Source of the DNA: Planomonospora sp. ID67723 | GTDB lineage: Bacteria > Actinomycetota > Actinomycetes > Streptosporangiales > Streptosporangiaceae | Assembly (NCBI RefSeq): GCF_015711605.1 | Contig: NZ_JABTEZ010000001.1 | Coordinates: 834,001 to 898,000, forward strand | DNA: 64,000 nt | Direction of reading: 5' to 3' | In this document: in pieces, positions 1 to 64,000 of the stretch | Numbering within the stretch: the stretch's first letter is position 1 | Layout: the number at the start of each line of letters is the position of its first letter | Made by a program: the position numbers and the translations under genes | The notes under the pieces: model-generated | Seen by the model: the letters and a program-made list of their open reading frames with translations, nothing else | Told to the model about the DNA's origin: nothing | The model's database searches: none

Positions 1-886
1 GGACGCCCTCGGCGGTGATCTGCAGGTTGCCGGGATGCAGGTCGTAGTGCAGGAGCATGTCCCCGGCCAGGTCGGCGACATCGAAGCCGCCGAGCGTCGC
101 GGCGTACAGGTCCCGGTACGGCAGCACTCCGGGCGGCTTGGCCAGCAGGTGACGGCTCTTGACCAGCAGCCCGTCGACGTTGTCGGCCATCAGCGGTCCC
201 ACGGCCGCAGGCGACGGGGCGAGCAGGTGGCCGAGCTGCGCCACCGTAGTGAGGATGGCCGGCACATCCGGGGAGCCGGGCGACAGGTCCGCGGCCCGGC
301 CCTCGACGTACTCGAACAGCAGACTGATCCAGCCGCCGGCGTCACTGCTCCACAGCAGGCGCGGCGCCGGGACGGTGTCCGGGAGCACCTCGCCCGCCCA
401 CCGTTCCCGCTCGTACAGGCGTACGGCCGGGCTGTCGGCGGGCAGGGCCTTGAGGAAGACGCGGCCGCCGTCCTCGGTGTGCAGACGCAGGGCGGCGCCG
501 GGCATGAGTCCGTCCGTGGCGGCCTCGACGGTGGAGCCGATCGCCGCGGCCGGGTCGGTGATGGCCGCACCGGGGGTGTCGGTCGGGACGTGGTGGATGA
601 ATCGTCCCGCGACGCGCTCGCAGAAGACGGCGTACTCGAGGGTGTAGGTCAAGAACGCGTGCCAGCCGGGGTCGACCTGCCGGGACGGGGACAGGCCCGC
701 GCCGGGGTTGAGAGCACACGCGGCCAGGAACGCCAGCGCCTGCTCCATGACGCGCTCGGCGCGCGGGCCGGGGAGGTTCTCCTCGGCCGCGACGCGGGCG
801 GTGAGCCGGTCGAACAGCTCACCGGGGATGAGGGTGCGGGGATTGGCCAGCTCGGCAGCGGTGAGCCGGACCTTGGTGGTGGACAT
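1..886 (-). CDS. GRDP-like domain fused to APH-type phosphotransferase, 3' end cut by the window
   Basis: The frame is open from an ATG at 886, behind a GGGAGG ribosome site, to the left edge (about 295 codons seen). Residues about 1-115 resemble the small actinobacterial 'glycine-rich domain-containing protein' family, with a WHAFLTYT...FCERVAGRFIHHVP core. From about residue 120 the protein becomes an aminoglycoside/choline-kinase-like phosphotransferase: GGRVFLKAL (the N-lobe lysine strand), LLFEYVEGRAADL, and LLHYDLHPGNL (the HxDxxxxN catalytic loop with its Asp). The kinase continues beyond the window. The substrate is unknown. The fusion could be a true two-domain protein or the product of a deletion joining two genes; no stop lies between the halves. 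It probably forms an operon with the two small genes upstream. Confidence 0.75.
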   Translation of the reverse strand, partial: MSTTKVRLTAAELANPRTLIPGELFDRLTARVAAEENLPGPRAERVMEQALAFLAACALNPGAGLSPSRQVDPGWHAFLTYTLEYAVFCERVAGRFIHHVPTDTPGAAITDPAAAIGSTVEAATDGLMPGAALRLHTEDGGRVFLKALPADSPAVRLYERERWAGEVLPDTVPAPRLLWSSDAGGWISLLFEYVEGRAADLSPGSPDVPAILTTVAQLGHLLAPSPAAVGPLMADNVDGLLVKSRHLLAKPPGVLPYRDLYAATLGGFDVADLAGDMLLHYDLHPGNLQITAEGV

Positions 887-950
887 GGAACCTCCCGTTC
901 ACACGTGCGGCCCTCCGGCCGCTGGACGTCGTGCGGTGGTGCTGTTCCGT

Positions 951-1121
951 TCAGGCGATGCGGGTGTCCCCGGCAGGAGAGGACCTGGAGTTTCCGGGGG
1001 CACACCCGGCGACCGGAGGTCCGACGGCCCTGCGCCCACAGGGTCGTCCGGTCTCGTCTGCTCCCCGCCGCCGCTTGGCCCGGCCGGAAAAGAACCGAGC
1101 CAGGAACTGGCGGCGGGTCAT
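951..1121 (-). CDS. Small Arg-rich protein, 56 aa, coupled to the upstream ORF
   Basis: I do not recognise this protein. Its ATG at 1121 overlaps the upstream stop by one base (TGATG), an arrangement typical of translational coupling. The product starts MTRRQFLARFFSG, which looks like a twin-arginine motif (RRxFL), but no hydrophobic segment follows, so a Tat signal is not supported. Two cysteines lie in the middle. The gene ends 64 bp before the kinase fusion gene. High GC makes chance ORFs common here, so the coupling is the main support. Confidence 0.35.
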   Translation of the reverse strand: MTRRQFLARFFSGRAKRRRGADETGRPCGRRAVGPPVAGCAPGNSRSSPAGDTRIA

Positions 1122-1426
1122 CACGGGTGGTGCTCCGCTGGGCGACCCCTGGCCGCCGTCCGAGCGGTGAAGGCGATGCGGCCGAGGAGGAACTCGGTCT
1201 CCGGGGAGACCTCCGCCCCGTCCGGCCGATACCGGATCACGGACCCGTCCGCCCGGTGCTCGACGGGGAAGCCGTCCGACCACCGTGGCCCGGGCCGGCC
1301 AGGGGTGTCACCCCCGATGGACGGCCCGCACCCGGACGCCTGCCGCAGGAGGGGGACGCCAGCGGCGGCAAGCGGGTACGGCGCGACCGCGTCGTCCATG
1401 CGGGGTTGTGCGCCGCGGCTGTTCAT
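1121..1426 (-). CDS. Hypothetical protein, 101 aa
   Basis: I do not recognise this protein family. The first half is Pro/Gly-rich and probably disordered. The second half reads like a small folded unit: FPVEHRADGSVIRYRPDG followed by EVSPETEFLLGRIAFTA. Its stop overlaps the start of the next small ORF. The tandem TTGCTT repeat at 1515-1534 lies about 90 bp upstream of its start, in the gap after the HTH regulator gene. It may be the first gene of an operon ending in the kinase fusion. The start at 1426 has no strong ribosome site; a later ATG at MDDAVAPY is possible. Confidence 0.45.
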   Translation of the reverse strand: MNSRGAQPRMDDAVAPYPLAAAGVPLLRQASGCGPSIGGDTPGRPGPRWSDGFPVEHRADGSVIRYRPDGAEVSPETEFLLGRIAFTARTAARGRPAEHHP

Positions 1427-1514
1427 GCGGGACCCCGTAGAGGGGAGGACGCCCGTGGGGTGACGGATGAGCGCATGCCTTGACGGTAGGGATGCCCGTC
1501 GAAGCAGCTCAAGG

Positions 1515-1534
1515 AGATTGCTTCAGATTGCTTC
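1515..1534. promoter_or_regulatory. Tandem 10-bp repeat with TTGCTT cores, candidate operator
   Basis: Two perfect copies of AGATTGCTTC lie head to tail, with TTGCTT at 1518-1523 and 1528-1533. A GAAGCA at 1501-1506 adds an inverted copy of TGCTTC. The repeat lies just after the HTH gene stop and upstream of the gene starting at 1426. The same 10-bp spacing of TTGCTT occurs upstream of the regulator operon (3175-3190). Confidence 0.5.
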
Positions 1535-1542
1535 ACGATCAA

Positions 1543-2409
1543 TCAAGAGGTGGAGGAACCGCCCGGGAAGAACTCCGCAGCGAGATCATCGAGCACACGG
1601 GCCATGACGGCGCGGGCCTCCCGCCCGTACACCGCAGCCTCCTGCATCATCTGGAAGATCCGCCCGTACAGGTCGATCTCCTCCGGCTGGATCAGCGACA
1701 GCTCTGCCGAGAACGTCTCAACGGTCACCAGTTCCTCGTCGTAGATCCAGAACCCGTGCACGGGGGTCTTCGGCAGGCGGACCGTCCACGGGATCACACC
1801 GAGCGCCACGCTGGGCAGCGTGCCGACCGTGGTCAACCGGTCGATCTGTCCCATCATCACCTCCGGCGGGCAGAGCAGGTTCCGCAGCACCGATTCCGTC
1901 AGCACGAAGTGCAGGCGTTTGCCCGGCTGGTAGAGAATCCGCTGCCGGTCCATGCGGGCCTGCACACCCTGATCGAGGTCGTCGGGGATGTGGTGGGTGG
2001 TGATGACCTGGGTGAGGATGCTGCGCGCGTACTCCGGCGTCTGCAGCAGCCCGGGGACGGTGGACGGCTCGAACACCCGCAGCATGGAGGCGCTCGCCTC
2101 TCGTGCGGAGACGGTGAGCTGCTGCGCCTGGGTGCCGGCCCTCAGCTTGGCCCGCCACTCGGCGTACGCCAGTTCCAGGCTCTTCAACTGTGCGAGCAGG
2201 GAGGGCACCTGGGTGGCGTGGCCGGTCGCGGCCGCCCAGGTGCGGATGTCGTCCTCGCTCGGCGTCTGCTTGCCGTTCTCGATCTTGGAGACCTTCGTGG
2301 CTCCCCAACCGAGGGACTGCGCGAACTCCTTCCCGTTCAGGCGGGTGGTCTTGCGGAGCTTGCGCAGCCGGTCCCCGAGGGCCTCACGCGCCTGTCGTAC
2401 GGTCGGCAC
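1543..2409 (-). CDS. XRE-family regulator with DUF5753-like ligand domain
   Basis: This 288-residue DNA-binding protein has an N-terminal HTH (residues about 5-65: RLRKLRKTTRLNGKEFAQ, then WGATKVSKIENGKQTPSEDD). It continues with the long C-terminal domain of Scr1/DUF5753 regulators (VFEPSTVPGLLQTPEYAR, then GFWIYDEELVTVETFSAELSL). The GTG at 2409 is chosen because upstream residues in this frame belong to the overlapping DUF6879 gene. The two genes overlap by 26 bp, so they are co-transcribed and probably coupled. This regulator is the best candidate to bind the TTGCTT repeats on both sides. Such regulators are abundant and mostly uncharacterised in actinomycetes; some act in development and antibiotic control. 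Confidence 0.9.
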   Translation of the reverse strand: MPTVRQAREALGDRLRKLRKTTRLNGKEFAQSLGWGATKVSKIENGKQTPSEDDIRTWAAATGHATQVPSLLAQLKSLELAYAEWRAKLRAGTQAQQLTVSAREASASMLRVFEPSTVPGLLQTPEYARSILTQVITTHHIPDDLDQGVQARMDRQRILYQPGKRLHFVLTESVLRNLLCPPEVMMGQIDRLTTVGTLPSVALGVIPWTVRLPKTPVHGFWIYDEELVTVETFSAELSLIQPEEIDLYGRIFQMMQEAAVYGREARAVMARVLDDLAAEFFPGGSSTS

Positions 2410-2950
2410 CCTGCCACTTCCTGGCGTACTCGTTGTAGGGGATGGCGTGGTGCCAGGCGGCGTCCCGGCCCGCGCAGTGCTCCACCACCGCGGCCGGGTC
2501 ATCGATGTGCTCCCACGCCTCCAGCTCGTCGGCGTCGTTGAACCGGCCCACGACGATGAACCGCGAGTCGAACAGCCACGCATCCACGTCGGGCAGGCCG
2601 AGGCCGGCGGTCTGGTCGCGTGGCAGGAACCGGATGTCCTCCCCGGCGTCGATGTTCCCGGCGGTCAGCCGGAGCGTGAACCGCATGTAGTCGGTCAGCG
2701 GCTCCGTCACGACGCGCGCCCGCTCGACGCGCTTCCCTGCCGCCTTGGCGGCCCGCATCAGGTCCATCCAGGGCTTGCGCTGGATCGCGTTCAGCCGCTC
2801 CAGCTCGCCCCAGTCGCCGGCGGCGTACGCGGCGAGCCGGTCGGCTTCGGCGGGCACGTTGTAGCGGTCTCGCAGCTCCAGCCGGTAGGCGGTGTGCTTG
2901 AACGCGGTGAACAGCGCCAGGAACTCCTCGCCGGTCAGGAGCCGGGTCAC
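2384..2950 (-). CDS. DUF6879 family protein
   Basis: This 188-residue soluble protein resembles the DUF6879 family commonly found beside Scr1-type HTH regulators. Visible features are the opening TRLLTGEEFLALFTAFKHTA, a central RFLPRD, then DAWLFDSRFIVVGRFND, and a C-terminal DAAWHHAIPYNEY. The GTG start at 2950 overlaps the stop of the preceding small gene in a GTGA junction, and its own 3' end overlaps the regulator gene. The biochemical role is unknown. The tight three-gene coupling suggests that the small protein, DUF6879 and the regulator work as one signalling unit. Confidence 0.85.
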   Translation of the reverse strand: MTRLLTGEEFLALFTAFKHTAYRLELRDRYNVPAEADRLAAYAAGDWGELERLNAIQRKPWMDLMRAAKAAGKRVERARVVTEPLTDYMRFTLRLTAGNIDAGEDIRFLPRDQTAGLGLPDVDAWLFDSRFIVVGRFNDADELEAWEHIDDPAAVVEHCAGRDAAWHHAIPYNEYARKWQGADRTTGA

Positions 2951-3153
2951 TGCACCTCCCGGGCGAGCGCGAGAACATCGGCGGGCACCTCGACCACCAG
3001 TTCGTCGTCGGCCAGGTCCCGGATGCCGGCCAGCGCCTCCGGGTCGGTCACGATCTTCCCCTGGACGACGTAGGTGCCCCGGTCGGTGGCGTAGAGCGCC
3101 GGGCAACTTCCCTCGTTCGAGCCGCCGGTCCTGCCAAGGAACGTTAGCCGCAT
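2947..3153 (-). CDS. Small DUF6879-associated protein, 68 aa
   Basis: This is the first gene of the regulator operon. It starts MRLTFLGRTG and contains SCPALYATDRGTYVVQGKIV, a pattern I recognise from small hypothetical proteins that precede DUF6879 genes in many actinomycetes. A second half (DDELVVEVPADVLAL) completes a probable small beta-rich fold. It has no signal peptide or membrane segment. Its TGA overlaps the GTG of the next gene. Phased TTGC(T/C)T repeats begin 22 bp upstream of its ATG. Confidence 0.8.
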   Translation of the reverse strand: MRLTFLGRTGGSNEGSCPALYATDRGTYVVQGKIVTDPEALAGIRDLADDELVVEVPADVLALAREVQ

Positions 3154-3174
3154 CGCGGCCTCCTGGGATCGAGC

Positions 3175-3241
3175 TTGCTTGCGATTGCTTACATGAGGCC
3201 GATGGTTGCCTCACCTTGCCTGATGGTCAAGGGGTTTGCTT
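3175..3241. promoter_or_regulatory. Helically phased TTGC(T/C)T repeats upstream of the regulator operon
   Basis: TTGCTT occurs at 3175, 3185 and 3236, and TTGCCT at 3206 and 3216, all on the same face of the helix (spacings of 10, 21, 10 and 20 bp). The array lies 22-88 bp upstream of the ATG at 3153, so a bound protein would cover the promoter. The pair at 3175/3185 has the same 10-bp spacing as the repeat at 1518/1528. Confidence 0.5.
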
Positions 3242-3289
3242 CGCCGGACGGGATCGATCGTCGGTCACTGAGATCCGCCGAAGGAAGGC

Positions 3290-3322
3290 GACGGCCCCGG
3301 CGCCCTCCGTTCCGGGGCCGTC
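3290..3322 (-). terminator. Hairpin downstream of the integrase remnant
   Basis: A perfect 11-bp stem (GACGGCCCCGG with CCGGGGCCGTC) encloses an 11-nt loop, without a U-tract. It lies just past the integrase remnant stop at 3368 in that gene's direction. Confidence 0.5.
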
Positions 3323-3367
3323 CTCCATGCCCACCGGGGCACTAACCCGTACGGGGCGGGCCGCCGA

Positions 3368-3980
3368 TCATCCTGCCGCCGAGGTCGTCTTCGGCCTGCC
3401 GCCCATGACCTGGTCGACGACGTCGACGGCGCGCTGGTCGGCCTCCGGCGAGAGGCGGCTGTAGATGTTGGCCGTGACTATGATGCTCTCGTGGCCCAGG
3501 CGCTTGCTCACGGTGTCGAGCGAGACGTCGGACGCGAGCAGCTCGGTGGCGTGGGCGTGACGAAGGCGTGCAGGGTCGGCGACTTCCTGATGCTTCGCTG
3601 CCTGGCCAGCTCGGTGACCTTCGACCAGATCCGGGACCAGCCGTTGGAGTGCAGGATGACCCCCTTCGGGGCGGCGAAGATCAGCTCCTGGTCGGACGCG
3701 TCCTTCGTGCGGTGCTTGAGGTCGATGTCGCACGGCCGCAGCGCCGTGACCTCGCCGTAGCGCAGGCCGGCGCCCATGGCCGGCGTGATGACGTCGCCGG
3801 CGAGCTCGCCACGGGACCGGAGGCGCTGCTGGCCCATCCGGGTGACCCACGCCTGGATGACGCCGGTGGTGATCTCGGTGATCGGCACACCTCCGGGAGG
3901 CCGAGGCGGATGCCGCCCTCCGGGAGGAGGATCGCGGGCCGCCCGTGCCGGTCGAACAATCGCCGGTAGATCGATGCCAT
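3368..3980 (-). pseudogene. Broken tyrosine recombinase (integrase) remnant
   Basis: Pieces of a phage/ICE-type tyrosine integrase lie in different frames. The N-terminal piece starts MASIYRRLFDRHGRPA near 3980. A middle piece has GLRYGEVTALRPCDID (first catalytic Arg). The C-terminal piece has LRHAHATELLA (HxxR), LGHES and ANIYSRLS (catalytic Tyr). Between SPTLH and LRHAHATE, reading CACGACCTTCGT instead of the observed CACGCCTTCGT would restore the frame, so one A appears deleted. The stretch between PITEITTGVIQAWV and GLRYGEV is far shorter than in intact integrases, so internal DNA is also missing. It lies about 150 bp from the 3' end of tRNA-Ser, a usual attachment site for such elements. 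Confidence 0.8.
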
Positions 3981-4085
3981 GTCCACCTTCCCGTTTCGGA
4001 AGGTGAGCACCACTGCCACCGGGGCCGCGTTTCAAGACCGAGAGCGGGGCCGTTCCCCCACGGCTACCCATGATCGTGATATGCG

Positions 4086-4123
4086 AAGGGCCTCTGACCT
4101 GATCACACAGGTCAGAGGCCCTT
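4086..4123 (-). terminator. Terminator hairpin after tRNA-Ser
   Basis: A perfect 16-bp stem (AAGGGCCTCTGACCTG with its complement at 4108-4123) surrounds a 6-nt loop, 9 bp beyond the 3' end of the tRNA gene. Confidence 0.7.
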
Positions 4124-4131
4124 GTCAGCGG

Positions 4132-4218
4132 CGGTGGTGGTGGGATTTGAACCCACGGATGAGTTGCCCCATCACACGCTTTCGAGGCGTGCGCCCTCGG
4201 CCACTAGGCGACACCACC
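4132..4218 (-). tRNA. tRNA-Ser (anticodon CGA)
   Basis: An 87-nt type II tRNA reads on the minus strand. The acceptor stem pairs GGTGGTG (from 4218) with CACCACC, followed by a G discriminator at 4132. The anticodon loop contains CTCGAAA, giving anticodon CGA (reads UCG). A long variable arm is present, and the T arm pairs GTGGG with CCCAC around TTCAAAT. CCA is not encoded. tadA and its partners lie upstream on the same strand, and an integrase remnant lies downstream. Confidence 0.95.
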
Positions 4219-4245
4219 GCCGAGCAGCTTACCGGATAACCGCTG

Positions 4246-4686
4246 TCACTCGCGCCTCCGGCGAGCGGCGAAGAACTCCGTGAGCACCCCGGCGCACTCA
4301 CCCGCCAGCACGCCCATGACGACCTCGGGACGGTGGTTGAGCCGGCGGTCCCTGATCACGTCCCAGAGCGACCCCGCCGCGCCGCCCTTGGCGTCCACCG
4401 CCCCGTAGACGACCCGGTCGACCCGGGCCAGGACCGCGGCCCCCGCGCACATCGTGCAGGGCTCCAGTGTGACCACCAGGGTGCAGCCGCCCAGCCTCCA
4501 CTCGCCGTGCTCCCGCGCCGCCTCGCGCAGGGCCAGCACCTCGGCGTGGGCGGTCGGGTCGCGCAGGGACTCGCGGTCGTTGCCCGCCTGCGACAACACC
4601 GCGCCGTCGGGGCCGAGGACGACCGCCCCGACCGGCACCTCCCCGCGCTCACCCGCCCGTACGGCCTGCGCCAGCGCCAGCCGCAT
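4246..4686 (-). CDS. tadA: tRNA adenosine(34) deaminase TadA
   Basis: TadA converts A34 to inosine in the tRNA anticodon wobble position, in the cytosol. The 146-residue protein carries the zinc/catalytic motifs HAE (in TAHAEVLAL) and PCTMC (in LEPCTMCAGA), and the family core RGEVPVGAVVLGPDG. I prefer the ATG at 4686, because a perfect TANNNT box (TACGCT at 4693-4698) ends 6 nt before it, as in leaderless mRNAs. An upstream TTG at 4707 would add MIDYAPA. Two deaminase-associated genes precede it on the same strand, and the tRNA-Ser follows. Confidence 0.95.
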   Translation of the reverse strand: MRLALAQAVRAGERGEVPVGAVVLGPDGAVLSQAGNDRESLRDPTAHAEVLALREAAREHGEWRLGGCTLVVTLEPCTMCAGAAVLARVDRVVYGAVDAKGGAAGSLWDVIRDRRLNHRPEVVMGVLAGECAGVLTEFFAARRRRE

Positions 4687-4757
4687 CGCGGGAGCGTAGT
4701 CGATCAACCGTCGTCAGCGCCCGTCGGCATCCGCCGGGACCGTCCGCCCCGCACCCG

Positions 4758-5249
4758 TCATCGCAGCCGGTCGAGCTCGTCGGCGAAGGCCAGCCTCTCG
4801 GCGATCACCGAGAGCGTGTCCGCCGGCAGCGCGCCCTCCTCCATGCTGAGCTCGATGAGCTCCTCGGGGCTCACTCCCAGGTCGCTCAGGATCTCGAAGT
4901 CGCCCGCCGGCCGTACGCCCACCTCGGGCGTGTCGGCGTCGGGTGCGACCCCGGCCAGCTCGCCGAAGAGCTCACCGAGGTCGTCGGTGAGCCCTGCCTG
5001 TGCGTCGGAGAGGAACGCCCGGGGCTCCTCGTCCCCCCGGTAGCGCACGAGCGCGAACCACTCGTCCTCCACCTCGACGCAGAGCAGGGCCAGCTCGTCG
5101 CCGTCGAGGCCGAGGTGCTCCTGCACCGCGTCGCCGAAGTCGTCGACGATCTCGGCCCCGCTGAGGTCGACCTCGGCGCCCCTCCAGCCGCTGGCGGTGC
5201 GGACGAAGGCTGCCGAGAAGATTCTGCTGCCGGAAGGTCTGGTGGCCAT
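4758..5249 (-). CDS. tRNA adenosine deaminase-associated family protein, copy 2
   Basis: This 163-residue acidic protein is a diverged paralogue of the gene just upstream. Both end in the same pattern: ILSDLGVSPEELIEL, then ALPADTLSVIAERLAF, here against [14 protein letters not shown] and [15 protein letters not shown]. It lacks membrane segments and signal peptide. The family is known only by its link to tadA; the function is not established. The start ATG at 5249 (MATRPSGSRIF) follows the upstream stop by 16 bp, so the two genes are co-transcribed, and tadA follows about 70 bp downstream. Confidence 0.8.
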   Translation of the reverse strand: MATRPSGSRIFSAAFVRTASGWRGAEVDLSGAEIVDDFGDAVQEHLGLDGDELALLCVEVEDEWFALVRYRGDEEPRAFLSDAQAGLTDDLGELFGELAGVAPDADTPEVGVRPAGDFEILSDLGVSPEELIELSMEEGALPADTLSVIAERLAFADELDRLR

Positions 5250-5265
5250 GGCCGATCTCCTGAGG

Positions 5266-5787
5266 TCAGCCGAACACGGAGTCGATGGCGCGTTCGAACG
5301 GCTCGGAGAAGCCCAGCCGTGCCGCGATGCTGGACAGCACGTCCTCGGGAAGCAGGTCGATGTCCCCGGACAGGACGCCGAGCTCCATCTCGTCGAGCCC
5401 CAGGTCGGCGAAGATCGACAGGTCGCCCGCGGGGAGCGCCGTCTCCTCGTCCTGAAGGATCGCGTCGAGCTCGTCCTCGTCGGGCACCGGGACGTCGAGG
5501 TATTCGAGCACCTGCCGCGCGAGCGGGAAGTCCCAGGACGCGGCGACGTCGGAGAGGAAGACCTCGACCTGCTCACCGAACACCCTTAGCGCCACGAAGA
5601 ACTCATCCCCCACGGCGACCAGGCCAATCGCACCGCTCATGGCCGGCTGCTGGCGCAGGGCGTGGATCAGCCCGTGGAGATCGGAGGTGAGCGCCACGGG
5701 AAGCATCTCCGCTTCCCACCGGTCGTCCTCGCGATAGACCACGATGGCGAAGTCGAGCGCATCTTCGTCTGTCATCGTCATCCCCAC
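5266..5787 (-). CDS. tRNA adenosine deaminase-associated protein, copy 1
   Basis: This protein of up to 173 residues (GTG at 5787; ATGs at 5781 and 5775 are equally possible) matches the actinobacterial family found next to tadA. It has an N-terminal domain with [19 protein letters not shown], then [20 protein letters not shown], and a C-terminal acidic helical part ending [18 protein letters not shown]. It is strongly acidic and soluble. It leads a unit of two paralogues, tadA and tRNA-Ser, divergent from upp. A role in tRNA editing is inferred only from context. Confidence 0.85.
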
Positions 5788-5921
5788 CGAGCGGCCTGTA
5801 CGGAGGTCAATGGTTCCAGACGAGAGGCATAGCCGTATGCCTCTCCGTCTAAATTGTGATCAAATCCCACGCGTGGCGCGTGTCACCCGTGCTCCGTTAT
5901 CTCCCGCACGACCGTCCGGGA

Positions 5922-5927
5922 TACCGT
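5922..5927 (+). promoter_or_regulatory. -10 box for a leaderless upp transcript
   Basis: TACCGT ends 8 nt before the upp ATG at 5936, and no ribosome site lies between, the layout of leaderless transcription. Confidence 0.5.
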
Positions 5928-5935
5928 TTACGGCC

Positions 5936-6574
5936 ATGGAGACCCTGGTCGTTGACCACCCGCTCGTGGCACACAAGCTGACCGTCCTGCGGGACGCGAA
6001 CACGGACTCGCCCACCTTCCGGCGCCTCGCCGACGAGCTCGTGACCCTGCTCGCCTACGAGGCGACCCGGCACGTCCGGGTCAGCGAGGTGACGGTGCAG
6101 ACTCCCGTCGCCCCGGCCAAGGGGGTACGGCTGGCGCACCCGTACCCCCTGGTGGTCCCGATCCTGCGCGCCGGTCTGGGCATGCTCGACGGGATGACCC
6201 GGCTGCTGCCGACCGCCGAGGTCGGCTTCCTCGGAATGATCCGCAACGAGTCGACCCTGCAGGCGGAGACCTACGCCACCCGGCTCCCCGACGACCTGTC
6301 CGGCCGCCAGGTGTACGTGGTGGACCCGATGCTGGCCACCGGCGGCACCCTGGCCGCGGCGATCGAGTTTCTCTTCGAGCGCGGGGCCGACGACGTGACC
6401 GCGCTGTGCCTGCTCGCCGCGCCCGAGGGCATCGCCTACATGGACCGGGCGTTCGCCGACAGCGGCAAGCCGATCCGCCTGGTGACGGCCGCCCTCGACG
6501 AGCGGCTGAACGAGCACGGCTACATCGTCCCCGGGCTGGGGGACGCCGGCGACCGCCTCTACGGCGTCGTCTGA
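5936..6574 (+). CDS. upp: Uracil phosphoribosyltransferase
   Basis: Upp salvages uracil by joining it to PRPP to give UMP and pyrophosphate. The 212-residue product has the usual family length. It shows the PRPP loop [14 protein letters not shown], the segment [12 protein letters not shown], and the C-terminal uracil-binding region with [12 protein letters not shown]. The ATG at 5936 is chosen because family members start close to this point ([16 protein letters not shown]) and the -10 box fits it. It is divergent from the tadA group, so the 150-bp gap probably carries promoters for both. Confidence 0.95.
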
Positions 6575-6587
6575 GATCCCGCGCGTC

Positions 6588-6615
6588 GCCCCGGGTCCGG
6601 CACCGGACCCGGGGC
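6588..6615 (+). terminator. Hairpin after upp
   Basis: A perfect inverted repeat (GCCCCGGGTCCGG and its complement) with a 2-nt centre begins 13 bp after the upp stop. There is no U-tract, as is common in high-GC actinobacteria. Confidence 0.55.
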
Positions 6616-6857
6616 CCGTCCCTGTCCCGGCCCTTCCGGCACGCCTCGTCCCGGATTTCCGCAACCGTACGGTGCCCCCTGAGACGACCCCGGAGCCCTG
6701 AGGCGCCGGGCTCCGCTCCCCGATGTTTCCCCCGCACGTCGGAGGGCTGTTTCCGTCACCTCATCGTTACACTCTGCGATTACACGGGTACGAAAAGTGC
6801 CGAAGATATCTCTTCCGCGCCCGCCGTCAGAGCACCGGGCGCACACCAGGGAGAACA

Positions 6858-7088
6858 GTGAGCGAGCGAAACACCCCGGCTCCGGAGCCGGACCCCTACG
6901 CGGACGTCAGCGCCGCGTTGCGGGAGGAGTTCTCCGCGGTCCACCCCGCCTCCACCGTGACCCGCTGCATCGACGCGGCGCACTACGGCGCGTTGGAGAT
7001 CACCGGATACGCCCACCCGGGACTGGTCGAGCGGATCGCCCGCAAGCACCTCCAGGTCCTCGCGCTGGTCGCGAGCGGGCGCGAGTGA
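6858..7088 (+). CDS. Small helical protein, 76 aa
   Basis: The GTG start follows GGGAGAAC. The product is likely all-helical: YADVSAALREEFSAV, then TVTRCIDAAHYGALEIT, then VERIARKHLQVLALVA. The pattern resembles the three-helix-bundle domain found alone or in front of arsenate-reductase-like phosphatases in actinomycetes; this is a weak pattern match. It has no membrane segment. The 280-bp gap before it has the upp hairpin and an AT-richer stretch near 6760-6810 that may hold its promoter. Confidence 0.7.
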   Translation: MSERNTPAPEPDPYADVSAALREEFSAVHPASTVTRCIDAAHYGALEITGYAHPGLVERIARKHLQVLALVASGRE

Positions 7089-7220
7089 TCCGGAACCCCG
7101 TCGGCCCGCCCGCCTTCCGCGCCGAGCGGCAGACCGGATCGGCCGATGCGCTTTACCCAACGAACTGGGTGGGTAATGTATACGTCGGGTGCAGTGGGTG
7201 AGCGGTAGCAGGAGGCCGAA

Positions 7221-7379
7221 GTGCAGGTCAAGAAACTTTTGAAGTACAGCGCCATCGCCTTCGCCGCGTTCTTCCTGTTCAAAAGACCGGATGACGCGGC
7301 GGGAGCCGTCAGGGGCGCCCTCGACTCGGTGTACGACGCAGCCGATTCGCTGGCCCGATTCGTCTCCCACCTGTCATGA
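7221..7379 (+). CDS. Short hydrophobic protein, 52 aa, coupled to the PH-domain gene
   Basis: A GTG at 7221 follows a good ribosome site (AGGAGG, 7210-7215). The product begins VQVKKLLKYSAIAFAAFFLF, a short hydrophobic helix with basic flanks, followed by an amphipathic helix (VRGALDSVYDAADSLARFV). Its stop overlaps the next ATG as ATGA, so translation is probably coupled. It may be a small partner of the membrane PH-domain protein. I do not recognise a named family. Confidence 0.7.
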   Translation: MQVKKLLKYSAIAFAAFFLFKRPDDAAGAVRGALDSVYDAADSLARFVSHLS

Positions 7380-7909
7380 GCAGACTCGTCACCCACGGGG
7401 ACTCCGCCCCCTCGTCGGTGAACCGCTACCTCCTCCCCCACGAGCACCAGGTCATCATGGTGCGGCGCCACCCGGCCGTACTGCTCCGCCCCATCGCCGA
7501 GGTCTTCGGCGGCCTCATCATCGCCGGGGTCATCAGCACCTGGCTCGGCAACCAGAACGCCGGCGGCGGGATCTTCGTCGTCTGGTGGGCGTGGCTCCTG
7601 ATCCTGATCCGCTTCGTTTGGAAGCTCGCGGAGTGGTCGGTCGACTACTTCGTGGTGACGTCCAAGCGCATGCTGCTCACCACGGGGCTGATCACCCGCA
7701 AGGTCGCCATGATGCCGCTCACCAAGGTGACCGACATGAGCTTCCAGCGTTCCCTGATCGGCCGAATGTTGGGATATGGGGAGTTCATCCTCGAATCAGC
7801 CGGTCAGGATCAGGCATTGTCGACGGTCACATACATCCCGTATCCGGAGACCCTCTACCTGGAGGTCTGCCAGATGCTATTTCCCAACGCGAACGACTCG
7901 GATGATTAA
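7376..7909 (+). CDS. Membrane protein with bacterial PH domain
   Basis: The 177-residue protein has two membrane segments (about residues 40-58 and 65-85: EVFGGLIIAGVISTWL and GIFVVWWAWLLILIRFVW). A cytoplasmic bPH2-type domain follows, with WSVDYFVVTSKRMLLTTGLITRKVAMMPLTKVTD and a RSLIGRMLGYGEFILESAG stretch typical of the YdbS/YdbT-like fold. Such proteins are common in actinobacteria, with unknown roles in membrane biology. It is coupled to the 52-residue gene before it, and a hairpin follows its stop. Confidence 0.85.
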   Translation: MSRLVTHGDSAPSSVNRYLLPHEHQVIMVRRHPAVLLRPIAEVFGGLIIAGVISTWLGNQNAGGGIFVVWWAWLLILIRFVWKLAEWSVDYFVVTSKRMLLTTGLITRKVAMMPLTKVTDMSFQRSLIGRMLGYGEFILESAGQDQALSTVTYIPYPETLYLEVCQMLFPNANDSDD

Positions 7910-7910
7910 T

Positions 7911-7945
7911 GCCCCTCTGACCGCTATGGGATAGCGGGAGGGGGC
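7911..7945 (+). terminator. Hairpin after the PH-domain gene
   Basis: CCGCTAT and ATAGCGG pair around GGG. A lower stem of GCCCCTC with GAGGGGGC extends it across a small bulge. It begins right after the stop. Confidence 0.55.
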
Positions 7946-8043
7946 TGCTCAGCCCGAAGATTCCGGTCGGCGGGGTTACCCTATTCGACTTCTTCATGCA
8001 ATCATGGCGGAGACATTGACCATCCCCCGCCCTGAGAGATCAG

Positions 8044-9408
8044 ATGCCGAGTCAGGGAACCATCGGTGACCGTGTCCGCGGACTGCGGCTGAGCAGGCGC
8101 ATGTCTCAGGCCCAGCTCGCCGGGCCAGACCTTTCCGACAGCTACGTCTCCCTCATCGAGTCGGGCAAGCGCACGCCCACCCCCGTGGTGGCGCGGTTGC
8201 TGGCGGAGCGTTTGGGGTGCACCACCGAGTTCCTGCTGCACGGCATCGAACCCCGCCAGCGCATAGACACCGAGCTCGGCCTGCGTCACGCGGAGCTGGA
8301 GCTGCACCACGGTGACCCCGCCGTGGCGGCCGAGCGCTTCGGCGAGATCGTCAAGGCCGCGGGCGAGGAGAACGCCATGCTGGCCGCCCACGCGCGGCTC
8401 GGCCGGGCGCGGGCCCTGGAGGCCCAGGGCATGACCGGTCCGGCGGTCGAGGCGTTCGAGCGGCTCCGCCGTGAGGCCACCGCCCACCCCGAGCGGCTGG
8501 CGAACCTGCCCCTGACGGTCGCCCTGAGCCGGTGCTACCGGCACGGAGGCGACGTCCTGCGCGCCCGCGACCTCGCCGCCGCCGCTCTGACGGAGGTCAA
8601 CCGGCTCGCCCTGACCCAGGGTGAGATCGCCGTGGACCTGGCCGCCTCCCTACTGGAGACCGAGGCCCCGCACTCGCCCGGCCTGGCCTTCGTCCGCCGG
8701 GTCGTCCAGGACAACGGCGTGCCGGCCGCGGTCTCCCGGGACGAGGAGATCCATGCCCTCTGGCAGGCGAGCGTCACCGCCGCCGAGGGGGAGGACTCCT
8801 CGCTGGCCGTCCGTCTCGCCGACGACGCGATCGCTGCCGGACGCCCGGCTCGGATGACGGTCAAGCTGGCCTGCATCGCGATGAAGTGGTCGCGCCTCGC
8901 CTCCGCCTTCGACGGGGAGCCGCTCGACCGGGTCCGCACGCTCGCGACCGCCGCGAGCGAGGTCTTCGGATCACTCTCCCGCCACGGGCACGACCACGCC
9001 GAGAGCCTGGTCGTGCTCGCCTCCGTGGAGCTGAAGAGCGGCGACCTGGAGGGCGCGGCCCGCCTGTCCGCCTCGGTCCTCGACCTGCCGGGAAGCGGCT
9101 CCCGCGTCATCGGCGCCGGTGCGCGGCTGGTCCTCGCCGAGGTCGCGCTCGCGCGCAGTCACGGCAGTCACGGCAGTCACGACACGGTTCTCTCCCACCT
9201 CCACGCCGCCCGGGACCTGCTGTCCGGCTCCGACCCCGTCTCCGGCGTCAACCGGGAGTCCGCACGGGCCTGGCGCCGGCTCGGCGATCTGTACGGCCAG
9301 GCCGGTGCGCCCGAAGAGCAGACGAGCGCGTATCGTAAGGCGCTGGAGGCAGTAGGGGTCCACAGTGTGCTCGTCGGGGTGACCGTGGACTCGGCGTTGG
9401 CCCGGTAA
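8044..9408 (+). CDS. XRE-family regulator with TPR-like helical domain
   Basis: The 454-residue protein has an N-terminal HTH (residues about 8-62: DRVRGLRLSRRMSQAQLA, then SDSYVSLIESGKRTPTP). A long helical-repeat region follows, with TPR-like units such as AAHARLGRARALEAQG and RAWRRLGDLYGQAGAPEEQTS. This layout fits quorum- or ligand-sensing RRNPP-like regulators, but no peptide gene is visible. The codons around 9165-9182 contain a 9-bp tandem repeat giving HGSHGSHD, an unusual His-rich insertion. A GntR regulator follows in the same direction about 110 bp downstream. Confidence 0.85.
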   Translation: MPSQGTIGDRVRGLRLSRRMSQAQLAGPDLSDSYVSLIESGKRTPTPVVARLLAERLGCTTEFLLHGIEPRQRIDTELGLRHAELELHHGDPAVAAERFGEIVKAAGEENAMLAAHARLGRARALEAQGMTGPAVEAFERLRREATAHPERLANLPLTVALSRCYRHGGDVLRARDLAAAALTEVNRLALTQGEIAVDLAASLLETEAPHSPGLAFVRRVVQDNGVPAAVSRDEEIHALWQASVTAAEGEDSSLAVRLADDAIAAGRPARMTVKLACIAMKWSRLASAFDGEPLDRVRTLATAASEVFGSLSRHGHDHAESLVVLASVELKSGDLEGAARLSASVLDLPGSGSRVIGAGARLVLAEVALARSHGSHGSHDTVLSHLHAARDLLSGSDPVSGVNRESARAWRRLGDLYGQAGAPEEQTSAYRKALEAVGVHSVLVGVTVDSALAR

Positions 9409-9466
9409 GACTTTCCTTGCCTCCGGCGCTCCGGATTTGGCTTCATGCCTCTGGAATAATTAGGGT

Positions 9467-9487
9467 CTATCAGTCATTGACTCATAG
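9467..9487. promoter_or_regulatory. 21-bp palindrome, candidate GntR operator
   Basis: CTATCAGTCA and TGACTCATAG flank a central T at 9477; nine of ten pairs are symmetric. It lies 31 bp upstream of the GntR-family gene, so autoregulation is likely. Confidence 0.6.
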
Positions 9488-9517
9488 GATGATTGGTTCC
9501 CCCAGAGGAGGCGGACT

Positions 9518-10207
9518 GTGAGTCTGCGTACGGCGCAGCGAGCGTCCCTCGTCGACCAGGTGATCGATCAGCTCAAAGAGCAGATCGTTTCGAACTCCTG
9601 GCAGATGAATGCAAAGATTCCCACCGAGACGGTGCTCGCCGAGCAGTTGGGGGTCGGACGCAACACCGTCCGCGAGGCCGTACGGGCACTCACCCACGCG
9701 GGCCTGCTGGAGTGCCGCCAGGGCGACGGCACCTACGTCCGGGCCACGAGCGAGCTGTCCGGGGCCATGCTGCGGCGGCTGCGTGCCGCCGAGCAGCTGG
9801 AGATCCTGGAGGTACGGCGGGCGCTGGAGGTGGAGGCCGCACGGCTGGCCGCCACCCGGCGCACCGACGACGACATCGCCGCCATCGAGACCGCGCTGGC
9901 CGCGCGGGAGCAGGCCTGGGAGCTCGGTGAGCCCAACGGGTTCGTCGAGGCCGACCTCGCCTTCCACATCGCGGTCGTGCAGGCCACGCACAACCGCGTC
10001 CTGATCGAGCTCTACGAGGACTTCTCCACGGCCCTGCGTGCCAGCATCACCGCCGCCGGCACCTCGATCAACAGCAGCTACATCCCCCACGACGCGATCG
10101 CGCGCGCCATCGCCGCCGGTGACGCGAGCGCCGCCGAACGGGCGGGCCACGCGTGCATGGAGCACATCCTGATCGCGCTGACCGAGGCTCAGGAGCTCCC
10201 CTCCTGA
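9518..10207 (+). CDS. GntR-family regulator, FadR subfamily
   Basis: The 229-residue protein has a winged HTH (residues about 10-75: LVDQVIDQLKEQIVSNSW, then TVLAEQLGVGRNTVREAVRAL, LECRQGDGTYV). An all-helical FCD ligand domain follows, with metal/ligand residues including DLAFHIAVVQATHN and AGHACMEHI. Start is GTG at 9518 behind GAGGAGG. FCD domains usually bind small organic acids with a metal; the effector is unknown. A near-perfect palindrome lies just upstream. Confidence 0.9.
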   Translation: MSLRTAQRASLVDQVIDQLKEQIVSNSWQMNAKIPTETVLAEQLGVGRNTVREAVRALTHAGLLECRQGDGTYVRATSELSGAMLRRLRAAEQLEILEVRRALEVEAARLAATRRTDDDIAAIETALAAREQAWELGEPNGFVEADLAFHIAVVQATHNRVLIELYEDFSTALRASITAAGTSINSSYIPHDAIARAIAAGDASAAERAGHACMEHILIALTEAQELPS

Positions 10208-10280
10208 CCCGTCGCCGTGCGGCGCCGGCCGGCGCCGCACGGCCGTCTCTCCCACCGGCCCGGCGGGCCCGGCATCCGTG

Positions 10281-11381
10281 TCAGGTCTGACGCAGGGACA
10301 TGACGAGGTAGCGGAAGGCCGGATCGGCGTCGCCGGGAACCTCGGTGATGAGGGCGGGCCGGGTCGACGACTCCATGTTGACGCGGACGAACTCGGTCTC
10401 GACCCCGGACAGGCCGTCCAGCAGGAACTGCGACTGGAAGGCGATCTGGATGTCGTCGCCGGACAGCTCGGCCTCCACCGCCTCGGTGGCCCGGCCGATC
10501 TCGCCACCGCCCGCCTGGACCACCACCCGGCCCGGGCTGAACGACAGGCGGATCGCGGTGTTGCTCCCGGCGACCAGCGCCACCCGCTTGATCGCCTCGA
10601 CGAACGGGGCCACCCGCAGGTCCGCCCGGATGGACCAGTCACCGGCCAGCCGCGAGTGGTAGTCGATGAACTGCTCGTCCAGCAGGCGGACCGTGATGCT
10701 CCTGCCGACGCTCTCGAAGCCGGCGACGCCCTCGCCCAGCGCCACCGCCACCTCACCGCCCCGCAGCGACCTGGCCACCTCCACGAGCACCCGGGCGGGC
10801 ACCATGGCCGCGGCCGTGACGCCGGGGTGCTCGGGGCGCCAGTCGAAGTCCCTGGCGGCGATGCGGTAACGGTCGGTCGAGGCCATGGTCATGTTCTCGC
10901 CGGAGACGTCGACCCTGATGGCGGTCAGCATGGGAAGGGTCTCGTCACGGCTGGCCGCCGGGGCGACCTGGCCGACCGCGCTCGCGAAGACCCCGCCGCC
11001 GATCGCGCCGATCCCGGGCGGCATCCCGGGCAGGGTCGGGAAGTCCTCCACCGGCATGGTCAGCAGGCCGAACTCCGCGCCGCCGCAGGTCAGCACCGCC
11101 TCCGAACCCGTGGTCACGATCTCCACCGGCTCCGCGGGCAGGCTCCGGGTGATCTCGGCGAGGATCCGGCCGGGGATCAGCACCCGGCCCGCCTCCTCCA
11201 CCTCGGCCTCGACCGCCGCACGGGCGGAGACGTCGTAGTCGAAGGCCGAGAGCACGAGCTCCTCCCCCGCCGCCTCCAGGAGCAGGCCGGAGAGCACCGG
11301 AAGCGCCGGACGGCCCGGCAGCATGCGGGCGGCCCAGACCACAGCGTCGGCCAGGACATCGCGGTTGACCCGGAGCTTCAC
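10281..11381 (-). CDS. DNA polymerase III beta clamp, probable second copy
   Basis: The 366-residue protein has the three-fold sliding-clamp pattern: KLRVNRDVLADAVVWAARMLPGRPALPVLSG at the start, a middle domain with STDRYRIAARDF, and a C-terminal domain with LDEQFIDYHSR, SQFLLDGLSG and the final YLVMSLRQT, where DnaN normally ends YLLMPVRL. The GTG at 11381 follows AAGGGA. dnaA, recF and gyrB, the usual neighbours of the main dnaN, are absent, so this is probably a paralogue. It may load on DNA as a homotrimer or mixed ring, or serve repair polymerases; this is inference. Confidence 0.85.
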   Translation of the reverse strand: MKLRVNRDVLADAVVWAARMLPGRPALPVLSGLLLEAAGEELVLSAFDYDVSARAAVEAEVEEAGRVLIPGRILAEITRSLPAEPVEIVTTGSEAVLTCGGAEFGLLTMPVEDFPTLPGMPPGIGAIGGGVFASAVGQVAPAASRDETLPMLTAIRVDVSGENMTMASTDRYRIAARDFDWRPEHPGVTAAAMVPARVLVEVARSLRGGEVAVALGEGVAGFESVGRSITVRLLDEQFIDYHSRLAGDWSIRADLRVAPFVEAIKRVALVAGSNTAIRLSFSPGRVVVQAGGGEIGRATEAVEAELSGDDIQIAFQSQFLLDGLSGVETEFVRVNMESSTRPALITEVPGDADPAFRYLVMSLRQT

Positions 11382-11530
11382 CTGGGGATCCCTTCTGCAC
11401 GCGGATGCCGTGTTCTCCCGAACGGTAGCCGGTGACACCGACAGAACATCCATATCAGGCACCCGGCCTCCGGATGAGTCCGCAGACCGGTATTTCTCAG
11501 GTCCGCGGTCCTCCCGCCGACGGGGAAGCC

Positions 11531-13150
11531 ATGAGCAACGGAGTGGATGCGATACAGCGCGTACTGGCACGGATGACCATCGACAAGGCGTTGCGCTTCG
11601 GCTTCGCCATGGTGATCGGCATGTTGCTGCTGCCCGCGGCCACCTCCGCGTGGCACCTGTGGCAGGCCTCTTCCACCGTGAGCCAGCTCGCCGAGGCCGG
11701 TATGCCCGGTGCGCAGCTCACCGGCAAGGTCGACGGGCTGATGAACAAGTACCGCAAGGAGCAGTGGGAGTACCTCGCCCTGCCCGAGGGCGACGAGGAG
11801 CAGGCGGCGACGGTCGAGGCGATGGCCGAGGAGGACGCCGACATGAAGGCCCTGTTCGCCGAGTTCCGCGAGCTGCCGCTGAGCGACGCTCACCTCTCCG
11901 TGCTGTCCGGGTACGAGCGCGCATGGACCGAGTACGTCCGCGCGACCGGCCCGCTGGTCGCGCTGGCCGACGCCGGCGACTTCGCCGCCGCCCGCGCGAC
12001 GTTCGACAGCGGCGCCGGCGACGAGCAGTGGGACAAGCTGAAGGAGGGCCTGAAGTCCCTCCGGGAGCTGGACGTCCAGGCCGCCCAGGAGAGCCGTGAC
12101 GAGGCCGACCTCGACGTCGTCGTCGGGTTCACCACGCTGGCCGTGCTGCTGACGGCCGCGCTCGGCATCGCCCTGGTCATCCGCCGGATCCTGGCCCGGC
12201 GCATCTCCACCGGGCTGCGCAGCCTCTCCACCGCCGCCGACCGCATCGCCCGGGGCGACCTCGACCAGCGGATCGAGGTCACGGCCGACGACGAGATCGC
12301 GGAGGTCGCGGCGGCGTTCGACCGCATGGTGGAGTACCTGAACTCGATGGCCGGGGTGTCCCAGCGGATGGCCGACGGCGACCTGGCGGTCGACGCCGCG
12401 CCGAAGTCGGCCGAGGACCGCCTCGGTCAGGCCTTCGACGCCATGGTGCGCAACCTGAACGACTCGATCGGGCAGGTGCGCCACTCGGCGGGCGCGCTCG
12501 ACCAGGCCTCGCAGGAGCTGTCCGGTGTCTCCGAAGGCGTGCGCGCCGCCGTGAGCGAGGTGGTCGGCAACGCCGAGCGCCAGGTGGACCTCGTCAGCCA
12601 GGCCCAGCGTGCCGCCCAGCAGACCTCCGGCCTGGTCGAGGAGGGCATCGGCACCGTGCAGCAGCTGACGCAGGTGATGCGGGACCTCGACGAGAAGTCC
12701 GCCCGCATCAGCGACATCGTCGACACCATCTCCCGCATCGCCGGGCAGACCAACCTGCTGGCGCTCAACGCCTCCATCGAGGCCGCCCGCGCCGGGGTGC
12801 ACGGCTCCGGCTTCGCCGTGGTCGCGGGAGAGGTCCGCGCGCTCGCCGAGGAGAGCAGCAAGGCCGCCCAGTCCATCGCGGGCGTGGTGGCCGAGATCCA
12901 GCAGACCAGCGGCGAGGCCGTACTGGTCGTCGACGAGCACGCCCGGGGCGCCTTCGAGCGGATCGCCGGCGGCACCACGACGCTGCGCGAGGCGCTCGAC
13001 GAGGTCGGCTCCTTCGCCGGGGCCAACATGGCCTCCACCGGGCGGATGGCCGACACCACCGGCGCCGTCACCGCCTCGGTCGAGCAGCTCGCGCAGACCG
13101 CCGACCGGCTGCGCGAGGTCACCGGCAGGTTCAGGACCGGGCGGCGTTGA
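11531..13150 (+). CDS. Methyl-accepting chemotaxis-type transducer
   Basis: The 539-residue membrane protein begins with a transmembrane helix ([21 protein letters not shown]). A four-helix-bundle periplasmic-type sensor of about 140 residues follows, then a second transmembrane segment ([22 protein letters not shown]). A HAMP domain ([16 protein letters not shown]) and a C-terminal signalling coiled coil with the hairpin tip [19 protein letters not shown], then [17 protein letters not shown], complete it. No che genes are nearby, so the output partner is unknown. Its last 20 bp overlap the convergent response-regulator gene. Confidence 0.9.
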
Positions 13151-13790
13151 GGTAGGCCAGCACGGCCAGGACGCGGCGGTTGTCGTCGTCGGAGGGGGCG
13201 AGGTCGAGCTTGGCGAAGATGCCGGCGGTGTGCTTGCCGACCGCGCTCTCGCTGAGGAAGAGCCGCTGGGAGATGGCCGCGTTGGAGCGGCCCTCCGCCA
13301 TCAGCTCCAGGACCTCCCGCTCCCGCGGCGTCAGCGCGGCCAGAGGTTCGTGCCGGGCGGTGCTGGCCAGCAGTTTGGCGATCACCTCGGGGTCCATCGC
13401 GGTCCCCCCGGCGGCGACCCGGCGCACGGCGTCGACGAACTGCTCGGCGTTGAACACCCGGTCCTTCAGGAGATAGCCGATCGCACCGGACCCGTCGGCG
13501 AGCAGCTCGCGGGCGTAGAGCTGCTCGACGTGCTGGGAGAGCACCAGGACGGGCAGGCCGGGGATCACCCGGCGGGCGGCCAGCGCCGCCTGCAGGCCCT
13601 CGTCGGTGAAGGTGGGCGGGAGCCGGACGTCCACCACGGCCACGTCGGGCCGCTCCCCGGTCAGCGCCTTCAGCAGCTCGGGCCCGGACTCGACGGCGGC
13701 CACGACATCGAAGCCGTGAGCCCGCAGCAGGTGGACCAGGCCCTCCCGAAGCAGGTGGAGGTCTTCGGCGATGACGACGCGGGCGCTCAT
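13131..13790 (-). CDS. Response regulator, NarL/LuxR type
   Basis: The 219-residue regulator has a receiver domain (acidic ED at residues 9-10, phospho-acceptor Asp54 in [10 protein letters not shown], Lys in YLLKDRV). A C-terminal LuxR HTH follows ([43 protein letters not shown]). Its start lies 25 bp after the sensor-kinase gene, so kinase and regulator form one operon. The divergent ABC exporter is the likely target. The gene ends inside the convergent chemoreceptor-like gene. Confidence 0.95.
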
Positions 13791-13815
13791 CGGCCCGGCC
13801 GGGCGACGTGGGGGT

Positions 13816-15342
13816 TCATCGGTCCAACTTTAGGCAGACCGGGTTCATCCCGGCCATCCACCGGTTGCGGGAGTGCTGGATCGGCAGCAGCACGGCCGCG
13901 CTGTACAGGACCAGGCCGAGGGCGATGTTGAAAATGATCATCGGCCACTGCACCGGCTCGGGCAGGTAGAGGATGTAGAACCAGCTCTTCTCCTCCTGAT
14001 CGATGATCTTCATCACCGCCGTGACGATTCCCTGCGGGAAGAGCGGAAGCCAGCCGATTCCGTAGCCGAGCACGACGATCGCCCATTTCCACTTGGGCAT
14101 CTGCGCCGTCGTGTCGAAGTTCTCCTCCCAGACCAGCGCGTGCGGCAGGTCGATGGTGACCGTCGTCGGGCCGCCCGGCGGGCTGCTGATCGCCAGTACC
14201 CCGTCGAAGGCGGCCAGTCTCCGCTCGATGCCGCGCAGCCCGCTGCCCCGCGCCGGGTCGGCCCCGCCCGAGCCGTCGTCGGTGACGGTGACGCGCAAGG
14301 TCTTCCCCTGGCTGCTGATGTCGATCCAGACGCGGTCCGCGCCTCCGTGCCGGGCCGCGTTGGTCAGCAGCTCGCTGATCGAGAAGTAGGCGGCCGACTC
14401 GACAGGCGACTCGGGGCGGGTCTTCAGGTCCACGGTGACCTTCACCTCCAGCGGGCTGTCGAGGGCGAGGGCGCGCACCGCGTCGCCCAGGCCGCGCTCG
14501 GCCAGCACCGGCGGGTGGATGCCCCGGACCAGGCCGCGCAGCTCGGTGAGCGCCGTGGAGGAGGCCTCGCGCGCCTTGGCCAGCAGCGCCCTGGCCGCCG
14601 TCGGGTCGGTGTCCACCAGCGCCTCGACGGCGCCGAGCGTCATGCCGATGGCCACCAGCCTGGCCTGGGCCCCGTCGTGCAGGTCGCGCTCGATCCGGCG
14701 CAGCTCGGCCGCCTGCGAGCCGGCCGTCTCCATGCGGGCCTGGTTGAGCGTGTGGATCCGCCTCGCCAGCAGGGACTTGGCCGTGGGGCCGAGCAGCAGC
14801 TCGTTCCACCAGCCGTAGAAGTGCAGCAGCCGTGGGGCCGCGGCGACGGCGGCGACGGCCGCCGGCCCCAGGAGCAGCGCCGCCGGATGCCACTGCCCCA
14901 CCACGATCACGCCGTACCCGACGGTGACCGCGGGCAGCAGCAGGACCGCGCCCGTGAGCGGGCTGAGAACGAGCCAGAACAGGTCCCGCCAGGTGGCCGG
15001 GTCGCCGAACATCCACTTCCAGCGGTTGTTCCACTCGGGCCAGCGCGGCGTCTTGTAGAGCTGGCGGTCGTGGCGATACCACCCGTCGGGCTGAGGCCGG
15101 ACGGGCGGCGGGGGCGGCAGGTAGGACGGCCCGATCTCCCGCCCGAGCCACCTGCCGCTCAACCGCCTGGCGAGCCCCGTGCGCCACCGCAGCACCCTGA
15201 CCGACGGAGGGAAGAGGAAGACGACCCCGATCCCGAACGAGAGCACGATCATCAGCACGGTCACAATCGCCAGGACCATGTCCACCAGGGTCAGCAGCCC
15301 CAGGCACAGGGACCGGGCCGTCGCCTCCGCGTATCGCCTCAT
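13816..15342 (-). CDS. Sensor histidine kinase (HisKA_3) with an added C-terminal membrane domain
   Basis: The 508-residue kinase has N-terminal membrane segments (residues about 15-45 and 122-170), then a dimerisation/phospho-acceptor helix with His222 in ERDLHDGAQARLVAIGMTLG. An ATP-binding domain follows, with the N-box ISELLTNAARHGG, DDGSGG and GSGLRGIERR. Such kinases normally stop near residue 400. This one continues with about 108 residues containing two more hydrophobic segments (AIVVLGYGIGWLPLFPQGIV and WPMIIFNIALGLVLYSAAVL). The catalytic core is thus tethered to the membrane at both ends. It precedes its response regulator and is divergent from the ABC exporter. Confidence 0.9.
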   Translation of the reverse strand: MRRYAEATARSLCLGLLTLVDMVLAIVTVLMIVLSFGIGVVFLFPPSVRVLRWRTGLARRLSGRWLGREIGPSYLPPPPPVRPQPDGWYRHDRQLYKTPRWPEWNNRWKWMFGDPATWRDLFWLVLSPLTGAVLLLPAVTVGYGVIVVGQWHPAALLLGPAAVAAVAAAPRLLHFYGWWNELLLGPTAKSLLARRIHTLNQARMETAGSQAAELRRIERDLHDGAQARLVAIGMTLGAVEALVDTDPTAARALLAKAREASSTALTELRGLVRGIHPPVLAERGLGDAVRALALDSPLEVKVTVDLKTRPESPVESAAYFSISELLTNAARHGGADRVWIDISSQGKTLRVTVTDDGSGGADPARGSGLRGIERRLAAFDGVLAISSPPGGPTTVTIDLPHALVWEENFDTTAQMPKWKWAIVVLGYGIGWLPLFPQGIVTAVMKIIDQEEKSWFYILYLPEPVQWPMIIFNIALGLVLYSAAVLLPIQHSRNRWMAGMNPVCLKLDR

Positions 15343-15462
15343 GTCATGAAGTCTCGGTGATCGGCCGCGTGCTGCCCAGTGGGGCCGCGTGCCGTACGGG
15401 GGTGGAGTTATCCCCACCCCTGCTCGGTATCCAGACCGATTACACCGGAGATGCATACTTTC

Positions 15463-15468
15463 TACCGT
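15463..15468 (+). promoter_or_regulatory. -10 box for a leaderless ABC exporter transcript
   Basis: TACCGT ends 7 nt before the ATG at 15476 with no ribosome site between. Confidence 0.45.
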
Positions 15469-15475
15469 CAGTGCC

Positions 15476-16385
15476 ATGAAGGTGATCGAGGTAGACAACC
15501 TCCGCAAGCAGTACCGCGACCGGCTCGCGGTGGACGGCGTGTCGTTCACCGTCGAGGAGGGCGAGATCTTCGGCGTTCTCGGCCCCAACGGCGCCGGCAA
15601 GACGACCACCGTCGAGTGCGTCGCCGGTCTGCGCACCCCCGACTCCGGCACCGTGAAGGTGCTCGGCGGCCTGCGCGGTGACGCGCTCAAGGAGAAGCTC
15701 GGCGTGCAGCTGCAGAGCTCCGCGCTGCCCGAGCGGATCAAGGTCTGGGAGGCGCTGGACCTGTACGCCTCCTTCTACCGGATGCCGGTGGACCCCATGG
15801 CGCTGGTGGAGCGGGTGGGGCTCGCCGACAAGCGCGACACGCGGTACGGCAAGCTCTCCGGCGGCCAGCAGCAGCGGCTGTCCATCGCCCTGGCGCTGGT
15901 CGAACCCCCGCGTGGCCATCCTCGACGAGCTCACCACCGGCCTGGACCCGCAGGCCCGGCGGGACACCTGGGACCTCATCGAGCAGGTCCGGGCGGACGG
16001 CGTGACGATCGTGCTGGTCACCCACTTCATGGAGGAGGCCGAGCGGCTCTGCGACCGGATCGCACTGATCGACTCCGGGCGGGTGGTCGCCCTCGACAGC
16101 CCGGCCGGGCTGATCTCCCGCATCGACCACCAGCAGACCGTCAGGTTCCGGCCCTCCGGCCCGCTCGACGAAAGCGTGCTGAAGACGCTGCCCGAGGTGA
16201 CCGGGGTGCACCGCGACGGCGACCGGGTCGAGGTCACCGGCGACGGCAATCTGCTGCTCGCGGTCACCGCCGCCCTGGCCGGAGCCGGGGTCGTCCCGGC
16301 CGACCTCCGTGTCGAGCAGGCCACCCTCGACGACGCTTTCCTCGCCCTCACCGGCAAGAAGATCACCAATGGAGACGCCCGATGA
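15476..16385 (+). pseudogene. ABC exporter ATPase, frameshifted before Walker B
   Basis: The 5' frame encodes Walker A (GPNGAGKTTT), the Q-loop and the signature LSGGQQQRLSIALALV. The frame then breaks at about 15901-15909, in a run of five C. Walker B (VAILDELTTGLDP) and the H-loop (VLVTHFMEEAE) continue one frame over to the stop at 16385. Removing one C, or adding two bases, would give an intact protein of about 302 residues of the drug/antibiotic exporter (DrrA-like) type. The permease start overlaps the stop in ATGA. The rest is well conserved, so this is either a recent mutation or a sequencing error in the C run. Confidence 0.85.
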
Positions 16386-17116
16386 ACAAGATGATCCTGG
16401 TCGAGACCAAGCTGTTCCTCCGCGAACCGGGCGGGCCGATCTTCGCGATCCTGCTCCCGCTCGGGCTCCTGCTCGGCCTGGGGATGATCCCCTCCTTCCA
16501 GGAGGTCAGCCCGGAGCTGGGCGGCCAGCGGGTGATCGACAACCAGCTCCCCGCGATGATGATGATCCTCGCGGTGGTGACGATGGCGCTGAGCGTGCTG
16601 CCCGCCGCGCTGGCGGCCTACCGCGAGACCGGCGTGCTGCGCCGGATGTCCACCACTCCCGTCAGCCCGTTCCGGCTGCTGGTCGCCCAGCTGGTCATCA
16701 ACCTCGGGGTCGCGGTGATCGCCACGGTCCTGCTGATCGGCCTGGGCCACCTGCTCCACGACATTCCGCTGCCCAAGAGCCCGCTGGCCTTCGCAGGCGT
16801 GTTCCTGCTCGGCACCGCCTCGATGTTCGGCCTGGGCCTGCTGATCACCGCGCTGGCCCCCACCGCCAAGTCCGCGCCGGGCATCGGATCGGTGCTGATG
16901 TTCCCGCTGCTGTTCATCTCGGGCATGTGGATTCCCAGGGAACTGATGGCCGACGTGCTGCGGCGGATCGGCGACTTCCTGCCGATGGCCCCGTTCGCCC
17001 AGGCCGTACGGGACACCTGGGCCGGCAACCCGCCGCAGCTGCTGCACCTGGTGGTGATGGCGGCGACCCTGGCCGTCACCGGCACCCTGGCCGCCAAGCT
17101 GTTCCGCTGGCAGTGA
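16382..17116 (+). CDS. ABC-2 type exporter permease
   Basis: The 244-residue permease has about six membrane segments, including IFAILLPLGLLLGLGMIP, MMMILAVVTMALSVLPAALA, LLVAQLVINLGVAVIATVLLIG and VLMFPLLFISGMWIP. Its cytoplasmic loop YRETGVLRRMSTTPVSP is typical of ABC-2 transporters. It is coupled to the ATPase gene by ATGA and lies divergent from a DesK-type two-component system, a common pairing for envelope-stress or drug-efflux control. If the ATPase frameshift is real, the transporter is probably inactive. A strong hairpin follows. Confidence 0.9.
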   Translation: MNKMILVETKLFLREPGGPIFAILLPLGLLLGLGMIPSFQEVSPELGGQRVIDNQLPAMMMILAVVTMALSVLPAALAAYRETGVLRRMSTTPVSPFRLLVAQLVINLGVAVIATVLLIGLGHLLHDIPLPKSPLAFAGVFLLGTASMFGLGLLITALAPTAKSAPGIGSVLMFPLLFISGMWIPRELMADVLRRIGDFLPMAPFAQAVRDTWAGNPPQLLHLVVMAATLAVTGTLAAKLFRWQ

Positions 17117-17193
17117 CCCCCGGCGCGACCTCGGGTGAAGACCCCGGGACACCCCGGGCGGACATCCCGGCCCACCCGCTCGCCCACCGCCCC

Positions 17194-17223
17194 GGCCTGC
17201 CCGTTCCCCGGAACGGGCAGGCC
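17194..17223. terminator. Bidirectional hairpin between the permease and the DUF5685 gene
   Basis: A perfect 14-bp stem (GGCCTGCCCGTTCC and its complement) lies between the convergent permease and DUF5685 genes and can serve both. Confidence 0.65.
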
Positions 17224-17259
17224 GCTTCGTTGCGGGGTCCCCTCAGAAGAGGTCGAGGA

Positions 17260-18492
17260 TCAGCAGTCGCAGCCGCAGCCGTCGCAGCAGCCGCCCTCGC
17301 TGCAGCAGGAACACGTCTCGCAGCAGGACGAGCACGCGTCGCAGCACTGCCCGCAGGCGTCGCAGCCGCCGCAGTCCAGGCGCTCTCCGCAGGACTTGTA
17401 GCGGTCCTCGTCCCACGGGGGCCGGTAGAGCCCGCAGCTGCAGACCATGAAGCTGAGGGCGAAGCAGAGCCGGGGCCCGCAGCCGGGCTCCGGCCTCAGC
17501 CTCGGGTCGCGGGGCACGGTCTTCCCGGGGTCGCCTGCCGGCGGCGCCTCGGGGGAGCCGTTGCCCGGCGGGCCCGCGGTGGCCTCCCCGGCGGTGCCCC
17601 GGCCGTCCCCGGTGACCGGGCGGGCACAGGCCGCCGGAGACGGCTGGGCGAAGACGCGGTCCACCGAGCGGCGGACCTCCTTCACCAGCAGGGCCTTCAC
17701 CAGCCCCCGTTCCTGCAGGTCCAGGTCGGCCACGGCCAGCCGCAGGCCGAGCAGCGCGTCGTCGCAGAGGCGGCGGGCCTCGGCGAGACCGGTTCCGGTG
17801 GCGAGCAGCGGGTTGTAGGCCCCGGCCGCCCGGTCCGCCTCCAGGTCCTCCACCGCGTCCACCAGGTGGACGAGCCTGCCGAAGCAGCGCCCGGCCTCGG
17901 CCAGGAGCTCGGCGTTGTGCGGCTTGCCCGCGAGGACGGCGGTGTGCGCGAACGCCGCCGCGACCGCGTCCTCGGTCGGCCCGGTCAGCTCCAGCAGCGT
18001 CAGGCCGGACTCGGCCTCCAGGCGGGTCTGCCGCTCCACCGCCTCGGCCAGCACCCCGGGGTCGAACCCGACGGCGGCGGCCGTACGGACTCCTGACGAC
18101 TCCCAGCGTGCGGCCACCCGGCCCGCGAGGGCGGCGACCGGCCGCCGGGCGTAGATGCCGTCGCGGTCGGCGATGTGGTCGCGGACCTTGCCCGAGGCGA
18201 GGATCAGCGAGGTCGCCGCGGCCAGCCGCACCCCCTCGGCCCGGGCGCCGACCACCTCCGCGCCGGAGAAACCGCGCAGCGCGCACGGGGCGGCCCTGCG
18301 GCGCGGGGAGACGGCCGGGGACTGCGCCTCGGTCAGCACCGAGACCAGCAGCCCGTCGTAGTTGGTCACCAGCCGGGCCGCGTGACCGTGCTCGTCACGC
18401 AGTGCCAGGCAGAGCCCGCACAGGTGCGCCATCCACGCCGCGAACAGCCCTCCGCACATGCCGTGACGGCACGGCCGAACGATCCCGAACAT
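17260..18492 (-). CDS. DUF5685 family protein with Cys-rich tail
   Basis: The 410-residue protein starts MFGIVRPCRHGMCGG and continues MAHLCGLCLALRDEHGHAARLVTNYDG, the recognisable opening of DUF5685, whose N-terminal cysteines (RPC...HLCGLC) suggest metal binding. The helical middle contains FGRLVHLVDAVEDLEAD and AYNPLLA. The last 43 residues contain 17 cysteines in short spacings (CGGCDACGQCCDACSSCC, then CSCC, GGCCDGCGCDC), an extreme tail that could bind metals or an Fe-S cluster. It has no membrane segment or signal peptide. The function is unknown. The ATG at 18492 is chosen by family start; a GTG two codons earlier is possible. Confidence 0.85.
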   Translation of the reverse strand: MFGIVRPCRHGMCGGLFAAWMAHLCGLCLALRDEHGHAARLVTNYDGLLVSVLTEAQSPAVSPRRRAAPCALRGFSGAEVVGARAEGVRLAAATSLILASGKVRDHIADRDGIYARRPVAALAGRVAARWESSGVRTAAAVGFDPGVLAEAVERQTRLEAESGLTLLELTGPTEDAVAAAFAHTAVLAGKPHNAELLAEAGRCFGRLVHLVDAVEDLEADRAAGAYNPLLATGTGLAEARRLCDDALLGLRLAVADLDLQERGLVKALLVKEVRRSVDRVFAQPSPAACARPVTGDGRGTAGEATAGPPGNGSPEAPPAGDPGKTVPRDPRLRPEPGCGPRLCFALSFMVCSCGLYRPPWDEDRYKSCGERLDCGGCDACGQCCDACSSCCETCSCCSEGGCCDGCGCDC

Positions 18493-18533
18493 CTTCACTC
18501 CGCAGTCGCGCTCTACAAGTGCGGCAAAAAATC

Positions 18534-18569
18534 CCATATGTGGCTTAAGAATGACTTGCAGACCATATG
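18534..18569. repeat. Two CCATATG copies in an AT-rich promoter gap
   Basis: CCATATG occurs at 18534-18540 and 18563-18569, 29 bp apart, in a gap (18493-18688) that is clearly AT-richer than its surroundings and separates divergent genes. It may be an operator for the DUF5685 gene; nothing else supports this. Confidence 0.3.
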
Positions 18570-18688
18570 TCACCAGGCAATATGGCCGGGCCGGTCCCGC
18601 GAACGGTCACCGCCCCACCGGCCGTCCCCCTCCGGCCGCACCGGGTACGGCGGGCCGCAGCCGGTGCGGCCGTGGCACGCTGGGAGTC

Positions 18689-19429
18689 ATGCTGACCCTG
18701 GCGCACATGAGCGACATCCACATCGACGGCACTCGCAGCATCGAGCGGACCCGCGCCGTCATGCGGCACCTGACGGCCATGCCCGGCCCGCTGGACGCCG
18801 TCATCGTGACCGGTGACATCGCCGACCACGGCGCGGCCGGAGAGTACGAGACCGCACGCGAGCTGCTGGCGTCCGGCCTGCCGACGATCGTGTGCCCCGG
18901 CAACCACGACGACCGCCAGACCTTCCGGAAGGTCCTCCTCGGCGAGGACGGGGGCGGCGACGGCCCGGTCAACCAGGTCCTGCGGCTCGACGGGCTCACC
19001 GTCGCCCTGTGCGACTCCAGCGTCCCCGGACGGCCGGAGGGCTTCCTGGAGGACGAGACGCTCGCCTGGCTGGACGCCGTGCTCGCCGAGTCGCCCACCA
19101 CCCCGGCCGTCGTCGGCATGCACCACCCGGCCGCCCCCCTGGGCATCCCGTACGTCGACGGGATCGGGCTGCGCGAGCCCGGCCGGCTGGCCGAGGTGCT
19201 GCGCCGCCACCCCCGGGTCGTCGCCGTGCTCGCCGGGCATGCCCACACCCCGGCGAGCACCCGGTTCGCGGGCCTTCCCCTGCTCGTCGCCCCCGGCGTC
19301 ATCAACACCGCGCTCGTACCCGCCGAGACCGCCGCACGGGTCCCGGTCGACCTCGGCATGCCGCCGCAGTTCGCCCTGCACGTCCTCGACGGCGACCACC
19401 TCGCCACCCACATCCGCCCGGTGGTCTGA
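18689..19429 (+). CDS. Calcineurin-like metallophosphoesterase
   Basis: The 246-residue enzyme has all metal-site motifs of the class III cyclic-nucleotide phosphodiesterase-like group: DIHID (D-x-H), GDIADHG (GD), GNHD, and the C-terminal GMHHP and GHAHTPA. The layout and length match CpdA-type phosphodiesterases, so cyclic nucleotide or another phosphodiester may be its substrate; specificity cannot be read from sequence. Start is the ATG at 18689 in MLTLAHMSDIHIDG. Confidence 0.9.
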   Translation: MLTLAHMSDIHIDGTRSIERTRAVMRHLTAMPGPLDAVIVTGDIADHGAAGEYETARELLASGLPTIVCPGNHDDRQTFRKVLLGEDGGGDGPVNQVLRLDGLTVALCDSSVPGRPEGFLEDETLAWLDAVLAESPTTPAVVGMHHPAAPLGIPYVDGIGLREPGRLAEVLRRHPRVVAVLAGHAHTPASTRFAGLPLLVAPGVINTALVPAETAARVPVDLGMPPQFALHVLDGDHLATHIRPVV

Positions 19430-19555
19430 GGCGGGTCCCCCGGCGGCCCGGTCGGTGAACGGGGCCGCCGCGGCGCCCGGAGCCCTCGATGGCGTCCGGC
19501 TGGTCCTCGTGGAAGGCGCGTGCCCGCCGGTCCTCCCGCCCCGGACACCGGACGG

Positions 19556-22414
19556 TCAGTGCGTGGCCATGTCGACGAAGCGGCTGTAGTGGCCCTGGAA
19601 GGCCACGGTCACCGTGGCGGTGGGGCCGTTACGGTGCTTGGCCACGATCAGGTCGGCTTCTCCGGCGCGGGGGGACTCGCGTTCGTACGCGTCTTCTCGA
19701 TGGAGAAGGATGACCATGTCGGCATCCTGCTCGATAGATCCACTTTCGCGAAGGTCGCTAACCATGGGCCTTTTGTCCGTTCGCTGCTCCGGACCACGGT
19801 TGAGCTGGGAGATCGCGATGACCGGGACCTCGAGTTCCTTGGCGAGCAGCTTGATCGCCCGGGAGATCTCGGAGACCTCGTTCTGACGGCTCTCGGTCTT
19901 CTTCGGCGAGGACATCAGCTGGAGGTAGTCGATGATGACGAAGCGCAGGTCGTGCCGTTGCTTCAGGCGGCGGCACTTGGCCCGGATCTCCATCATCGAC
20001 ATGTTCGGCGAGTCGTCGATGTAGAGCGGCGCCTCGGCCACCTCGCCCATCCGCCGGGCCAGCTTGGCCCAGTCCTCATCGGTCAGCGAACCCGAGCGCA
20101 TGGAGTGCAGCGCCACCCTGGCCTCGGCGGAGAGCAGTCGCATCGTGATCTCATTTCTGGACATTTCCAGCGAGAACACGACAGTCGTCATACCGTGCTT
20201 GATCGCGGCGGACCGCGCGAAGTCCAAACCGAGCGTGCTGTTGTGGGTGGGGATGCACGCCCTGCTCGCAAGGTACATGTGGTCGGCGTTATCGACCTCG
20301 ACACAGCGCACCGGCACCGAGGGAACGGGCCGCACGTCCACGATGTACCGGACGAGGCTTGTCGGATGCGCTCGGCTCACCTGGCGGTCAGCCTTGCGGG
20401 TCAGCCGGAACACCTTCTCCGCCGCAGTAAAGTTGATCATGTAGCAGGTGGAGGAGTCAGCCCTCCTGCCCTTGACCTCTCTCGTCCTCATGGTCGCCCG
20501 GTACCCCAGGCTCAGAACGAGCTCCAGGGCATCTTCGGCGAGCCTCCGGTTCGTGACGGCGAACTGGATCTGACCGTTCTTGCTCACATAGCCGTCGGTG
20601 TCCAGCAGCCCGGCCAGCAGCGCCCTCCGCTGCTCCTCGGAGGCGCGCAGATAGCTACGCGGAATGTGCTTGTCGCCGAGCACCCCCAGGGAGCGCAGGA
20701 CCGCCTGTACGGTGCCGTGATGGTCCCGGCACGCCTGACACTGCCGCAGACCGCTGGACGGGCCGCCGCAGTCAGAGCACGTGGGCGCCGGGACCGGATC
20801 CGATACGAAGCGGGCTTTCCCGCCGCAGGACTGGCCGCAGGTGCGCACCTGCGACGTCCGGGGCGTGAAGGACTCTCCGCAGACGACGCAGGAACGCGGC
20901 GCCACGGGCTCTGGATCCGGGAACCGGATCGAATAGGAGATCTCGGCGGCCGTGCGGGTGACCCGGAGTCCTTCTGCCTCGATCGCGGAGACGATCTCCT
21001 GATCGACCGTCGTGAAGCGGGCGCCGTCACTGTGGCCATCTCCCAGCCAGACGCCCAGGACGTACGGCGGCAGCGGCAGATCCTGCTCGTCCAGGCAGAA
21101 CGGCGCCGCGACGGTGACCGCGTGGTTCGGCCGCCCGTCCGCCGTGGTGCAACGCAGCGTGGCGGCGATTTCCTCAGTGGTGACGACGTCCTCGTGCACC
21201 GCAGTCGTGGCGGCGTTCCTCGGCTGGATCACCCGGGCGTACAGCGCCTCGGAGAGGCGCCTGCGCGAATATGCCGGCGTGTTCCAGACATAGCTCCGCG
21301 CCGGGCCGGTGACGGTCCGGGGAACCTTCCCTGCGGGTCCGATCTCCTTGCCCACGGTGTGGAGAACGTGGCGGAACTCCTCCCCCACGATAGCGAGGGC
21401 TTCACGATGCGTGACGAGCCCGTCGGACTCCGCCTGCGACGCCTCATAGGCGTTCCTGACGCGTTCGACCGACTCGACGGGCCAGTGGAGGGACCGGCCG
21501 ACACCCGCCTTCTGGCGGCGGCTCGCCCGCGTGGTCGTCCGCCACCGGTGCTGCGCGTCGGCGACGATCACCGTCCCGTCGCTGAACTCCACCTCGTAGC
21601 AGGGACGCCCGTGCATCACGTCGGTCGCCGCGACCACCCGGGTGGGCTTGCCGTCCGCACCGATCAGGAGGTCTCCCACCGCGACCTCTCCCATGGTCGT
21701 CCATCCGGCGGGAGTGGGAAGGAGTGTGTCGAGCGCGAGAGCCTTGCCGATCGCCGGGCGCGCGGCCACGACGATCATCTGGCCGGGGTGGAGGCCGTTG
21801 GTGAGGGCGTCGAGATCCTGGAAGCCGGTGGGGACGCCGACCATCTGGCCGCTCCGGCCGCCGATGGCCTCCAGCTCGTCGAGGGCACCCGGCATGATCT
21901 CGGACAGCGCGGCGTAGTCTTCGGAGGTCCGGCGCTCGGTGACCTTGTAGATCTCGGCCTGAGCGCGGTCGACGAGGTCGTCGACCTCCTCGTCCTGCCC
22001 GCCGTAGCCGAAGGAGACGATGCGGGTGCCGGCCTCGATGAGGCGGCGGAGGATGGCCTGCTCGCGGACGATGCGGGCGTAGTAGCCGGCGTTGGCGGCG
22101 GTGGGCACGACGGCGGTCAGCGTGTGGAGGTAGGCGCCGCCGCCGACCCGGGTGACCTCGCCGCGCTTTTGCAGCTCGTCGAAGACGGTGACGGCGTCGG
22201 CGGGGTCGCCGCGGCCGTAGAGCTCGGTGATGATGTCGAAGACGATCTGGTGGGCGGGGCGGTAGAAGTCGTCGGACCGCACGATCTCGACGACGTCGGC
22301 GATGGCATCCTTGGACAGGAGCATGCCGCCGAGAACGGACTGCTCGGCCTCGATGTTGTTCGGCGGCGTACGCTCGAACCCCGACTCGAAGACCGGTGGC
22401 TCCGCAAGGCTCAC
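19556..22414 (-). CDS. dnaB: Replicative DNA helicase DnaB with intein
   Basis: The 952-codon gene encodes the replication-fork helicase split by an in-frame intein. Residues 1-224 are the N-terminal and linker domains plus the P-loop up to AARPAIGK. Residues 225-725 are the intein. Residues 726-952 resume with STLGLDFARS, Walker B (FVIIDYLQLMSS), the arginine-bearing SQLNRGPEQR and the C-terminal strand. Spliced DnaB would be 451 residues, the normal length, with the P-loop restored as GKST. The GTG at 22414 (VSLAEPPVFESGFERTPP) follows AAAGGGGG. Splicing is needed for viability unless another dnaB exists. The upstream gap carries a DnaA-box cluster. Confidence 0.97.
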   Translation of the reverse strand: MSLAEPPVFESGFERTPPNNIEAEQSVLGGMLLSKDAIADVVEIVRSDDFYRPAHQIVFDIITELYGRGDPADAVTVFDELQKRGEVTRVGGGAYLHTLTAVVPTAANAGYYARIVREQAILRRLIEAGTRIVSFGYGGQDEEVDDLVDRAQAEIYKVTERRTSEDYAALSEIMPGALDELEAIGGRSGQMVGVPTGFQDLDALTNGLHPGQMIVVAARPAIGKALALDTLLPTPAGWTTMGEVAVGDLLIGADGKPTRVVAATDVMHGRPCYEVEFSDGTVIVADAQHRWRTTTRASRRQKAGVGRSLHWPVESVERVRNAYEASQAESDGLVTHREALAIVGEEFRHVLHTVGKEIGPAGKVPRTVTGPARSYVWNTPAYSRRRLSEALYARVIQPRNAATTAVHEDVVTTEEIAATLRCTTADGRPNHAVTVAAPFCLDEQDLPLPPYVLGVWLGDGHSDGARFTTVDQEIVSAIEAEGLRVTRTAAEISYSIRFPDPEPVAPRSCVVCGESFTPRTSQVRTCGQSCGGKARFVSDPVPAPTCSDCGGPSSGLRQCQACRDHHGTVQAVLRSLGVLGDKHIPRSYLRASEEQRRALLAGLLDTDGYVSKNGQIQFAVTNRRLAEDALELVLSLGYRATMRTREVKGRRADSSTCYMINFTAAEKVFRLTRKADRQVSRAHPTSLVRYIVDVRPVPSVPVRCVEVDNADHMYLASRACIPTHNSTLGLDFARSAAIKHGMTTVVFSLEMSRNEITMRLLSAEARVALHSMRSGSLTDEDWAKLARRMGEVAEAPLYIDDSPNMSMMEIRAKCRRLKQRHDLRFVIIDYLQLMSSPKKTESRQNEVSEISRAIKLLAKELEVPVIAISQLNRGPEQRTDKRPMVSDLRESGSIEQDADMVILLHREDAYERESPRAGEADLIVAKHRNGPTATVTVAFQGHYSRFVDMATH
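20240..21742 (-). mobile_element. Class 3 intein with LAGLIDADG endonuclease in dnaB
   Basis: This is a 501-residue insertion (protein residues 225-725) between Lys and Ser of the Walker A motif. The first residue is Ala rather than Cys or Ser. The class 3 triplet is visible: His289 and Trp291 in block B (AQHRW), Cys704 in block F (PVRCVEV), and Thr723-His724-Asn725 in block G, followed by Ser+1. Known class 3 inteins attack the N-junction directly with the block F Cys. Two LAGLIDADG helices (PYVLGVWLGDGHSDG, LLAGLLDTDGYVS) mark a homing endonuclease. Between them lie eight cysteines in two CxxC pairs-of-pairs (509/512/526/530 and 546/549/559/562), probably zinc modules for DNA recognition. 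Confidence 0.93.
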
Positions 22415-22519
22415 CGCACACCCCCTTTCGTCGCGGTCCTGCCATCCCCAGTTGTAGCCGACCGGTACGACAGTCTCGTCCCTCCCCGAAGCAGTGGCAA
22501 CGCGGCCTGTCGACAGGGC

Positions 22520-22647
22520 TGTGGATAACATGTGGACTTCCCGGCCAAGGGTGTGGGCAGCCTGGGGACAGACCTGTGGATAATAGTTATCCACAGGGCG
22601 ACACGCCGTTCTGATCAGGGAAAACTTAATCCACTGCCTGTGGAGAA
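22520..22647. promoter_or_regulatory. DnaA-box cluster upstream of dnaB
   Basis: The 408-bp gap 22415-22822 between dnaB and the divergent MATE gene carries three perfect 9-mers: TGTGGATAA at 22520-22528 and 22575-22583, and TTATCCACA at 22587-22595. The last two form a palindrome with a 3-bp centre. Weaker matches are TGTGGACTT (22531-22539) and TGTGGAGAA (22639-22647). It may be an autonomous control site for dnaB expression or a DnaA-titration site. The usual oriC neighbours dnaA and dnaN are absent. Confidence 0.75.
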
Positions 22648-22822
22648 AAGAAAGTCGGGGTGACACGCCGATACCGCTTCCGTATGGCGCGCCGGCCTGC
22701 CGGCTCCCCCCTGCCGTGTCCGTCCACATCCCGTCGGGCCGGCGTCTCGCATCCGGCCGGCCGTGGCCGGCGCCTCCCTCCCCTGGGGGAACGCATCGGA
22801 GCGTAAGAGACACAATTGATCT

Positions 22823-24124
22823 GTGCCTCTTACCCCCCGCGCCCGCGACCGTCAGATCCTCAGGCTGGCCGTCCCCGCCTTCGGAGCCCTGGTCGCCGAG
22901 CCGCTGTTCCTCCTGACGGACACCGTCATCGTCAGCCACCTGCCCGCGCCCGCGCTCGGCGCGCTCGGGGTCGCGAGCACGGTGCTGAGCGCCCTGGTCG
23001 GCCTGTGCGTGTTCCTCGCCTACGGGACCACCGCGGCCGTCGCCCGGCAGATCGGCGCGGGTGACACCCGGCAGGCGGTCCGGCAGGGGGTGGACGGCCT
23101 CTGGCTGGCCGCCGGGGTCGGGGCGGCGATCATCGTGGTGGTGTGGCCGCTGGCGCCGTACCTCGTCCAGCTGCTCGGCGCGGAGGGCGAGCTGGCCCGG
23201 CAGGCGGTGACGTACCTGCGGATCAGCCTGCTGGGCGTGCCTTCGATGCTGCTGGTCCTGGCCGGGACGGGGGTGCTGCGCGGGATGCAGGACACCCTGA
23301 CGCCGCTGCTGGTCTCCGTCGGGTCGTTCGTGCTCAACGCGCTGCTCAACGCCGTTTTCGTGCTGGGACTCGGCTGGGGGCTCGCGGGCTCGGCCTGGGG
23401 CACCGTCCTGGCCCAGACCTTCGCCGCCGGGGTCTACCTGGCCATGATGCTCATCCGCCACCGGGCGCCGTTCCGCCCCGATCTGGCGGGGATCAGGTCC
23501 GCCGGATCGGCCGGGATCGGACTGGTCGTCCGCACGGTGTGCCTGCAGGCCGTACTGATCATCGCGACGGCCGTCGCCACCCGGATGGGGGAGCGCCAGA
23601 TCGAGGCGCACACGATCGCCATCAGGATCTGGATCCTGCTGGCCTTCGCCCTGGACGCGATCGCCATCGCCGGGCAGGCGATCACCGGTCACGCCCTGGG
23701 CGCCGGCGACGTGGCGGAGGTCCGGGCCGCGACCCGGCGGATGGTGGTGTGGGGCGCCGGCTGCGGGGTGGTTCTGGGCCTGCTGGTGCTCGCGGCCCGG
23801 CCGTTCCTGCCCGGCCTGTTCGACGCGGAGGCGGTGGTCGCCGGGGAGCTGTCCGCCCTGCTCTGGGTGGTGGCGGTCCTGCAGCCGGTCGCCGGGGTGG
23901 TGTTCGTCCTGGACGGGGTGCTGATCGGCGCCGGGGACCAGGCCTACCTCGCCCGCGCGGGGATGTGGACGACGCTCGCCTACCTGCCCGCGGTGCTGAC
24001 GGTGGTCGTCGCCGGCGGCGGTCTCGTCGCGCTCTGGGGGGCGCTGGGGCTGTGGATGGTCGCCCGGCTGGTGACCCTGGGACTGCGCGCGAGAGGCGGC
24101 AACTGGTTGGTGACCGGTGCGTGA
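22823..24124 (+). CDS. MATE-family efflux transporter (DinF-like)
   Basis: The 433-residue polytopic protein has about twelve membrane segments and the paired MATE repeats: ILRLAVPAFGALVAEPLFLLTDTVIVSHL at the start of the first half, and a matching second half from about residue 230. It exports drugs or cationic compounds using an ion gradient; the substrate is unknown. The GTG start at 22823 (VPLTPRARDRQIL) has no clear ribosome site. It is divergent from dnaB across the DnaA-box region, as in other actinomycetes. Confidence 0.93.
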   Translation: MPLTPRARDRQILRLAVPAFGALVAEPLFLLTDTVIVSHLPAPALGALGVASTVLSALVGLCVFLAYGTTAAVARQIGAGDTRQAVRQGVDGLWLAAGVGAAIIVVVWPLAPYLVQLLGAEGELARQAVTYLRISLLGVPSMLLVLAGTGVLRGMQDTLTPLLVSVGSFVLNALLNAVFVLGLGWGLAGSAWGTVLAQTFAAGVYLAMMLIRHRAPFRPDLAGIRSAGSAGIGLVVRTVCLQAVLIIATAVATRMGERQIEAHTIAIRIWILLAFALDAIAIAGQAITGHALGAGDVAEVRAATRRMVVWGAGCGVVLGLLVLAARPFLPGLFDAEAVVAGELSALLWVVAVLQPVAGVVFVLDGVLIGAGDQAYLARAGMWTTLAYLPAVLTVVVAGGGLVALWGALGLWMVARLVTLGLRARGGNWLVTGA

Positions 24125-24167
24125 CCTGGAGGTGTCCACCACGTAATCACCTACCCCTTGTTAGGGC

Positions 24168-24217
24168 GGGACCCTCTGCGGCACTGTGAATCGGGTCCCG
24201 GCAACAAGGATGTTGCC
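24168..24217 (+). promoter_or_regulatory. Two-hairpin leader before the APC permease
   Basis: GGGACCC (24168-24174) pairs with GGGTCCC (24193-24199). It is directly followed by GGCAAC-AAGGAT-GTTGCC (24200-24217). The pair lies between the MATE stop and the permease start. It could be a MATE terminator or an attenuator/ligand-binding leader. It fits no riboswitch consensus that I can name. Confidence 0.4.
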
Positions 24218-24241
24218 CTCCCCAGCAGGATTGGCCATACC

Positions 24242-25768
24242 GTGCCCGAGGGTCGCTCTCCGTCCATCGCGCGCCGTCTACCTCCGAGTGAGGCGACAGG
24301 CCGCTGGACCGGCGCGCGCCACGGCCTGGCCAAGGCCTACGGCCAGACCGACCTCATCGTCCTCGGCGTCGGTGTCATGATCGGCGCGGGCATCTTCAGC
24401 CTCGCCGGCCGCCAGGCGGCCACCATGGCCGGGCCCGGCGTGATCCTCTCCTTCATGATCGCCGGAATCACGAGCCTGCTCGTGGCCTTCTGCATCGCGG
24501 AGCTGTCGTCGGCCATGCCGGCCTCCGGCAGCGCCTACACCTTCACCTACGTCATCTTCGGCGAGGTGTGGGCGTGGATCGTGGGCTGGGCGCTGGTGAT
24601 GGAGTTGCTGCTGGCCGCCGCGGTGGTCGCGCGCGCATGGTCGCTCTACGCCGCCCAGATGCTCGCGGACCTGGGCGTGCGGATCCCGGAGCCGTTCTCC
24701 GGGGTCATCGGCCAGGTCGAGGGGTTCGACCTGTTCACGCTGATCATCCTGGTGCTGCTGACCGGGGTGGTCGCGCTCGGCGCCCGGATCGGGCTGCGGG
24801 CCCTGTGGATCATCGTGGTCGCGAAGCTGCTGGCCATCGGCGCGGTCATCGTCGTCGGCGCCCTGCACTTCGACGAGGGCAACCTCGTGGCCATCCCGGC
24901 CCCGAGCTCCCCCATCGAGACGGCCGCCGGCACCCTGGACTCCCCGCTGCTCGGCATGGTCTTCGGCCAGACGACCGCGTTCGGCTGGTTCGGCATCTTC
25001 GCCGCCGCCGCCACGATCACCTTCGCCTACATCGGCTTCGACGTGGTGGCCACGGCCGCCGAGGAGGCCGAGGACGCGCCCCGGTCCGTCCCGAAGGGCA
25101 TCATCCGCAGCCTGGTCGCCACCACGGTCATCTACATCGCGGTCGCCGTCGTGATGGTCGGCATGACCCCGTACGAGAAGATCGACACCACGGCTCCGCT
25201 GGCCAGCGCCTTCCGCCAGGCCGGTGAGGGCTTCATGGTCCACGTCATCAACATCGGCGCGGTCCTCGGCCTGACCACGGTCATCCTGGTGCTGCTCGTC
25301 GGCCTGACCCGGGTGGTCTTCTCCATGGCCCGCGACGGGCTGTTCCCGCGGCCGCTGGCGAAGATCAACCGCAGCTACCACAGTCCGATCAGAGCCACCC
25401 TGATCATCGGCGCCGCCGCGATCCTGCTGGCCGAGTTCGTCCCGGTGCTCACGCTGGAGCCGCTGGTCGTGATCGGCGCCCTGTTCACGTTCCTCGCCGT
25501 GGCCGCCGGAGTGATCCGGATGCGCCGGACCATGCCCGCCCTGCCCCGCGGCTTCCGCACCCCCCTCTACCCCTACGTGCCGATCGCCTCGATCCTGGCG
25601 ACCCTGTGGCTCATGGTGAACCTCCAGGTCATCACCTGGCTGTACTTCATCGCCTGGATGGCCTTCGGGGTGCTGGTCTACCTGCTGTACGGCAGGCGCA
25701 AGAGCGTGCTCGGGGGCGGCCAGCCGCCGTTGGTCCCCGTCGACCTGAAAGGACGGCACCGCCGCTGA
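24242..25768 (+). CDS. APC-family amino acid permease
   Basis: The 508-residue transporter (GTG at 24242; VPEGRSPSIARRLP) has about twelve membrane segments. It shows the APC signatures GVGVMIGAGIFSLAGRQAA in helix 1 and AFCIAELSSAMPASGSAYTF, and AYIGFDVVATAAEEAEDAPRSVPKGI in the middle. This pattern fits the cationic amino acid transporter (CAT/YfnA-like) branch. It imports amino acids with protons or by exchange; the exact substrate is not readable. A structured leader precedes it. Confidence 0.92.
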   Translation: MPEGRSPSIARRLPPSEATGRWTGARHGLAKAYGQTDLIVLGVGVMIGAGIFSLAGRQAATMAGPGVILSFMIAGITSLLVAFCIAELSSAMPASGSAYTFTYVIFGEVWAWIVGWALVMELLLAAAVVARAWSLYAAQMLADLGVRIPEPFSGVIGQVEGFDLFTLIILVLLTGVVALGARIGLRALWIIVVAKLLAIGAVIVVGALHFDEGNLVAIPAPSSPIETAAGTLDSPLLGMVFGQTTAFGWFGIFAAAATITFAYIGFDVVATAAEEAEDAPRSVPKGIIRSLVATTVIYIAVAVVMVGMTPYEKIDTTAPLASAFRQAGEGFMVHVINIGAVLGLTTVILVLLVGLTRVVFSMARDGLFPRPLAKINRSYHSPIRATLIIGAAAILLAEFVPVLTLEPLVVIGALFTFLAVAAGVIRMRRTMPALPRGFRTPLYPYVPIASILATLWLMVNLQVITWLYFIAWMAFGVLVYLLYGRRKSVLGGGQPPLVPVDLKGRHRR

Positions 25769-25842
25769 CGGAACCCGGCCGCGCGAAGATCGGCGGTCCG
25801 GCGGCGCAAAGGTTGCGTGATTTACCTCAAGTCCTGATGTTT

Positions 25843-25925
25843 CCTGCCGAAACTCATCTCACGCTTCGAAATCGGAAGCTCACTTTCGGCAGGAGCAGAT
25901 CATGGGCGACAGATCATGGCCATAG
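25843..25925 (+). promoter_or_regulatory. SD-sequestering inverted repeat and 7-codon mini-ORF
   Basis: CCTGCCGAAA (25843-25852) pairs perfectly with TTTCGGCAGG (25884-25893), covering the first part of the AGGAG ribosome site at 25891-25895. That site best serves an ATG at 25902, which opens a 7-codon ORF (MGDRSWP) ending at 25925. The main gene starts within or just after it (ATG 25916 or 25928). Translation control by RNA folding or coupling is plausible. Confidence 0.4.
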
Positions 25926-28900
25926 GCATGGGCTCAACACGCCCCGCGAAGGCGGTCACCCGCCGACGCCGCGTGACCGCGTTGGCGATGTCCCTGGTGA
26001 TAGGTGCCACCACGTCGCTGCAGGCGCAGGCAGGACCGGCCGCCGCGGCCACCCCCGCGGCGGAGGCCGTGGCCGGGACCGCCCTGGGCGTGAACATCGC
26101 GCCGGTGCGCGACTGGACCCCCGAATGGCCCTTCGTCGACGCCTTCCGGACCTCGCGTCCGTGGATCAGCCAGCGGACGGGCGCCTCCTGGGGACAGGGG
26201 CCGGCGCTGTCCCTCGACGAGCACGGCTGGGTCCGCAGCATGGAGCCGGGGCAGTACGTCGACGCCGCCATCTTCACCAGCGGTGACTATCCGATCGGTA
26301 CGTACGCCGTCACCTGGGAGGGCACCGGCGACGTGACGTTCTTCGGCGGCGGCACGATATCCGACCGCACCGCCAACCGCTTCGAGTACAACCCCCAGAC
26401 CGCCGGGCGTGCGGACTACACCACCGGCGCCGGAGGGCGCTTCCTGCGCATCACCCGGACCGACCCGGACGACTACGTCCGCAACATCCGCGTCTGGATG
26501 CCGGGATTCGAGCAGACCGGTGAGAAGCAGGTGTTCCACCCGCAGTTCCTCGACAGCCTGAAGGGCATGAGGACGCTGCGCTTCATGGACTGGATGACCA
26601 CCAACGCCTCGCCGTACGCCGAATGGGAGGACTACCCCACCCCCGAGTCGTCGACGCAGACGCGCGGCGTGGCGGTCGAGCTCATGGTCGAGCTGGCCAA
26701 CCGCGTCGGCGCGGACCCGTGGTTCAACATGCCGCACCGGGCGACCGACGAGTTCGTCCGGTCCTTCGCCCAGGTCGTGCAGGACAGGCTGGCACCGGGG
26801 CGCAAGGCCTACATCGAGTACTCCAACGAGCTGTGGAACAGCGCCTACGCCTTCCAGCAGACCCCGTGGGTCCGCAGGACGGGCCAGGACCTCGGCCTGG
26901 CCGTGGAGCCGTGGGTGGCCGGCCAGCGCTACCAGGCACTGCGATCGGTGGAGATCTTCCGGCTCTGGCGGGAGGCGTTCGGCGCCGAGGCCGACACCCG
27001 GCTGGTGCGCGTGATGGGAGTCCAGTCCGGCAACAGCGGGGTGGCGCGCGACGTCCTCGCCTACCGGGACACCCACGAGCACGTGGACGCCATCGCCGTC
27101 GCGCCGTACTTCGACTGCGGCGACCAGTGGATCCCCGGCGACTCCCGCACCTATTTCCCCGGCCATCCCACCGTCGCCCCGTACGTCAAGGCGGGCGGCG
27201 TGGACCGCCTGCTCCAGGCCTGCCAGCACTCGATCGACACGGGAGTGCGTGAGCAGATCCTCCGCCACAAGGCACTGGCCGACCAGTACGGCCTGTCCCT
27301 GGTGGCCTACGAGGCCGGCCAGCACCTGACCGGCCTCCTGGGCACCGAGAACGACAGCGCCCTCACCGCGCTCTTCCACGCCGCCAACCGGCACCCGCGC
27401 ATGCGCGACCTGTACGCCCGGTACCTGGACCAGTGGCGCGAACTCGGCGGGGGCACCATCGCGCTGTTCCTCACCGCCGAGCACATGTCCAAGTGGGGTT
27501 CGTGGGGCCTGAGAGAGCGCATGAACCAGGCCCTGGCCGACGCGCCGAAGGCCCGCGCCGCCGACGAGTTCCTGCAGGCACTGCGCCAGCTGCCGCTTCG
27601 CGTGGCCGCGCCGACCGTCACCTCCCTGTCGCTCCGGGCGGGGCTGTCCGCCGGCGGCGCCACCGTCACCCTCAGGGGCGCCAACCTGGCCAGCACGAGC
27701 ACGGTCCGCTTCGGCGGGGTCAGCGCGCCGTTCCGCACCGCTCAGGTCAGCGGCGTCACCCACCTCGTCGTCACCACCCCCCGGTTCGACCGGGGCGGCG
27801 TCGTCGACGTGGCGGTGAGCAACCCGGCGGGCACCAGCACGCCGACGTCGGCGTCGCGGTTCACCTACCACCCGCCGCCGGTCGTGACCTCGCTCAGCCC
27901 TTCGACCGCACTGACGGTCGGCGGCACCACCGTCACCCTCACCGGCACGGCGCTGACCGGCACCACCGAGGTGCGCATCGGCGCGGTCGCCGCCCCGTCG
28001 GTCCGGGTGCTGTCACCGACCTCGGTGCAGTTCGCGGTCCCCGCCCGTATCCAGACCGGAGGGGTCGACGTCACGGTCACCACCCCGTACGGCACCAGCG
28101 CGGTGGTGCCCGCGGGCCGGCTGACCTACGTCAACCCGCCGCGGCCGGTGGTCGCCGACCTGTCCGCCGCCTCCGGACCGGCTCAGGTTCCGACGACGGT
28201 GCTGATCAACGGATCCAACTTCCGCGGCGCCACGAGGATCACCATCGGCGTCCAGGAAGCGACGTTCACCGTCCTGTCGGACTCCCAGATCCGCGCGGTG
28301 TTCCCCCCGCAACCGCACAACACCTGGGTGAACGTGCACGTCTTCACACCCGGCGGCCACAGCGACGCCCACGCCGAGACGGACTTCCGCTACATCGCCG
28401 CGCAGGTTCCCTCCGTGACCGGCCTGTCCGCCGCCAGCGGCCAGACCCACGCCCCGCACACGGTGCTCGTCAACGGACAGGGCTTCACCTGGGCCTCACG
28501 GGTCACCGTCGGCGGTGTGACGGTGCCGTTCACGTTCGTCTCCGACACCCAGCTGCGTGCCGCCTTCCCCGCCCGCACCTCCACGGGCCTGGCCAACGTG
28601 CAGGTCAGCACTCCCGCCGGAGCCAGTCCGGTCACCCAGGCGAGCGGGTTCGCCTACACGACGCCTCCGCGGCCGGTCGTGTCCAGGCTGTCGGCCACCC
28701 GAGGACTGACCGCCGCCCGCACCCCGGTGACGATCGAGGGGACCGGTTTCACCGCCGCCTCCAAGGTGAGCGTGGGAGGCGTCTCCGTGGCGTTCACCCG
28801 CGTCTCGGACACCCGGCTCAGCCTGGTCCTCCCCATCAGGGCCGCAGGGACCGCCTATCTTCAGGTCACCACACCGGGGGGCACCAGCGCCACCGGCAAC

Positions 28901-28933
28901 GGCACGGCCTTCACCTGGGTGAGGTCCCTGTGA
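25916..28933 (+). CDS. Secreted glycoside-hydrolase-like protein with five TIG repeats
   Basis: The 1005-residue exported protein starts with an Arg-rich signal region (AKAVTRRRRVTALAMSLVIG) and an Ala-rich cleavage zone near residue 45. Residues about 55-560 form a TIM-barrel-like catalytic region. Two candidate catalytic glutamates sit in clan GH-A-like contexts: E305 in EYSNELWNS and E466 in LVAYEAGQH. Residues about 565-1005 are five IPT/TIG immunoglobulin-like repeats (PTVTSLSLRAGLSAGGATV and four more), probably for surface or polysaccharide contact. The substrate is not known; plant or fungal polysaccharide is a guess. Confidence 0.8.
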   Translation: MAIGMGSTRPAKAVTRRRRVTALAMSLVIGATTSLQAQAGPAAAATPAAEAVAGTALGVNIAPVRDWTPEWPFVDAFRTSRPWISQRTGASWGQGPALSLDEHGWVRSMEPGQYVDAAIFTSGDYPIGTYAVTWEGTGDVTFFGGGTISDRTANRFEYNPQTAGRADYTTGAGGRFLRITRTDPDDYVRNIRVWMPGFEQTGEKQVFHPQFLDSLKGMRTLRFMDWMTTNASPYAEWEDYPTPESSTQTRGVAVELMVELANRVGADPWFNMPHRATDEFVRSFAQVVQDRLAPGRKAYIEYSNELWNSAYAFQQTPWVRRTGQDLGLAVEPWVAGQRYQALRSVEIFRLWREAFGAEADTRLVRVMGVQSGNSGVARDVLAYRDTHEHVDAIAVAPYFDCGDQWIPGDSRTYFPGHPTVAPYVKAGGVDRLLQACQHSIDTGVREQILRHKALADQYGLSLVAYEAGQHLTGLLGTENDSALTALFHAANRHPRMRDLYARYLDQWRELGGGTIALFLTAEHMSKWGSWGLRERMNQALADAPKARAADEFLQALRQLPLRVAAPTVTSLSLRAGLSAGGATVTLRGANLASTSTVRFGGVSAPFRTAQVSGVTHLVVTTPRFDRGGVVDVAVSNPAGTSTPTSASRFTYHPPPVVTSLSPSTALTVGGTTVTLTGTALTGTTEVRIGAVAAPSVRVLSPTSVQFAVPARIQTGGVDVTVTTPYGTSAVVPAGRLTYVNPPRPVVADLSAASGPAQVPTTVLINGSNFRGATRITIGVQEATFTVLSDSQIRAVFPPQPHNTWVNVHVFTPGGHSDAHAETDFRYIAAQVPSVTGLSAASGQTHAPHTVLVNGQGFTWASRVTVGGVTVPFTFVSDTQLRAAFPARTSTGLANVQVSTPAGASPVTQASGFAYTTPPRPVVSRLSATRGLTAARTPVTIEGTGFTAASKVSVGGVSVAFTRVSDTRLSLVLPIRAAGTAYLQVTTPGGTSATGNGTAFTWVRSL

Positions 28934-29007
28934 GCGGCTGAACACGGAGACCGCCCGCCGTCGGGTGCGTCTCTCCCCCACCGGTGACCCGGCGGCGGCC
29001 GCCGCGC

Positions 29008-29889
29008 TCATCGGACGGGCCGCTCAACGCGCCGGTCCGGCCGGTCGGCCTCCTGCGCGCCCCAGCTGCCCAGCAGCCGCAGCGAGGCCGCCGAGGGAGA
29101 GCCGGCCTCGGCGGTGTAGACGACGAGCACCTGGTCGGGGTCGTCGGGCAGGCGCAATGACTCGTAGTCCAGCACCAGCTCGCCGACCAGCGGGTTGTGC
29201 AGCACCTTGCGGCCGTTGGTCTTGTCCTTCACGTTGTGGTCGGCCCACCACCGGCGGAAGTCCTCGCTCTTGACCGACAGCTCGCCGACCAGTGCGGCCA
29301 GCTCCGGGTCATCCGGGTAGGCCCCGGCCCGCAGCCGCAGGTAGGCCACCGTCTCCTGCGCCTTGGTCCGCCAGTCGGAGAACAGCGCCCGGACGTCCTC
29401 GTTCAGGAAGATCATTCGCGCCCAGTTGCGCCCGGCCGGCGGCAGCGCGCCGAAGTCGCCGAACACCGCGGCGGCCATCCGGTTCCAGGCGAGCACGTCA
29501 CCGCGGCGCCCGATGACGTAGGCGGGGATGCCCTCGGCCATGTCCAGCAGACGCTGCAGCCCGGGTCGCACCCGCTCCGCGCGGGGCGCCGGGCGGCGCC
29601 GTGCGGGCGCCGGCCGGGCGAGGTTGCGCAGGTGCGCGCGCTCGGTCTCGTCCAGCCTCAGCGCGCGCGCCACCGCCTGCAGGACCTCCTCGGAGACGTT
29701 GTTCGTACGGCCCTGCTCCAGCCGTACGTAGTAGTCCACACTCACCCCGGCGAGCTGGGCCAGCTCCTCCCTGCGCAGTCCGGGGACACGGCGGCGGGCA
29801 CCGCCGAACGGCTGCAGCCCCACGTCCTCGGGCCGCAACCGGGCCCGGCGGGTCCGCAGAAACTCGGCCAGCTCCGCACGCTTGTTCAC
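29008..29889 (-). CDS. XRE-family regulator with MmyB-like domain
   Basis: The 293-residue regulator has an N-terminal HTH (residues about 3-80: ELAEFLRTRRARLRPEDV, then RREELAQLAGVSVDYYVRLEQGRTNNVSEEVL). A MmyB-like ligand domain follows (IPAYVIGRRGDVLAWNRMAAAVFGDF, then WADHNVKDKTNGRKVLHNPLVGELVLDYESL). The GTG at 29889 is chosen from the usual family start. It is divergent from an SDR gene 158 bp away, and regulators of this family commonly control such a divergent oxidoreductase. Confidence 0.92.
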   Translation of the reverse strand: MNKRAELAEFLRTRRARLRPEDVGLQPFGGARRRVPGLRREELAQLAGVSVDYYVRLEQGRTNNVSEEVLQAVARALRLDETERAHLRNLARPAPARRRPAPRAERVRPGLQRLLDMAEGIPAYVIGRRGDVLAWNRMAAAVFGDFGALPPAGRNWARMIFLNEDVRALFSDWRTKAQETVAYLRLRAGAYPDDPELAALVGELSVKSEDFRRWWADHNVKDKTNGRKVLHNPLVGELVLDYESLRLPDDPDQVLVVYTAEAGSPSAASLRLLGSWGAQEADRPDRRVERPVR

Positions 29890-30046
29890 GGCCTTCAGTA
29901 TGGGCGCTCGCGCGGGCCTCATCCTGGTTCTGCCAGACCCAGGTTCGCCGGACCCCGGCGAGCGGCGCCCTGGTTCGTGCCCGGCGGCTCTTGCAGCATG
30001 GTCCCCGCCGACGAGAACACCCGATGTCCGAAGGAAACCCGACGCC

Positions 30047-30823
30047 ATGACCGTCACCGCTGTACAGACCGCCGCCACCCTGCCCCTCACCGGCCGCATC
30101 GCCGTCGTGACCGGAGCATCGAGCGGGATCGGCGCCGCCACCGCCCGGCTGCTGGCCGCCCGGGGTGCCCGGGTGGCACTGCTGGCCCGCCGCGTCGACC
30201 GGCTCGACGGCCTCGCCGCCGAGCTGGGGGAGGCGGCGCTGCCGGTCCGGGTCGACGTCGCCGACCCCGCCTCGGTTCAGGAGGGAACGGCCTTGATCAC
30301 AGAGAGGCTCGGCCGGGTCGACCTGGTGGTCAACAACGCCGGCGTGATGCTGGCCGCGCCCTTCGCCGACCGCCGCACCGGCGACTGGCAGCGCATGATC
30401 GACACCAACCTCACCGGCGCGCTGCGCGTGGTCGACGCCTTCCTGCCCGACCTGCTGGCCGCCGCGGCCGACGGCCGTACCGCCGACCTGGTCAACATCT
30501 CCTCGATCGCGGCCCACGCCGTCTTCCCGAGCTTCGCGGTCTACTGCGCGACGAAGGCCGCGCTGTCCCACTTCTCCCGCAACCTGCGCACCGAGCTCGG
30601 CCCGCGCAAGGTTCGCGTGACCAGCATCGAGCCCGGCCTGGTCGCCACCGAACTGCAGGGACACCTCGACCACCCGGACGTGAACGCGGTGATCGACGAC
30701 TGGCGCAAGGCCTTCGACTGGCTGTCGGACGCCGACCTGGCGGAGCTGATCGCCTTCACCGTCGCGCGCCCCCGGCACGTCAACTTCCCGCAGATCGTGG
30801 CCATGCCCACCGAGCAGGTGTGA
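30047..30823 (+). CDS. Short-chain dehydrogenase/reductase
   Basis: The 258-residue classical SDR has the NADP-type Rossmann motif TGASSGIG, NNAG, and the catalytic set with ISSIAAH (Ser), YCATK (Tyr and Lys) and DTNLTG. It resembles the clavulanate-dehydrogenase-like group of actinomycete SDRs. The substrate is unknown. ATG at 30047 follows AAGGAAA. Its neighbour, the divergent MmyB-type regulator, probably represses it. Confidence 0.92.
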   Translation: MTVTAVQTAATLPLTGRIAVVTGASSGIGAATARLLAARGARVALLARRVDRLDGLAAELGEAALPVRVDVADPASVQEGTALITERLGRVDLVVNNAGVMLAAPFADRRTGDWQRMIDTNLTGALRVVDAFLPDLLAAAADGRTADLVNISSIAAHAVFPSFAVYCATKAALSHFSRNLRTELGPRKVRVTSIEPGLVATELQGHLDHPDVNAVIDDWRKAFDWLSDADLAELIAFTVARPRHVNFPQIVAMPTEQV

Positions 30824-30992
30824 GGCGATCTCACGGGAACGGCACACGGCACCGCTCCGGCCTGCGCCACGGGCCTGAGAGCTTCGGCCGTCCGGCGGCC
30901 ATGGTGCCGACGCCCGCCTGCGCCGCGCCGCCGTGGCCGGACGGCACTGCGCAGGCGAATCGGCACCTCATGATCCGGCCGCCGGGTGGACC

Positions 30993-31736
30993 CTAGATCC
31001 TTCGGGCGTCGAGCACGCTCTTCAGGAACTCGCGGGTCCTGGGCTCCGCGGGGTCGGTGAAGATCTGTTCGGGGGTGCCGCGCTCCAGGAGCACGCCGTC
31101 GTCGAGGAAGCAGACGGTGTCCGCGATCTCCCGGCAGAAACCCATCTCGTGGGTGGTCAGGATCATCGTCATCCCGCCTTCCTTGAGCTCCCTGATGACC
31201 CCGAGCACCTCCGTGACCAGCGCCGGGTCGAGCGCCGAGGTGACCTCGTCCAGCAGCATGAGGCGGGGCTGGGTGGCCAGTGCCCGGATGATGGCGACGC
31301 GCTGCTGCTGGCCGCCGGAGAGCCGGTCGGGGTAGGCGGCGGCCTTGTCCGACAGGCCGAACCTGGCCAGCAGGTCGCGGGCCTGCTCCTCCGCCTCGGC
31401 CCGGCCGACCCCGTGCACCTTGCGCGGGGCCAGCGTGATGTTGTCCAGCACGGTCATGTGCGGGAACAGGTTGAACGCCTGGAAGACGATGCCCATGCGC
31501 TTGCGCACGTCGTCGGCGTTCGCCCGGACGTCGGTGATCTCGACGCCGTCCAGGTAGATCGCGCCGTCGTCGACGGTCTCCAGCAGGTTCACGCAGCGCA
31601 GCAGCGTGGACTTGCCCGAGCCGGAGGCGCCGATCAGGCAGACCACCTCGTGCGCCTCGACCGCCAGGTCGATCCCGCGCAGCACGCTGGTGCCGTGGTA
31701 GTCCTTCCAGACGTCCTCGATGGTCAGCAGGCTCAC
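30993..31736 (-). CDS. Polar amino acid ABC importer, ATPase
   Basis: The 247-residue ATPase drives import. It has Walker A (GASGSGKSTLL), Q-loop FQAFNLFPHMTVLDN, signature LSGGQQQRVAIIRAL, Walker B LMLLDEVTSALDP and H-loop TTHEMGFC, the GlnQ/HisP-type set. The GTG at 31736 follows AGGAGGTGAG and is preferred to the upstream ATG. It is the last gene of the binding protein-permease-ATPase operon. Confidence 0.95.
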   Translation of the reverse strand: MSLLTIEDVWKDYHGTSVLRGIDLAVEAHEVVCLIGASGSGKSTLLRCVNLLETVDDGAIYLDGVEITDVRANADDVRKRMGIVFQAFNLFPHMTVLDNITLAPRKVHGVGRAEAEEQARDLLARFGLSDKAAAYPDRLSGGQQQRVAIIRALATQPRLMLLDEVTSALDPALVTEVLGVIRELKEGGMTMILTTHEMGFCREIADTVCFLDDGVLLERGTPEQIFTDPAEPRTREFLKSVLDARRI

Positions 31737-31768
31737 CGGCTCACCTCCTCCCTCGGAGCGGTCGCGTT

Positions 31769-32614
31769 TCACTGGCCGCGCCGCCTCTGCGACCGGGCCG
31801 CCAGGTAGTCGGTGAGGCGGGCCATCGGGATGGTGAGCAGGACGAACAGCAGCGCCGCGGCCAGGTATGGGGTGTAGTTGAACTTGCTCGCCGCATAGAT
31901 CTGCGCCTGGCGCAGCGCCTCGATCACCCCGATGGTCGAGACCAGGGCGGTGTCCTTCTGGAGCGAGACGAAGTCGTTGAGCAGCGGCGGCACGACCCGG
32001 CGCCAGGCCTGGGGCAGGACCACGTAGCGCATGGTCTTGCCGTGGCTCAGCCCGAGCGAGCGGGCCGCGGCCCGCTGGCTCGGGTGGACCGAGTCGATGC
32101 CCGCCCGGAACACCTCGGCGACGTACGCCCCGTAGGCGAGGGTGAGGGCGATGACGCCCAGCGTGACCTCGTCCTTCGGCGCCCCCTGCAGGTTGAGCGC
32201 GGGCACGCCGAACCCGACCAGGAGGATCACCAGGAGGGTCGGCACCCCCCGGAACACGTCGGTGTAGGCCACCGCCAGGGCTCGCAGCGGGAAGAAGACC
32301 GGTGCCCGGAGGTTGCGCGTCAGCGCGACGAGCAGGCCGAGGAGCAGGATGAGCGGCTCGGCGATCAGGAAGATCTGGACGTTCGTCCAGAATCCGTCGA
32401 GCACGTCGGGCCAGGCCCTGGCGAACGCCTCGGGATTGAAGAACGAGTCCTGGACCCGCGGCCAGCCCGGCGAGCCGGTGACCGCCACGGCCGCCGCCCC
32501 GAGGAAGACGATCGTGGAGACCGTGGCGATCGTGCCCGACCGCACGGCCCGGGTACGGCGCAGCCGCTCGCGCCGGAGCTGGCGCTCGCTCCTGACCCGG
32601 GTGACCTCGCTCAC
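31769..32614 (-). CDS. Polar amino acid ABC importer, permease
   Basis: The 281-residue HisM-type permease has a basic N-terminal tail of about 25 residues, about five membrane helices and the coupling loop RSLGLSHGKTMRYVVLPQAWRRVVPPLLND (the EAA-like motif). The start is GTG at 32614. A single permease gene means that it probably forms a homodimer. It sits between the binding-protein and ATPase genes. Confidence 0.95.
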   Translation of the reverse strand: MSEVTRVRSERQLRRERLRRTRAVRSGTIATVSTIVFLGAAAVAVTGSPGWPRVQDSFFNPEAFARAWPDVLDGFWTNVQIFLIAEPLILLLGLLVALTRNLRAPVFFPLRALAVAYTDVFRGVPTLLVILLVGFGVPALNLQGAPKDEVTLGVIALTLAYGAYVAEVFRAGIDSVHPSQRAAARSLGLSHGKTMRYVVLPQAWRRVVPPLLNDFVSLQKDTALVSTIGVIEALRQAQIYAASKFNYTPYLAAALLFVLLTIPMARLTDYLAARSQRRRGQ

Positions 32615-32672
32615 GCGTGCCCTCTCTCCGGCCGGGGCCGCCGGGGGCCCGCCGATCCGGTGATCCGGCGGC

Positions 32673-33551
32673 TCACTTCAGCTCCGGGGCACCCGCGGCC
32701 GCGCTGAGCCACTGCTCCTCGATCTTCGCCAGCTCGCCGGAGGACTTCAGCTTGCCGATGGCCTCGTTGACGCAGGAGACCAGAGCGTTGCCCTTCTCGA
32801 AGACCAGGCCGAACTCCTCGGACGTGCTGCCGGTCGCGTCGAACTGTCCGACGATCTTGGAGTTCTCGACCTGCGCGGCGGTGACGTAGAACGCGGTCGG
32901 CAGGTCCACCACGATGGCGTCCACCTGCTTGTTCTTCAGCGCGTTCACCGCGTCGACCTGCTGGCTGTAGACCTTGGGCTGGGTGGAGGGCTGGATGACG
33001 TCCTTGACCGCCTGGAGACTGGTGGTGCCGACCTGGACGCCGATCGTGGCGTCCTTCAGCGAGGCGAGGTCCGCGGCCGCGGCGAACTTCGAGCCCTCGA
33101 CGGCGACGACGGCCTGCTTGGCCGTGTAGTAGCCCTGGCTGAAGTCGACGGCCTTGGCCCGGTCCGGGGTGATGGAGACCTGGTTGATGTCGAAGTCGAA
33201 CTTCTTGGCACCGGGGGCGAAGGCGGTGTCGAACGCCACGGTCTCCCAGACGACCTCGTCCTTGGTGAACCCGAGCTGTGCGGCGACGGCGTAGGCGACG
33301 GCGCTCTCGAAGCCCTCGCCGCTGGCGGGGTTGTCATCCTTGAACCAGGGCTCGTAGGCGGGCTTGTCCGTGCCGACGGTCAGCTTGCCCGGGGTCTTCA
33401 GCGGGAGCCGGTCCTTGGCGCAGGCCGCCGGGGCCGACGAGCCCGCCGGTCCGGAGGGGCTCGCCTGGGTCGTCGGCTCCGAGGCCGGCGCGCAGGCGGC
33501 CACAGCCACCGTGAGGGCGCCGAGCGCGAGCAGCGTCGAAGGACGGAGCAT
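32673..33551 (-). CDS. Polar amino acid ABC importer, substrate-binding lipoprotein
   Basis: The 292-residue lipoprotein has a signal ending in VAVAAC at Cys20, the lipid-anchor site, a Ser/Thr/Pro linker, and a periplasmic-binding-protein fold of SBP family 3 (KLTVGTDKPAYEPWF, then SITPDRAKAVDFSQGYYTAKQAVVA, DAIVVDLPTAFYV). It captures a polar amino acid outside the cell. It is the first gene of the operon, so the 240-bp gap up to rplI should contain its promoter. Confidence 0.95.
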   Translation of the reverse strand: MLRPSTLLALGALTVAVAACAPASEPTTQASPSGPAGSSAPAACAKDRLPLKTPGKLTVGTDKPAYEPWFKDDNPASGEGFESAVAYAVAAQLGFTKDEVVWETVAFDTAFAPGAKKFDFDINQVSITPDRAKAVDFSQGYYTAKQAVVAVEGSKFAAAADLASLKDATIGVQVGTTSLQAVKDVIQPSTQPKVYSQQVDAVNALKNKQVDAIVVDLPTAFYVTAAQVENSKIVGQFDATGSTSEEFGLVFEKGNALVSCVNEAIGKLKSSGELAKIEEQWLSAAAGAPELK

Positions 33552-33748
33552 GACGAACCTCCACGTAGAGCGATGATTCACGAATTCTATGTATCCCTGC
33601 AGGACCTCGGCGGCCGGTACCCCGTGCCGGGAACGGGATGAGCGGCTCGCCGTAGGAGACGCGGGCGCATCGCGGCTCGCCGTGGGAGCACGGGCACATC
33701 GCCAGGAGCACGGCGGCCGCCGTACCGGGAGTGGGGGGAGACGACGAA

Positions 33749-33779
33749 GGCCCTCCCCCGGAGCGACCGGGGAAGGGCC
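33749..33779 (-). terminator. Terminator of the rpsF-ssb-rpsR-rplI operon
   Basis: A 13-bp stem (arms at 33749-33761 and 33767-33779, one G-U pair in the minus-strand RNA) with a 5-nt loop lies just past the rplI stop. Confidence 0.65.
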
Positions 33780-33794
33780 CTGCAACGCTGCCGA

Positions 33795-34241
33795 TCAGGC
33801 TGCGACGACCTCGATGTCGAGGGCGGCGGAGACCTCCGGGTGCAGCTTGACGCTGACCCGGTGGGAGCCGAGGCTCTTGATCGCAGAGGTGATCTCGATG
33901 CGGCGGCGGTCCAGCAGCGGGCCGCCTGCGGCCTTGACGGCCTCGGCGACGTCACCCGTGGTGATGGAGCCGAAGAGGCGGCCGGACTCGCCGGCCTTCG
34001 TCTTCAGGACCACCTTCAGGGACTTGAGCTGGCCGGCGACCTCCTGGGCGGTGCCCAGGTCGCGGATCTCGCGGGCGTCGCGCGCCTTCTTGATCGAGGT
34101 GATCTGCTTCTCGCCGCCACGGGTCCACAGGATCGCGAAGCCGCGGGGGAGCAGGTAGTTGCGGCCGTAGCCACTCTTGACCTCGACGATGTCGCCGGGG
34201 GCGCCGAGGCCGGTGACCTCACTGGTGAGAATGAGCTTCAT
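33795..34241 (-). CDS. rplI: 50S ribosomal protein bL9
   Basis: The 148-residue L9 binds 23S rRNA and reaches out from the large subunit. The N-terminal globular domain ([36 protein letters not shown]), the long connecting helix and the C-terminal domain ending [13 protein letters not shown] are complete. It lies 14 bp after rpsR, so the two are co-translated from one transcript. Confidence 0.98.
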
Positions 34242-34255
34242 CTGTCCGGACCTCC

Positions 34256-34492
34256 TTAGCGCGCGGTGCTCATGTACGGCAGGAGCGCCATCTCACGAGC
34301 GTTCTTGATAGCGGTCGCCACGTCACGCTGGTGCTGGGTGCAGTTGCCCGTCACCCGGCGGGCACGGATCTTGCCGCGGTCGGAGATGAACTTCCGAAGC
34401 AGCGCCGTGTCCTTGTAGTCGACGTAGGAGATCTTGTCGTGGCAGAACAGGCAAACCTTCTTCTTAGGCTTGCGCAGTGCCGGCTTGGCCAT
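34256..34492 (-). CDS. rpsR: 30S ribosomal protein bS18, zinc-type
   Basis: The 78-residue S18 binds 16S rRNA next to S6. It shows the conserved core [33 protein letters not shown] plus GNCTQHQ give the C-plus (zinc-binding) version; actinobacteria often also keep a zinc-free copy elsewhere, used when zinc is short. It lies between ssb and rplI in the usual order. Confidence 0.98.
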
Positions 34493-34589
34493 CGTGGTGC
34501 TCCTTTCAGAGCCCCGCCGTCAGGCGGGAATGGTCGCTGCGGATACTGGGGACTGGATTGGTGCGATCCCGGGCGGTCCCGGAGGACCG

Positions 34590-35144
34590 CTAGAAAGGCG
34601 GTTCGTCGCTGAAGTCGCCGCCGCCGAAGCCGCCACCGCCCTGCTGGGGGCCGCCGAAGCCGCCGCCCTGCTGCGGACCTCCGTAGCCGCCGCCCTGGGG
34701 GGCGACGGGCGATGCGGAGGCCCACGGGTCGTTCGCCGGTCCGCCGCCGAAGCCGCCGCCACCGCCACCGCCCTGACGGGCGGTCTTGTTGACCTTCGCG
34801 GTGGCGTTGCGGAGGGAGGGGCCGACCTCGTCGACCTCGACCTCGTAGACCGTGCGCTTCTCGCCTTCCTTGGTCTCGTAGGACCGCTGGCGCAGCCGCC
34901 CCTGAACGATGACCCGCATGCCGCGCTGCAGGCTCTCGGCGACGTTCTCCGCCGCCTGCCGCCACACGTTGCAGGTCAGGAACAGGCCTTCGCCGTCCTT
35001 CCACTCGTTGGTCTGCTTGTCCAGGAACCTCGGAGTGGATGCGATACGGAACCGGGCCACCGCTTGACCCGCGGGGGTGAAGCGCAGCTCCGGATCGTCG
35101 ACGAGGTTGCCGACGATGGTGATCGTGGTGTCGCCTGCTGCCAT
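34590..35144 (-). CDS. ssb: Single-stranded DNA-binding protein
   Basis: The 184-residue SSB has an OB-fold (residues about 5-112: [19 protein letters not shown], then [30 protein letters not shown]). A flexible Gly-rich linker with two GFGGPQQGG-like units follows, then an acidic tip DFSDEPPF, the partner-binding C-terminus. The ATG at 35144 starts [13 protein letters not shown]. It is in the ribosomal operon rpsF-ssb-rpsR-rplI, which links DNA replication with S6/S18 expression. Confidence 0.97.
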
Positions 35145-35218
35145 GGCTGCGTTGCCCTTCCTGCGGCCTTCGCTGGTTCTCGCCTCAGAGTACGGCTGGA
35201 CCCCGACAAATTCGGGGT

Positions 35219-35509
35219 TTAGTGCACGTCCGGACGCAGGACCTTGGTGCGCAGAATGCCCTCGTTGAGGTTCATCTGCCGGTCGAGCTCCTTGACCGTG
35301 GCGGGCTCGGCGGTCAGGTCGATGACGGCGTAGATGCCCTCGGGCTTCTTCGCGATGTCGTAGGACAGCCGACGACGGCCCCACACGTCGACCTTCTCCA
35401 CGGTGCCGCCGTCATTGCGGACGACCGTGAGGAACTGGTCGAGGGAAGGGGCCACCGTGCGCTCATCGAGCGAAGGGTCGAGGATGACCATCATCTCGTA
35501 ACGACGCAT
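35219..35509 (-). CDS. rpsF: 30S ribosomal protein bS6
   Basis: The 96-residue S6 pairs with S18 on 16S rRNA. The fold is marked by [20 protein letters not shown], then [36 protein letters not shown]. It leads the ssb-rpsR-rplI operon, with 74 bp to ssb. ATG at 35509 is preceded by a GAGGTTGG stretch. Confidence 0.97.
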
Positions 35510-35695
35510 GCTGGCTTCCAACCTCCTCTGGACTGTTGCGGTCACGACACCGTGCCGTGACAGGAGGACGCTGACGTCTTCACCCAGGTGCCCATTTCGG
35601 CACCGGGACGGAGGGCGGCCGGTAAACACGCCCATACGACGTAGCCTCGTCAGCCTACCAGCCTGCCGGCGGTTGGGCGGACCTTCAGGAGGGAA

Positions 35696-35720
35696 CCCCC
35701 TCTAGCAGAGGAAGAGGGGG
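35696..35720 (+). promoter_or_regulatory. Hairpin covering the ribosome site of the next gene
   Basis: CCCCCTCT (35696-35703) pairs with AGAGGGGG (35713-35720), which is the only ribosome-site-like sequence before the ATG at 35730. It may control translation, or act as a terminator. Confidence 0.4.
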
Positions 35721-35729
35721 GTGTGATTC

Positions 35730-36041
35730 ATGTCGCACGTCATCCGTCCCACCGGGAAACCGGCGTCGAGGCTCACCCTGAACACCGACGGCCAGCCGCA
35801 CACCGTCCAGAACATCCTGAGCGTCGCCACGCTCGGCCTCGGGCTGGTCGCCTTCGTCACCGGGCTCTCGCCGGCCGCGCACATGATCGCGGCGTGGGCG
35901 GGAGCGCTGGGCTTCGCCGGAGGTCTCTATTCCCAGTACCTCTCGGCGACCACGCCCGAGCGGGTGCTCAACATCGTGGGCATCGTCGCCTCGTTCGTGG
36001 GGGTGGCCATGGGCGTCTTCCACGGCGGGTTCGTGCCGTAG
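35730..36041 (+). CDS. Small membrane protein, 103 aa
   Basis: The protein begins with a soluble N-terminus of about 28 residues (MSHVIRPTGKPASRLTLNTD), followed by three hydrophobic segments: NILSVATLGLGLVAFVTGL, HMIAAWAGALGFAGGLYSQYL and VLNIVGIVASFVGVAMGVF. It has no known family that I can name. It is convergent with the 59-residue membrane protein gene and lies between rpsF and nfo. Confidence 0.75.
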   Translation: MSHVIRPTGKPASRLTLNTDGQPHTVQNILSVATLGLGLVAFVTGLSPAAHMIAAWAGALGFAGGLYSQYLSATTPERVLNIVGIVASFVGVAMGVFHGGFVP

Positions 36042-36100
36042 ATCCGGCGGCCCGGGCCCGCGGCGTGCTGCACCTGCGGCCACCGCGGGCCCGCGTGCCG

Positions 36101-36280
36101 TCAGCCCAGGTGCAGGTCGACGCCGAGCAGGACGAGGAACCACAGCAGGACGGCGAGGAGCGCCTCGGCGATGTCCTTCAGCAGCGCGGGGGTGATGTAG
36201 TCGTACACCCAGGCCACGTACAGGCCGACCAGGATGTAGATGAGGCCGATCAGACTTATCCCTCGGCGGTAGTAAGCCAT
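36101..36280 (-). CDS. Small membrane protein, 59 aa
   Basis: The ATG at 36280 has an AAGGAG ribosome site. The product has two membrane helices (GISLIGLIYILVGLYVAWVYD and ALLAVLLWFLVLLGVDL) joined by a short loop, with a YYRRG start. The function is not known. Similar two-helix proteins occur in many actinomycetes. Confidence 0.75.
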   Translation of the reverse strand: MAYYRRGISLIGLIYILVGLYVAWVYDYITPALLKDIAEALLAVLLWFLVLLGVDLHLG

Positions 36281-36385
36281 CGAGACTCCTTGGGGGATGG
36301 CCCGCGGGGCGGGCGGTGGGGCGCCCTCTCCGACTGCCCCGGAGCAGGGTCGCGAAACGGTCCTGAGGTGCAGCCGTAAAACGGT

Positions 36386-36391
36386 TACCCT
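36386..36391 (+). promoter_or_regulatory. -10 box for leaderless nfo
   Basis: TACCCT ends 7 nt before the ATG at 36399, without a ribosome site. Confidence 0.45.
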
Positions 36392-36398
36392 CGGACAC

Positions 36399-37157
36399 AT
36401 GCCACGCATCGGAGCGCATGTCGACCAGGACGACCCGCTGGCCCACGCCAGGGCCCGGGGTGCCGAGGTCGCGCAGTTCTTCCTCGGTGACCCCCAGGGC
36501 TGGAAGGGCCCGGTCATCGGCGAGAGGACCCGTGAGATCAAGGACTCCGGGGTGGACGTCTACGTCCACGCGCCCTACGTGATCAACGTGGCCACCGCCA
36601 ACAACCGGATCCGCATCCCCAGCCGGAAGCTGCTGGCCGCGCACCTGGCCGCCGCGGCCGAGCTGGGCGCCAAGGGGCTGATCGTCCACGGCGGACACGT
36701 CGGCGCCGGCGACGACCCGCAGAAGGGCTTCGACAACTGGCGCAAGGTGTTCGAGCGCATGGAGGCGCACGAGGTCCCCGTGCTCATCGAGAACACCGCG
36801 GGCGGCGGCAACGCGATGGCCAGGAAGCTGGAGCGGATCGCCCGCCTGTGGGACGCGCTGGACGGTTTCGACGTGGGCTTCTGCCTGGACACCTGCCACG
36901 CCCACGCGGGCGGGGAGGAGCTGGCCGACGTGGTCGAGCGGGTCATGGCGATCACCGGGCGGATCGACCTGATCCACTGCAACGACTCGCGCGACGCGTT
37001 CGGCTCCGGCGCCGACCGGCACGCCAACCTCGGCGCGGGCGAGATCGATCCCGAGCTCATCCTCGACGTCTGCCGGAAGGCGGACGCCCCGATCGTGGTG
37101 GAGACCCCGTCCGCCGGCCAGGCGGAGGACATCGCCTTTCTGCGGAAAGGCCTGTGA
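36399..37157 (+). CDS. nfo: Deoxyribonuclease IV (AP endonuclease)
   Basis: The 252-residue enzyme cuts DNA at abasic sites in base-excision repair. It is a metal-dependent TIM barrel with the metal ligands visible in context: VHAPYVINVA, LIVHGGHVGAG, LIENTAGGG, FCLDTCHAHAGG, HCNDSRDAFGSGADRHANLGAG, and VVETPS. The ATG at 36399 (MPRIGAHVDQDDPL) has the leaderless -10 box. It lies between the small membrane-protein genes and the mannosyltransferase operon. Confidence 0.95.
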   Translation: MPRIGAHVDQDDPLAHARARGAEVAQFFLGDPQGWKGPVIGERTREIKDSGVDVYVHAPYVINVATANNRIRIPSRKLLAAHLAAAAELGAKGLIVHGGHVGAGDDPQKGFDNWRKVFERMEAHEVPVLIENTAGGGNAMARKLERIARLWDALDGFDVGFCLDTCHAHAGGEELADVVERVMAITGRIDLIHCNDSRDAFGSGADRHANLGAGEIDPELILDVCRKADAPIVVETPSAGQAEDIAFLRKGL

Positions 37158-37226
37158 CCGGTCTTTCTGCGGAAAAGCCTGTGATCAGCCCTTCTCCGGA
37201 AGGCTCACCGGCTTTCCCCGGAAAGG
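37134..37226 (+). repeat. Four tandem short palindromes after nfo
   Basis: Imperfect copies of CTTTC-TGCG-GAAAG occur at 22-28 bp intervals (centres near 37142, 37170, 37196 and 37218), starting in the last codons of nfo. The strongest pairs GCCTTTC with GAAAGGC. They may be REP-like elements, protein-binding sites or a complex terminator. Confidence 0.5.
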
Positions 37227-37280
37227 CCGCCGACCCCCAGATGCCGGAGAATCCACAGATCTGCCCGGAAATCCCCAGCC

Positions 37281-37289
37281 TGTGGATAA
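37281..37289. promoter_or_regulatory. DnaA box
   Basis: A perfect TGTGGATAA lies between nfo and the mannosyltransferase gene, with a weaker GAATCCACA at 37249-37257. Confidence 0.5.
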
Positions 37290-37329
37290 CTTCCCTGGAT
37301 TACTTTCGTCCGGGAAGGGGTAGAGATAG

Positions 37330-38502
37330 TCACCCCACCCAGGCGCTGTTCGTGAAGGCCACGATGTTGAGCGCCATCAGCGGGCCCATGACGAACGCGT
37401 AGACGGCGATGAGCCCCGTTCTCCAGCGTGCTCCGGTACCGATCCGGGCGACGAGCAGGAAGAGCGGCCACCACAGCAGCGCCGAGCGCGGGATCGACAA
37501 GTAGTACGCCGAGCAGATCAGCGCCCCCACCTGGAGCCCCACGTAGACGAGCTCGCTCCACCGCCGCAGGTAGAGCAGGACCAGCACGAGCGTCACTCCG
37601 ACGACCGCCCCGGCGATCTCCATCCGGAACGCCCAGGCGAACTGCCCCTCCCCCATGGCCGACTCCCACGTCTGCAGGAACGACTCCCAGGGCCAGACCA
37701 TCGTCCGGCCCCACCCGGCCTCCTGCGCGTGCTTCCACGCCAGCCAGTCGCCCGTCCTGCCGTACTGGTAGGCGGAGTAGGCCAGCAGCGGCAGGAACGG
37801 CACCAGCAGCCAGGGCGCCCGCCGCACCGGACGGCGCTGGACGGCGAACTCCACGATCAGGGCGAGCGCCAGGAACAGTCCGGTGATCCGCACGCAGGAC
37901 GCCCCGGCCGCCAGGGCCGCGGCCGCAGGCCAGTTCCCCCTGCGGGCCGCCAGCCAGGCCGGGATGGCGAAGGCCAGGAAGAGGGACTCGCTGTACCCCG
38001 CGAACAGGAAGACCGACGTCGGCCAGAGCAGCAGCGCCAGCACCGCCCGCCGGCCGGTCCCGGCCGGGCCCTCGAACTCGGCCAGCCGGGCCAGCGCGAC
38101 CACCGCGACCGCGCCCGCGACGAGGGAGATGAGCAGCCCGGCGAGCGTCCAGTCGCCCGTGATCAGGTTCACCGCGCGCAGCGCCAGCGGCATGCCCGGG
38201 AAGAAGGCGGGCAGTCCGGGGTCCGGGTCGCCCGCCGGGTCGCCGCCGTAGCCGTGTTCGGCGATGGTGACGAGCAGCCCGGCGTCCCAGCGCTTCCAGC
38301 GCTCCAGAAACGGCGCAACGGTCTCTCCTAGTGCCGTGGACCTGACCCCCACCACCACGGCGACGACGACGATCCCCAGCCGGGAGGCGAACCAGAGCAG
38401 CAGCGCCTCCGCGTCGGTGGCGCGCGAGGGCTCGGGATCAGGCACGGGCCCGGACCCGGGCGGGGACCCGGCGGCGCGCGAGGGCTCGGTGGAGGCGGTC
38501 AT
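37330..38502 (-). CDS. PIG-V-like mannosyltransferase
   Basis: The 390-residue polytopic membrane enzyme resembles the PIG-V/GPI mannosyltransferase family used in actinobacteria for lipomannan or arabinomannan-type glycolipids. It shows the luminal-loop Asp in RWKRWDAGLLVTIAEHGY, PAFFPGMPLALRAVN, and about nine to eleven membrane helices. It uses a polyprenyl-linked sugar donor by inference. It is the last gene of a PBP-GT87-mannosyltransferase transcript, with a 17-bp gap to the GT87 gene. Confidence 0.85.
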   Translation of the reverse strand: MTASTEPSRAAGSPPGSGPVPDPEPSRATDAEALLLWFASRLGIVVVAVVVGVRSTALGETVAPFLERWKRWDAGLLVTIAEHGYGGDPAGDPDPGLPAFFPGMPLALRAVNLITGDWTLAGLLISLVAGAVAVVALARLAEFEGPAGTGRRAVLALLLWPTSVFLFAGYSESLFLAFAIPAWLAARRGNWPAAAALAAGASCVRITGLFLALALIVEFAVQRRPVRRAPWLLVPFLPLLAYSAYQYGRTGDWLAWKHAQEAGWGRTMVWPWESFLQTWESAMGEGQFAWAFRMEIAGAVVGVTLVLVLLYLRRWSELVYVGLQVGALICSAYYLSIPRSALLWWPLFLLVARIGTGARWRTGLIAVYAFVMGPLMALNIVAFTNSAWVG

Positions 38503-38519
38503 ACGGTGTGCTCGCGCGA

Positions 38520-39836
38520 TCAGGTGAGCGCGATCCGGAACCGGTCGGGAGCGTCGTCGAAGACGCCCCCCGCCTGGTCATCGGTCCCGTCCTGCCGGAT
38601 CACGTCCTTGTCGGGCCGGAGGATGTCCCGCACCACGAAGGCCATCATGATCAGGATGGTGATCACCCGGCCCCACACCGCGGTGAAGTAGGTGTCGCCG
38701 GAGATGCCCAGGTGCGCGTTGCCCTCCTGGAGCCCGACCAGATAGAGCCAGATCGCGAAGAAGTACCAGCACTCGGCGACCATCCACAGGGCGATCGGCT
38801 TCCAGTTGGGCCGGGCCAGCACCGCGAAGGGGATCAGCCACAGGACGTACTGCGGCGACCAGACCTTGTTGGTCAGCATGAAGGCGGCCAGCGTGAGGAA
38901 GCAGAGCTGCGCCAGCCGGGGGCGGTTCCGCGCGGTCAGGGTCAGCACGGCGATGCCCACGCAGAACGCGCCGAGCGAGAGCACGCCCAGGGTGTCGAGG
39001 CGTTCGGCGTCCCCGAGGATCGGCCAGCCCTTCTGGTTGAAGAAGTACCAGATCGAGCCCCAGTCGGCCGGGCGCTCCTGGCTGAAGACGTAGAACCGCT
39101 TCCAGCCGTCGAAGGCGAAGTACATGATCGGGACGTTGACGGCGAGCCAGGCGCCCACCGCGCCGCCGACCGTCTGCAGGAACGGCTTCCACCTGCCCGT
39201 CCGCCACGCCAGCAGGAACAGCGGGCCGAGGAACATCAGCGGGTAGAACTTGGTGGCGATCGCCAGGCCCAGCAGGATGCCCGCGAGCCACTGCCTCCGC
39301 TTCGACCAGGCGAGCAGCGCGCCCAGCGCGAGGGCGTTGGCGGCCAGGTCCCAGTTGATGTAGGCGGTGAGGATCAGCGCGGGCGCCAGCGCGTACCAGA
39401 GCGCGTCCCAGCGGCGGGCCGGGCCCGCCAGCGCGGCCATCATCAGCACGCCGAGGACCAGGCAGACCGCCATGAGGATCACGGTCAGGTCGTAGAAGGC
39501 CGTCCCGGCCTCAAGGCTGCCCGGGTCGCCGGGGATGATCCGGCGGAAGAACTCCATGATCCCGCCGATGCCGACGGGGTACTCGACCGGGTAGTCGACG
39601 TAGGGGACCTTGCCCTCGCTGAGCTTCTCGTTCCACCACAGCGGGTAGATGTCGGTGTAGCAGAAGTTCGTGAACTGCAGCGTGCCGTCGTTCCAGGCCG
39701 CGTTGAAGCGGCACGGCCACTTCCACAGGTAGGCCAGGACCGCCCCCAGCCCCGCGAACAGGGCCAGGGGCAGGTACGGCACCGCCCGCGCTCCGAGGCC
39801 GGGCAGCGGGTCCCGGACCGACTCGATGCTCTTCAT
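38520..39836 (-). CDS. Polyprenol-phosphate-mannose-dependent glycosyltransferase (GT87-like)
   Basis: The 438-residue polytopic protein belongs to the DUF2029/GT87 group of alpha-1,2-mannosyltransferases. It has catalytic acidic residues in NDGTLQF and YPVEYPVG contexts, then AYINWDLAANALALGALL and TKFYPLMFLGPLFLL. About ten membrane helices are visible. Its ATG at 39836 overlaps the PBP stop in ATGA, so the transferase and the peptidoglycan synthase are translationally coupled. It probably adds mannose to a cell-envelope glycolipid. Confidence 0.88.
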   Translation of the reverse strand: MKSIESVRDPLPGLGARAVPYLPLALFAGLGAVLAYLWKWPCRFNAAWNDGTLQFTNFCYTDIYPLWWNEKLSEGKVPYVDYPVEYPVGIGGIMEFFRRIIPGDPGSLEAGTAFYDLTVILMAVCLVLGVLMMAALAGPARRWDALWYALAPALILTAYINWDLAANALALGALLAWSKRRQWLAGILLGLAIATKFYPLMFLGPLFLLAWRTGRWKPFLQTVGGAVGAWLAVNVPIMYFAFDGWKRFYVFSQERPADWGSIWYFFNQKGWPILGDAERLDTLGVLSLGAFCVGIAVLTLTARNRPRLAQLCFLTLAAFMLTNKVWSPQYVLWLIPFAVLARPNWKPIALWMVAECWYFFAIWLYLVGLQEGNAHLGISGDTYFTAVWGRVITILIMMAFVVRDILRPDKDVIRQDGTDDQAGGVFDDAPDRFRIALT

Positions 39837-42709
39837 CGGTTCCGGCTGCCGCTCGGCGACGGGCTCGGCATGACGGCCGCCCCGGGAGAGGTGCCGAAGC
39901 CGCCGTTGTCCCCCTGCTCGTTGCCGTTGCCGTTGCCGTTGCCGGGCCCCTGCGCGTCACACGACCCGTCCCAGGGCAGGCACTCGCGCCCCTCCGGCCG
40001 GTCCGTGTCGCCGCCGTCGCCGCCGTCGTCCGGCCAGTCGAAGCCGTCGGGGTTGTCGATCTCGAACGGGTTGTCGGGGGTCGGGCTCGGCGTCGGCTTG
40101 GGCGTGGCCAGGTTCTTCGGCAGGCCGACCCCGGCCTTCGGCGGGAACTGCTCGATCTTGTCGTCGGCGGTCACCTTGGCCATGTAGTCGTGCCAGATCT
40201 GGGTGGGAGTGCCGCCTCCGCCGATGAACGGGGGCATCTCCTCCTCCTTCCAGAGGACCTGCTTGATGTCCCGGTCCGGCAGGCCGTACTTGTCCACCTT
40301 GAGTTTGCGCTTGCCGTCCATGGTGTACGGCACGTCCTTGGACATGCCGACCGCGGTGACGAGCTGGGGGGTGAAGCCGACGAACCAGGCGTCCTTGTAG
40401 CCGTTGTTGGTGCCGGTCTTGCCGGCCACCGGGCGCGAGCCGAGGTTCGCGGCGCCGCCGGTGCCGCTCTTGACCACGGCCTGCATGGCGTAGGTCGCGT
40501 CGGCTGCCGAGTCGGGGCTGATGACCTCCTTCTCGACGCGGGGCTCCTTGACGATGACGCCCCCGCCGACCTTCTTGACCTCCTTGATGGTGTGCCAGTC
40601 GACGTGCTTGCCCGCGTTGGCGAAGATCGAGTAACCGGCGGCCTGCTCGACCGCGGTGACCGAGGCGCTGCCGATGGTGACCTGGAACTTCTGCTCTTCG
40701 ACGGCGTAGTCGACGCCGTTCTTCCCGCGGTAGCTGGGGTTGGTCTTGGCCCGCTCGCCGACCCCGGCCTCCTTGGCGATCCTGGCCACCTCCTCGAGGC
40801 CGACGACGTCGCCCATCTGCACGAAGACCGTGTTCACCGAGCTGGCCATGGCCTTGACCATGTTGATCGGGCCGAAGCTCTGGTTGCCCGAGTTCTTGAT
40901 CGGCGTGGTCCCCGGCATCTCGATCGGGCTCTTGCCGTCGACGTAGCTGTCCAGGGAGTGGCCGGCCTCCAGCCAGGCGGCCAGCACGTACGGCTTGAAC
41001 GCCGAGGCGGCCTGCTTGGTGGCGTCGAAGGCGCGGTTGTTGAAGTCCTTGATGAAGTCGTCGCCGCTGTAGAAGGCGACCACCCGCCCGTTGCGGGGGT
41101 CCACCGAGGCCACCGTGGCGTGGATGGTCGAGTCCAGGCCCTTGGTCCGGGCGTTCACCACCGCCTTGGCGTCGAGCATCATCTGCCGGTCGAAGGTCGT
41201 GACGACCCGCAGCCCCTCGGTCTTCAGCATCTCCTCGGTGATGCCGTACGTCTTGAGCTCCCGGAGCACGATGTTGAGCATGTAGCCCCGAAGGCCGCGG
41301 TTGATCTCCTTGACCTCGACCTTCTCGAACTTCAGGTCCTCGAACGGGGTGCCCACGTACTTGCCGTAGGCCTCCGGGTTCATCTTCGCCATGCCGTCGA
41401 GCACGTAGTTGTAGCGCTCCTTGGTGGCGGCGAACTTCTTGTTCTGCTCGAGGGTGTCGAAGTTGCTGGGGTTCTGGATGCGTCCGGCGAGGTAGGCGGC
41501 CTCGGGCGGGGTCAGCTTCCCGACGTCCTTGCCGAAGAAGGTCTTGGCGGCGGCCTGGATGCCGTTGGCCCCGCCGCCGAAGTAGATGGTGTTGAGGTAG
41601 CGGGTCAGGATCTCGTTCTTGTCCAGTTCCTGGCTGACCTTGACCGCGACGAAGATCTCCTTGATCTTCCGCTGGATCGAGACCTCCTTGGTGATGCCCT
41701 CGTAGTAGTTGCGGACGTACTGCTGGGTGATCGTCGAGGCGCCCTGCACCTGGGCGCCGCTGACGGTGCTCCAGACCGAGCGCACCATGCCGCCGAAGTC
41801 GATGCCGCTGTCGTCGCGGAAGCTGCGGTTCTCCGCGGCGATCACGGCGTCCTGGACGTGCTTGGGGATCTTGTCGATGGTCACCGGGGTGCGCTTGACG
41901 CCGAGCCGGGCGATCGGGGTCTTGCCGTCGGCGTAGTAGATGACGCTTCCCCGGTCGTCGGCGTCGTCCTGCACCCGATCGGGGACGGGCGTGTTGGCGT
42001 AGGCCACGGCGATCATGCCGAAGACGCCCGCGGTGAGGACCGCGAAGCTGGCCATGACGACCTTCCAACTGGGCAGGAAGCGCTTCCAGCCCTTGCCGCC
42101 CTCCGGCTTGCCGCCGGGCCCCTCGGGACCGCCACCGCCGCCGCCGCCGCGTCCGCCGCGACCACGCCCGCCCCGGCCTCCGGCGTCACCTGCGCCGGAG
42201 CCCGGCGGGCGGCCGCCTCCCGCCTGCGCGGCGAGCATGGCCTGGGTGTCCTCGAAGGCGGCCTCGGCGCGGCGGCCCTTCGGGTCGGTGTCCCGCTGGC
42301 GCATCCCGCCCGCGCCCTGGCGGGGCCCGGGCGCGGCACCCGGCCCGGGGCCGGGAGTCGCGCCCTGCCGGGGCACCGGCACCTGACCCGGGCGAGGACC
42401 CGGACCGTCCGGACCGCCGCCCGGATGCTGCGAGGGGACGGGAGCGCCGTACCGGGGGTCGGGTCCCGGCCCTCCCGGTGACCGCCCCGGCGCCTGCGCT
42501 CCCGGCACCTGCCTGCCCGGCTGCTGCGGCACGCCCCGGCTCATCTCTCCGGTTTGGGCCGGCTGGAGCGGGGGGACGGTACGGGGAGCGGCTCCTGGGT
42601 TCGAGCGACGGCGCCGCCCCTGGCGAGCCGATCCGTCCGGGTGCTGTCCGCGCCCGCTCGGCTCCGGGTCATAGCTGTTGCTGTAACTCACGCGTCCTCG
42701 TTCGGTCAT
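39833..42709 (-). CDS. Class A penicillin-binding protein (transglycosylase/transpeptidase)
   Basis: The 958-residue enzyme polymerises and cross-links peptidoglycan. Residues 1-210 are a cytoplasmic Pro/Gly-rich disordered tail. The membrane anchor is at 214-236. The GT51 domain has E293 (AAENRSF) and QGASTITQQ. The transpeptidase has SAFK (S569/K572), SVN (624-626) and KTGTNNGYKDAWF (764-776). The C-terminal tail after about residue 870 is Pro/Gly/Asp-rich and ends in Gly-Asn repeats. The start codon is at 42709 (MTERGRVSYS). It is the first gene of the coupled envelope operon. Confidence 0.96.
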   Translation of the reverse strand: MTERGRVSYSNSYDPEPSGRGQHPDGSARQGRRRRSNPGAAPRTVPPLQPAQTGEMSRGVPQQPGRQVPGAQAPGRSPGGPGPDPRYGAPVPSQHPGGGPDGPGPRPGQVPVPRQGATPGPGPGAAPGPRQGAGGMRQRDTDPKGRRAEAAFEDTQAMLAAQAGGGRPPGSGAGDAGGRGGRGRGGRGGGGGGGPEGPGGKPEGGKGWKRFLPSWKVVMASFAVLTAGVFGMIAVAYANTPVPDRVQDDADDRGSVIYYADGKTPIARLGVKRTPVTIDKIPKHVQDAVIAAENRSFRDDSGIDFGGMVRSVWSTVSGAQVQGASTITQQYVRNYYEGITKEVSIQRKIKEIFVAVKVSQELDKNEILTRYLNTIYFGGGANGIQAAAKTFFGKDVGKLTPPEAAYLAGRIQNPSNFDTLEQNKKFAATKERYNYVLDGMAKMNPEAYGKYVGTPFEDLKFEKVEVKEINRGLRGYMLNIVLRELKTYGITEEMLKTEGLRVVTTFDRQMMLDAKAVVNARTKGLDSTIHATVASVDPRNGRVVAFYSGDDFIKDFNNRAFDATKQAASAFKPYVLAAWLEAGHSLDSYVDGKSPIEMPGTTPIKNSGNQSFGPINMVKAMASSVNTVFVQMGDVVGLEEVARIAKEAGVGERAKTNPSYRGKNGVDYAVEEQKFQVTIGSASVTAVEQAAGYSIFANAGKHVDWHTIKEVKKVGGGVIVKEPRVEKEVISPDSAADATYAMQAVVKSGTGGAANLGSRPVAGKTGTNNGYKDAWFVGFTPQLVTAVGMSKDVPYTMDGKRKLKVDKYGLPDRDIKQVLWKEEEMPPFIGGGGTPTQIWHDYMAKVTADDKIEQFPPKAGVGLPKNLATPKPTPSPTPDNPFEIDNPDGFDWPDDGGDGGDTDRPEGRECLPWDGSCDAQGPGNGNGNGNEQGDNGGFGTSPGAAVMPSPSPSGSRNR

Positions 42710-43043
42710 CGGGTCTACAACGGCGTGCAGGCGGGTGAGACTACCTTTCGACCCCGGCAGTTCTCAGCACCTTGGCTCACTGGTGGCTGACCTCTTCGGG
42801 GGGATCTCCGTTCCCGAGGACGAGCGAGACCGTCAGATGGCCCCGAACGCCACCATGACAGACCTCTCCCGCATAGACATGGAATTCCCCGTATTTGTCA
42901 TGGGTCCTGAGCGCACGGGAACCAGAGCTCACCGCCGCTCCTTGTGACCACATAAGCGCCAGACTACGGCTTTTTGACGTTTGCTCCCAACCCCTTGGGA
43001 AAGTCGCCGATTGCAGGGATATGTTGAGCCGACGTATCCTGCA
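42710..43043. other. Intergenic gap between PBP and PadR genes
   Basis: The 378-bp gap 42710-43087 should contain divergent promoters. I see CCCAACCCCTTGGG, an inverted repeat at 42986-42999, and TTGACG at 42974-42979, a possible -35. No convincing gene is present. Confidence 0.4.
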
Positions 43044-43064
43044 GATGTATCGGCTCGATACATC
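43044..43064. promoter_or_regulatory. Perfect palindrome, PadR operator
   Basis: GATGTATCG and CGATACATC, perfectly complementary, flank GCT. The site is 23 bp upstream of the PadR start and overlaps the expected -10 region. The pattern ATGTATCG-N3-CGATACAT is typical of PadR-family operators. Confidence 0.75.
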
Positions 43065-43087
43065 GACGCGAGAGGTGGTGGTTTCCG

Positions 43088-43789
43088 GTGGCCGGTGGAC
43101 GCGGCGGCGTGCTGGAACTCGCCGTGCTCGGGTCGCTGCACGAGACCCCGCTACACGGCTATGAGCTGCGCAAACGCCTCAACGCCCTGCTCGGCATGTT
43201 CCGCGCCTTCTCCTACGGTTCGCTCTACCCCTGCCTTCGCCAGCTGCTGAACGACGGGCTCATCGCCGAGGAGGAACCCGCGCCCGAGAGCGCGGTCCCC
43301 CTCACCGGTCGCCGGTCGAAGATCGTCTACAGGCTGACCGCCGAGGGCAAGGAGCGGCTCCAGGAGCTCCTCACCCAGGCCGGTCCGTCCGCCTGGGAGG
43401 ACGAGAGCTTCGGCATCCACTTCGCCTTCTTCCGGCACACCGAGGCCGAGGTGCGTCTGCGCATCCTCGAAGGGCGCCGCAGCCGGCTGGAAGAGCGCCT
43501 GGACGGCGTCCGTACGGCTCTCGCCCGCACCCGGGAGCGCCTGGACAGCTACACGCTCGAGCTCCAGCGCCACGGCCTGGAGTCGGTCGAGCGGGAGGTC
43601 CGCTGGCTCAACGAGCTGATCGCGACGGAGCGGCGAGGGTCCGGCGACGAGGCACGAGTCGCCCGCGAGCCCGGTGAGGGCCCGGGCGTGACCGGCGGGC
43701 GGCAGCAGGCCGCACAAGAAGGAACTTCCCGGACACCCGCGTCCGGAGACGACACACCGGAGCGGCCCACCGCCCCGGAAGACAACTGA
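43088..43789 (+). CDS. PadR-family transcriptional regulator
   Basis: The 233-residue regulator has a winged HTH ([26 protein letters not shown], then [19 protein letters not shown] and a wing with [18 protein letters not shown]). A helical dimerisation part follows ([11 protein letters not shown]), then a low-complexity C-terminal tail of about 45 residues. The GTG at 43088 follows GAGGTGG. It precedes ino1 in the same direction and has a perfect palindrome in its promoter, so it probably controls itself and ino1. The ligand is not known; the tail is longer than in most relatives. Confidence 0.93.
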
Positions 43790-43812
43790 TGAGAAAAAGG
43801 GGAGCGAGTGCC

Positions 43813-44892
43813 ATGGGTTCGGTGCGCGTAGCCATTGTCGGTGTAGGCAACTGTGCCACGTCGCTCGTGCAGGGCGTGCACTACTACAGGGACGCCGACC
43901 CGGGCACCCGGGTTCCGGGCCTGATGCACGTCAAGTTCGGCGACTACCACGTCGGTGACGTCGAGTTCGTCGCCGCGTTCGACGTCGACGCCAAGAAGGT
44001 CGGCCGCGACCTCTCCGAGGCGATCGTGGCCTCGGAGAACAACACGATCAAGATCTGTGACGTGCCGCCGCTGGGCGTCACCGTGCAGCGTGGCCACACC
44101 TTCGACGGCTTGGGCGAGTTCTACCGCGAGATGATCGAGGAGTCCGACGAGGCCCCGGTCGACGTGGTCCAGGTGCTCAAGGACAACAAGGTCGACGTGC
44201 TGGTGTCCTACCTGCCGGTGGGCTCGGAGGAGGCCGACCGCTTCTACGCCCAGTGCGCCATCGACGCCAAGGTCGCCTTCGTCAACGCCCTGCCGGTGTT
44301 CATCGCCTCCGACCCGGTCTGGGCGGAGAAGTTCACCGAGGCCGGCGTGCCGATCGTCGGCGACGACATCAAGTCCCAGGTCGGCGCGACCATCACGCAC
44401 CGGGTGATGGCCAAGCTGTTCGAGGACCGCGGGGTGGAGCTGCTGCGCACCTACCAGCTCAATTTCGGCGGCAACATGGACTTCATGAACATGCTGGAGC
44501 GCAAGCGCCTGCAGTCCAAGAAGATCTCCAAGACCCAGTCGGTCACCTCGCAGATCCCGCACGAGATGGGCAAGGCCGACGTGCACATCGGCCCGTCGGA
44601 CCACGTGCCGTGGCTGGACGACCGCAAGTGGGCCTATGTCCGCCTGGAGGGCAGGAGCTTCGGCGACACCCCGCTGAACCTGGAGTACAAGCTGGAGGTG
44701 TGGGACTCCCCCAACTCCGCCGGCATCATCATCGACGCGGTCCGCGCCGCCAAGATCGCCCTCGACCGGGGCATCGCCGGCCCGATTCTCTCGGCCTCCT
44801 CCTACTTCATGAAGTCCCCGCCGGAGCAGTACTCCGACGACGAGGCCCGTGAGTACGTCGAGAAGTTCATCCGCGGCGAGGTCGAGCGCTAG
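43813..44892 (+). CDS. ino1: Inositol-3-phosphate synthase
   Basis: The 359-residue enzyme makes inositol-3-phosphate from glucose-6-phosphate using NAD, feeding phosphatidylinositol and mycothiol synthesis. It shows the NAD motif [20 protein letters not shown], then [19 protein letters not shown], and the C-terminal active-site region [14 protein letters not shown]. The short actinobacterial form (about 360 residues) fits. ATG 43813 ([10 protein letters not shown]) has a GGGGAG site; an alternative ATG at 43789 would add eight residues and overlap the PadR stop. A hairpin with a T-run follows. Confidence 0.97.
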
Positions 44893-44910
44893 CCTCCCGC
44901 CGCACGGCAG

Positions 44911-44936
44911 AGCCCTCCGCCTCCGGGTGGAGGGCT
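44911..44936 (+). terminator. Terminator after ino1
   Basis: AGCCCTCC and GGAGGGCT pair around a 10-nt loop, followed by TTT. Confidence 0.7.
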
Positions 44937-45042
44937 TTCCCATGGAGCCGATCTTCCTGGTTCGCGCCCGGCAGGGCCCTGGCCCGGCGGGGTGCGGCGC
45001 GGGGCCGCCCGGGAGGGGTGGGGCGGCAGGCCGTTCGCGGGG

Positions 45043-45297
45043 TCAGGCGGTGGGGAAGGGGCCGGTGTACTCGGTGTAGTCGGAGACGCCGTCGCCGTTG
45101 AGGTCGACGCGGACCTCGTCGGCGTAGCCGTCGCCGTCGTGGTCGAGGTAGACCACGTCGGTGACGCCGTCGCCGTCGGTGTCGTAGCGCTCCTCGTCGG
45201 CCACGTTGTCGCCGTCGGTGTCGATGAGCTGGGCGTCGGTGCCGCCGTCGCCGTCGGTGTCGTAGTAGTCGGTGGCGGTGACGTCGAAGTCGCTCAT
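45043..45297 (-). CDS. Small Ca2+-loop repeat protein, five 13-residue repeats
   Basis: The 84-residue product (ATG 45297; 45309 possible) is almost entirely five consecutive 13-residue units of the form DxDGDGxxDxxxx: DTDGDGGTDAQLI, DTDGDNVADEERY, DTDGDGVTDVVYL, DHDGDGYADEVRV and DLNGDGVSDYTEY. Each has the Asp/Gly pattern of EF-hand or thrombospondin type 3-like calcium loops. No signal peptide is visible, so the protein seems cytoplasmic. It probably folds only with calcium. It lies between ino1 and idi with its own short promoter gap. Confidence 0.85.
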   Translation of the reverse strand: MSDFDVTATDYYDTDGDGGTDAQLIDTDGDNVADEERYDTDGDGVTDVVYLDHDGDGYADEVRVDLNGDGVSDYTEYTGPFPTA

Positions 45298-45481
45298 CTG
45301 CTTTTCCATTCTGTTCGGTGGGTTCGTCAGATAAGAGGGGCAATCCCGGGGGTTTGTTACAGCGACTTCCAAGATTTTCCCCGCGGTCTTCCCAGGACCG
45401 GATCACACCCCGTGCCGTGCGCCTGTGGAGCCGGGCCCGGCGGCCCCGCGGTACGGCTCAGGCGCACGGGCGGAGCACCGG

Positions 45482-46084
45482 TCAGCGGGCGGCCGGGGGG
45501 AGGTCGGCGGGGTCGGCGACCGGCCAGGACAGCGGGTCGGGGCCGAGGCCGTCGAGGTGGGAGAGCTGCTCACGGCACCAGGGGGAGATGTCCATCCCGC
45601 CGGAGAGCACGTCGTGGGCGAACTCCTTCCACGGCACCCAGCGCACCTGCCCGACCTCGTCGGGGTTGGGCACGGCCTCGGCCGAGACGACGGCCCGGTA
45701 GACCGGGCAGAGCTCCCGCTCGACGATGCCGTTGTCCATGACCGCCCGGTATGAGAAGCGGGGCAGCAGCAGGTCCACCCGGTCGACCTGGAGGCCCAGC
45801 TCGTAGGAGAGGCGGCGGACCACCGCGTCGGGGATCGGCTCGCCGGGCAGGGGATGGCCGCAGCAGCTGTTGGTCCACACGTCCGGCCAGGTGAGCTTGT
45901 GCGACGCCCGCCGGGTGAGGAGCACCCTGCCCTGCCTGTCGAAGACGTAGCTGGAGAATGCGAGGTGCAGGGGGGTGTCCGGGCCGTGCACCGCCGTCTT
46001 GGGCGCCGTGCCGATGGCGTTCCCGTCGGTGTCGAGGAGCACCACGTGTTCGTCAGGTGTCACGCCATGAGAGTACGTGATCAT
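45482..46084 (-). CDS. idi: Isopentenyl-diphosphate delta-isomerase (type I)
   Basis: The 200-residue Nudix-fold enzyme interconverts IPP and DMAPP for isoprenoid synthesis. It shows the metal/catalytic contexts [25 protein letters not shown] (catalytic Cys in NSCCGH) and [12 protein letters not shown] (catalytic Glu). The C-terminus with WCREQL fits. Start ATG at 46084; a GTG at 46063 is possible. No other isoprenoid genes are adjacent. Confidence 0.95.
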
Positions 46085-46183
46085 GATGGGTCATCACGCC
46101 TGATCAGCAATAGATGATGAAAGATCCAGATATGTCACCTGGATCTCAGGGTTCTTCCCGATGCCCCGCCGGAGGGGCCCACG

Positions 46184-46189
46184 TAGGCT
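46184..46189 (+). promoter_or_regulatory. -10 box for a leaderless MFS gene
   Basis: TAGGCT ends 6 nt before the GTG at 46196, with no ribosome site. Confidence 0.45.
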
Positions 46190-46195
46190 GATCGG

Positions 46196-47494
46196 GTGTC
46201 ATTCGTATCCGATCTGCGCGTGGTCCTGCGGGGCCGGGACTTCAGGCGACTGTACGGCACCCGCCTGGTCTCCCAGTTCTCCGACGGGATCTTCCAGTTC
46301 GCGGTGGGCGGATTCGCGTTCTTCAGCCCGGAGAAGAGCACCAGCGCCGTCCAGATCGCCGCAGGCCTGGCCGTGCTGCTGCTGCCGTACTCCATCCTCG
46401 GACCGTTCGCGGGTGTGTTCATCGACCGCTGGTCCCGGCGGCAGATCCTGGTCGTCGCACCGCTGATCCGGGGCACGCTGCTGCTGGCCACCGGGGCCCT
46501 ACTCATCGCCGGCGTCCCCGACTGGATCTTCTACGCCGCCGCGCTCTGCGTGCTGGGCGTGAACCGGTTCTTCCTCGCCGCGCTCGGAGCCTCGCTCCCG
46601 CACGTCGTGCCGGCCGATCGGCTGATGATGGCCAACGCGGTCACCCCCACCTCGGGCACCGTGCTGACCGTCGTCGGCCTGGGCGCCGGCTGGCTGCTGC
46701 GGAAGCTCTTCGGGGCCGACGCCCAGGGCATCGCCGTGCTCATGGTCGTCTCCGGTCTCATCTTCGGGCTCAGCGCGCTGATCGCGGGGACGATGCGCCG
46801 CGAGCTGCTCGGCCCTGCCTACGACCCGGACCGGCCGCAGGCCCGCGAGGCCGTACGCCACGTCGTACGAGGTCTCGCCGAGGGCGCGCGGCACATCGTC
46901 CACCACCGGACGGCCGCCGCCGCGATGGGCGCGATGGCCACCCACAGGTTCATGTACGGCATGTGCACGGCGATGCTGGTGATGCTCTCGCGCTACTACT
47001 TCGCCGAGAGCGCCGAGGACGCGCTGGACGCGGTGAGCGTGGTGGTCGCCACGTCGGGGGCGGGTTTCGTCGTGGCCGTGGTGGTCACGCCGTGGGCCAC
47101 CGAGCGCTTCGGCGTCGAGCGGTGGATCCCGGCCATGCTGGTCACCGCGGGACTCCTGACGTTCGCGCTGGGCGCGCCGTTCCAGCAGTGGGGCTTCGCG
47201 ACCGCCGGCTTCGTGCTCGGCGTGACCGGGCAGAGCGTCAAGATCTGCGCGGACACGATGGTCCAGCGGGACGTCGAGGACGCCTACCTCGGGCGCGCTT
47301 TCTCGATCTACGACATGCTCTTCAACGGCAGCTACGTGCTGGCCGCGGCCCTGGCGGCGCTGCTGCTCCCGCCGGACGGCAAGTCGCTGCTCGTGCTCGG
47401 GCTCATCACCGCCGGATACATCGGCGGGGCGGTGGTCTACCGGATCGTCACGCCGCGCCGAGCGCCCGTGCCGCAGCCGTCATCGCTGTCGTGA
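46196..47494 (+). CDS. MFS transporter
   Basis: The 432-residue membrane protein has about twelve hydrophobic segments. The N-terminal [31 protein letters not shown] and the loop [17 protein letters not shown] fit the MFS enterobactin-exporter-like/MFS_3 group. The substrate is unknown. The start is GTG at 46196. Its end overlaps the convergent bioA gene by 47 bp. Confidence 0.9.
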
Positions 47495-48674
47495 CCCGCT
47501 CCAGGTCGTCGCCTATCGAGTATGGCGGCATGGTGTAGATCAGGTGGCCGAAGGGCCGGAGCCAGACGCCGTGCCGCATCACGATGTCCTGAATTTTCGC
47601 CACATCGACAGGTGCTGCGGTCTCGACCACCCCGATCGCGCCCAGCACGCGCACGTCCTTCACCCCCGGCAACCCCGCCACCCCGGCCAGACCCGCCCGG
47701 AGCCCCGCCTCGATCCGGGCCACCTCCTCCCGCCAGGGACGCTCGGCCAGCAGGTCGAGCGAGGCCCCCGCGACGGCGGCGGCCAGCGGGTTGCCCATGA
47801 ACGTGGGCCCGTGCATCAGCGTCCCGATGCCCGCCGCCACCCGCTCGGTGCACAGCGTCGCGGCCAGCGACAGGTAGCCGCCGGTCAACGCCTTGCCCAG
47901 GCACATGATGTCGGGCCTGATCCCGGCGTGGTCGCAGCCGAACAGCTCCCCGGTCCGGCCGAAGCCGGTGGCGATCTCGTCGGCGATCAGCAGGATGCCG
48001 TGCTCGTCGGCCAGCTCGCGCAGCCGGCGCAGGTAGACCGGGTGGTAGAAGTGCATGCCGCCCGCGCCCTGGACGACCGGCTCCACGATGATCGCGGCCA
48101 GCTCCCCCGCGTGCCGGGCGACCGTCTCCTCCAGCTCGGCGAGATAGGACTCCTCGCGGCCCGCGGGGGGCCGGGAGGCGAAGACGTGCTGCGGCAGCGC
48201 GCCGGAGAACAGGTGGTGCATGCCGTTGACCGGGTCGCAGACGGCCATCGCCCCGAAGGTGTCACCGTGGTAGCCGCCCCGGACCGTCAGCAGGCGATGC
48301 CTCCCGGTGAACTGCAACGCCATCTTGATCGCGACCTCGACGGCCACCGACCCGGAGTCGGCCAGGAACACCTTCGGCAGCCCGGTCATCTCCGCCAGCG
48401 TGCGCGCCAGCCGTACGGCGGGCTCGTGGGTGAGACCGCCGAACATGACGTGCGCCATGTCGCCGAGCTGGTCCCTGAGCGCCTGGTTGAGGCGCGGGTG
48501 GTTGTAGCCGTGGATCGCCGCCCACCACGAGGACATGCCGTCGACCAGCTCCCGGCCGTCGGCGAGCGTCAGCCGTACCCCGTCGGCCCGCACCACCTGG
48601 TGCACGGGGACTGCGGGCGGCACCGCGGCGTAGGGATGCCACACATGGTCTCGGTCGAGGCTCAGCACGTCCAC
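47448..48674 (-). CDS. bioA: Adenosylmethionine-8-amino-7-oxononanoate transaminase
   Basis: BioA makes 7,8-diaminopelargonate from KAPA with SAM as amino donor, in biotin synthesis. The 408-residue PLP enzyme starts [11 protein letters not shown], has [14 protein letters not shown], the PLP contexts [12 protein letters not shown] and [22 protein letters not shown], the lysine in [11 protein letters not shown], and the C-terminal [13 protein letters not shown]. Other bio genes are not adjacent, so the pathway is split in this genome. It is convergent with the MFS transporter. Confidence 0.95.
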
Positions 48675-48757
48675 GCCGCCACCCTACGGCCGGCCGGCCC
48701 CCCCGGGCCGCGCCGCCGGGCTCCGGCCGGCTCCGGCGGGTCAGGGCCGCCGAGGGC

Positions 48758-50194
48758 TCAGGACAGCAGGCCGTTCTCGGCCGCCCAGCCGCGCAGGGCC
48801 TCGGTGGCGGCCTCCTTGCCGATGATCCCCTGGTCCATGCGCAGGTCGAGGAGGAACTTGTAGGCGCGGCCGACGGCCGGACCCGGCGGGACGCCGAGGA
48901 CCTCCTGGATCTCGTTGCCGTCCAGCTCCGGGCGGATCTTGCTCAGCTCCTCCTCCTCGGCCAGCCGGGCGATGCGCTCCTCGAGCTGGTCGTAGGTCCG
49001 GGACAGGAGCTGGGCCTTGCGCCGGTTACGGGTGGTGCAGTCGGCGCGGGTCAGCTTGTGCAGGCGCTCCAGCAGGTGCCCGGCGTCCCTGACGTAGCGG
49101 CGCACCGCCGAGTCGGTCCACTCGCCGCTGCCGTAGCCGTGGAAGCGCAGGTGCAGCTCGACCAGGCGGGAGACGTCGGCCACCACGTCCTTGGGGAAAC
49201 GCAGCTCCGTCAGGCGCTTCTTGGTGAGCTGGGCGCCGACCACCTCGTGGTGGTGGAAGGAGACCCGGCCCCCCGCCTCGTGCCGGCGGGTCTTGGGCTT
49301 GCCCACGTCGTGCAGGAGCGCGGCCCAGCGCAGCACCCGGTCGGGACCGCTCTCCTCCAGGCCGACGGCCTGCTCCAGCACGATCAGGGTGTGCTCGTAG
49401 ACGTCCTTGTGCCGATGGTGCTCGTCGATCTCCAGCCGGAGCTTGGGCAGCTCGGGCAGGACGTACGCGGCGAGCCCCGACTCGACCAGGATCCTGAGCC
49501 CGTCACGGGGGTGGTCGCCGCAGATCAGCTTGTCCAGCTCGTCGCGGATGCGCTCCGCGGAGACGATCTCGATCCGCCCCGACATCTCGGTCATCGCGGC
49601 GAAGGCGGCCCGGTCCACGGTGAAGCCGAGCTGGCTGGCGAACCTGGCGGCGCGCAGCATCCGCAGCGGGTCGTCGTCGAAGGACCGCTCCGGCGGGCCC
49701 GGAGTGCGCAGCGCCTTGGCGTGCAGGTCGTCCAGGCCGCCGTGCGGGTCCACGAACTCCCGGCCGGGCAGCCGCAGCGCCATCGCGTTGATCGCGAAGT
49801 CGCGGCGGGCCAGGTCGCCTTCGAGGGTGTCGCCGTAGACCACCTCGGGCTTGCGTGACTTGGGGTCGTAGGACTCGCTGCGGTAGGTGGTGATCTCCAG
49901 CAGCCAGTTGCCCTTGCGTGCGCCGACCGTGCCGAAGTCGATGCCGATCGTCCAGATGGAGTCGGCCCAGTCGCGGATGAGCTCCAGGACCGTCTCGGGA
50001 CGCGCGTCCGTGGTCAGGTCGAGGTCGTTGCCGATCCTGCCGAGGAAGACGTCGCGGACGGAACCGCCCACGAGGGCGATCTCGTATCCCCTCGCGGCGA
50101 AGAGCTCGCCGAGCTCGTCGACCACCGGGGCGATCTTCCGGAACAGCTCGCTCATGCCGTGCCGCTGGCTCTCAGTCAGATTTGAAAGGGACAA
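48758..50194 (-). CDS. cca: CCA tRNA nucleotidyltransferase
   Basis: The 478-residue class II enzyme adds CCA to tRNA 3' ends. It shows IALVGGSVRDVFLG then NDLDLTTDARPE (catalytic GS and DxD), RRDFAINAMAL, then DDPLRMLRAARFASQLGF. It has an extra HD domain (LLHDVGKPKTRRHE) in the middle, possibly a phosphatase. The start is a TTG at 50194 with a weak AAGGA site; an ATG at 50155 would drop 13 residues that relatives usually have. It is divergent from the YbaK-like gene. Confidence 0.95.
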   Translation of the reverse strand: MSLSNLTESQRHGMSELFRKIAPVVDELGELFAARGYEIALVGGSVRDVFLGRIGNDLDLTTDARPETVLELIRDWADSIWTIGIDFGTVGARKGNWLLEITTYRSESYDPKSRKPEVVYGDTLEGDLARRDFAINAMALRLPGREFVDPHGGLDDLHAKALRTPGPPERSFDDDPLRMLRAARFASQLGFTVDRAAFAAMTEMSGRIEIVSAERIRDELDKLICGDHPRDGLRILVESGLAAYVLPELPKLRLEIDEHHRHKDVYEHTLIVLEQAVGLEESGPDRVLRWAALLHDVGKPKTRRHEAGGRVSFHHHEVVGAQLTKKRLTELRFPKDVVADVSRLVELHLRFHGYGSGEWTDSAVRRYVRDAGHLLERLHKLTRADCTTRNRRKAQLLSRTYDQLEERIARLAEEEELSKIRPELDGNEIQEVLGVPPGPAVGRAYKFLLDLRMDQGIIGKEAATEALRGWAAENGLLS

Positions 50195-50314
50195 ACCGGG
50201 TAGGTCCTTCGGTTAGGGATACGTTCCCCGCTGGGGATACGCCGTGCAGCGATCACCAGGCTACGGTCGGTCAAGGGCCCGGCGAACTCGCGCGACGAGG
50301 CAAGGAGGACATTC

Positions 50315-50836
50315 ATGAAGGACGCCCTCGCGATCCACCGCTGGCTCCTCGCGCACCAGATCCACCATGAGATCGTACGCCTTCCGCGCGCCTTGACGTG
50401 TGTCGACGATCTGCCGGAGGTGCTGTCGGTGGACCCCGCGACCTGCGTGGGCGTCACGGTGTTCGAGGTCACCACGCGGGTCGGCCGCGAGCCCGTGGCG
50501 ATCGTCGCCCCGGTCGGCACCCCGCCCCGGCCCGGGGTGGTCGGCGCGGCCCTGGGTGCCCGCCGGGTCCGTCCCGCCTCCGCCTTCACCGTGAATTCCG
50601 CCACCGACTACGCCGCCGGCCTGGTCTGCCCGCTGCTTCTTCCGGAGAACCTGACGGTGCTGGTGGACGATCGCCTCACCAGGGCGTCCGGGCCCGTCCA
50701 CACCCCCACCGGCGAGCGCCACACGGCACTCCTGATCCGCGCCGACGACCTGCTCGAACTCGTCTCCGGCAAGACCGCCGACCTCTCCGCGCCCCGGCAC
50801 AGGAACGAACCGGTGACAGTCCCGCTCGCCGGGTAA
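50315..50836 (+). CDS. YbaK-like aminoacyl-tRNA deacylase
   Basis: The 173-residue protein has the YbaK/EbsC fold: ALAIHRWLLAHQIHHEIVRLPRAL, then GVTVFEVTTRVGREPVAIVAPVGTPP and GARRVRPASA, then GPVHTPTGERHTALLIRADDLL. Members hydrolyse mischarged tRNA; the specificity here is unknown. ATG at 50315 follows AAGGAGGA. It is divergent from cca and upstream of the DUF6049-murJ block. Confidence 0.85.
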   Translation: MKDALAIHRWLLAHQIHHEIVRLPRALTCVDDLPEVLSVDPATCVGVTVFEVTTRVGREPVAIVAPVGTPPRPGVVGAALGARRVRPASAFTVNSATDYAAGLVCPLLLPENLTVLVDDRLTRASGPVHTPTGERHTALLIRADDLLELVSGKTADLSAPRHRNEPVTVPLAG

Positions 50837-50876
50837 GCAGACGGCCGACGACGGGCGGTACCGGCCGGACACCCCT

Positions 50877-50922
50877 TAGCATTACGGGCGTGCGCCGTTT
50901 CCTGCCCCTGGCCGGCCTGTGA
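50877..50922 (+). promoter_or_regulatory. Leaderless mini-ORF ahead of DUF6049
   Basis: TAGCAT (50877-50882) lies 7 nt before a GTG at 50890 that opens a 10-codon ORF (VRRFLPLAGL). Its stop overlaps the GTG at 50919 in a GTGA junction, so translation of the DUF6049 gene may depend on the leader peptide. Confidence 0.45.
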
Positions 50923-53099
50923 TCCGCAAGGCCGCGCTGCTCGCCGTCCTCACCGCCACGCTGCTCTCCCCCGCGGCGCTGGCCCTTCCGGGTACGGCGA
51001 ACGCCGGGACGGGCACGGCCGGCGCTCCGGCGGCGAACCGGCAGAACCCGCAGCTCGTGGTCGAGGCGATGGGGCCGGACGTGTCCCGCGCACCGGACAC
51101 CGAGATCAGGATCTCCGGCTCCCTCGTCAATCCGGGCACCGTGCCGCTGACCGGCCTGCGCATCCGCAGGCACCACTCCGCGCAGCCCTTCACCCAGCGG
51201 GCCCACCTGGCCGCCTACCTCTCCGGCCAGGAGGGTTTCCAGCCGACCAACTGGCGTGACGAGAAGTACGTCTCGCAGCAGGCGATCCCGGCCGGGGGGA
51301 AGGCCCCCTGGGAGTTCGTCTTCACCCCGCAGACGCTCGGCATCTCCCGGTTCGGCGTCTACCCGGTCACGATCGAGGTGCGCGACGCCCTCGGCCAGCA
51401 GGTCGCCGTCCAGCGCACCCTCGTCACCTACCTTCCCCGGGAGGTCAAGGCGCCGCGCACCCGGCTCTCCGTGCTCCTGCCGATCGTCGACCAGCCGCGC
51501 CGCGCCGACGACGGCACCTTCGTCGACGAGCGTCTGCCCGCCTCCCTGGCGGCGGGCGAACGCCTCGGCGACCTGCTGAAGGTCGCCCAGGACACCTCCT
51601 CGGTCAAGGGCCTCACCTGGGTGGTCGATCCCGCGCTGCTCGACGACGCTCGGGCGATGGGCGCGGCGCACTGGGTGAAGTCCGGCGGCGAGGCGGAGCG
51701 CCGTCCCGGCGACGCCGCCGCGTCCGGGTGGCTCGACAGCCTGCGCACGGCCCTGGCCGACCTCCCCGTGGTGGCCGTGCCCTACGCCGACCCCGACGTG
51801 GCCGCCCTGGCCCACAACGGCCTCGACGACATCACCGGCACCGGCGTCGAGGCGGCCGGGCGGGTCACCAGGGAGACCCTGGGCCGCGACGTCCGCACCG
51901 ACGTCGGCTGGCCGGTCGGCGGGGCGATCGACCACGACGGGCTCGACCTCCTCGCCACCGCCGGGATCGGCACCGTGCTGCTGAACGCGGCGTCCCTGCC
52001 GCCCGTCCCGGATGCCGCGGCCGTGCCCGGCGCCGTCACGCCCCCGGCCACCGCTCCGGCCGTCACCCCGGACGCCGTCGCGACCGTGCACACCGTGAAC
52101 GGCCCGGTCAGAGCGCTGGTCGCCGACCCCGTGCTGAGCGACGTCCTCGCCGCGACGACCGCCGCCCCGGGCGCGGCCCTGCTGAACCGCCAGCGGTTCA
52201 TCGCCGAGACCGCCATGATCAGTTCGGAGCCCGCCGCCGCCCGCCGGACCGTGCTCGCCGTACCGCCCCGGCGCTGGTCTCCGGATCCGGCCTATGTGAC
52301 CGAGCTGGTGAAGACGGCCGCCTCCCTGCCCTGGGTGGCCCCCGTCACGCTCGGCTCGGTGAAGGCCGCCAAGACCCCGTTCCCGCGCAGCGGCCTGACC
52401 TACACCGTCCAGGACCGGGACAAGGAGCTCGGCAAGCCGTACATGGGGAGCGTCCGGCGGGTCGGCTCGCGCGCGGACCTGACCGCCGCCGTCACCGTCG
52501 CCTCGGACTTCGACGTCTTCGACCTCGCGCTGCTCCGGCTGTCCTCCTCGGCGTGGCGGGGCCGGGAGGGGGACGCGGTGAAGTACGCCGAGCGGGTGCG
52601 GGAGACGATCGACTCCCGGATCGCCAAGGTCTGGATCACCGGCAACGACCCGTCCCAGATCCGCACCCTGGCCGGGACGGACGGCGAGGTGCCGATCAGC
52701 GTCCGCAACGAGCTGGAGAGCGACGAGGGCGTCGCGGTCCGGGTGAAGGTCACCTCCAAGGACCCCGGCCTGCTGAAGATCGAGCCCTACAAGGACGAGA
52801 TGGTGATCTCCGGCGGTCAGACCCAGACCATCCGGATCCCGATGACATCCGAGGCGAGCGGCCAGACCACGGTGACGGTCCAGCTCACCACCTCCGACGG
52901 CCGCAAGTACGGCCAGCGGGTCAAGCTGACCGTGCGGACCACCGGTTACACGGCGATCACACTGGTGATCGTGGGAGCGGCGCTCGTGGTGATGCTGGCC
53001 GCCGTGGTCATGCGCGTCCTGCGCCGCCGGGGGGCCCGCCGTACCGCCGCGGCCGCGCGGTCCCGGCAGACGGCCGTGCCCGCCGGGTCCGAGTCCTGA
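50919..53099 (+). CDS. DUF6049 family secreted/membrane protein
   Basis: The 726-residue protein has a signal peptide (residues 1-23: KAALLAVLTATLLSPAALALP). A large extracytoplasmic region with beta-rich segments follows (GTVPLTGLRIRRHHSAQPF, then IEVRDALGQQVAVQRTL). A single membrane helix near 680-698 (LVIVGAALVVMLAAVVMRVL) and a short basic tail end it. Its family is known mainly for sitting directly upstream of murJ in actinobacteria, so a role in cell-wall growth is inferred. The GTG at 50919 overlaps a mini-ORF stop, and murJ follows 100 bp downstream. Confidence 0.88.
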   Translation: MIRKAALLAVLTATLLSPAALALPGTANAGTGTAGAPAANRQNPQLVVEAMGPDVSRAPDTEIRISGSLVNPGTVPLTGLRIRRHHSAQPFTQRAHLAAYLSGQEGFQPTNWRDEKYVSQQAIPAGGKAPWEFVFTPQTLGISRFGVYPVTIEVRDALGQQVAVQRTLVTYLPREVKAPRTRLSVLLPIVDQPRRADDGTFVDERLPASLAAGERLGDLLKVAQDTSSVKGLTWVVDPALLDDARAMGAAHWVKSGGEAERRPGDAAASGWLDSLRTALADLPVVAVPYADPDVAALAHNGLDDITGTGVEAAGRVTRETLGRDVRTDVGWPVGGAIDHDGLDLLATAGIGTVLLNAASLPPVPDAAAVPGAVTPPATAPAVTPDAVATVHTVNGPVRALVADPVLSDVLAATTAAPGAALLNRQRFIAETAMISSEPAAARRTVLAVPPRRWSPDPAYVTELVKTAASLPWVAPVTLGSVKAAKTPFPRSGLTYTVQDRDKELGKPYMGSVRRVGSRADLTAAVTVASDFDVFDLALLRLSSSAWRGREGDAVKYAERVRETIDSRIAKVWITGNDPSQIRTLAGTDGEVPISVRNELESDEGVAVRVKVTSKDPGLLKIEPYKDEMVISGGQTQTIRIPMTSEASGQTTVTVQLTTSDGRKYGQRVKLTVRTTGYTAITLVIVGAALVVMLAAVVMRVLRRRGARRTAAAARSRQTAVPAGSES

Positions 53100-53199
53100 G
53101 CCCGCGGGGAGCGAGGGGAACCGGTGAGGCCCGTGGAGTTCGGATTCGTGGAATCGGTGGAGTCGTGACGGCAGGCGTCCGGCGGGCGGAGGAGAACGC

Positions 53200-54804
53200 A
53201 TGAGCAGGGTCCTGCGGGCGAGCGCGATCATGGCGGCGGGGACGCTGGTCTCCCGCGTCACGGGCTTCGCCAAGGCGGCGGTGCTCGTGGCCGCGCTCGG
53301 CAGCGCGCAGATGGGCGACGCCTACACCGTCGCCAACGCGATCCCGTTCATCCTGTTCGACTTCCTGCTCGGAGGGGTCCTGAGCAGCGTCGTGATCCCG
53401 ATGGTCGTCCGTCACCAGAAGCACGACCCCGACGGCGGCCGGGCCTACGAGCAGCGGCTGATGACGGTCGGGACGATCGCGCTGGCCCTGCTCACCGTGG
53501 CGGCCGTGCTGCTCGCCCGCCCTCTGATCGGCCTCTACACCGAGAACTGGGACAGCCGGCGGATCGAGGTCGCCGTCACGCTGGCCCAGTTCCTTCTTCC
53601 CCAGGTGGCCTTCGTCGGCGTCGGAGCGCTCGCCGGGGCGATCCTCAACACCCGTGACCGGTTCGCCGCCCCGATGTGGGCGCCGGTGCTGAACAACATC
53701 GTGATGATCGGCGTCCTGCTCCTCTACTACGTGACGGCCGGCGACTCGGCCGACGACGTCGAGACGGTGAGCGACTCCGACCTCGCCCTGCTCGGCCTCG
53801 GCACCACCGCCGGGATCGTGGTCCAGTGCCTGGTGCTGATGATCTCGCTGCACCGGGCCGGCTTCCGCTTCCGCCCCCGGTTCGACCTGCGCGAGGCGGG
53901 GCTGGGCGAGATGGCCAGGACCGGGTCCTGGACGCTCGTCTACGTGACCATCACCCAGCTCGGCTTCCTGGTCACCACCAACATCGCCTCCGCCGCGGGC
54001 GACCAGGTCGGCGGGGCGGGCAACACCGCCTACGCCCAGGCGTTCCAGCTCTTCCAGCTCCCCTACGGGATCATCGCGGTCTCGGTGATCACCGCGATGC
54101 TGCCCCGGATGAGCCGCTCGGTCACCGAGGGCGACCTCGGCTCGATCCGCGAGGAGTTCGCCTCGGGGGTCCGGCTGGTCTCGGCGCTGCTGGTGCCCGC
54201 CGGGCTGCTGCTGATGGTGCTGGGCCCCGCCGTCACCGTGCTGATCTACTCCTGGGGCAACAACACGCTGGACAACGCCGTCTACATCGGCAACGTGCTC
54301 CAGGTCTTCGGCCTGGCGCTGGTGCCGTTCTCGGTCTTCCAGCTCCTGCTGCGGGTCTTCTACGCCTTCGGGGACACCCGTACCCCGGTCTTCATCGGAG
54401 CGGGGAACACGGTGGTGAGCATCGTGCTCAGCCTGCTGTCGGCGGCCCTCCTGCCCGCGCGGTACGTGGTGATCGGCCTGGCCTTCGCGTTCACCGCCGC
54501 CTACGTCCTGGGCACCGTGGCCGCCTGGACGCTCGCCGCCCGCCGCGCGGGGGGGCTGAACGGGCGCGTGGTGGCCGCCGGGCTGTCCCGGATGTACCTC
54601 GCCTCGATCCCGGGCGCGGTCGCCGCGCTCGGCGTGCTCTGGCTCACCCGGGAGGTGGCGGATCTGACTCCGCTCAGCGCGGCTGCCATGCTGGCCGCCG
54701 GAGGCGGGCTGGGACTTGTGCTCTATCTCGTCGTAGGGCAGCGTATGCGCATCCCCGAGGTGAGTTCGGTCGTTGGAATGGTCGCAGGACGGGTACGCCG
54801 ATAA
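53200..54804 (+). CDS. murJ: Lipid II flippase MurJ
   Basis: The 534-residue MVF/MATE-like flippase moves lipid II across the membrane for peptidoglycan synthesis. It has about fourteen hydrophobic segments. It shows the MurJ opening RASAIMAAGTLVSRVTGFAKAAVLVAALG and the repeat-related segment QLFQLPYGIIAVSVITAMLPRMSRS. ATG at 53200 follows GGAGGAG. The pseudokinase gene, homologous to the domain fused to MurJ in mycobacteria, follows as a separate gene. Confidence 0.96.
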   Translation: MSRVLRASAIMAAGTLVSRVTGFAKAAVLVAALGSAQMGDAYTVANAIPFILFDFLLGGVLSSVVIPMVVRHQKHDPDGGRAYEQRLMTVGTIALALLTVAAVLLARPLIGLYTENWDSRRIEVAVTLAQFLLPQVAFVGVGALAGAILNTRDRFAAPMWAPVLNNIVMIGVLLLYYVTAGDSADDVETVSDSDLALLGLGTTAGIVVQCLVLMISLHRAGFRFRPRFDLREAGLGEMARTGSWTLVYVTITQLGFLVTTNIASAAGDQVGGAGNTAYAQAFQLFQLPYGIIAVSVITAMLPRMSRSVTEGDLGSIREEFASGVRLVSALLVPAGLLLMVLGPAVTVLIYSWGNNTLDNAVYIGNVLQVFGLALVPFSVFQLLLRVFYAFGDTRTPVFIGAGNTVVSIVLSLLSAALLPARYVVIGLAFAFTAAYVLGTVAAWTLAARRAGGLNGRVVAAGLSRMYLASIPGAVAALGVLWLTREVADLTPLSAAAMLAAGGGLGLVLYLVVGQRMRIPEVSSVVGMVAGRVRR

Positions 54805-54999
54805 CCCAGAGGTTTCACTCGCTCGTCCGGTAACGGGAACACGGGTGGAACCGCTGCGGCACTACCATGGTGCGACGCGCGTGGTGACATGCGGCTAGTG
54901 GAAGCAGGAGGGCGTGGGCGGATCCACCCGGCATCGTGTGAGGCGTCCTGACGTGCCCGCGGGGCGAGGAGCTGACGTGTTCCCAGTTTCGGAGGAGTC

Positions 55000-56517
55000 A
55001 TGAGCACCTCCGCGATCGAGCCCGGCACGAAGCTGGCCGAGCGCTTCCGGCTTGAGGACCGCGTCCACGAGTCCGACGGGGCCACGCTCTGGAAGGCCAT
55101 CGACGAGGTGCTCGCCCGGCCCGTCGCCGTCCACACCTTCGCCCCCGGCTTCCCCCGCGTGAACGAGGTCGTGACGGCCGCCCGCGCGGCCAGCCGCCTC
55201 ACCGACCCGCGGCTGACCCAGGTCTTCGACGCCACGGAGGACGACGGCCGCTCCTACGTGGTCAGCGAGTGGGTGAGCGGGGAGAGCCTGGCCGACCTGG
55301 TCCTCGGCGGGTCGCTGGAGCCCGAGCGGGCCGCCGCGCTGGTCGCCGAGGTCGCCGAGGCGCTGGCGCACGCGCACGAGTCCGGCATCCCCCATCTGTG
55401 CCTGACCCCGGAGCACCTGGTGTGGACCTCGGGCGGCACGGTCAAACTGCTCGGTCTGGGGATCGACGCCGTCCTGGCCGGGGTGGCCGACGACAACATG
55501 CGGGTCGACGACGCCGCCCGCGCCGACGCCGAAGGGCTCGGGCGCCTGCTGTACGCCGGGCTGACCGGCCACTGGCCGGGCGAGGAGATCGGCGGGCTGC
55601 CCGTCGCGCCCATGGACGACGGGCGTTTCTGCACACCGCGCCAGGTCACCGCCGGAGTCCCCAGCTATCTCGACACGATCACCTGCCGGGTGATCCTGCC
55701 GGAGAGCCGGCGCGGCCTGACCCCGCTGACGACTCCCGCGGAGGTGGCCGAGGCGCTGGAGTCGGTGCCCCGGCCCACTCCCATGTCCATGCCCGCGGTG
55801 GTCCCTCCCCCGATGGCGGCCTCCCGCTCCGAGGGACTGGAGACCGCGCCCCCGCCGCGTCCGACCTCGCCCACCTACGCATCCGTCCAGCAGCCCCGGC
55901 CGCTGCCCTCCGAGGGCGGCGGGATGCTCGGCAAGGTGATCATGGTCGCGGTCGTCCTGCTGGTGATGGCCGCCGTCGGCCTGGGGGCCTGGACGCTCGG
56001 CCGCAATCTCGGCAACGCCGGGATCCCGACCGCCGGGGCCACCGTCAAGCCCACGCCCACGACCTCCACCGCCACCCAGAAGGTGAAGTCCGTCTCGGCC
56101 TCGGGCTTCGACCCGCTGGGCGACAACGAGGAGCAGGGCAAGCGCGCGGCCGACTCGGTGGACGGCAAGCCCTCCACCGACTGGCACTCCGAGTCGTACG
56201 GCTCGGCGGACTTCGGCCGGTTGAAGACCGGGGTCGGCCTCCTGCTCGACCTGAAGGAGAGCGTGCCGGTCAAGGAGGTGGTGGCCGACTTCGGCGGCAC
56301 CTCCGGCGGCACGGTGGAACTGCGGGTGGGCGACTCCAAGGACCTGGACGACCTCGACGTGGTCGAGAAGACCTCCGATGTGGGCGGTAAGAAGACCTTC
56401 ACCGTGAAGTCCCCCAAGGAGGGGCGCTACGTCCTGATCTGGTTCACCGAGCTTCCCACCTACCAGGGAAAGTTCCGCGGCCAGGTGAACGAGGTGGAGG
56501 TGCTCGCGGCCAAGTGA
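55000..56517 (+). CDS. Membrane pseudokinase with discoidin-like domain
   Basis: The 505-residue protein has an STK-like domain at residues 10-255 that has lost its catalytic residues: the VAIK-like lysine is replaced in PVAVHTF (His45), the catalytic loop is IPHLCLTPEHL without Asp, and DFG is LGLGID. A Pro-rich linker follows, then a membrane helix (residues about 312-334), and an external discoidin-like domain with TDWHSESYGSADFG and VNEVEVLA. In mycobacteria the MurJ-attached pseudokinase recruits the FHA protein FhaA when phosphorylated; here a similar role is inferred. ATG at 55000 follows GGAGGAG. Confidence 0.88.
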   Translation: MSTSAIEPGTKLAERFRLEDRVHESDGATLWKAIDEVLARPVAVHTFAPGFPRVNEVVTAARAASRLTDPRLTQVFDATEDDGRSYVVSEWVSGESLADLVLGGSLEPERAAALVAEVAEALAHAHESGIPHLCLTPEHLVWTSGGTVKLLGLGIDAVLAGVADDNMRVDDAARADAEGLGRLLYAGLTGHWPGEEIGGLPVAPMDDGRFCTPRQVTAGVPSYLDTITCRVILPESRRGLTPLTTPAEVAEALESVPRPTPMSMPAVVPPPMAASRSEGLETAPPPRPTSPTYASVQQPRPLPSEGGGMLGKVIMVAVVLLVMAAVGLGAWTLGRNLGNAGIPTAGATVKPTPTTSTATQKVKSVSASGFDPLGDNEEQGKRAADSVDGKPSTDWHSESYGSADFGRLKTGVGLLLDLKESVPVKEVVADFGGTSGGTVELRVGDSKDLDDLDVVEKTSDVGGKKTFTVKSPKEGRYVLIWFTELPTYQGKFRGQVNEVEVLAAK

Positions 56518-56642
56518 CGGATGGTGCGATATCGGCGTGATTTGGTCTGGTTTACCCGACTCCTTGCCGATCATCGGAGATTTCGTGGCACCATCTATCA
56601 CGTAGTGGTGTTCTCCCCGGACGGCATAGCAGGACTCTCCTT

Positions 56643-57290
56643 GTGAATTCTCCACCTGAGACCCCGCCAGCGGCGGATCAGCAGGCAGCGCGGGCCGTCG
56701 TGTCCGACGCCGATCTGCTGACCCGGCACATCGCCGGGGATCCGCACGCCTTCAGTGAAATAGTCAAGCGTCACCGAGACCGCATGTGGGCGGTCGCCCT
56801 GCGCACGCTGGGCGATCCCGACGAGGCGGCGGACGCCGTACAGGACGCCTTCGTGTCCGCATATCGCAAGGCCGAGAGCTTCCGCGGCGAGGCCGCGGTC
56901 ACCACGTGGCTGCACCGCATCGTGGTCAACGCCTGCCTGGACCGCATGCGCAGGAAGTCGGCGCGCCCCGTCGCCGACGACGAGCTGATCGAGGCCGCCG
57001 AGCGCGACACTCCGGTGCCCGACCAGACGTCCGAGCGCGAGGTCTCCATGGAGGTCTCGTCCGCGCTCAAGCTGCTCCCCGCCGACCAGCGAGCCGCCCT
57101 GGTGCTCGTGGACATGATGGGTTACTCCGTCGAGGATGCGGCCCATGTCCTGCAGGTTCCCAGCGGAACCGTGAAGAGTCGTTGCGCGCGCGGCCGCGCC
57201 AAACTTGTCCCAATTCTTTCGCATCTGCGGAACCGATCCGACCTGTCTCGCGTCTCATCGGCGAAGGGAGCAGAACTTCGTGACGGGTGA
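56643..57290 (+). CDS. sigM: ECF sigma factor SigM-type
   Basis: The 215-residue ECF factor has region 2 (HAFSEIVKRHRDRMWAVALRTLGDPDEAADAVQDAFVSAYRKAESFRGEAAVTTWLHRIVVN) and region 4 (LLPADQRAALVLVDMMGYSVEDAAHVLQVPSGTVKSRCARGRAKL). It is followed, with an 11-bp overlap, by a zinc anti-sigma factor, then trxB and trxA, an arrangement matching SigM of mycobacteria and streptomycetes. It probably answers envelope or thiol stress. GTG start at 56643. Confidence 0.92.
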   Translation: MNSPPETPPAADQQAARAVVSDADLLTRHIAGDPHAFSEIVKRHRDRMWAVALRTLGDPDEAADAVQDAFVSAYRKAESFRGEAAVTTWLHRIVVNACLDRMRRKSARPVADDELIEAAERDTPVPDQTSEREVSMEVSSALKLLPADQRAALVLVDMMGYSVEDAAHVLQVPSGTVKSRCARGRAKLVPILSHLRNRSDLSRVSSAKGAELRDG

Positions 57291-58149
57291 TACGCACTAC
57301 GACCTGGAGGTCCTGGCCGAACTGGCCGAGGGTCTCCTCGACGCCGCCACGGCTCTGCAGGTTCGCGAACATCTCGCGATCTGCGATCCCTGTGGCGAGA
57401 GCCTTGCCGATCTCGCAGCGGTCCGTGAGGTGCTCTCGGCGACCCCCACTCCGGCGATGCCGATGGGAGTCGCGCTCCGCATCGACCGTGCACTGGCCGC
57501 CGAGGCCGAGAACTTCCGTGGAGGTGGAGTAGGCCTGGTGGAAGCACCGGCCTGGGACGACATCATGCGCGACGCGCCATGGGAGAAGGCTGAGCCCGCT
57601 GCTCTGCCCGAGCCGGAGCCGGTCACGCGACTGGGGGTCGTCGGCGACGACGGCACCGTGGTCCCGGTGACCCCGGCCAGGCGGCGCAGGGCCGCGGCCC
57701 GGCGCCGGTGGGCGCTGCCCGCCGCGGCGGCGGGAGTGGCGGCGGCGGTGATCGGCGCGACGGTGACGATGACCGGCATGCTCTCCGCCTCCGGGCCGAG
57801 CAAGAACCCGGTGATCGCTCTGCCCAGTCAGGCCAAGAGCCCGAAGTACCAGCTGACCACGAGCAACTGGAACTACACCGACCAGGAGCTGCGCGGCTCG
57901 ATGCTCGACTACATCGGCCCGATGGCCGCCACGGGCACCACGGAGACCTCCAAGATCGAGCAGTGTGTGCGCCGGCTCACCGCCCAGGTGGGGAGGGCTC
58001 CCTTCGCGGTCGACCAGGGCTTCTACAACGGCCAGGAGGCCAACGTCATGCTCTTCTGGCACAACCAGCCCAAGAACCAGGTGCTCGTGCACGTGGTGGG
58101 CCCGGAGTGCGACGAGGTGCGCAGGCCCGCCTTCGCCCGCTGGAAGTAG
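57280..58149 (+). CDS. Zinc anti-sigma factor, membrane-bound
   Basis: The 289-residue anti-sigma factor has an N-terminal ZAS motif with H31, C35 and C38 (REHLAICDPCGES). A cytoplasmic linker, one membrane helix (residues about 144-167: WALPAAAAGVAAAVIGATVTMTG) and an extracytoplasmic C-terminal domain with two cysteines (EQCVRRL and GPECDEV) follow. The GTG at 57280 overlaps the sigma-factor end. It holds SigM inactive at the membrane until a signal releases it. Confidence 0.9.
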   Translation: MTGDTHYDLEVLAELAEGLLDAATALQVREHLAICDPCGESLADLAAVREVLSATPTPAMPMGVALRIDRALAAEAENFRGGGVGLVEAPAWDDIMRDAPWEKAEPAALPEPEPVTRLGVVGDDGTVVPVTPARRRRAAARRRWALPAAAAGVAAAVIGATVTMTGMLSASGPSKNPVIALPSQAKSPKYQLTTSNWNYTDQELRGSMLDYIGPMAATGTTETSKIEQCVRRLTAQVGRAPFAVDQGFYNGQEANVMLFWHNQPKNQVLVHVVGPECDEVRRPAFARWK

Positions 58150-58203
58150 GAGTTCCCCGGGCCGCGCGATCGGGCGGCCCGCGCCTTGAAACCGGAGAAT
58201 CCA

Positions 58204-58241
58204 GGTGGGCCCGGCACGGATCCGTCCGTGCCGGGCCCACC
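58204..58241 (+). terminator. Strong terminator between the anti-sigma gene and trxB
   Basis: A perfect 17-bp stem (GGTGGGCCCGGCACGGA and its complement) with a 4-nt loop, followed by CGTTT, isolates trxB transcription. Confidence 0.75.
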
Positions 58242-58330
58242 GTTTCCTGGGGGAATCACCGGAGGGAATCACCGACGCCTAGGATCTGTTGACGCGACTG
58301 GCAACGACAGAGGGAAAGGCGCAACGCGTG

Positions 58331-59263
58331 ATGGACGTCCGGAATGTGATCATCATCGGATCGGGTCCCGCCGGTTACACGTCGGCTGTGTACTCCGCGC
58401 GTGCCGACCTCAACCCGCTGGTCTTCGAGGGGTCGGTCACGGCCGGCGGCGCGCTGATGAACACCACCGAGGTGGAGAACTTCCCCGGCTTCCCCGACGG
58501 CATCATGGGCCCCGACCTCATGGACGGGCTGCGCAAGCAGGCCGAGCGGTTCGGCGCCGAGCTGGTCGCGGACGACGTGGTCGAGGTCGACCTCAGCGCC
58601 ACCCCCAAGGTCGTCAAGACCGCCACCGGCACCTTCTACGCCAAGGCCGTCATCCTGGCCACCGGTTCCGGCTACCGGCAGCTGGGCGTGCCCAACGAGC
58701 AGCGCCTGTCCGGACGCGGCGTCTCCTGGTGCGCCACCTGTGACGGCTTCTTCTTCCGCGGCCAGGACATCGTGGTCGTCGGCGGCGGCGACACCGCCAT
58801 GGAGGAGGCCACCTTCCTGACCCGGTTCGCCAACTCGGTGACCGTCGTGCACCGCCGGGACGAGCTGCGCGCCAGCAAGATCATGCAGGACCGCGCGTTC
58901 GCCAACGAGAAGATCCGCTTCGTCTGGGACAGCGAGGTCGTCGACGTCCTGGGCGAGGAGAAGGTCGCCGGCGTACGGCTGCGCAACCTCAAGACGGGCG
59001 AGGAGAGCGAGCTGCCGGTCACCGGCCTGTTCATCGCGATCGGCCACGACCCGCGCACGGAGCTGGTCAAGGGCCAGGTCGAGCTGGACGAGGAGGGCTA
59101 CATCAAGGTGGACGCCCCCTCCACCCGCACCAACCTGGACGGCGTCTTCGCCGCCGGGGACGTGGTCGACCACACCTACCGCCAGGCGATCACCGCCGCG
59201 GGCACCGGCTGCGCCGCGTCGCTGGACGCCGAGCGCTGGCTGGCCGAGCACGCCGACGACTGA
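58331..59263 (+). CDS. trxB: Thioredoxin reductase
   Basis: The 310-residue flavoenzyme moves electrons from NADPH to thioredoxin. It has the FAD motif [18 protein letters not shown], the redox pair C134/C137 in [11 protein letters not shown], the NADPH motif [16 protein letters not shown], and [26 protein letters not shown]. Start ATG 58331 (a GTG is one codon earlier) after GGGAAAGG; a TAGGAT -10 box lies 45 bp upstream, with a 40-nt leader. trxA follows 72 bp later. Confidence 0.97.
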
Positions 59264-59268
59264 CCCCG

Positions 59269-59314
59269 CCCGACCTCACCGCACGACCTCACCCCCCGAC
59301 CTCACCGCACGACC
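59269..59314 (+). repeat. 26-bp-period duplication between trxB and trxA
   Basis: CCCGACCTCACCGCACGACC occurs at 59269-59288 and again at 59295-59314, exact copies, in the short gap between the genes. It probably arose by slippage. Confidence 0.6.
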
Positions 59315-59335
59315 GGGAAAGAAGGAGTAACCACC

Positions 59336-59659
59336 GTGGGCGCCATCAAGAACGTGACAGAGGCGAGTTTCGAGAGCGACGTGCTCAAGAGCGACAAGCC
59401 CGTGCTCGTCGACTTCTGGGCCGAGTGGTGCGGCCCGTGCCGCCAGGTCGCGCCGATCCTGGAGGAGATCGCCAGCGAGCAGGCCGAGAAGCTGGAGATC
59501 GTCAAGCTCAACGTCGACGAGAATCAGGCGATCGCCCAGAAGTACGGCGTACTCCAGATCCCGACCCTGAACGTCTATAAGAACGGAGAGGTTGTGAAGC
59601 AGATCATCGGCGCCAAGCCGAAGGCCATGCTGCTTCGCGAGCTCGAGGGCATCATCTAG
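59336..59659 (+). CDS. trxA: Thioredoxin
   Basis: The 107-residue thioredoxin reduces protein disulfides with electrons from TrxB. WCGPC (C32/C35) sits in VDFWAEWCGPCRQVAP. The cis-Pro in QIPTLNVYKNGEV is present. The GTG at 59336 follows AAGGAG. It completes the sigM-anti-sigma-trxB-trxA block. Confidence 0.98.
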   Translation: MGAIKNVTEASFESDVLKSDKPVLVDFWAEWCGPCRQVAPILEEIASEQAEKLEIVKLNVDENQAIAQKYGVLQIPTLNVYKNGEVVKQIIGAKPKAMLLRELEGII

Positions 59660-59762
59660 GGACCTCGTGAGGGGTCCCTGGGCGGGCCCCCTGCGGCCGG
59701 CCGCACCCCACGGCGGTTTCCGGCCGTACCACCCGCTTCCGAGCGGCACACCCACCCAGTGG

Positions 59763-59791
59763 AAGCCCCCTCGCCCCACGGCAGGGGGCTT
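59763..59791. terminator. Bidirectional terminator between trxA and the GNAT gene
   Basis: AAGCCCCCT and AGGGGGCTT pair around an 11-nt loop; the plus strand ends CTTTC. It lies between convergent genes. Confidence 0.65.
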
Positions 59792-59872
59792 TCGCGTGTT
59801 CCGGTGCCCTTCTTTCTGGGCCGCCTGCCGCCGCGGGAGGCACCGGACGCCCTGGGACGCCTCCAGGCGGTC

Positions 59873-60493
59873 TCAGACGGGGCGCAGCGCCCGTTCCGGG
59901 CTCATGGAGCCGAGCAGCCTCTCCAGCGCTACCTCGACGTCCTCACGCCACGAGACGGCGTTCTTCAGCTCCAGGCGGAGGCGCGGGAAGCGCAGATGCG
60001 GCCGGACCGTCTTGAAGCCCACGGAGAGGAGGTACTCGGCGGGCATCACGCACGCCCCCACCTGCTCCCACTTCAGGTCGCCGAACGCCTCGATCGCCCG
60101 CACTCCGCGCCGGGTGAGGTCCTTGGCCACGCCCTGGACCAGCATCCGGCCGAGCCCGCCGCCGGAGAACTCCGGGATGATGTGCGCGGTCATCAGCAGC
60201 ACGGCGTCGGCGCTCACCGGCGAGGTCGGGAAGGCCACCGAACGCGGCACGTAGAGCGGGGGGGCGTAGAGCACGAATCCGGCCGCCACGCCGTCCACGT
60301 ACGCGATCTTCCCGCAGCTCCCCCACTCCAGCAGGGTCGCCGAGATCCAGGCTTCCTTCTCCAGCTCCGGATCGCCCGCCTCGACCGCACGCTCCCCGCT
60401 CATCGGATCGAGCTCCCAGAAAATACACCGGCGGCAACGGCGCGGCAGGTCGTCAAGATTGTCGAGAGTGACGTTAACCAGACGACGCGACAC
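59873..60493 (-). CDS. GNAT-family N-acetyltransferase
   Basis: The 206-residue protein has a GNAT-like core: KIAYVDGVAAGFVLYAPP, then VLLMTAHIIPEFSGGGLGRMLVQGVAKDL (acetyl-CoA loop, GGGLGRML). An extra N-terminal part carries the cysteine motif RRCRRCIFWELD. The acceptor is unknown. It is conserved next to trxA in many actinomycetes. It is convergent with trxA; the next gene, the aminotransferase, runs away from it. Start GTG at 60493. Confidence 0.85.
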   Translation of the reverse strand: MSRRLVNVTLDNLDDLPRRCRRCIFWELDPMSGERAVEAGDPELEKEAWISATLLEWGSCGKIAYVDGVAAGFVLYAPPLYVPRSVAFPTSPVSADAVLLMTAHIIPEFSGGGLGRMLVQGVAKDLTRRGVRAIEAFGDLKWEQVGACVMPAEYLLSVGFKTVRPHLRFPRLRLELKNAVSWREDVEVALERLLGSMSPERALRPV

Positions 60494-60689
60494 CTATTTG
60501 GCCCCAATCCTGGCGAGACGAGTTCGAAATACGCGCGAAAACCGAGTCTCCACCTGGCATCGTAGCCCAGCGAGGGGCGCCGTTTCAGGGGTCTGCCGTC
60601 CCGCAGGCGGGCTCCCGAAGCCGCTGACGTACCCTTGTTCACCTAGATGGAGAGCACAGCGGTGCTCCATACCACCGAGGAGGTGGACC

Positions 60690-62015
60690 GTGTCCAACGA
60701 GTCGGACCACGGTCGGACCATCGCGGCCCACGGGTCGCGCATCGATGCCTACGTCGACCGGTACGCCGCACGAGCTGCCGGGATGGTCGCCTCCGAGGTC
60801 CGAGCTCTCTTCGCCGTCGCGTCGAGGCCCGAGGTGGTCTCGCTGGCAGGCGGCATGCCGTACGTCACCGCCCTCCCCCTCGACGTGGTGGGAGAGCTCG
60901 TCGCCGACCTGGTGGCCCGCCGCGGCCCGGTCGCGCTCCAGTACGGCTCCGGCCAGGGCGACCCGCACCTGCGCGAGCAGATCTGCGACGTCATGCGCAT
61001 GGAGGGCATCGAGGGCAACGCCGACGACGTCGTGGTGACGGTCGGTTCGCAGCAGGCCCTCGACCTGATCACCCGCATCTTCATCGACCCCGGCGACGTC
61101 GTCCTCGCCGAGGGCCCGTCCTACGTGGGCGCGCTCGGCACCTTCTCGGCCTACCAGGCCAAGGTCGTGCACGTCGCGATGGACGACGAGGGGATCATCC
61201 CCGAGTCCCTGGCGCAGACCATCTACGCCCTGCAGACCGCGGGCAACCGGATCAAGTTCCTCTACACGATCCCCACCTTCCAGAACCCCACCGGGGTCAC
61301 GCTGAACGCCGAGCGCAGGCAGCAGGTGCTGGAGATCTGCCAGCGCGCGGGCGTGCTGATCGTCGAGGACAACCCCTACGGCTTGCTCGGCTTCGACGGC
61401 GAGCCCATGCGGGCGCTGCGCGCCGACAACCCCGACGGGGTGGTCTATCTCGGCTCGTTCTCCAAGACCCTGGCCCCCGGCTTCCGGGTCGGCTGGGCTC
61501 TGGCCCCGCACGCCGTACGCGACAAGCTGGTGCTGGCGATGGAGTCGGCGGTCCTGTCGCACTCCTCCTTCACCCAGCTCGCCGTTGGCGAGTACCTGGC
61601 CACCCAGCCCTGGCGGGAGCAGATCAAGACCTTCCGCGAGCTCTACCGCGAGCGCCGGGACACCATGCTCTCCTCGCTGGAGGCGCTGATGCCCGCCGGC
61701 TGCACCTGGACGCACCCGCGCGGCGGGTTCTTCGTCTGGGCGACCCTCCCCGAGGGCCTGGACTCCAAGGCGCTCCTGCCCCGGGCCGTCGCCGAGCGGG
61801 TGGCGTTCGTCCCCGGCTCGGGGTTCTTCGCCGACGGCAGCGGCGCCCGCCACATGCGTCTGTCCTTCTGCTACCCGGAGCCCGACCGCATCCGTGAGGG
61901 GATCCGCCGCCTGGCCGGCGTCATCGAGCAGGAGCTGCAGTTGCGCGACACCTTCGGCACCGGCACCTACCCCGACCACATCGGGGTCGACACTCCGGGC
62001 CCCGACCTCGCCTGA
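60690..62015 (+). CDS. PLP-dependent class I/II aminotransferase
   Basis: The 441-residue enzyme has the PLP contexts LQYGSGQGDPHLREQI, SQQALDLITRIFIDPGDVVL, PTFQNPTGVTLN, VEDNPYGLL, and the lysine in LGSFSKTLAPGFRVGW. This is the 2-aminoadipate transaminase-like (LysN/MocR-catalytic) group; there is no HTH domain, so it is enzyme only. The substrate is unknown. The GTG at 60690 follows GAGGAGG. Confidence 0.92.
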   Translation: MSNESDHGRTIAAHGSRIDAYVDRYAARAAGMVASEVRALFAVASRPEVVSLAGGMPYVTALPLDVVGELVADLVARRGPVALQYGSGQGDPHLREQICDVMRMEGIEGNADDVVVTVGSQQALDLITRIFIDPGDVVLAEGPSYVGALGTFSAYQAKVVHVAMDDEGIIPESLAQTIYALQTAGNRIKFLYTIPTFQNPTGVTLNAERRQQVLEICQRAGVLIVEDNPYGLLGFDGEPMRALRADNPDGVVYLGSFSKTLAPGFRVGWALAPHAVRDKLVLAMESAVLSHSSFTQLAVGEYLATQPWREQIKTFRELYRERRDTMLSSLEALMPAGCTWTHPRGGFFVWATLPEGLDSKALLPRAVAERVAFVPGSGFFADGSGARHMRLSFCYPEPDRIREGIRRLAGVIEQELQLRDTFGTGTYPDHIGVDTPGPDLA

Positions 62016-62199
62016 GGCCCTCCGCCGCGCCGTACCGGAAACCCCGCACGGTTCCGGTACGGCACGGCGCCCCGTGAGCGTTCGTGGCCGCTCGCGGCGG
62101 AGTGCCGTACGGTGACTTCCGGCATCGCCATCGCGCGATCACCCCGGTCATCGGGAGAACGACTCGACAGGCCCGGCGCGGGCTCTAGGAGGTATTCGG

Positions 62200-63156
62200 A
62201 TGAGTGATCTGGGCCACGTGCTCGTTCTGGCCGGCGGGCTGTCCTACGAGCGCGAGGTGTCCCTGCGCTCGGGCCGCCGGGTGAGCGAGGTGCTGCGCGG
62301 GGCCGGCGTCTCCGTCGAGACCCGCGACACCGACGCCTCTCTCGTCCCGTGGATCCTGGCCGAGCGGCCGAGTGCCGTCTTCGTGACGCTGCACGGCGGA
62401 GCGGGGGAGGACGGCGCCATCCGCTCGGTGCTGGACCTGCTCTCCGTCCCCTACGTGGGGGCCGGCTCCGACGCCTGCCGGATCGCCTTCGACAAGCCCA
62501 CCGCCAAGACGGTGGTCCGCTCCGTCGGCGTGCGCACCCCCGAGTCGGTGACCCTCCCCAAGGAGACCTTCCACGACCTCGGCGCCTCCGCCGTGCTGTC
62601 CCGCATCGTGGAGCGGCTCGGCCTGCCGCTGTTCGTCAAGCCGTCCCACGGCGGCTCGGCCCTCGGCGCCTCGATCGTCCGCACCGCCGAGGAGCTCCCC
62701 TCCGCCATGGTGGGCTGCTTCGCCTACGGCGACACCGCGCTGGTCGAGCGCTACATCGAGGGCGTGGAGGTCGCCGTCTCCGTCGTCGACCTCGGCGAGG
62801 GCCCGGTGGCCCTTCCTCCCGTGGAGATCGTCCCCGACGACGGCGTCTACGACTACGCGGCCCGCTACACCGCCGGCCGGACGGAGTTCTTCGCGCCCGC
62901 CCGCCTCTCCGGCGAGGCGGCGGCCGCCTGCGCCGAGATGGCGGTGACCGCGCACACGGCCCTCGGCCTGTGTGACATCTCCCGTACCGACCTCATCGTC
63001 GACGCGGACGGCCTCCCCCACTTCCTGGAGGTCAACGTCGCCCCCGGCATGACCGAGACCTCGCTGCTCCCGATGGCCGCCGAGGCCGCCGGGGAGGACC
63101 TGGGCTCCCTCTGCCGCGTCCTGCTGGAGCAGGCCGTCGCCCGCGGCGCCGCCTGA
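62200..63156 (+). CDS. ddl: D-alanine-D-alanine ligase-type ATP-grasp enzyme
   Basis: The 318-residue ATP-grasp ligase has the Ddl pattern: LAGGLSYEREVSLRSGRRV, then HGGAGEDGAIRSVLDLLSVPYVGAGSDACRIAFDK, then FVKPSHGGSALGASIV and LEVNVAPGMTETSLLP with the metal-ligand E/N. It joins two D-alanines for peptidoglycan precursors. Many actinomycetes have a second, main ddl elsewhere, so this may be a paralogue of uncertain substrate. The ATG at 62200 follows AGGAGG. Confidence 0.88.
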   Translation: MSDLGHVLVLAGGLSYEREVSLRSGRRVSEVLRGAGVSVETRDTDASLVPWILAERPSAVFVTLHGGAGEDGAIRSVLDLLSVPYVGAGSDACRIAFDKPTAKTVVRSVGVRTPESVTLPKETFHDLGASAVLSRIVERLGLPLFVKPSHGGSALGASIVRTAEELPSAMVGCFAYGDTALVERYIEGVEVAVSVVDLGEGPVALPPVEIVPDDGVYDYAARYTAGRTEFFAPARLSGEAAAACAEMAVTAHTALGLCDISRTDLIVDADGLPHFLEVNVAPGMTETSLLPMAAEAAGEDLGSLCRVLLEQAVARGAA

Positions 63157-63278
63157 CCGCTCCGCCGTACGGCGGGCGCCCGCGAGCGACGGTCCGCCCG
63201 CGTGGAAGGCGCCCGCCGACGGCGGCGGCCGTCCGTACGGCGAGGCACCCGGCCGAGGCTCACGACCGCCCGCCGTCC

Positions 63279-63284
63279 TACGCT
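63279..63284 (+). promoter_or_regulatory. -10 box for leaderless threonine aldolase
   Basis: TACGCT ends 6 nt before the GTG at 63291, without a ribosome site. Confidence 0.5.
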
Positions 63285-63290
63285 GGCCCT

Positions 63291-64000
63291 GTGCTGACCA
63301 CCACTGCGTTTCCCAAGAGCTTCGCCAGCGACAACCACGCCGGCGTGCACCCCAAGGTCCTGGCGGCCGTCGTCGACGCCAACGCCGGGGACGCTCCCGC
63401 CTACGGCACGGACCCCTGGACGGAGGCGATGGAGGAGGCCTTCCGCGCCGAGTTCGGCGCCCGGGCGACGGCCTACGCGATGTTCAACGGCACCGGGGCC
63501 AACGTGGTGGGCCTGGGACTGGTCCTGCGCCCCTACGACTCCGTCCTCTGCCCGGCCACCGCCCACATCAACACCCACGAGTGCGGGGCGGCCGAACGGG
63601 TGCTCGGCGCCAAGCTCGTACCGCTCCCCACGGACGACGGGAAGGTCACGGTCGACGACGTCCTCGGCCACCTCTCCGTCCTCGGCAACACGCAGTACGC
63701 CCAGCCGCGGGTCGTGTCCATCTCGCAGGTGACCGAGTGCGGCACCGTCTACACCGCCGCCGAAATCACGGAGCTGGCGGAGTTCGTCCACAGCCGGGGG
63801 CTCTTCCTGCACATGGACGGTGCCCGCCTGGCCAACGCCGCGGCCGAGCTCGGCTGCTCGATGCGCGCCCTCACCACCGACGCCGGCGTGGACGTGCTCA
63901 GCTTCGGCGGCACCAAGAACGGCGCCATGGGCGCCGAGGCGCTCGTCGTCCTCAACCCCGAGCTGGACGCCCCGGCGCTCTTCCTCCGGAAGCAGGGCAT
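63291..64000 (+). CDS. Low-specificity L-threonine aldolase, 3' end cut
   Basis: About 236 codons of a PLP enzyme that splits threonine or allo-threonine into glycine and acetaldehyde are present. It shows FASDNHAGVHPKVLAAV, YGTDPWTEAMEEAFR, FNGTGANVVGLGL, and HMDGARLANAAAELG, with the lysine in SFGGTKNGAMGAEALV. The start is a leaderless GTG at 63291. The gene runs past the right edge. Confidence 0.92.
   Translation, partial: MLTTTAFPKSFASDNHAGVHPKVLAAVVDANAGDAPAYGTDPWTEAMEEAFRAEFGARATAYAMFNGTGANVVGLGLVLRPYDSVLCPATAHINTHECGAAERVLGAKLVPLPTDDGKVTVDDVLGHLSVLGNTQYAQPRVVSISQVTECGTVYTAAEITELAEFVHSRGLFLHMDGARLANAAAELGCSMRALTTDAGVDVLSFGGTKNGAMGAEALVVLNPELDAPALFLRKQG

Follow-up and report, generated by a model that had tools for sequence, protein, structure and literature searches.

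The window analysed here is a stretch of 64,000 nucleotides (64 kb) from Planomonospora sp. ID67723. All genes of the locus are located on the minus strand, and in this direction the order is a repeat array, P0003, a DUF6879 protein, a WhiJ-like regulator, a TTGCTT pair, a promoter-like element and the downstream genes (Table 1). In Pfam the regulator matches HTH_31 (PF13560, 2.3e-11) and DUF5753 (PF19054, 6.3e-38). No promoter was detected with strict sigma-70 criteria. WhiJ-like loci frequently, yet not universally, have an adjacent AbaA-type (HATPase) gene; none is present among the neighbouring genes scanned.

The whole system resides within an insertion of about 5.6 kb (window 1-4010 plus C1:832403-834000) between a tRNA-Ser gene and the dnaX region. 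The tRNA-Ser gene (4130-4218) adjoins the insertion, and integrase remnants (3368-4071) are split over two frames. The insertion is absent from the one congener compared. A repeat of the tRNA-Ser 3' end was looked for at the opposite border of the island and is absent there. A label as defence system was dropped because the PADLOC matches were to generic HTH only.

Table 1. Genes, predicted promoter elements and putative operators of the locus (window coordinates)
Feature	Position	Strand	Remarks
Upstream operator array (putative), five AAGCAA/AGGCAA units	3175..3241	-	Units 3236, 3216, 3206, 3185, 3175; spacing 20, 10, 21, 10 bp
Predicted cassette -35, TTGACC	3225..3230	-	TTGAC common in the same stretch of homologous operons
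Predicted cassette -10, AACCAT	3202..3207	-	17-nt spacer; transcription start expected near 3195
P0003, 68 aa	2947..3153	-	Place usually held by BldB/DUF397 proteins
DUF6879 protein	2384..2950	-	Pfam PF21806, E 2.5e-54
WhiJ-like regulator, 288 aa	1543..2409	-	XRE HTH + DUF5753; recognition helix WGATK
Downstream operator (putative), AAGCAATCTGAAGCAA	1518..1533	-	10 bp past the regulator stop codon
Predicted downstream -35, TTGAGC	1507..1512	-	Directly abutted by the TTGCTT pair
Predicted downstream -10, TACCGT	1483..1488	-	18-nt spacer; TTG-N-TANSGT in 18 homologous operons
Predicted leaderless 17-codon ORF	1423..1476	-	ATG 6 nt past the -10; stop overlaps next start (ATGA)
101-aa ORF	1121..1426	-	No known family matched
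Possible 56-aa ORF, MTRRQFLARFF...	951..1121	-	From sequence only; start overlaps preceding stop; no family match
391-aa protein, beginning	1..886	-	DPGWHAF-type N-terminal domain + APH kinase domain; continues past the window edge

TTGCTT occurs as a pair at 1518/1528 and as another pair at 3175/3185, which is followed by TTGCCT or TTGCTT copies at 3206, 3216 and 3236. The steps are 10 bp in the first group and 10, 21, 10 and 20 bp in the second, i.e., all are near whole helix turns. These positions agree exactly with an initial annotation of the sequence, which gave the two pairs and further phased copies up to 3241. Its assignment of one array to the promoter of the DUF6879-regulator operon and of the other to the region before the small-ORF/kinase-fusion genes is correct because the gene order on the minus strand puts the arrays there. 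On this coding strand the downstream pair reads AAGCAATCTGAAGCAA and the upstream array AAGCAA..GGCAAGGTGAGGCAA..AAGCAATCGCAAGCAA. Both strands of the window together hold 13 TTGCYT, a total no higher than chance would give. Their clustering does exceed chance: seven of the 13 belong to the two arrays, and none of 5,000 dinucleotide shuffles carried out for each of the two intergenic stretches had an equal number of sites or a 10-bp pair.

The genome-wide tests were pattern searches of the 8.3-Mb genome. TTGCYT-N4-TTGCYT has three matches, all within 1.7 kb at the operon of the window, vs two for the backwards control. The number of pairs in the genome is ordinary; the grouping of all three at one operon is not. 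The strict motif RAGCAAYNNNRAGCAA has three exact matches, all of them beside DUF6879 operons: two flank the operon of the window, one at each end, and the third (C3:898702) is located at the downstream end of a paralogous operon. When one mismatch is allowed nine more sites appear, about the same number as in the backwards control, and two of them mark upstream ends, at C3:900333 for the paralogue and at C4:276435 for a third DUF6879 operon. There may be cross-talk among the three DUF6879 operons of this genome.

DUF6879 homologues were taken from named genomes and from a set of 341 genomes which belong to the same family, and the 103 operons with identical three-gene order form the set for the following comparisons. 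Self-similarity at a lag of 10 bp has a z of 15.4 upstream and 20.8 downstream of these operons, vs -0.5 within the regulator gene; z of the next best spacings at the operon ends (18 and 20-21 bp) is ≤4.8. For 28 non-redundant operons (<60% regulator identity, dinucleotide shuffling) the lag-10 z is 6.3 upstream and 8.4 downstream, and for the 52 most distant operons 14.4 and 11.5. Seven held-out plasmid loci, which belong to Streptomyces and Nocardia, gave 7.2 upstream (from six stretches) and 8.3 downstream. The lag-10 score is ≥5 in 50/103 upstream and 57/103 downstream stretches vs about 9 expected; about half of the stretches at a given end fall below 5, and only 28/103 operons reach this score at both ends. 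Upstream of the regulator in eight further DUF5753 loci of the genome the lag-10 signal is lacking, and we therefore confine our claim to DUF6879 cassettes. The initial annotation had made its proposal depend on conservation of the repeats beside homologous operons, and the 10-bp geometry is indeed enriched at both ends. The motif TTGC(T/C)T, which it proposed to search for near DUF6879 operons, calls for a refinement: the geometry alone is general, and the letters are peculiar to the branch of this regulator; in other genomes matches to TTGCYT-N4-TTGCYT are scattered.

Upstream, TTGAC precedes the first start codon by 45-90 nt in 57/103 operons (2.7 expected), and TTGAC with a spacer and xAnnnT in 43 operons (0.5 expected). 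In 23 of the 28 operons which have TTGAC as well as a clear repeat, the repeat starts 30-41 nt downstream of the first T of TTGAC and would thus sit over or just past the expected start of transcription. The window pair 3175/3185 has the same position, and three extra units carry the array across the -35/-10 region. At the other end TTG-N-TANSGT is present in 18 operons vs 0.8 expected. The downstream repeats end 0-5 bp ahead of TTG in 17 of these 18, and in 13 of the 18 the start codon is located 3-8 nt past the -10, which is the layout of a leaderless message. The leaderless spacing is also seen in four plasmid loci (L205, L207, L209 and L210), the start codons of which were annotated independently. 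In all probability the downstream TTGCTT pair of the window serves as an operator next to the promoter of the genes which follow. The Streptomyces plasmid cassettes L205 and L207-L210 carry GCAAT-type repeats at both ends. Their upstream repeats are separated from the first start codon by about 65-86 nt vs about 15-40 nt elsewhere, and the upstream effect may therefore differ between lineages.

Both ends of one operon share letters. The value for the longest shared words is 8.07 when upstream stretches are compared with their own downstream stretches, and 7.09 when compared with the downstream stretches of other operons. The best of 20,000 permutations gave 7.67 (p≤5e-5). The intragenic control for word sharing is negative (p 0.68). 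Among the closest relatives own ends score 11.3 vs 7.3 for mismatched ends. Examples of such end-to-end words are CGAGCAATCGCGAGCAATC and CGAGCAATAGCGAGCAATC in operon L057, and GCGCAATCGC and GTGCAATCG in operon L056.

The residues of the recognition helix which follow the conserved HTH tryptophan, W35, go with the repeat word. Helices with SQP, SQS or PQS are found with GAATA, those with PPS, PAS or PHS with GAGAAA, HES with GCAAG, xAT and QAS (which include GAT of the window regulator) with GCAAT, QLS and HLS with GCAAAC, and HRT, HPT and QQP with GCATC. The association between helix and operator has a Mantel p of 0.001. Of the regulator pairs with 45-60% overall identity, 47-49% agree in operator class when the helices are similar vs 9-12% when they are dissimilar; below 40% regulator identity this word-class test shows no difference. 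Residues 36 and 37 are among the top three of 267 columns in information about operator class, in a set of only 19 non-redundant sequences. In a cruder identity-matched test, which used whole downstream regions, pairs with the same helix and pairs with different helices were alike. Because common descent accounts for part of the link and the cruder test is negative, the putative helix-to-DNA code is a strong lead, not proven.

From these observations we infer that the encoded regulator very probably binds at both ends and controls its own genes as well as the next genes. That one regulator links both operons into a single system, as was suggested at the outset, is supported by the conserved geometry, by the letters shared between the ends and by those which track the helix. 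On direct repeats which recur every 10 bp, about once per helix turn, HTH units would dock head to tail along a single DNA face. The upstream array spans the predicted cassette promoter and start site, and binding of the regulator would limit its own transcription, i.e., autorepression. The downstream repeats are positioned just ahead of the -35 of the predicted leaderless promoter; binding at this site would recruit polymerase and turn on the small ORFs and the kinase fusion. Taken together, we consider it likely that the repeats are two operators of the encoded WhiJ-like regulator with autorepression upstream and activation downstream. As to the sign in itself, repressor upstream and activator downstream, the basis is position only, and we lean slightly towards it; the different place of the upstream repeats in the Streptomyces plasmid loci counts against it.

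Conceivably, the regulator acts as a repressor at either operator. It would then silence its own operon together with the downstream genes, and a signal acting via P0003/DUF6879 would free both, in the manner of a phage-repressor switch. XRE regulators commonly are autorepressors, WhiJ is regarded as a repressor of development in S. coelicolor (PMC4255298), and binding at two ends fits the same sequence data. Yet the downstream repeats end just ahead of the -35, the usual place of an activator, and the only WhiJ-like protein which was tested on a leaderless target activates (PMC10294661). We regard joint repression as rather unlikely, although it deserves serious consideration. It is improbable that the repeats are bound by a different protein, e.g., a host-wide regulator or P0003, instead of the encoded HTH protein. 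Admittedly, XRE proteins use direct repeats less often than palindromes (PMC12565409). However, the letters of the repeats vary from operon to operon and track the recognition helix of the regulator encoded there, and the strict motif is restricted in this genome to its three sites at DUF6879 operons. A host-wide regulator is disfavoured because it would keep one sequence. Even less probable is a type II toxin-antitoxin operon with ordinary autoregulation in which DUF6879 or P0003 is the toxin and the downstream pair is incidental. Small partner genes do adjoin the HTH gene, and related XRE/DUF397 pairs are listed as toxin-antitoxin systems (PMC6262351); but related pairs are without clear toxicity (PMC10364602), DUF6879 does not possess the catalytic motif of its fold, and the repeats at the downstream end show conservation and are linked with a promoter. 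Clustering of the hexamers by chance would agree with a genome-wide pair count close to that of the backwards control, but it is practically negligible as an explanation given that all three matches surround one operon, that shuffling never reproduces the arrays and that the conservation of the geometry in relatives refutes it.

Within the preferred scheme of a regulator acting from two operators, we infer for P0003 and the DUF6879 protein that they would set the activity of the regulator in answer to a signal, as BldB proteins do for WhiJ. P0003 has no DUF397 match in Pfam. A profile comparison with DUF397 gave a probability of 10% (E 0.003); the protein is small and its gene is adjacent to those of the regulator operon. 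The structure model of P0003 (pLDDT 60) is not reliable enough to be compared with known folds. L162 (8779-9234) encodes a second P0003-like protein on the opposite strand, directly upstream of the cassette. In L186 (G000:C3:797169) a P0003-like gene seems to have a DUF5753 regulator (helix WQASK) immediately behind it, with no DUF6879 gene in between; this arrangement is a possible shorter form of the cassette.

The DUF6879 model (pLDDT 95) predicts a phospholipase-D-like fold, with Z scores of 12.3 for the PLD domain of SauUSI, 12.0 for Nuc and 11.9 for NucT. The model resembles PLD nuclease domains, FAM83 and TrmB-type domains. The HKD motif HxKxxxxD is present in 0/103 sequences, nor is there a strongly conserved H or K column. 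As the motif is missing from all 103 sequences, a role in sensing or scaffolding, as in TrmB and FAM83, is more likely than catalysis. In the literature searched no mention of DUF6879 was found.

Among the products of the genes behind the cassettes are radical-SAM proteins (15/103), PCMT-type methyltransferases (10/103), FxLD lanthipeptide precursors (4/103) and proteins related to the N-terminal domain of the kinase fusion (3/103). The FxLD precursor-like peptides are located behind cassettes L055, L099, L100 and L146, with a lantibiotic dehydratase next in L055. A weak match to a lasso leader was seen behind the DUF6879 cassette in L067. The N-terminal domain of the kinase fusion (DPGWHAF...HHVP) is without a Pfam family and recurs in L109, L125 and L130, apparently as a shorter protein. 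Some graspetide clusters contain DUF397/DUF5753 genes, as reported in a 2026 paper, and in one graspetide group a protein isoaspartyl methyltransferase is almost always present (PMC13097080).

Tentatively, and well aware that it may not hold, we propose a generalization: the P0003-DUF6879-WhiJ-like genes would constitute a transferable control cassette with an operator at each end, which governs whatever follows, be it radical-SAM, methyltransferase, FxLD lanthipeptide or other genes; three recognition-helix residues might reveal its DNA specificity, and DUF6879 might be a phospholipase-D fold which has lost catalysis and now serves as a sensor. WhiJ-like regulators are numerous in mycelial actinomycetes, and only a minority of them have known targets. 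A two-ended operator geometry combined with a rough helix-to-DNA code would allow targets to be predicted from sequence. Further, DUF6879 operons are tied to probably controlled genes, several of which are for peptide natural products, and the uncharacterised DUF6879 family gains a fold and a context.

WhiJ9 from S. venezuelae binds three direct repeats and is needed to activate the leaderless iosA; BldB proteins act on this system (PMC10294661). The locus in the window shares with WhiJ9-BldB9-iosA an XRE-type WhiJ regulator, direct repeats, an adjacent leaderless target (predicted in the window) and a small partner protein, and direct repeats near a leaderless target, as in the WhiJ9 model, are present in the window sequence as a predicted site. 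The WhiJ9 repeat, too, has a 10-bp consensus, CGxxCTCAAC, in three copies. Its letters are unlike those of the window; the partner is a BldB/DUF397 protein and the locus is without a DUF6879 gene; and one site is described 113 bp upstream of the iosA start vs two putative operators which bracket the window operon (PMC10294661). A regulator with HTH and DUF5753 domains and a small partner are also common to the S. coelicolor XRE-DUF397 pairs Scr1/Scr2, WhiJ/SCO4542 and SCO1979/1978 (PMC6262351, PMC10364602, PMC4255298), and autoregulation of SCO1979 is reported according to a citation in PMC12565409. Unlike in these pairs, P0003 has no DUF397 match and a DUF6879 protein is present. With 103.3 bits against the NCBIfam Sco1979 family (equivalog, cut-off 350 bits) the window regulator is not a member. 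Streptomyces BldC, a developmental regulator which, as cited in PMC10294661, binds cooperatively, likewise uses direct repeats instead of palindromes. BldC is MerR-like and belongs to another family, and the likeness to the window regulator concerns only the binding mode, which is predicted here. WhiJ-type regulation is already known; DUF6879 is a new partner.
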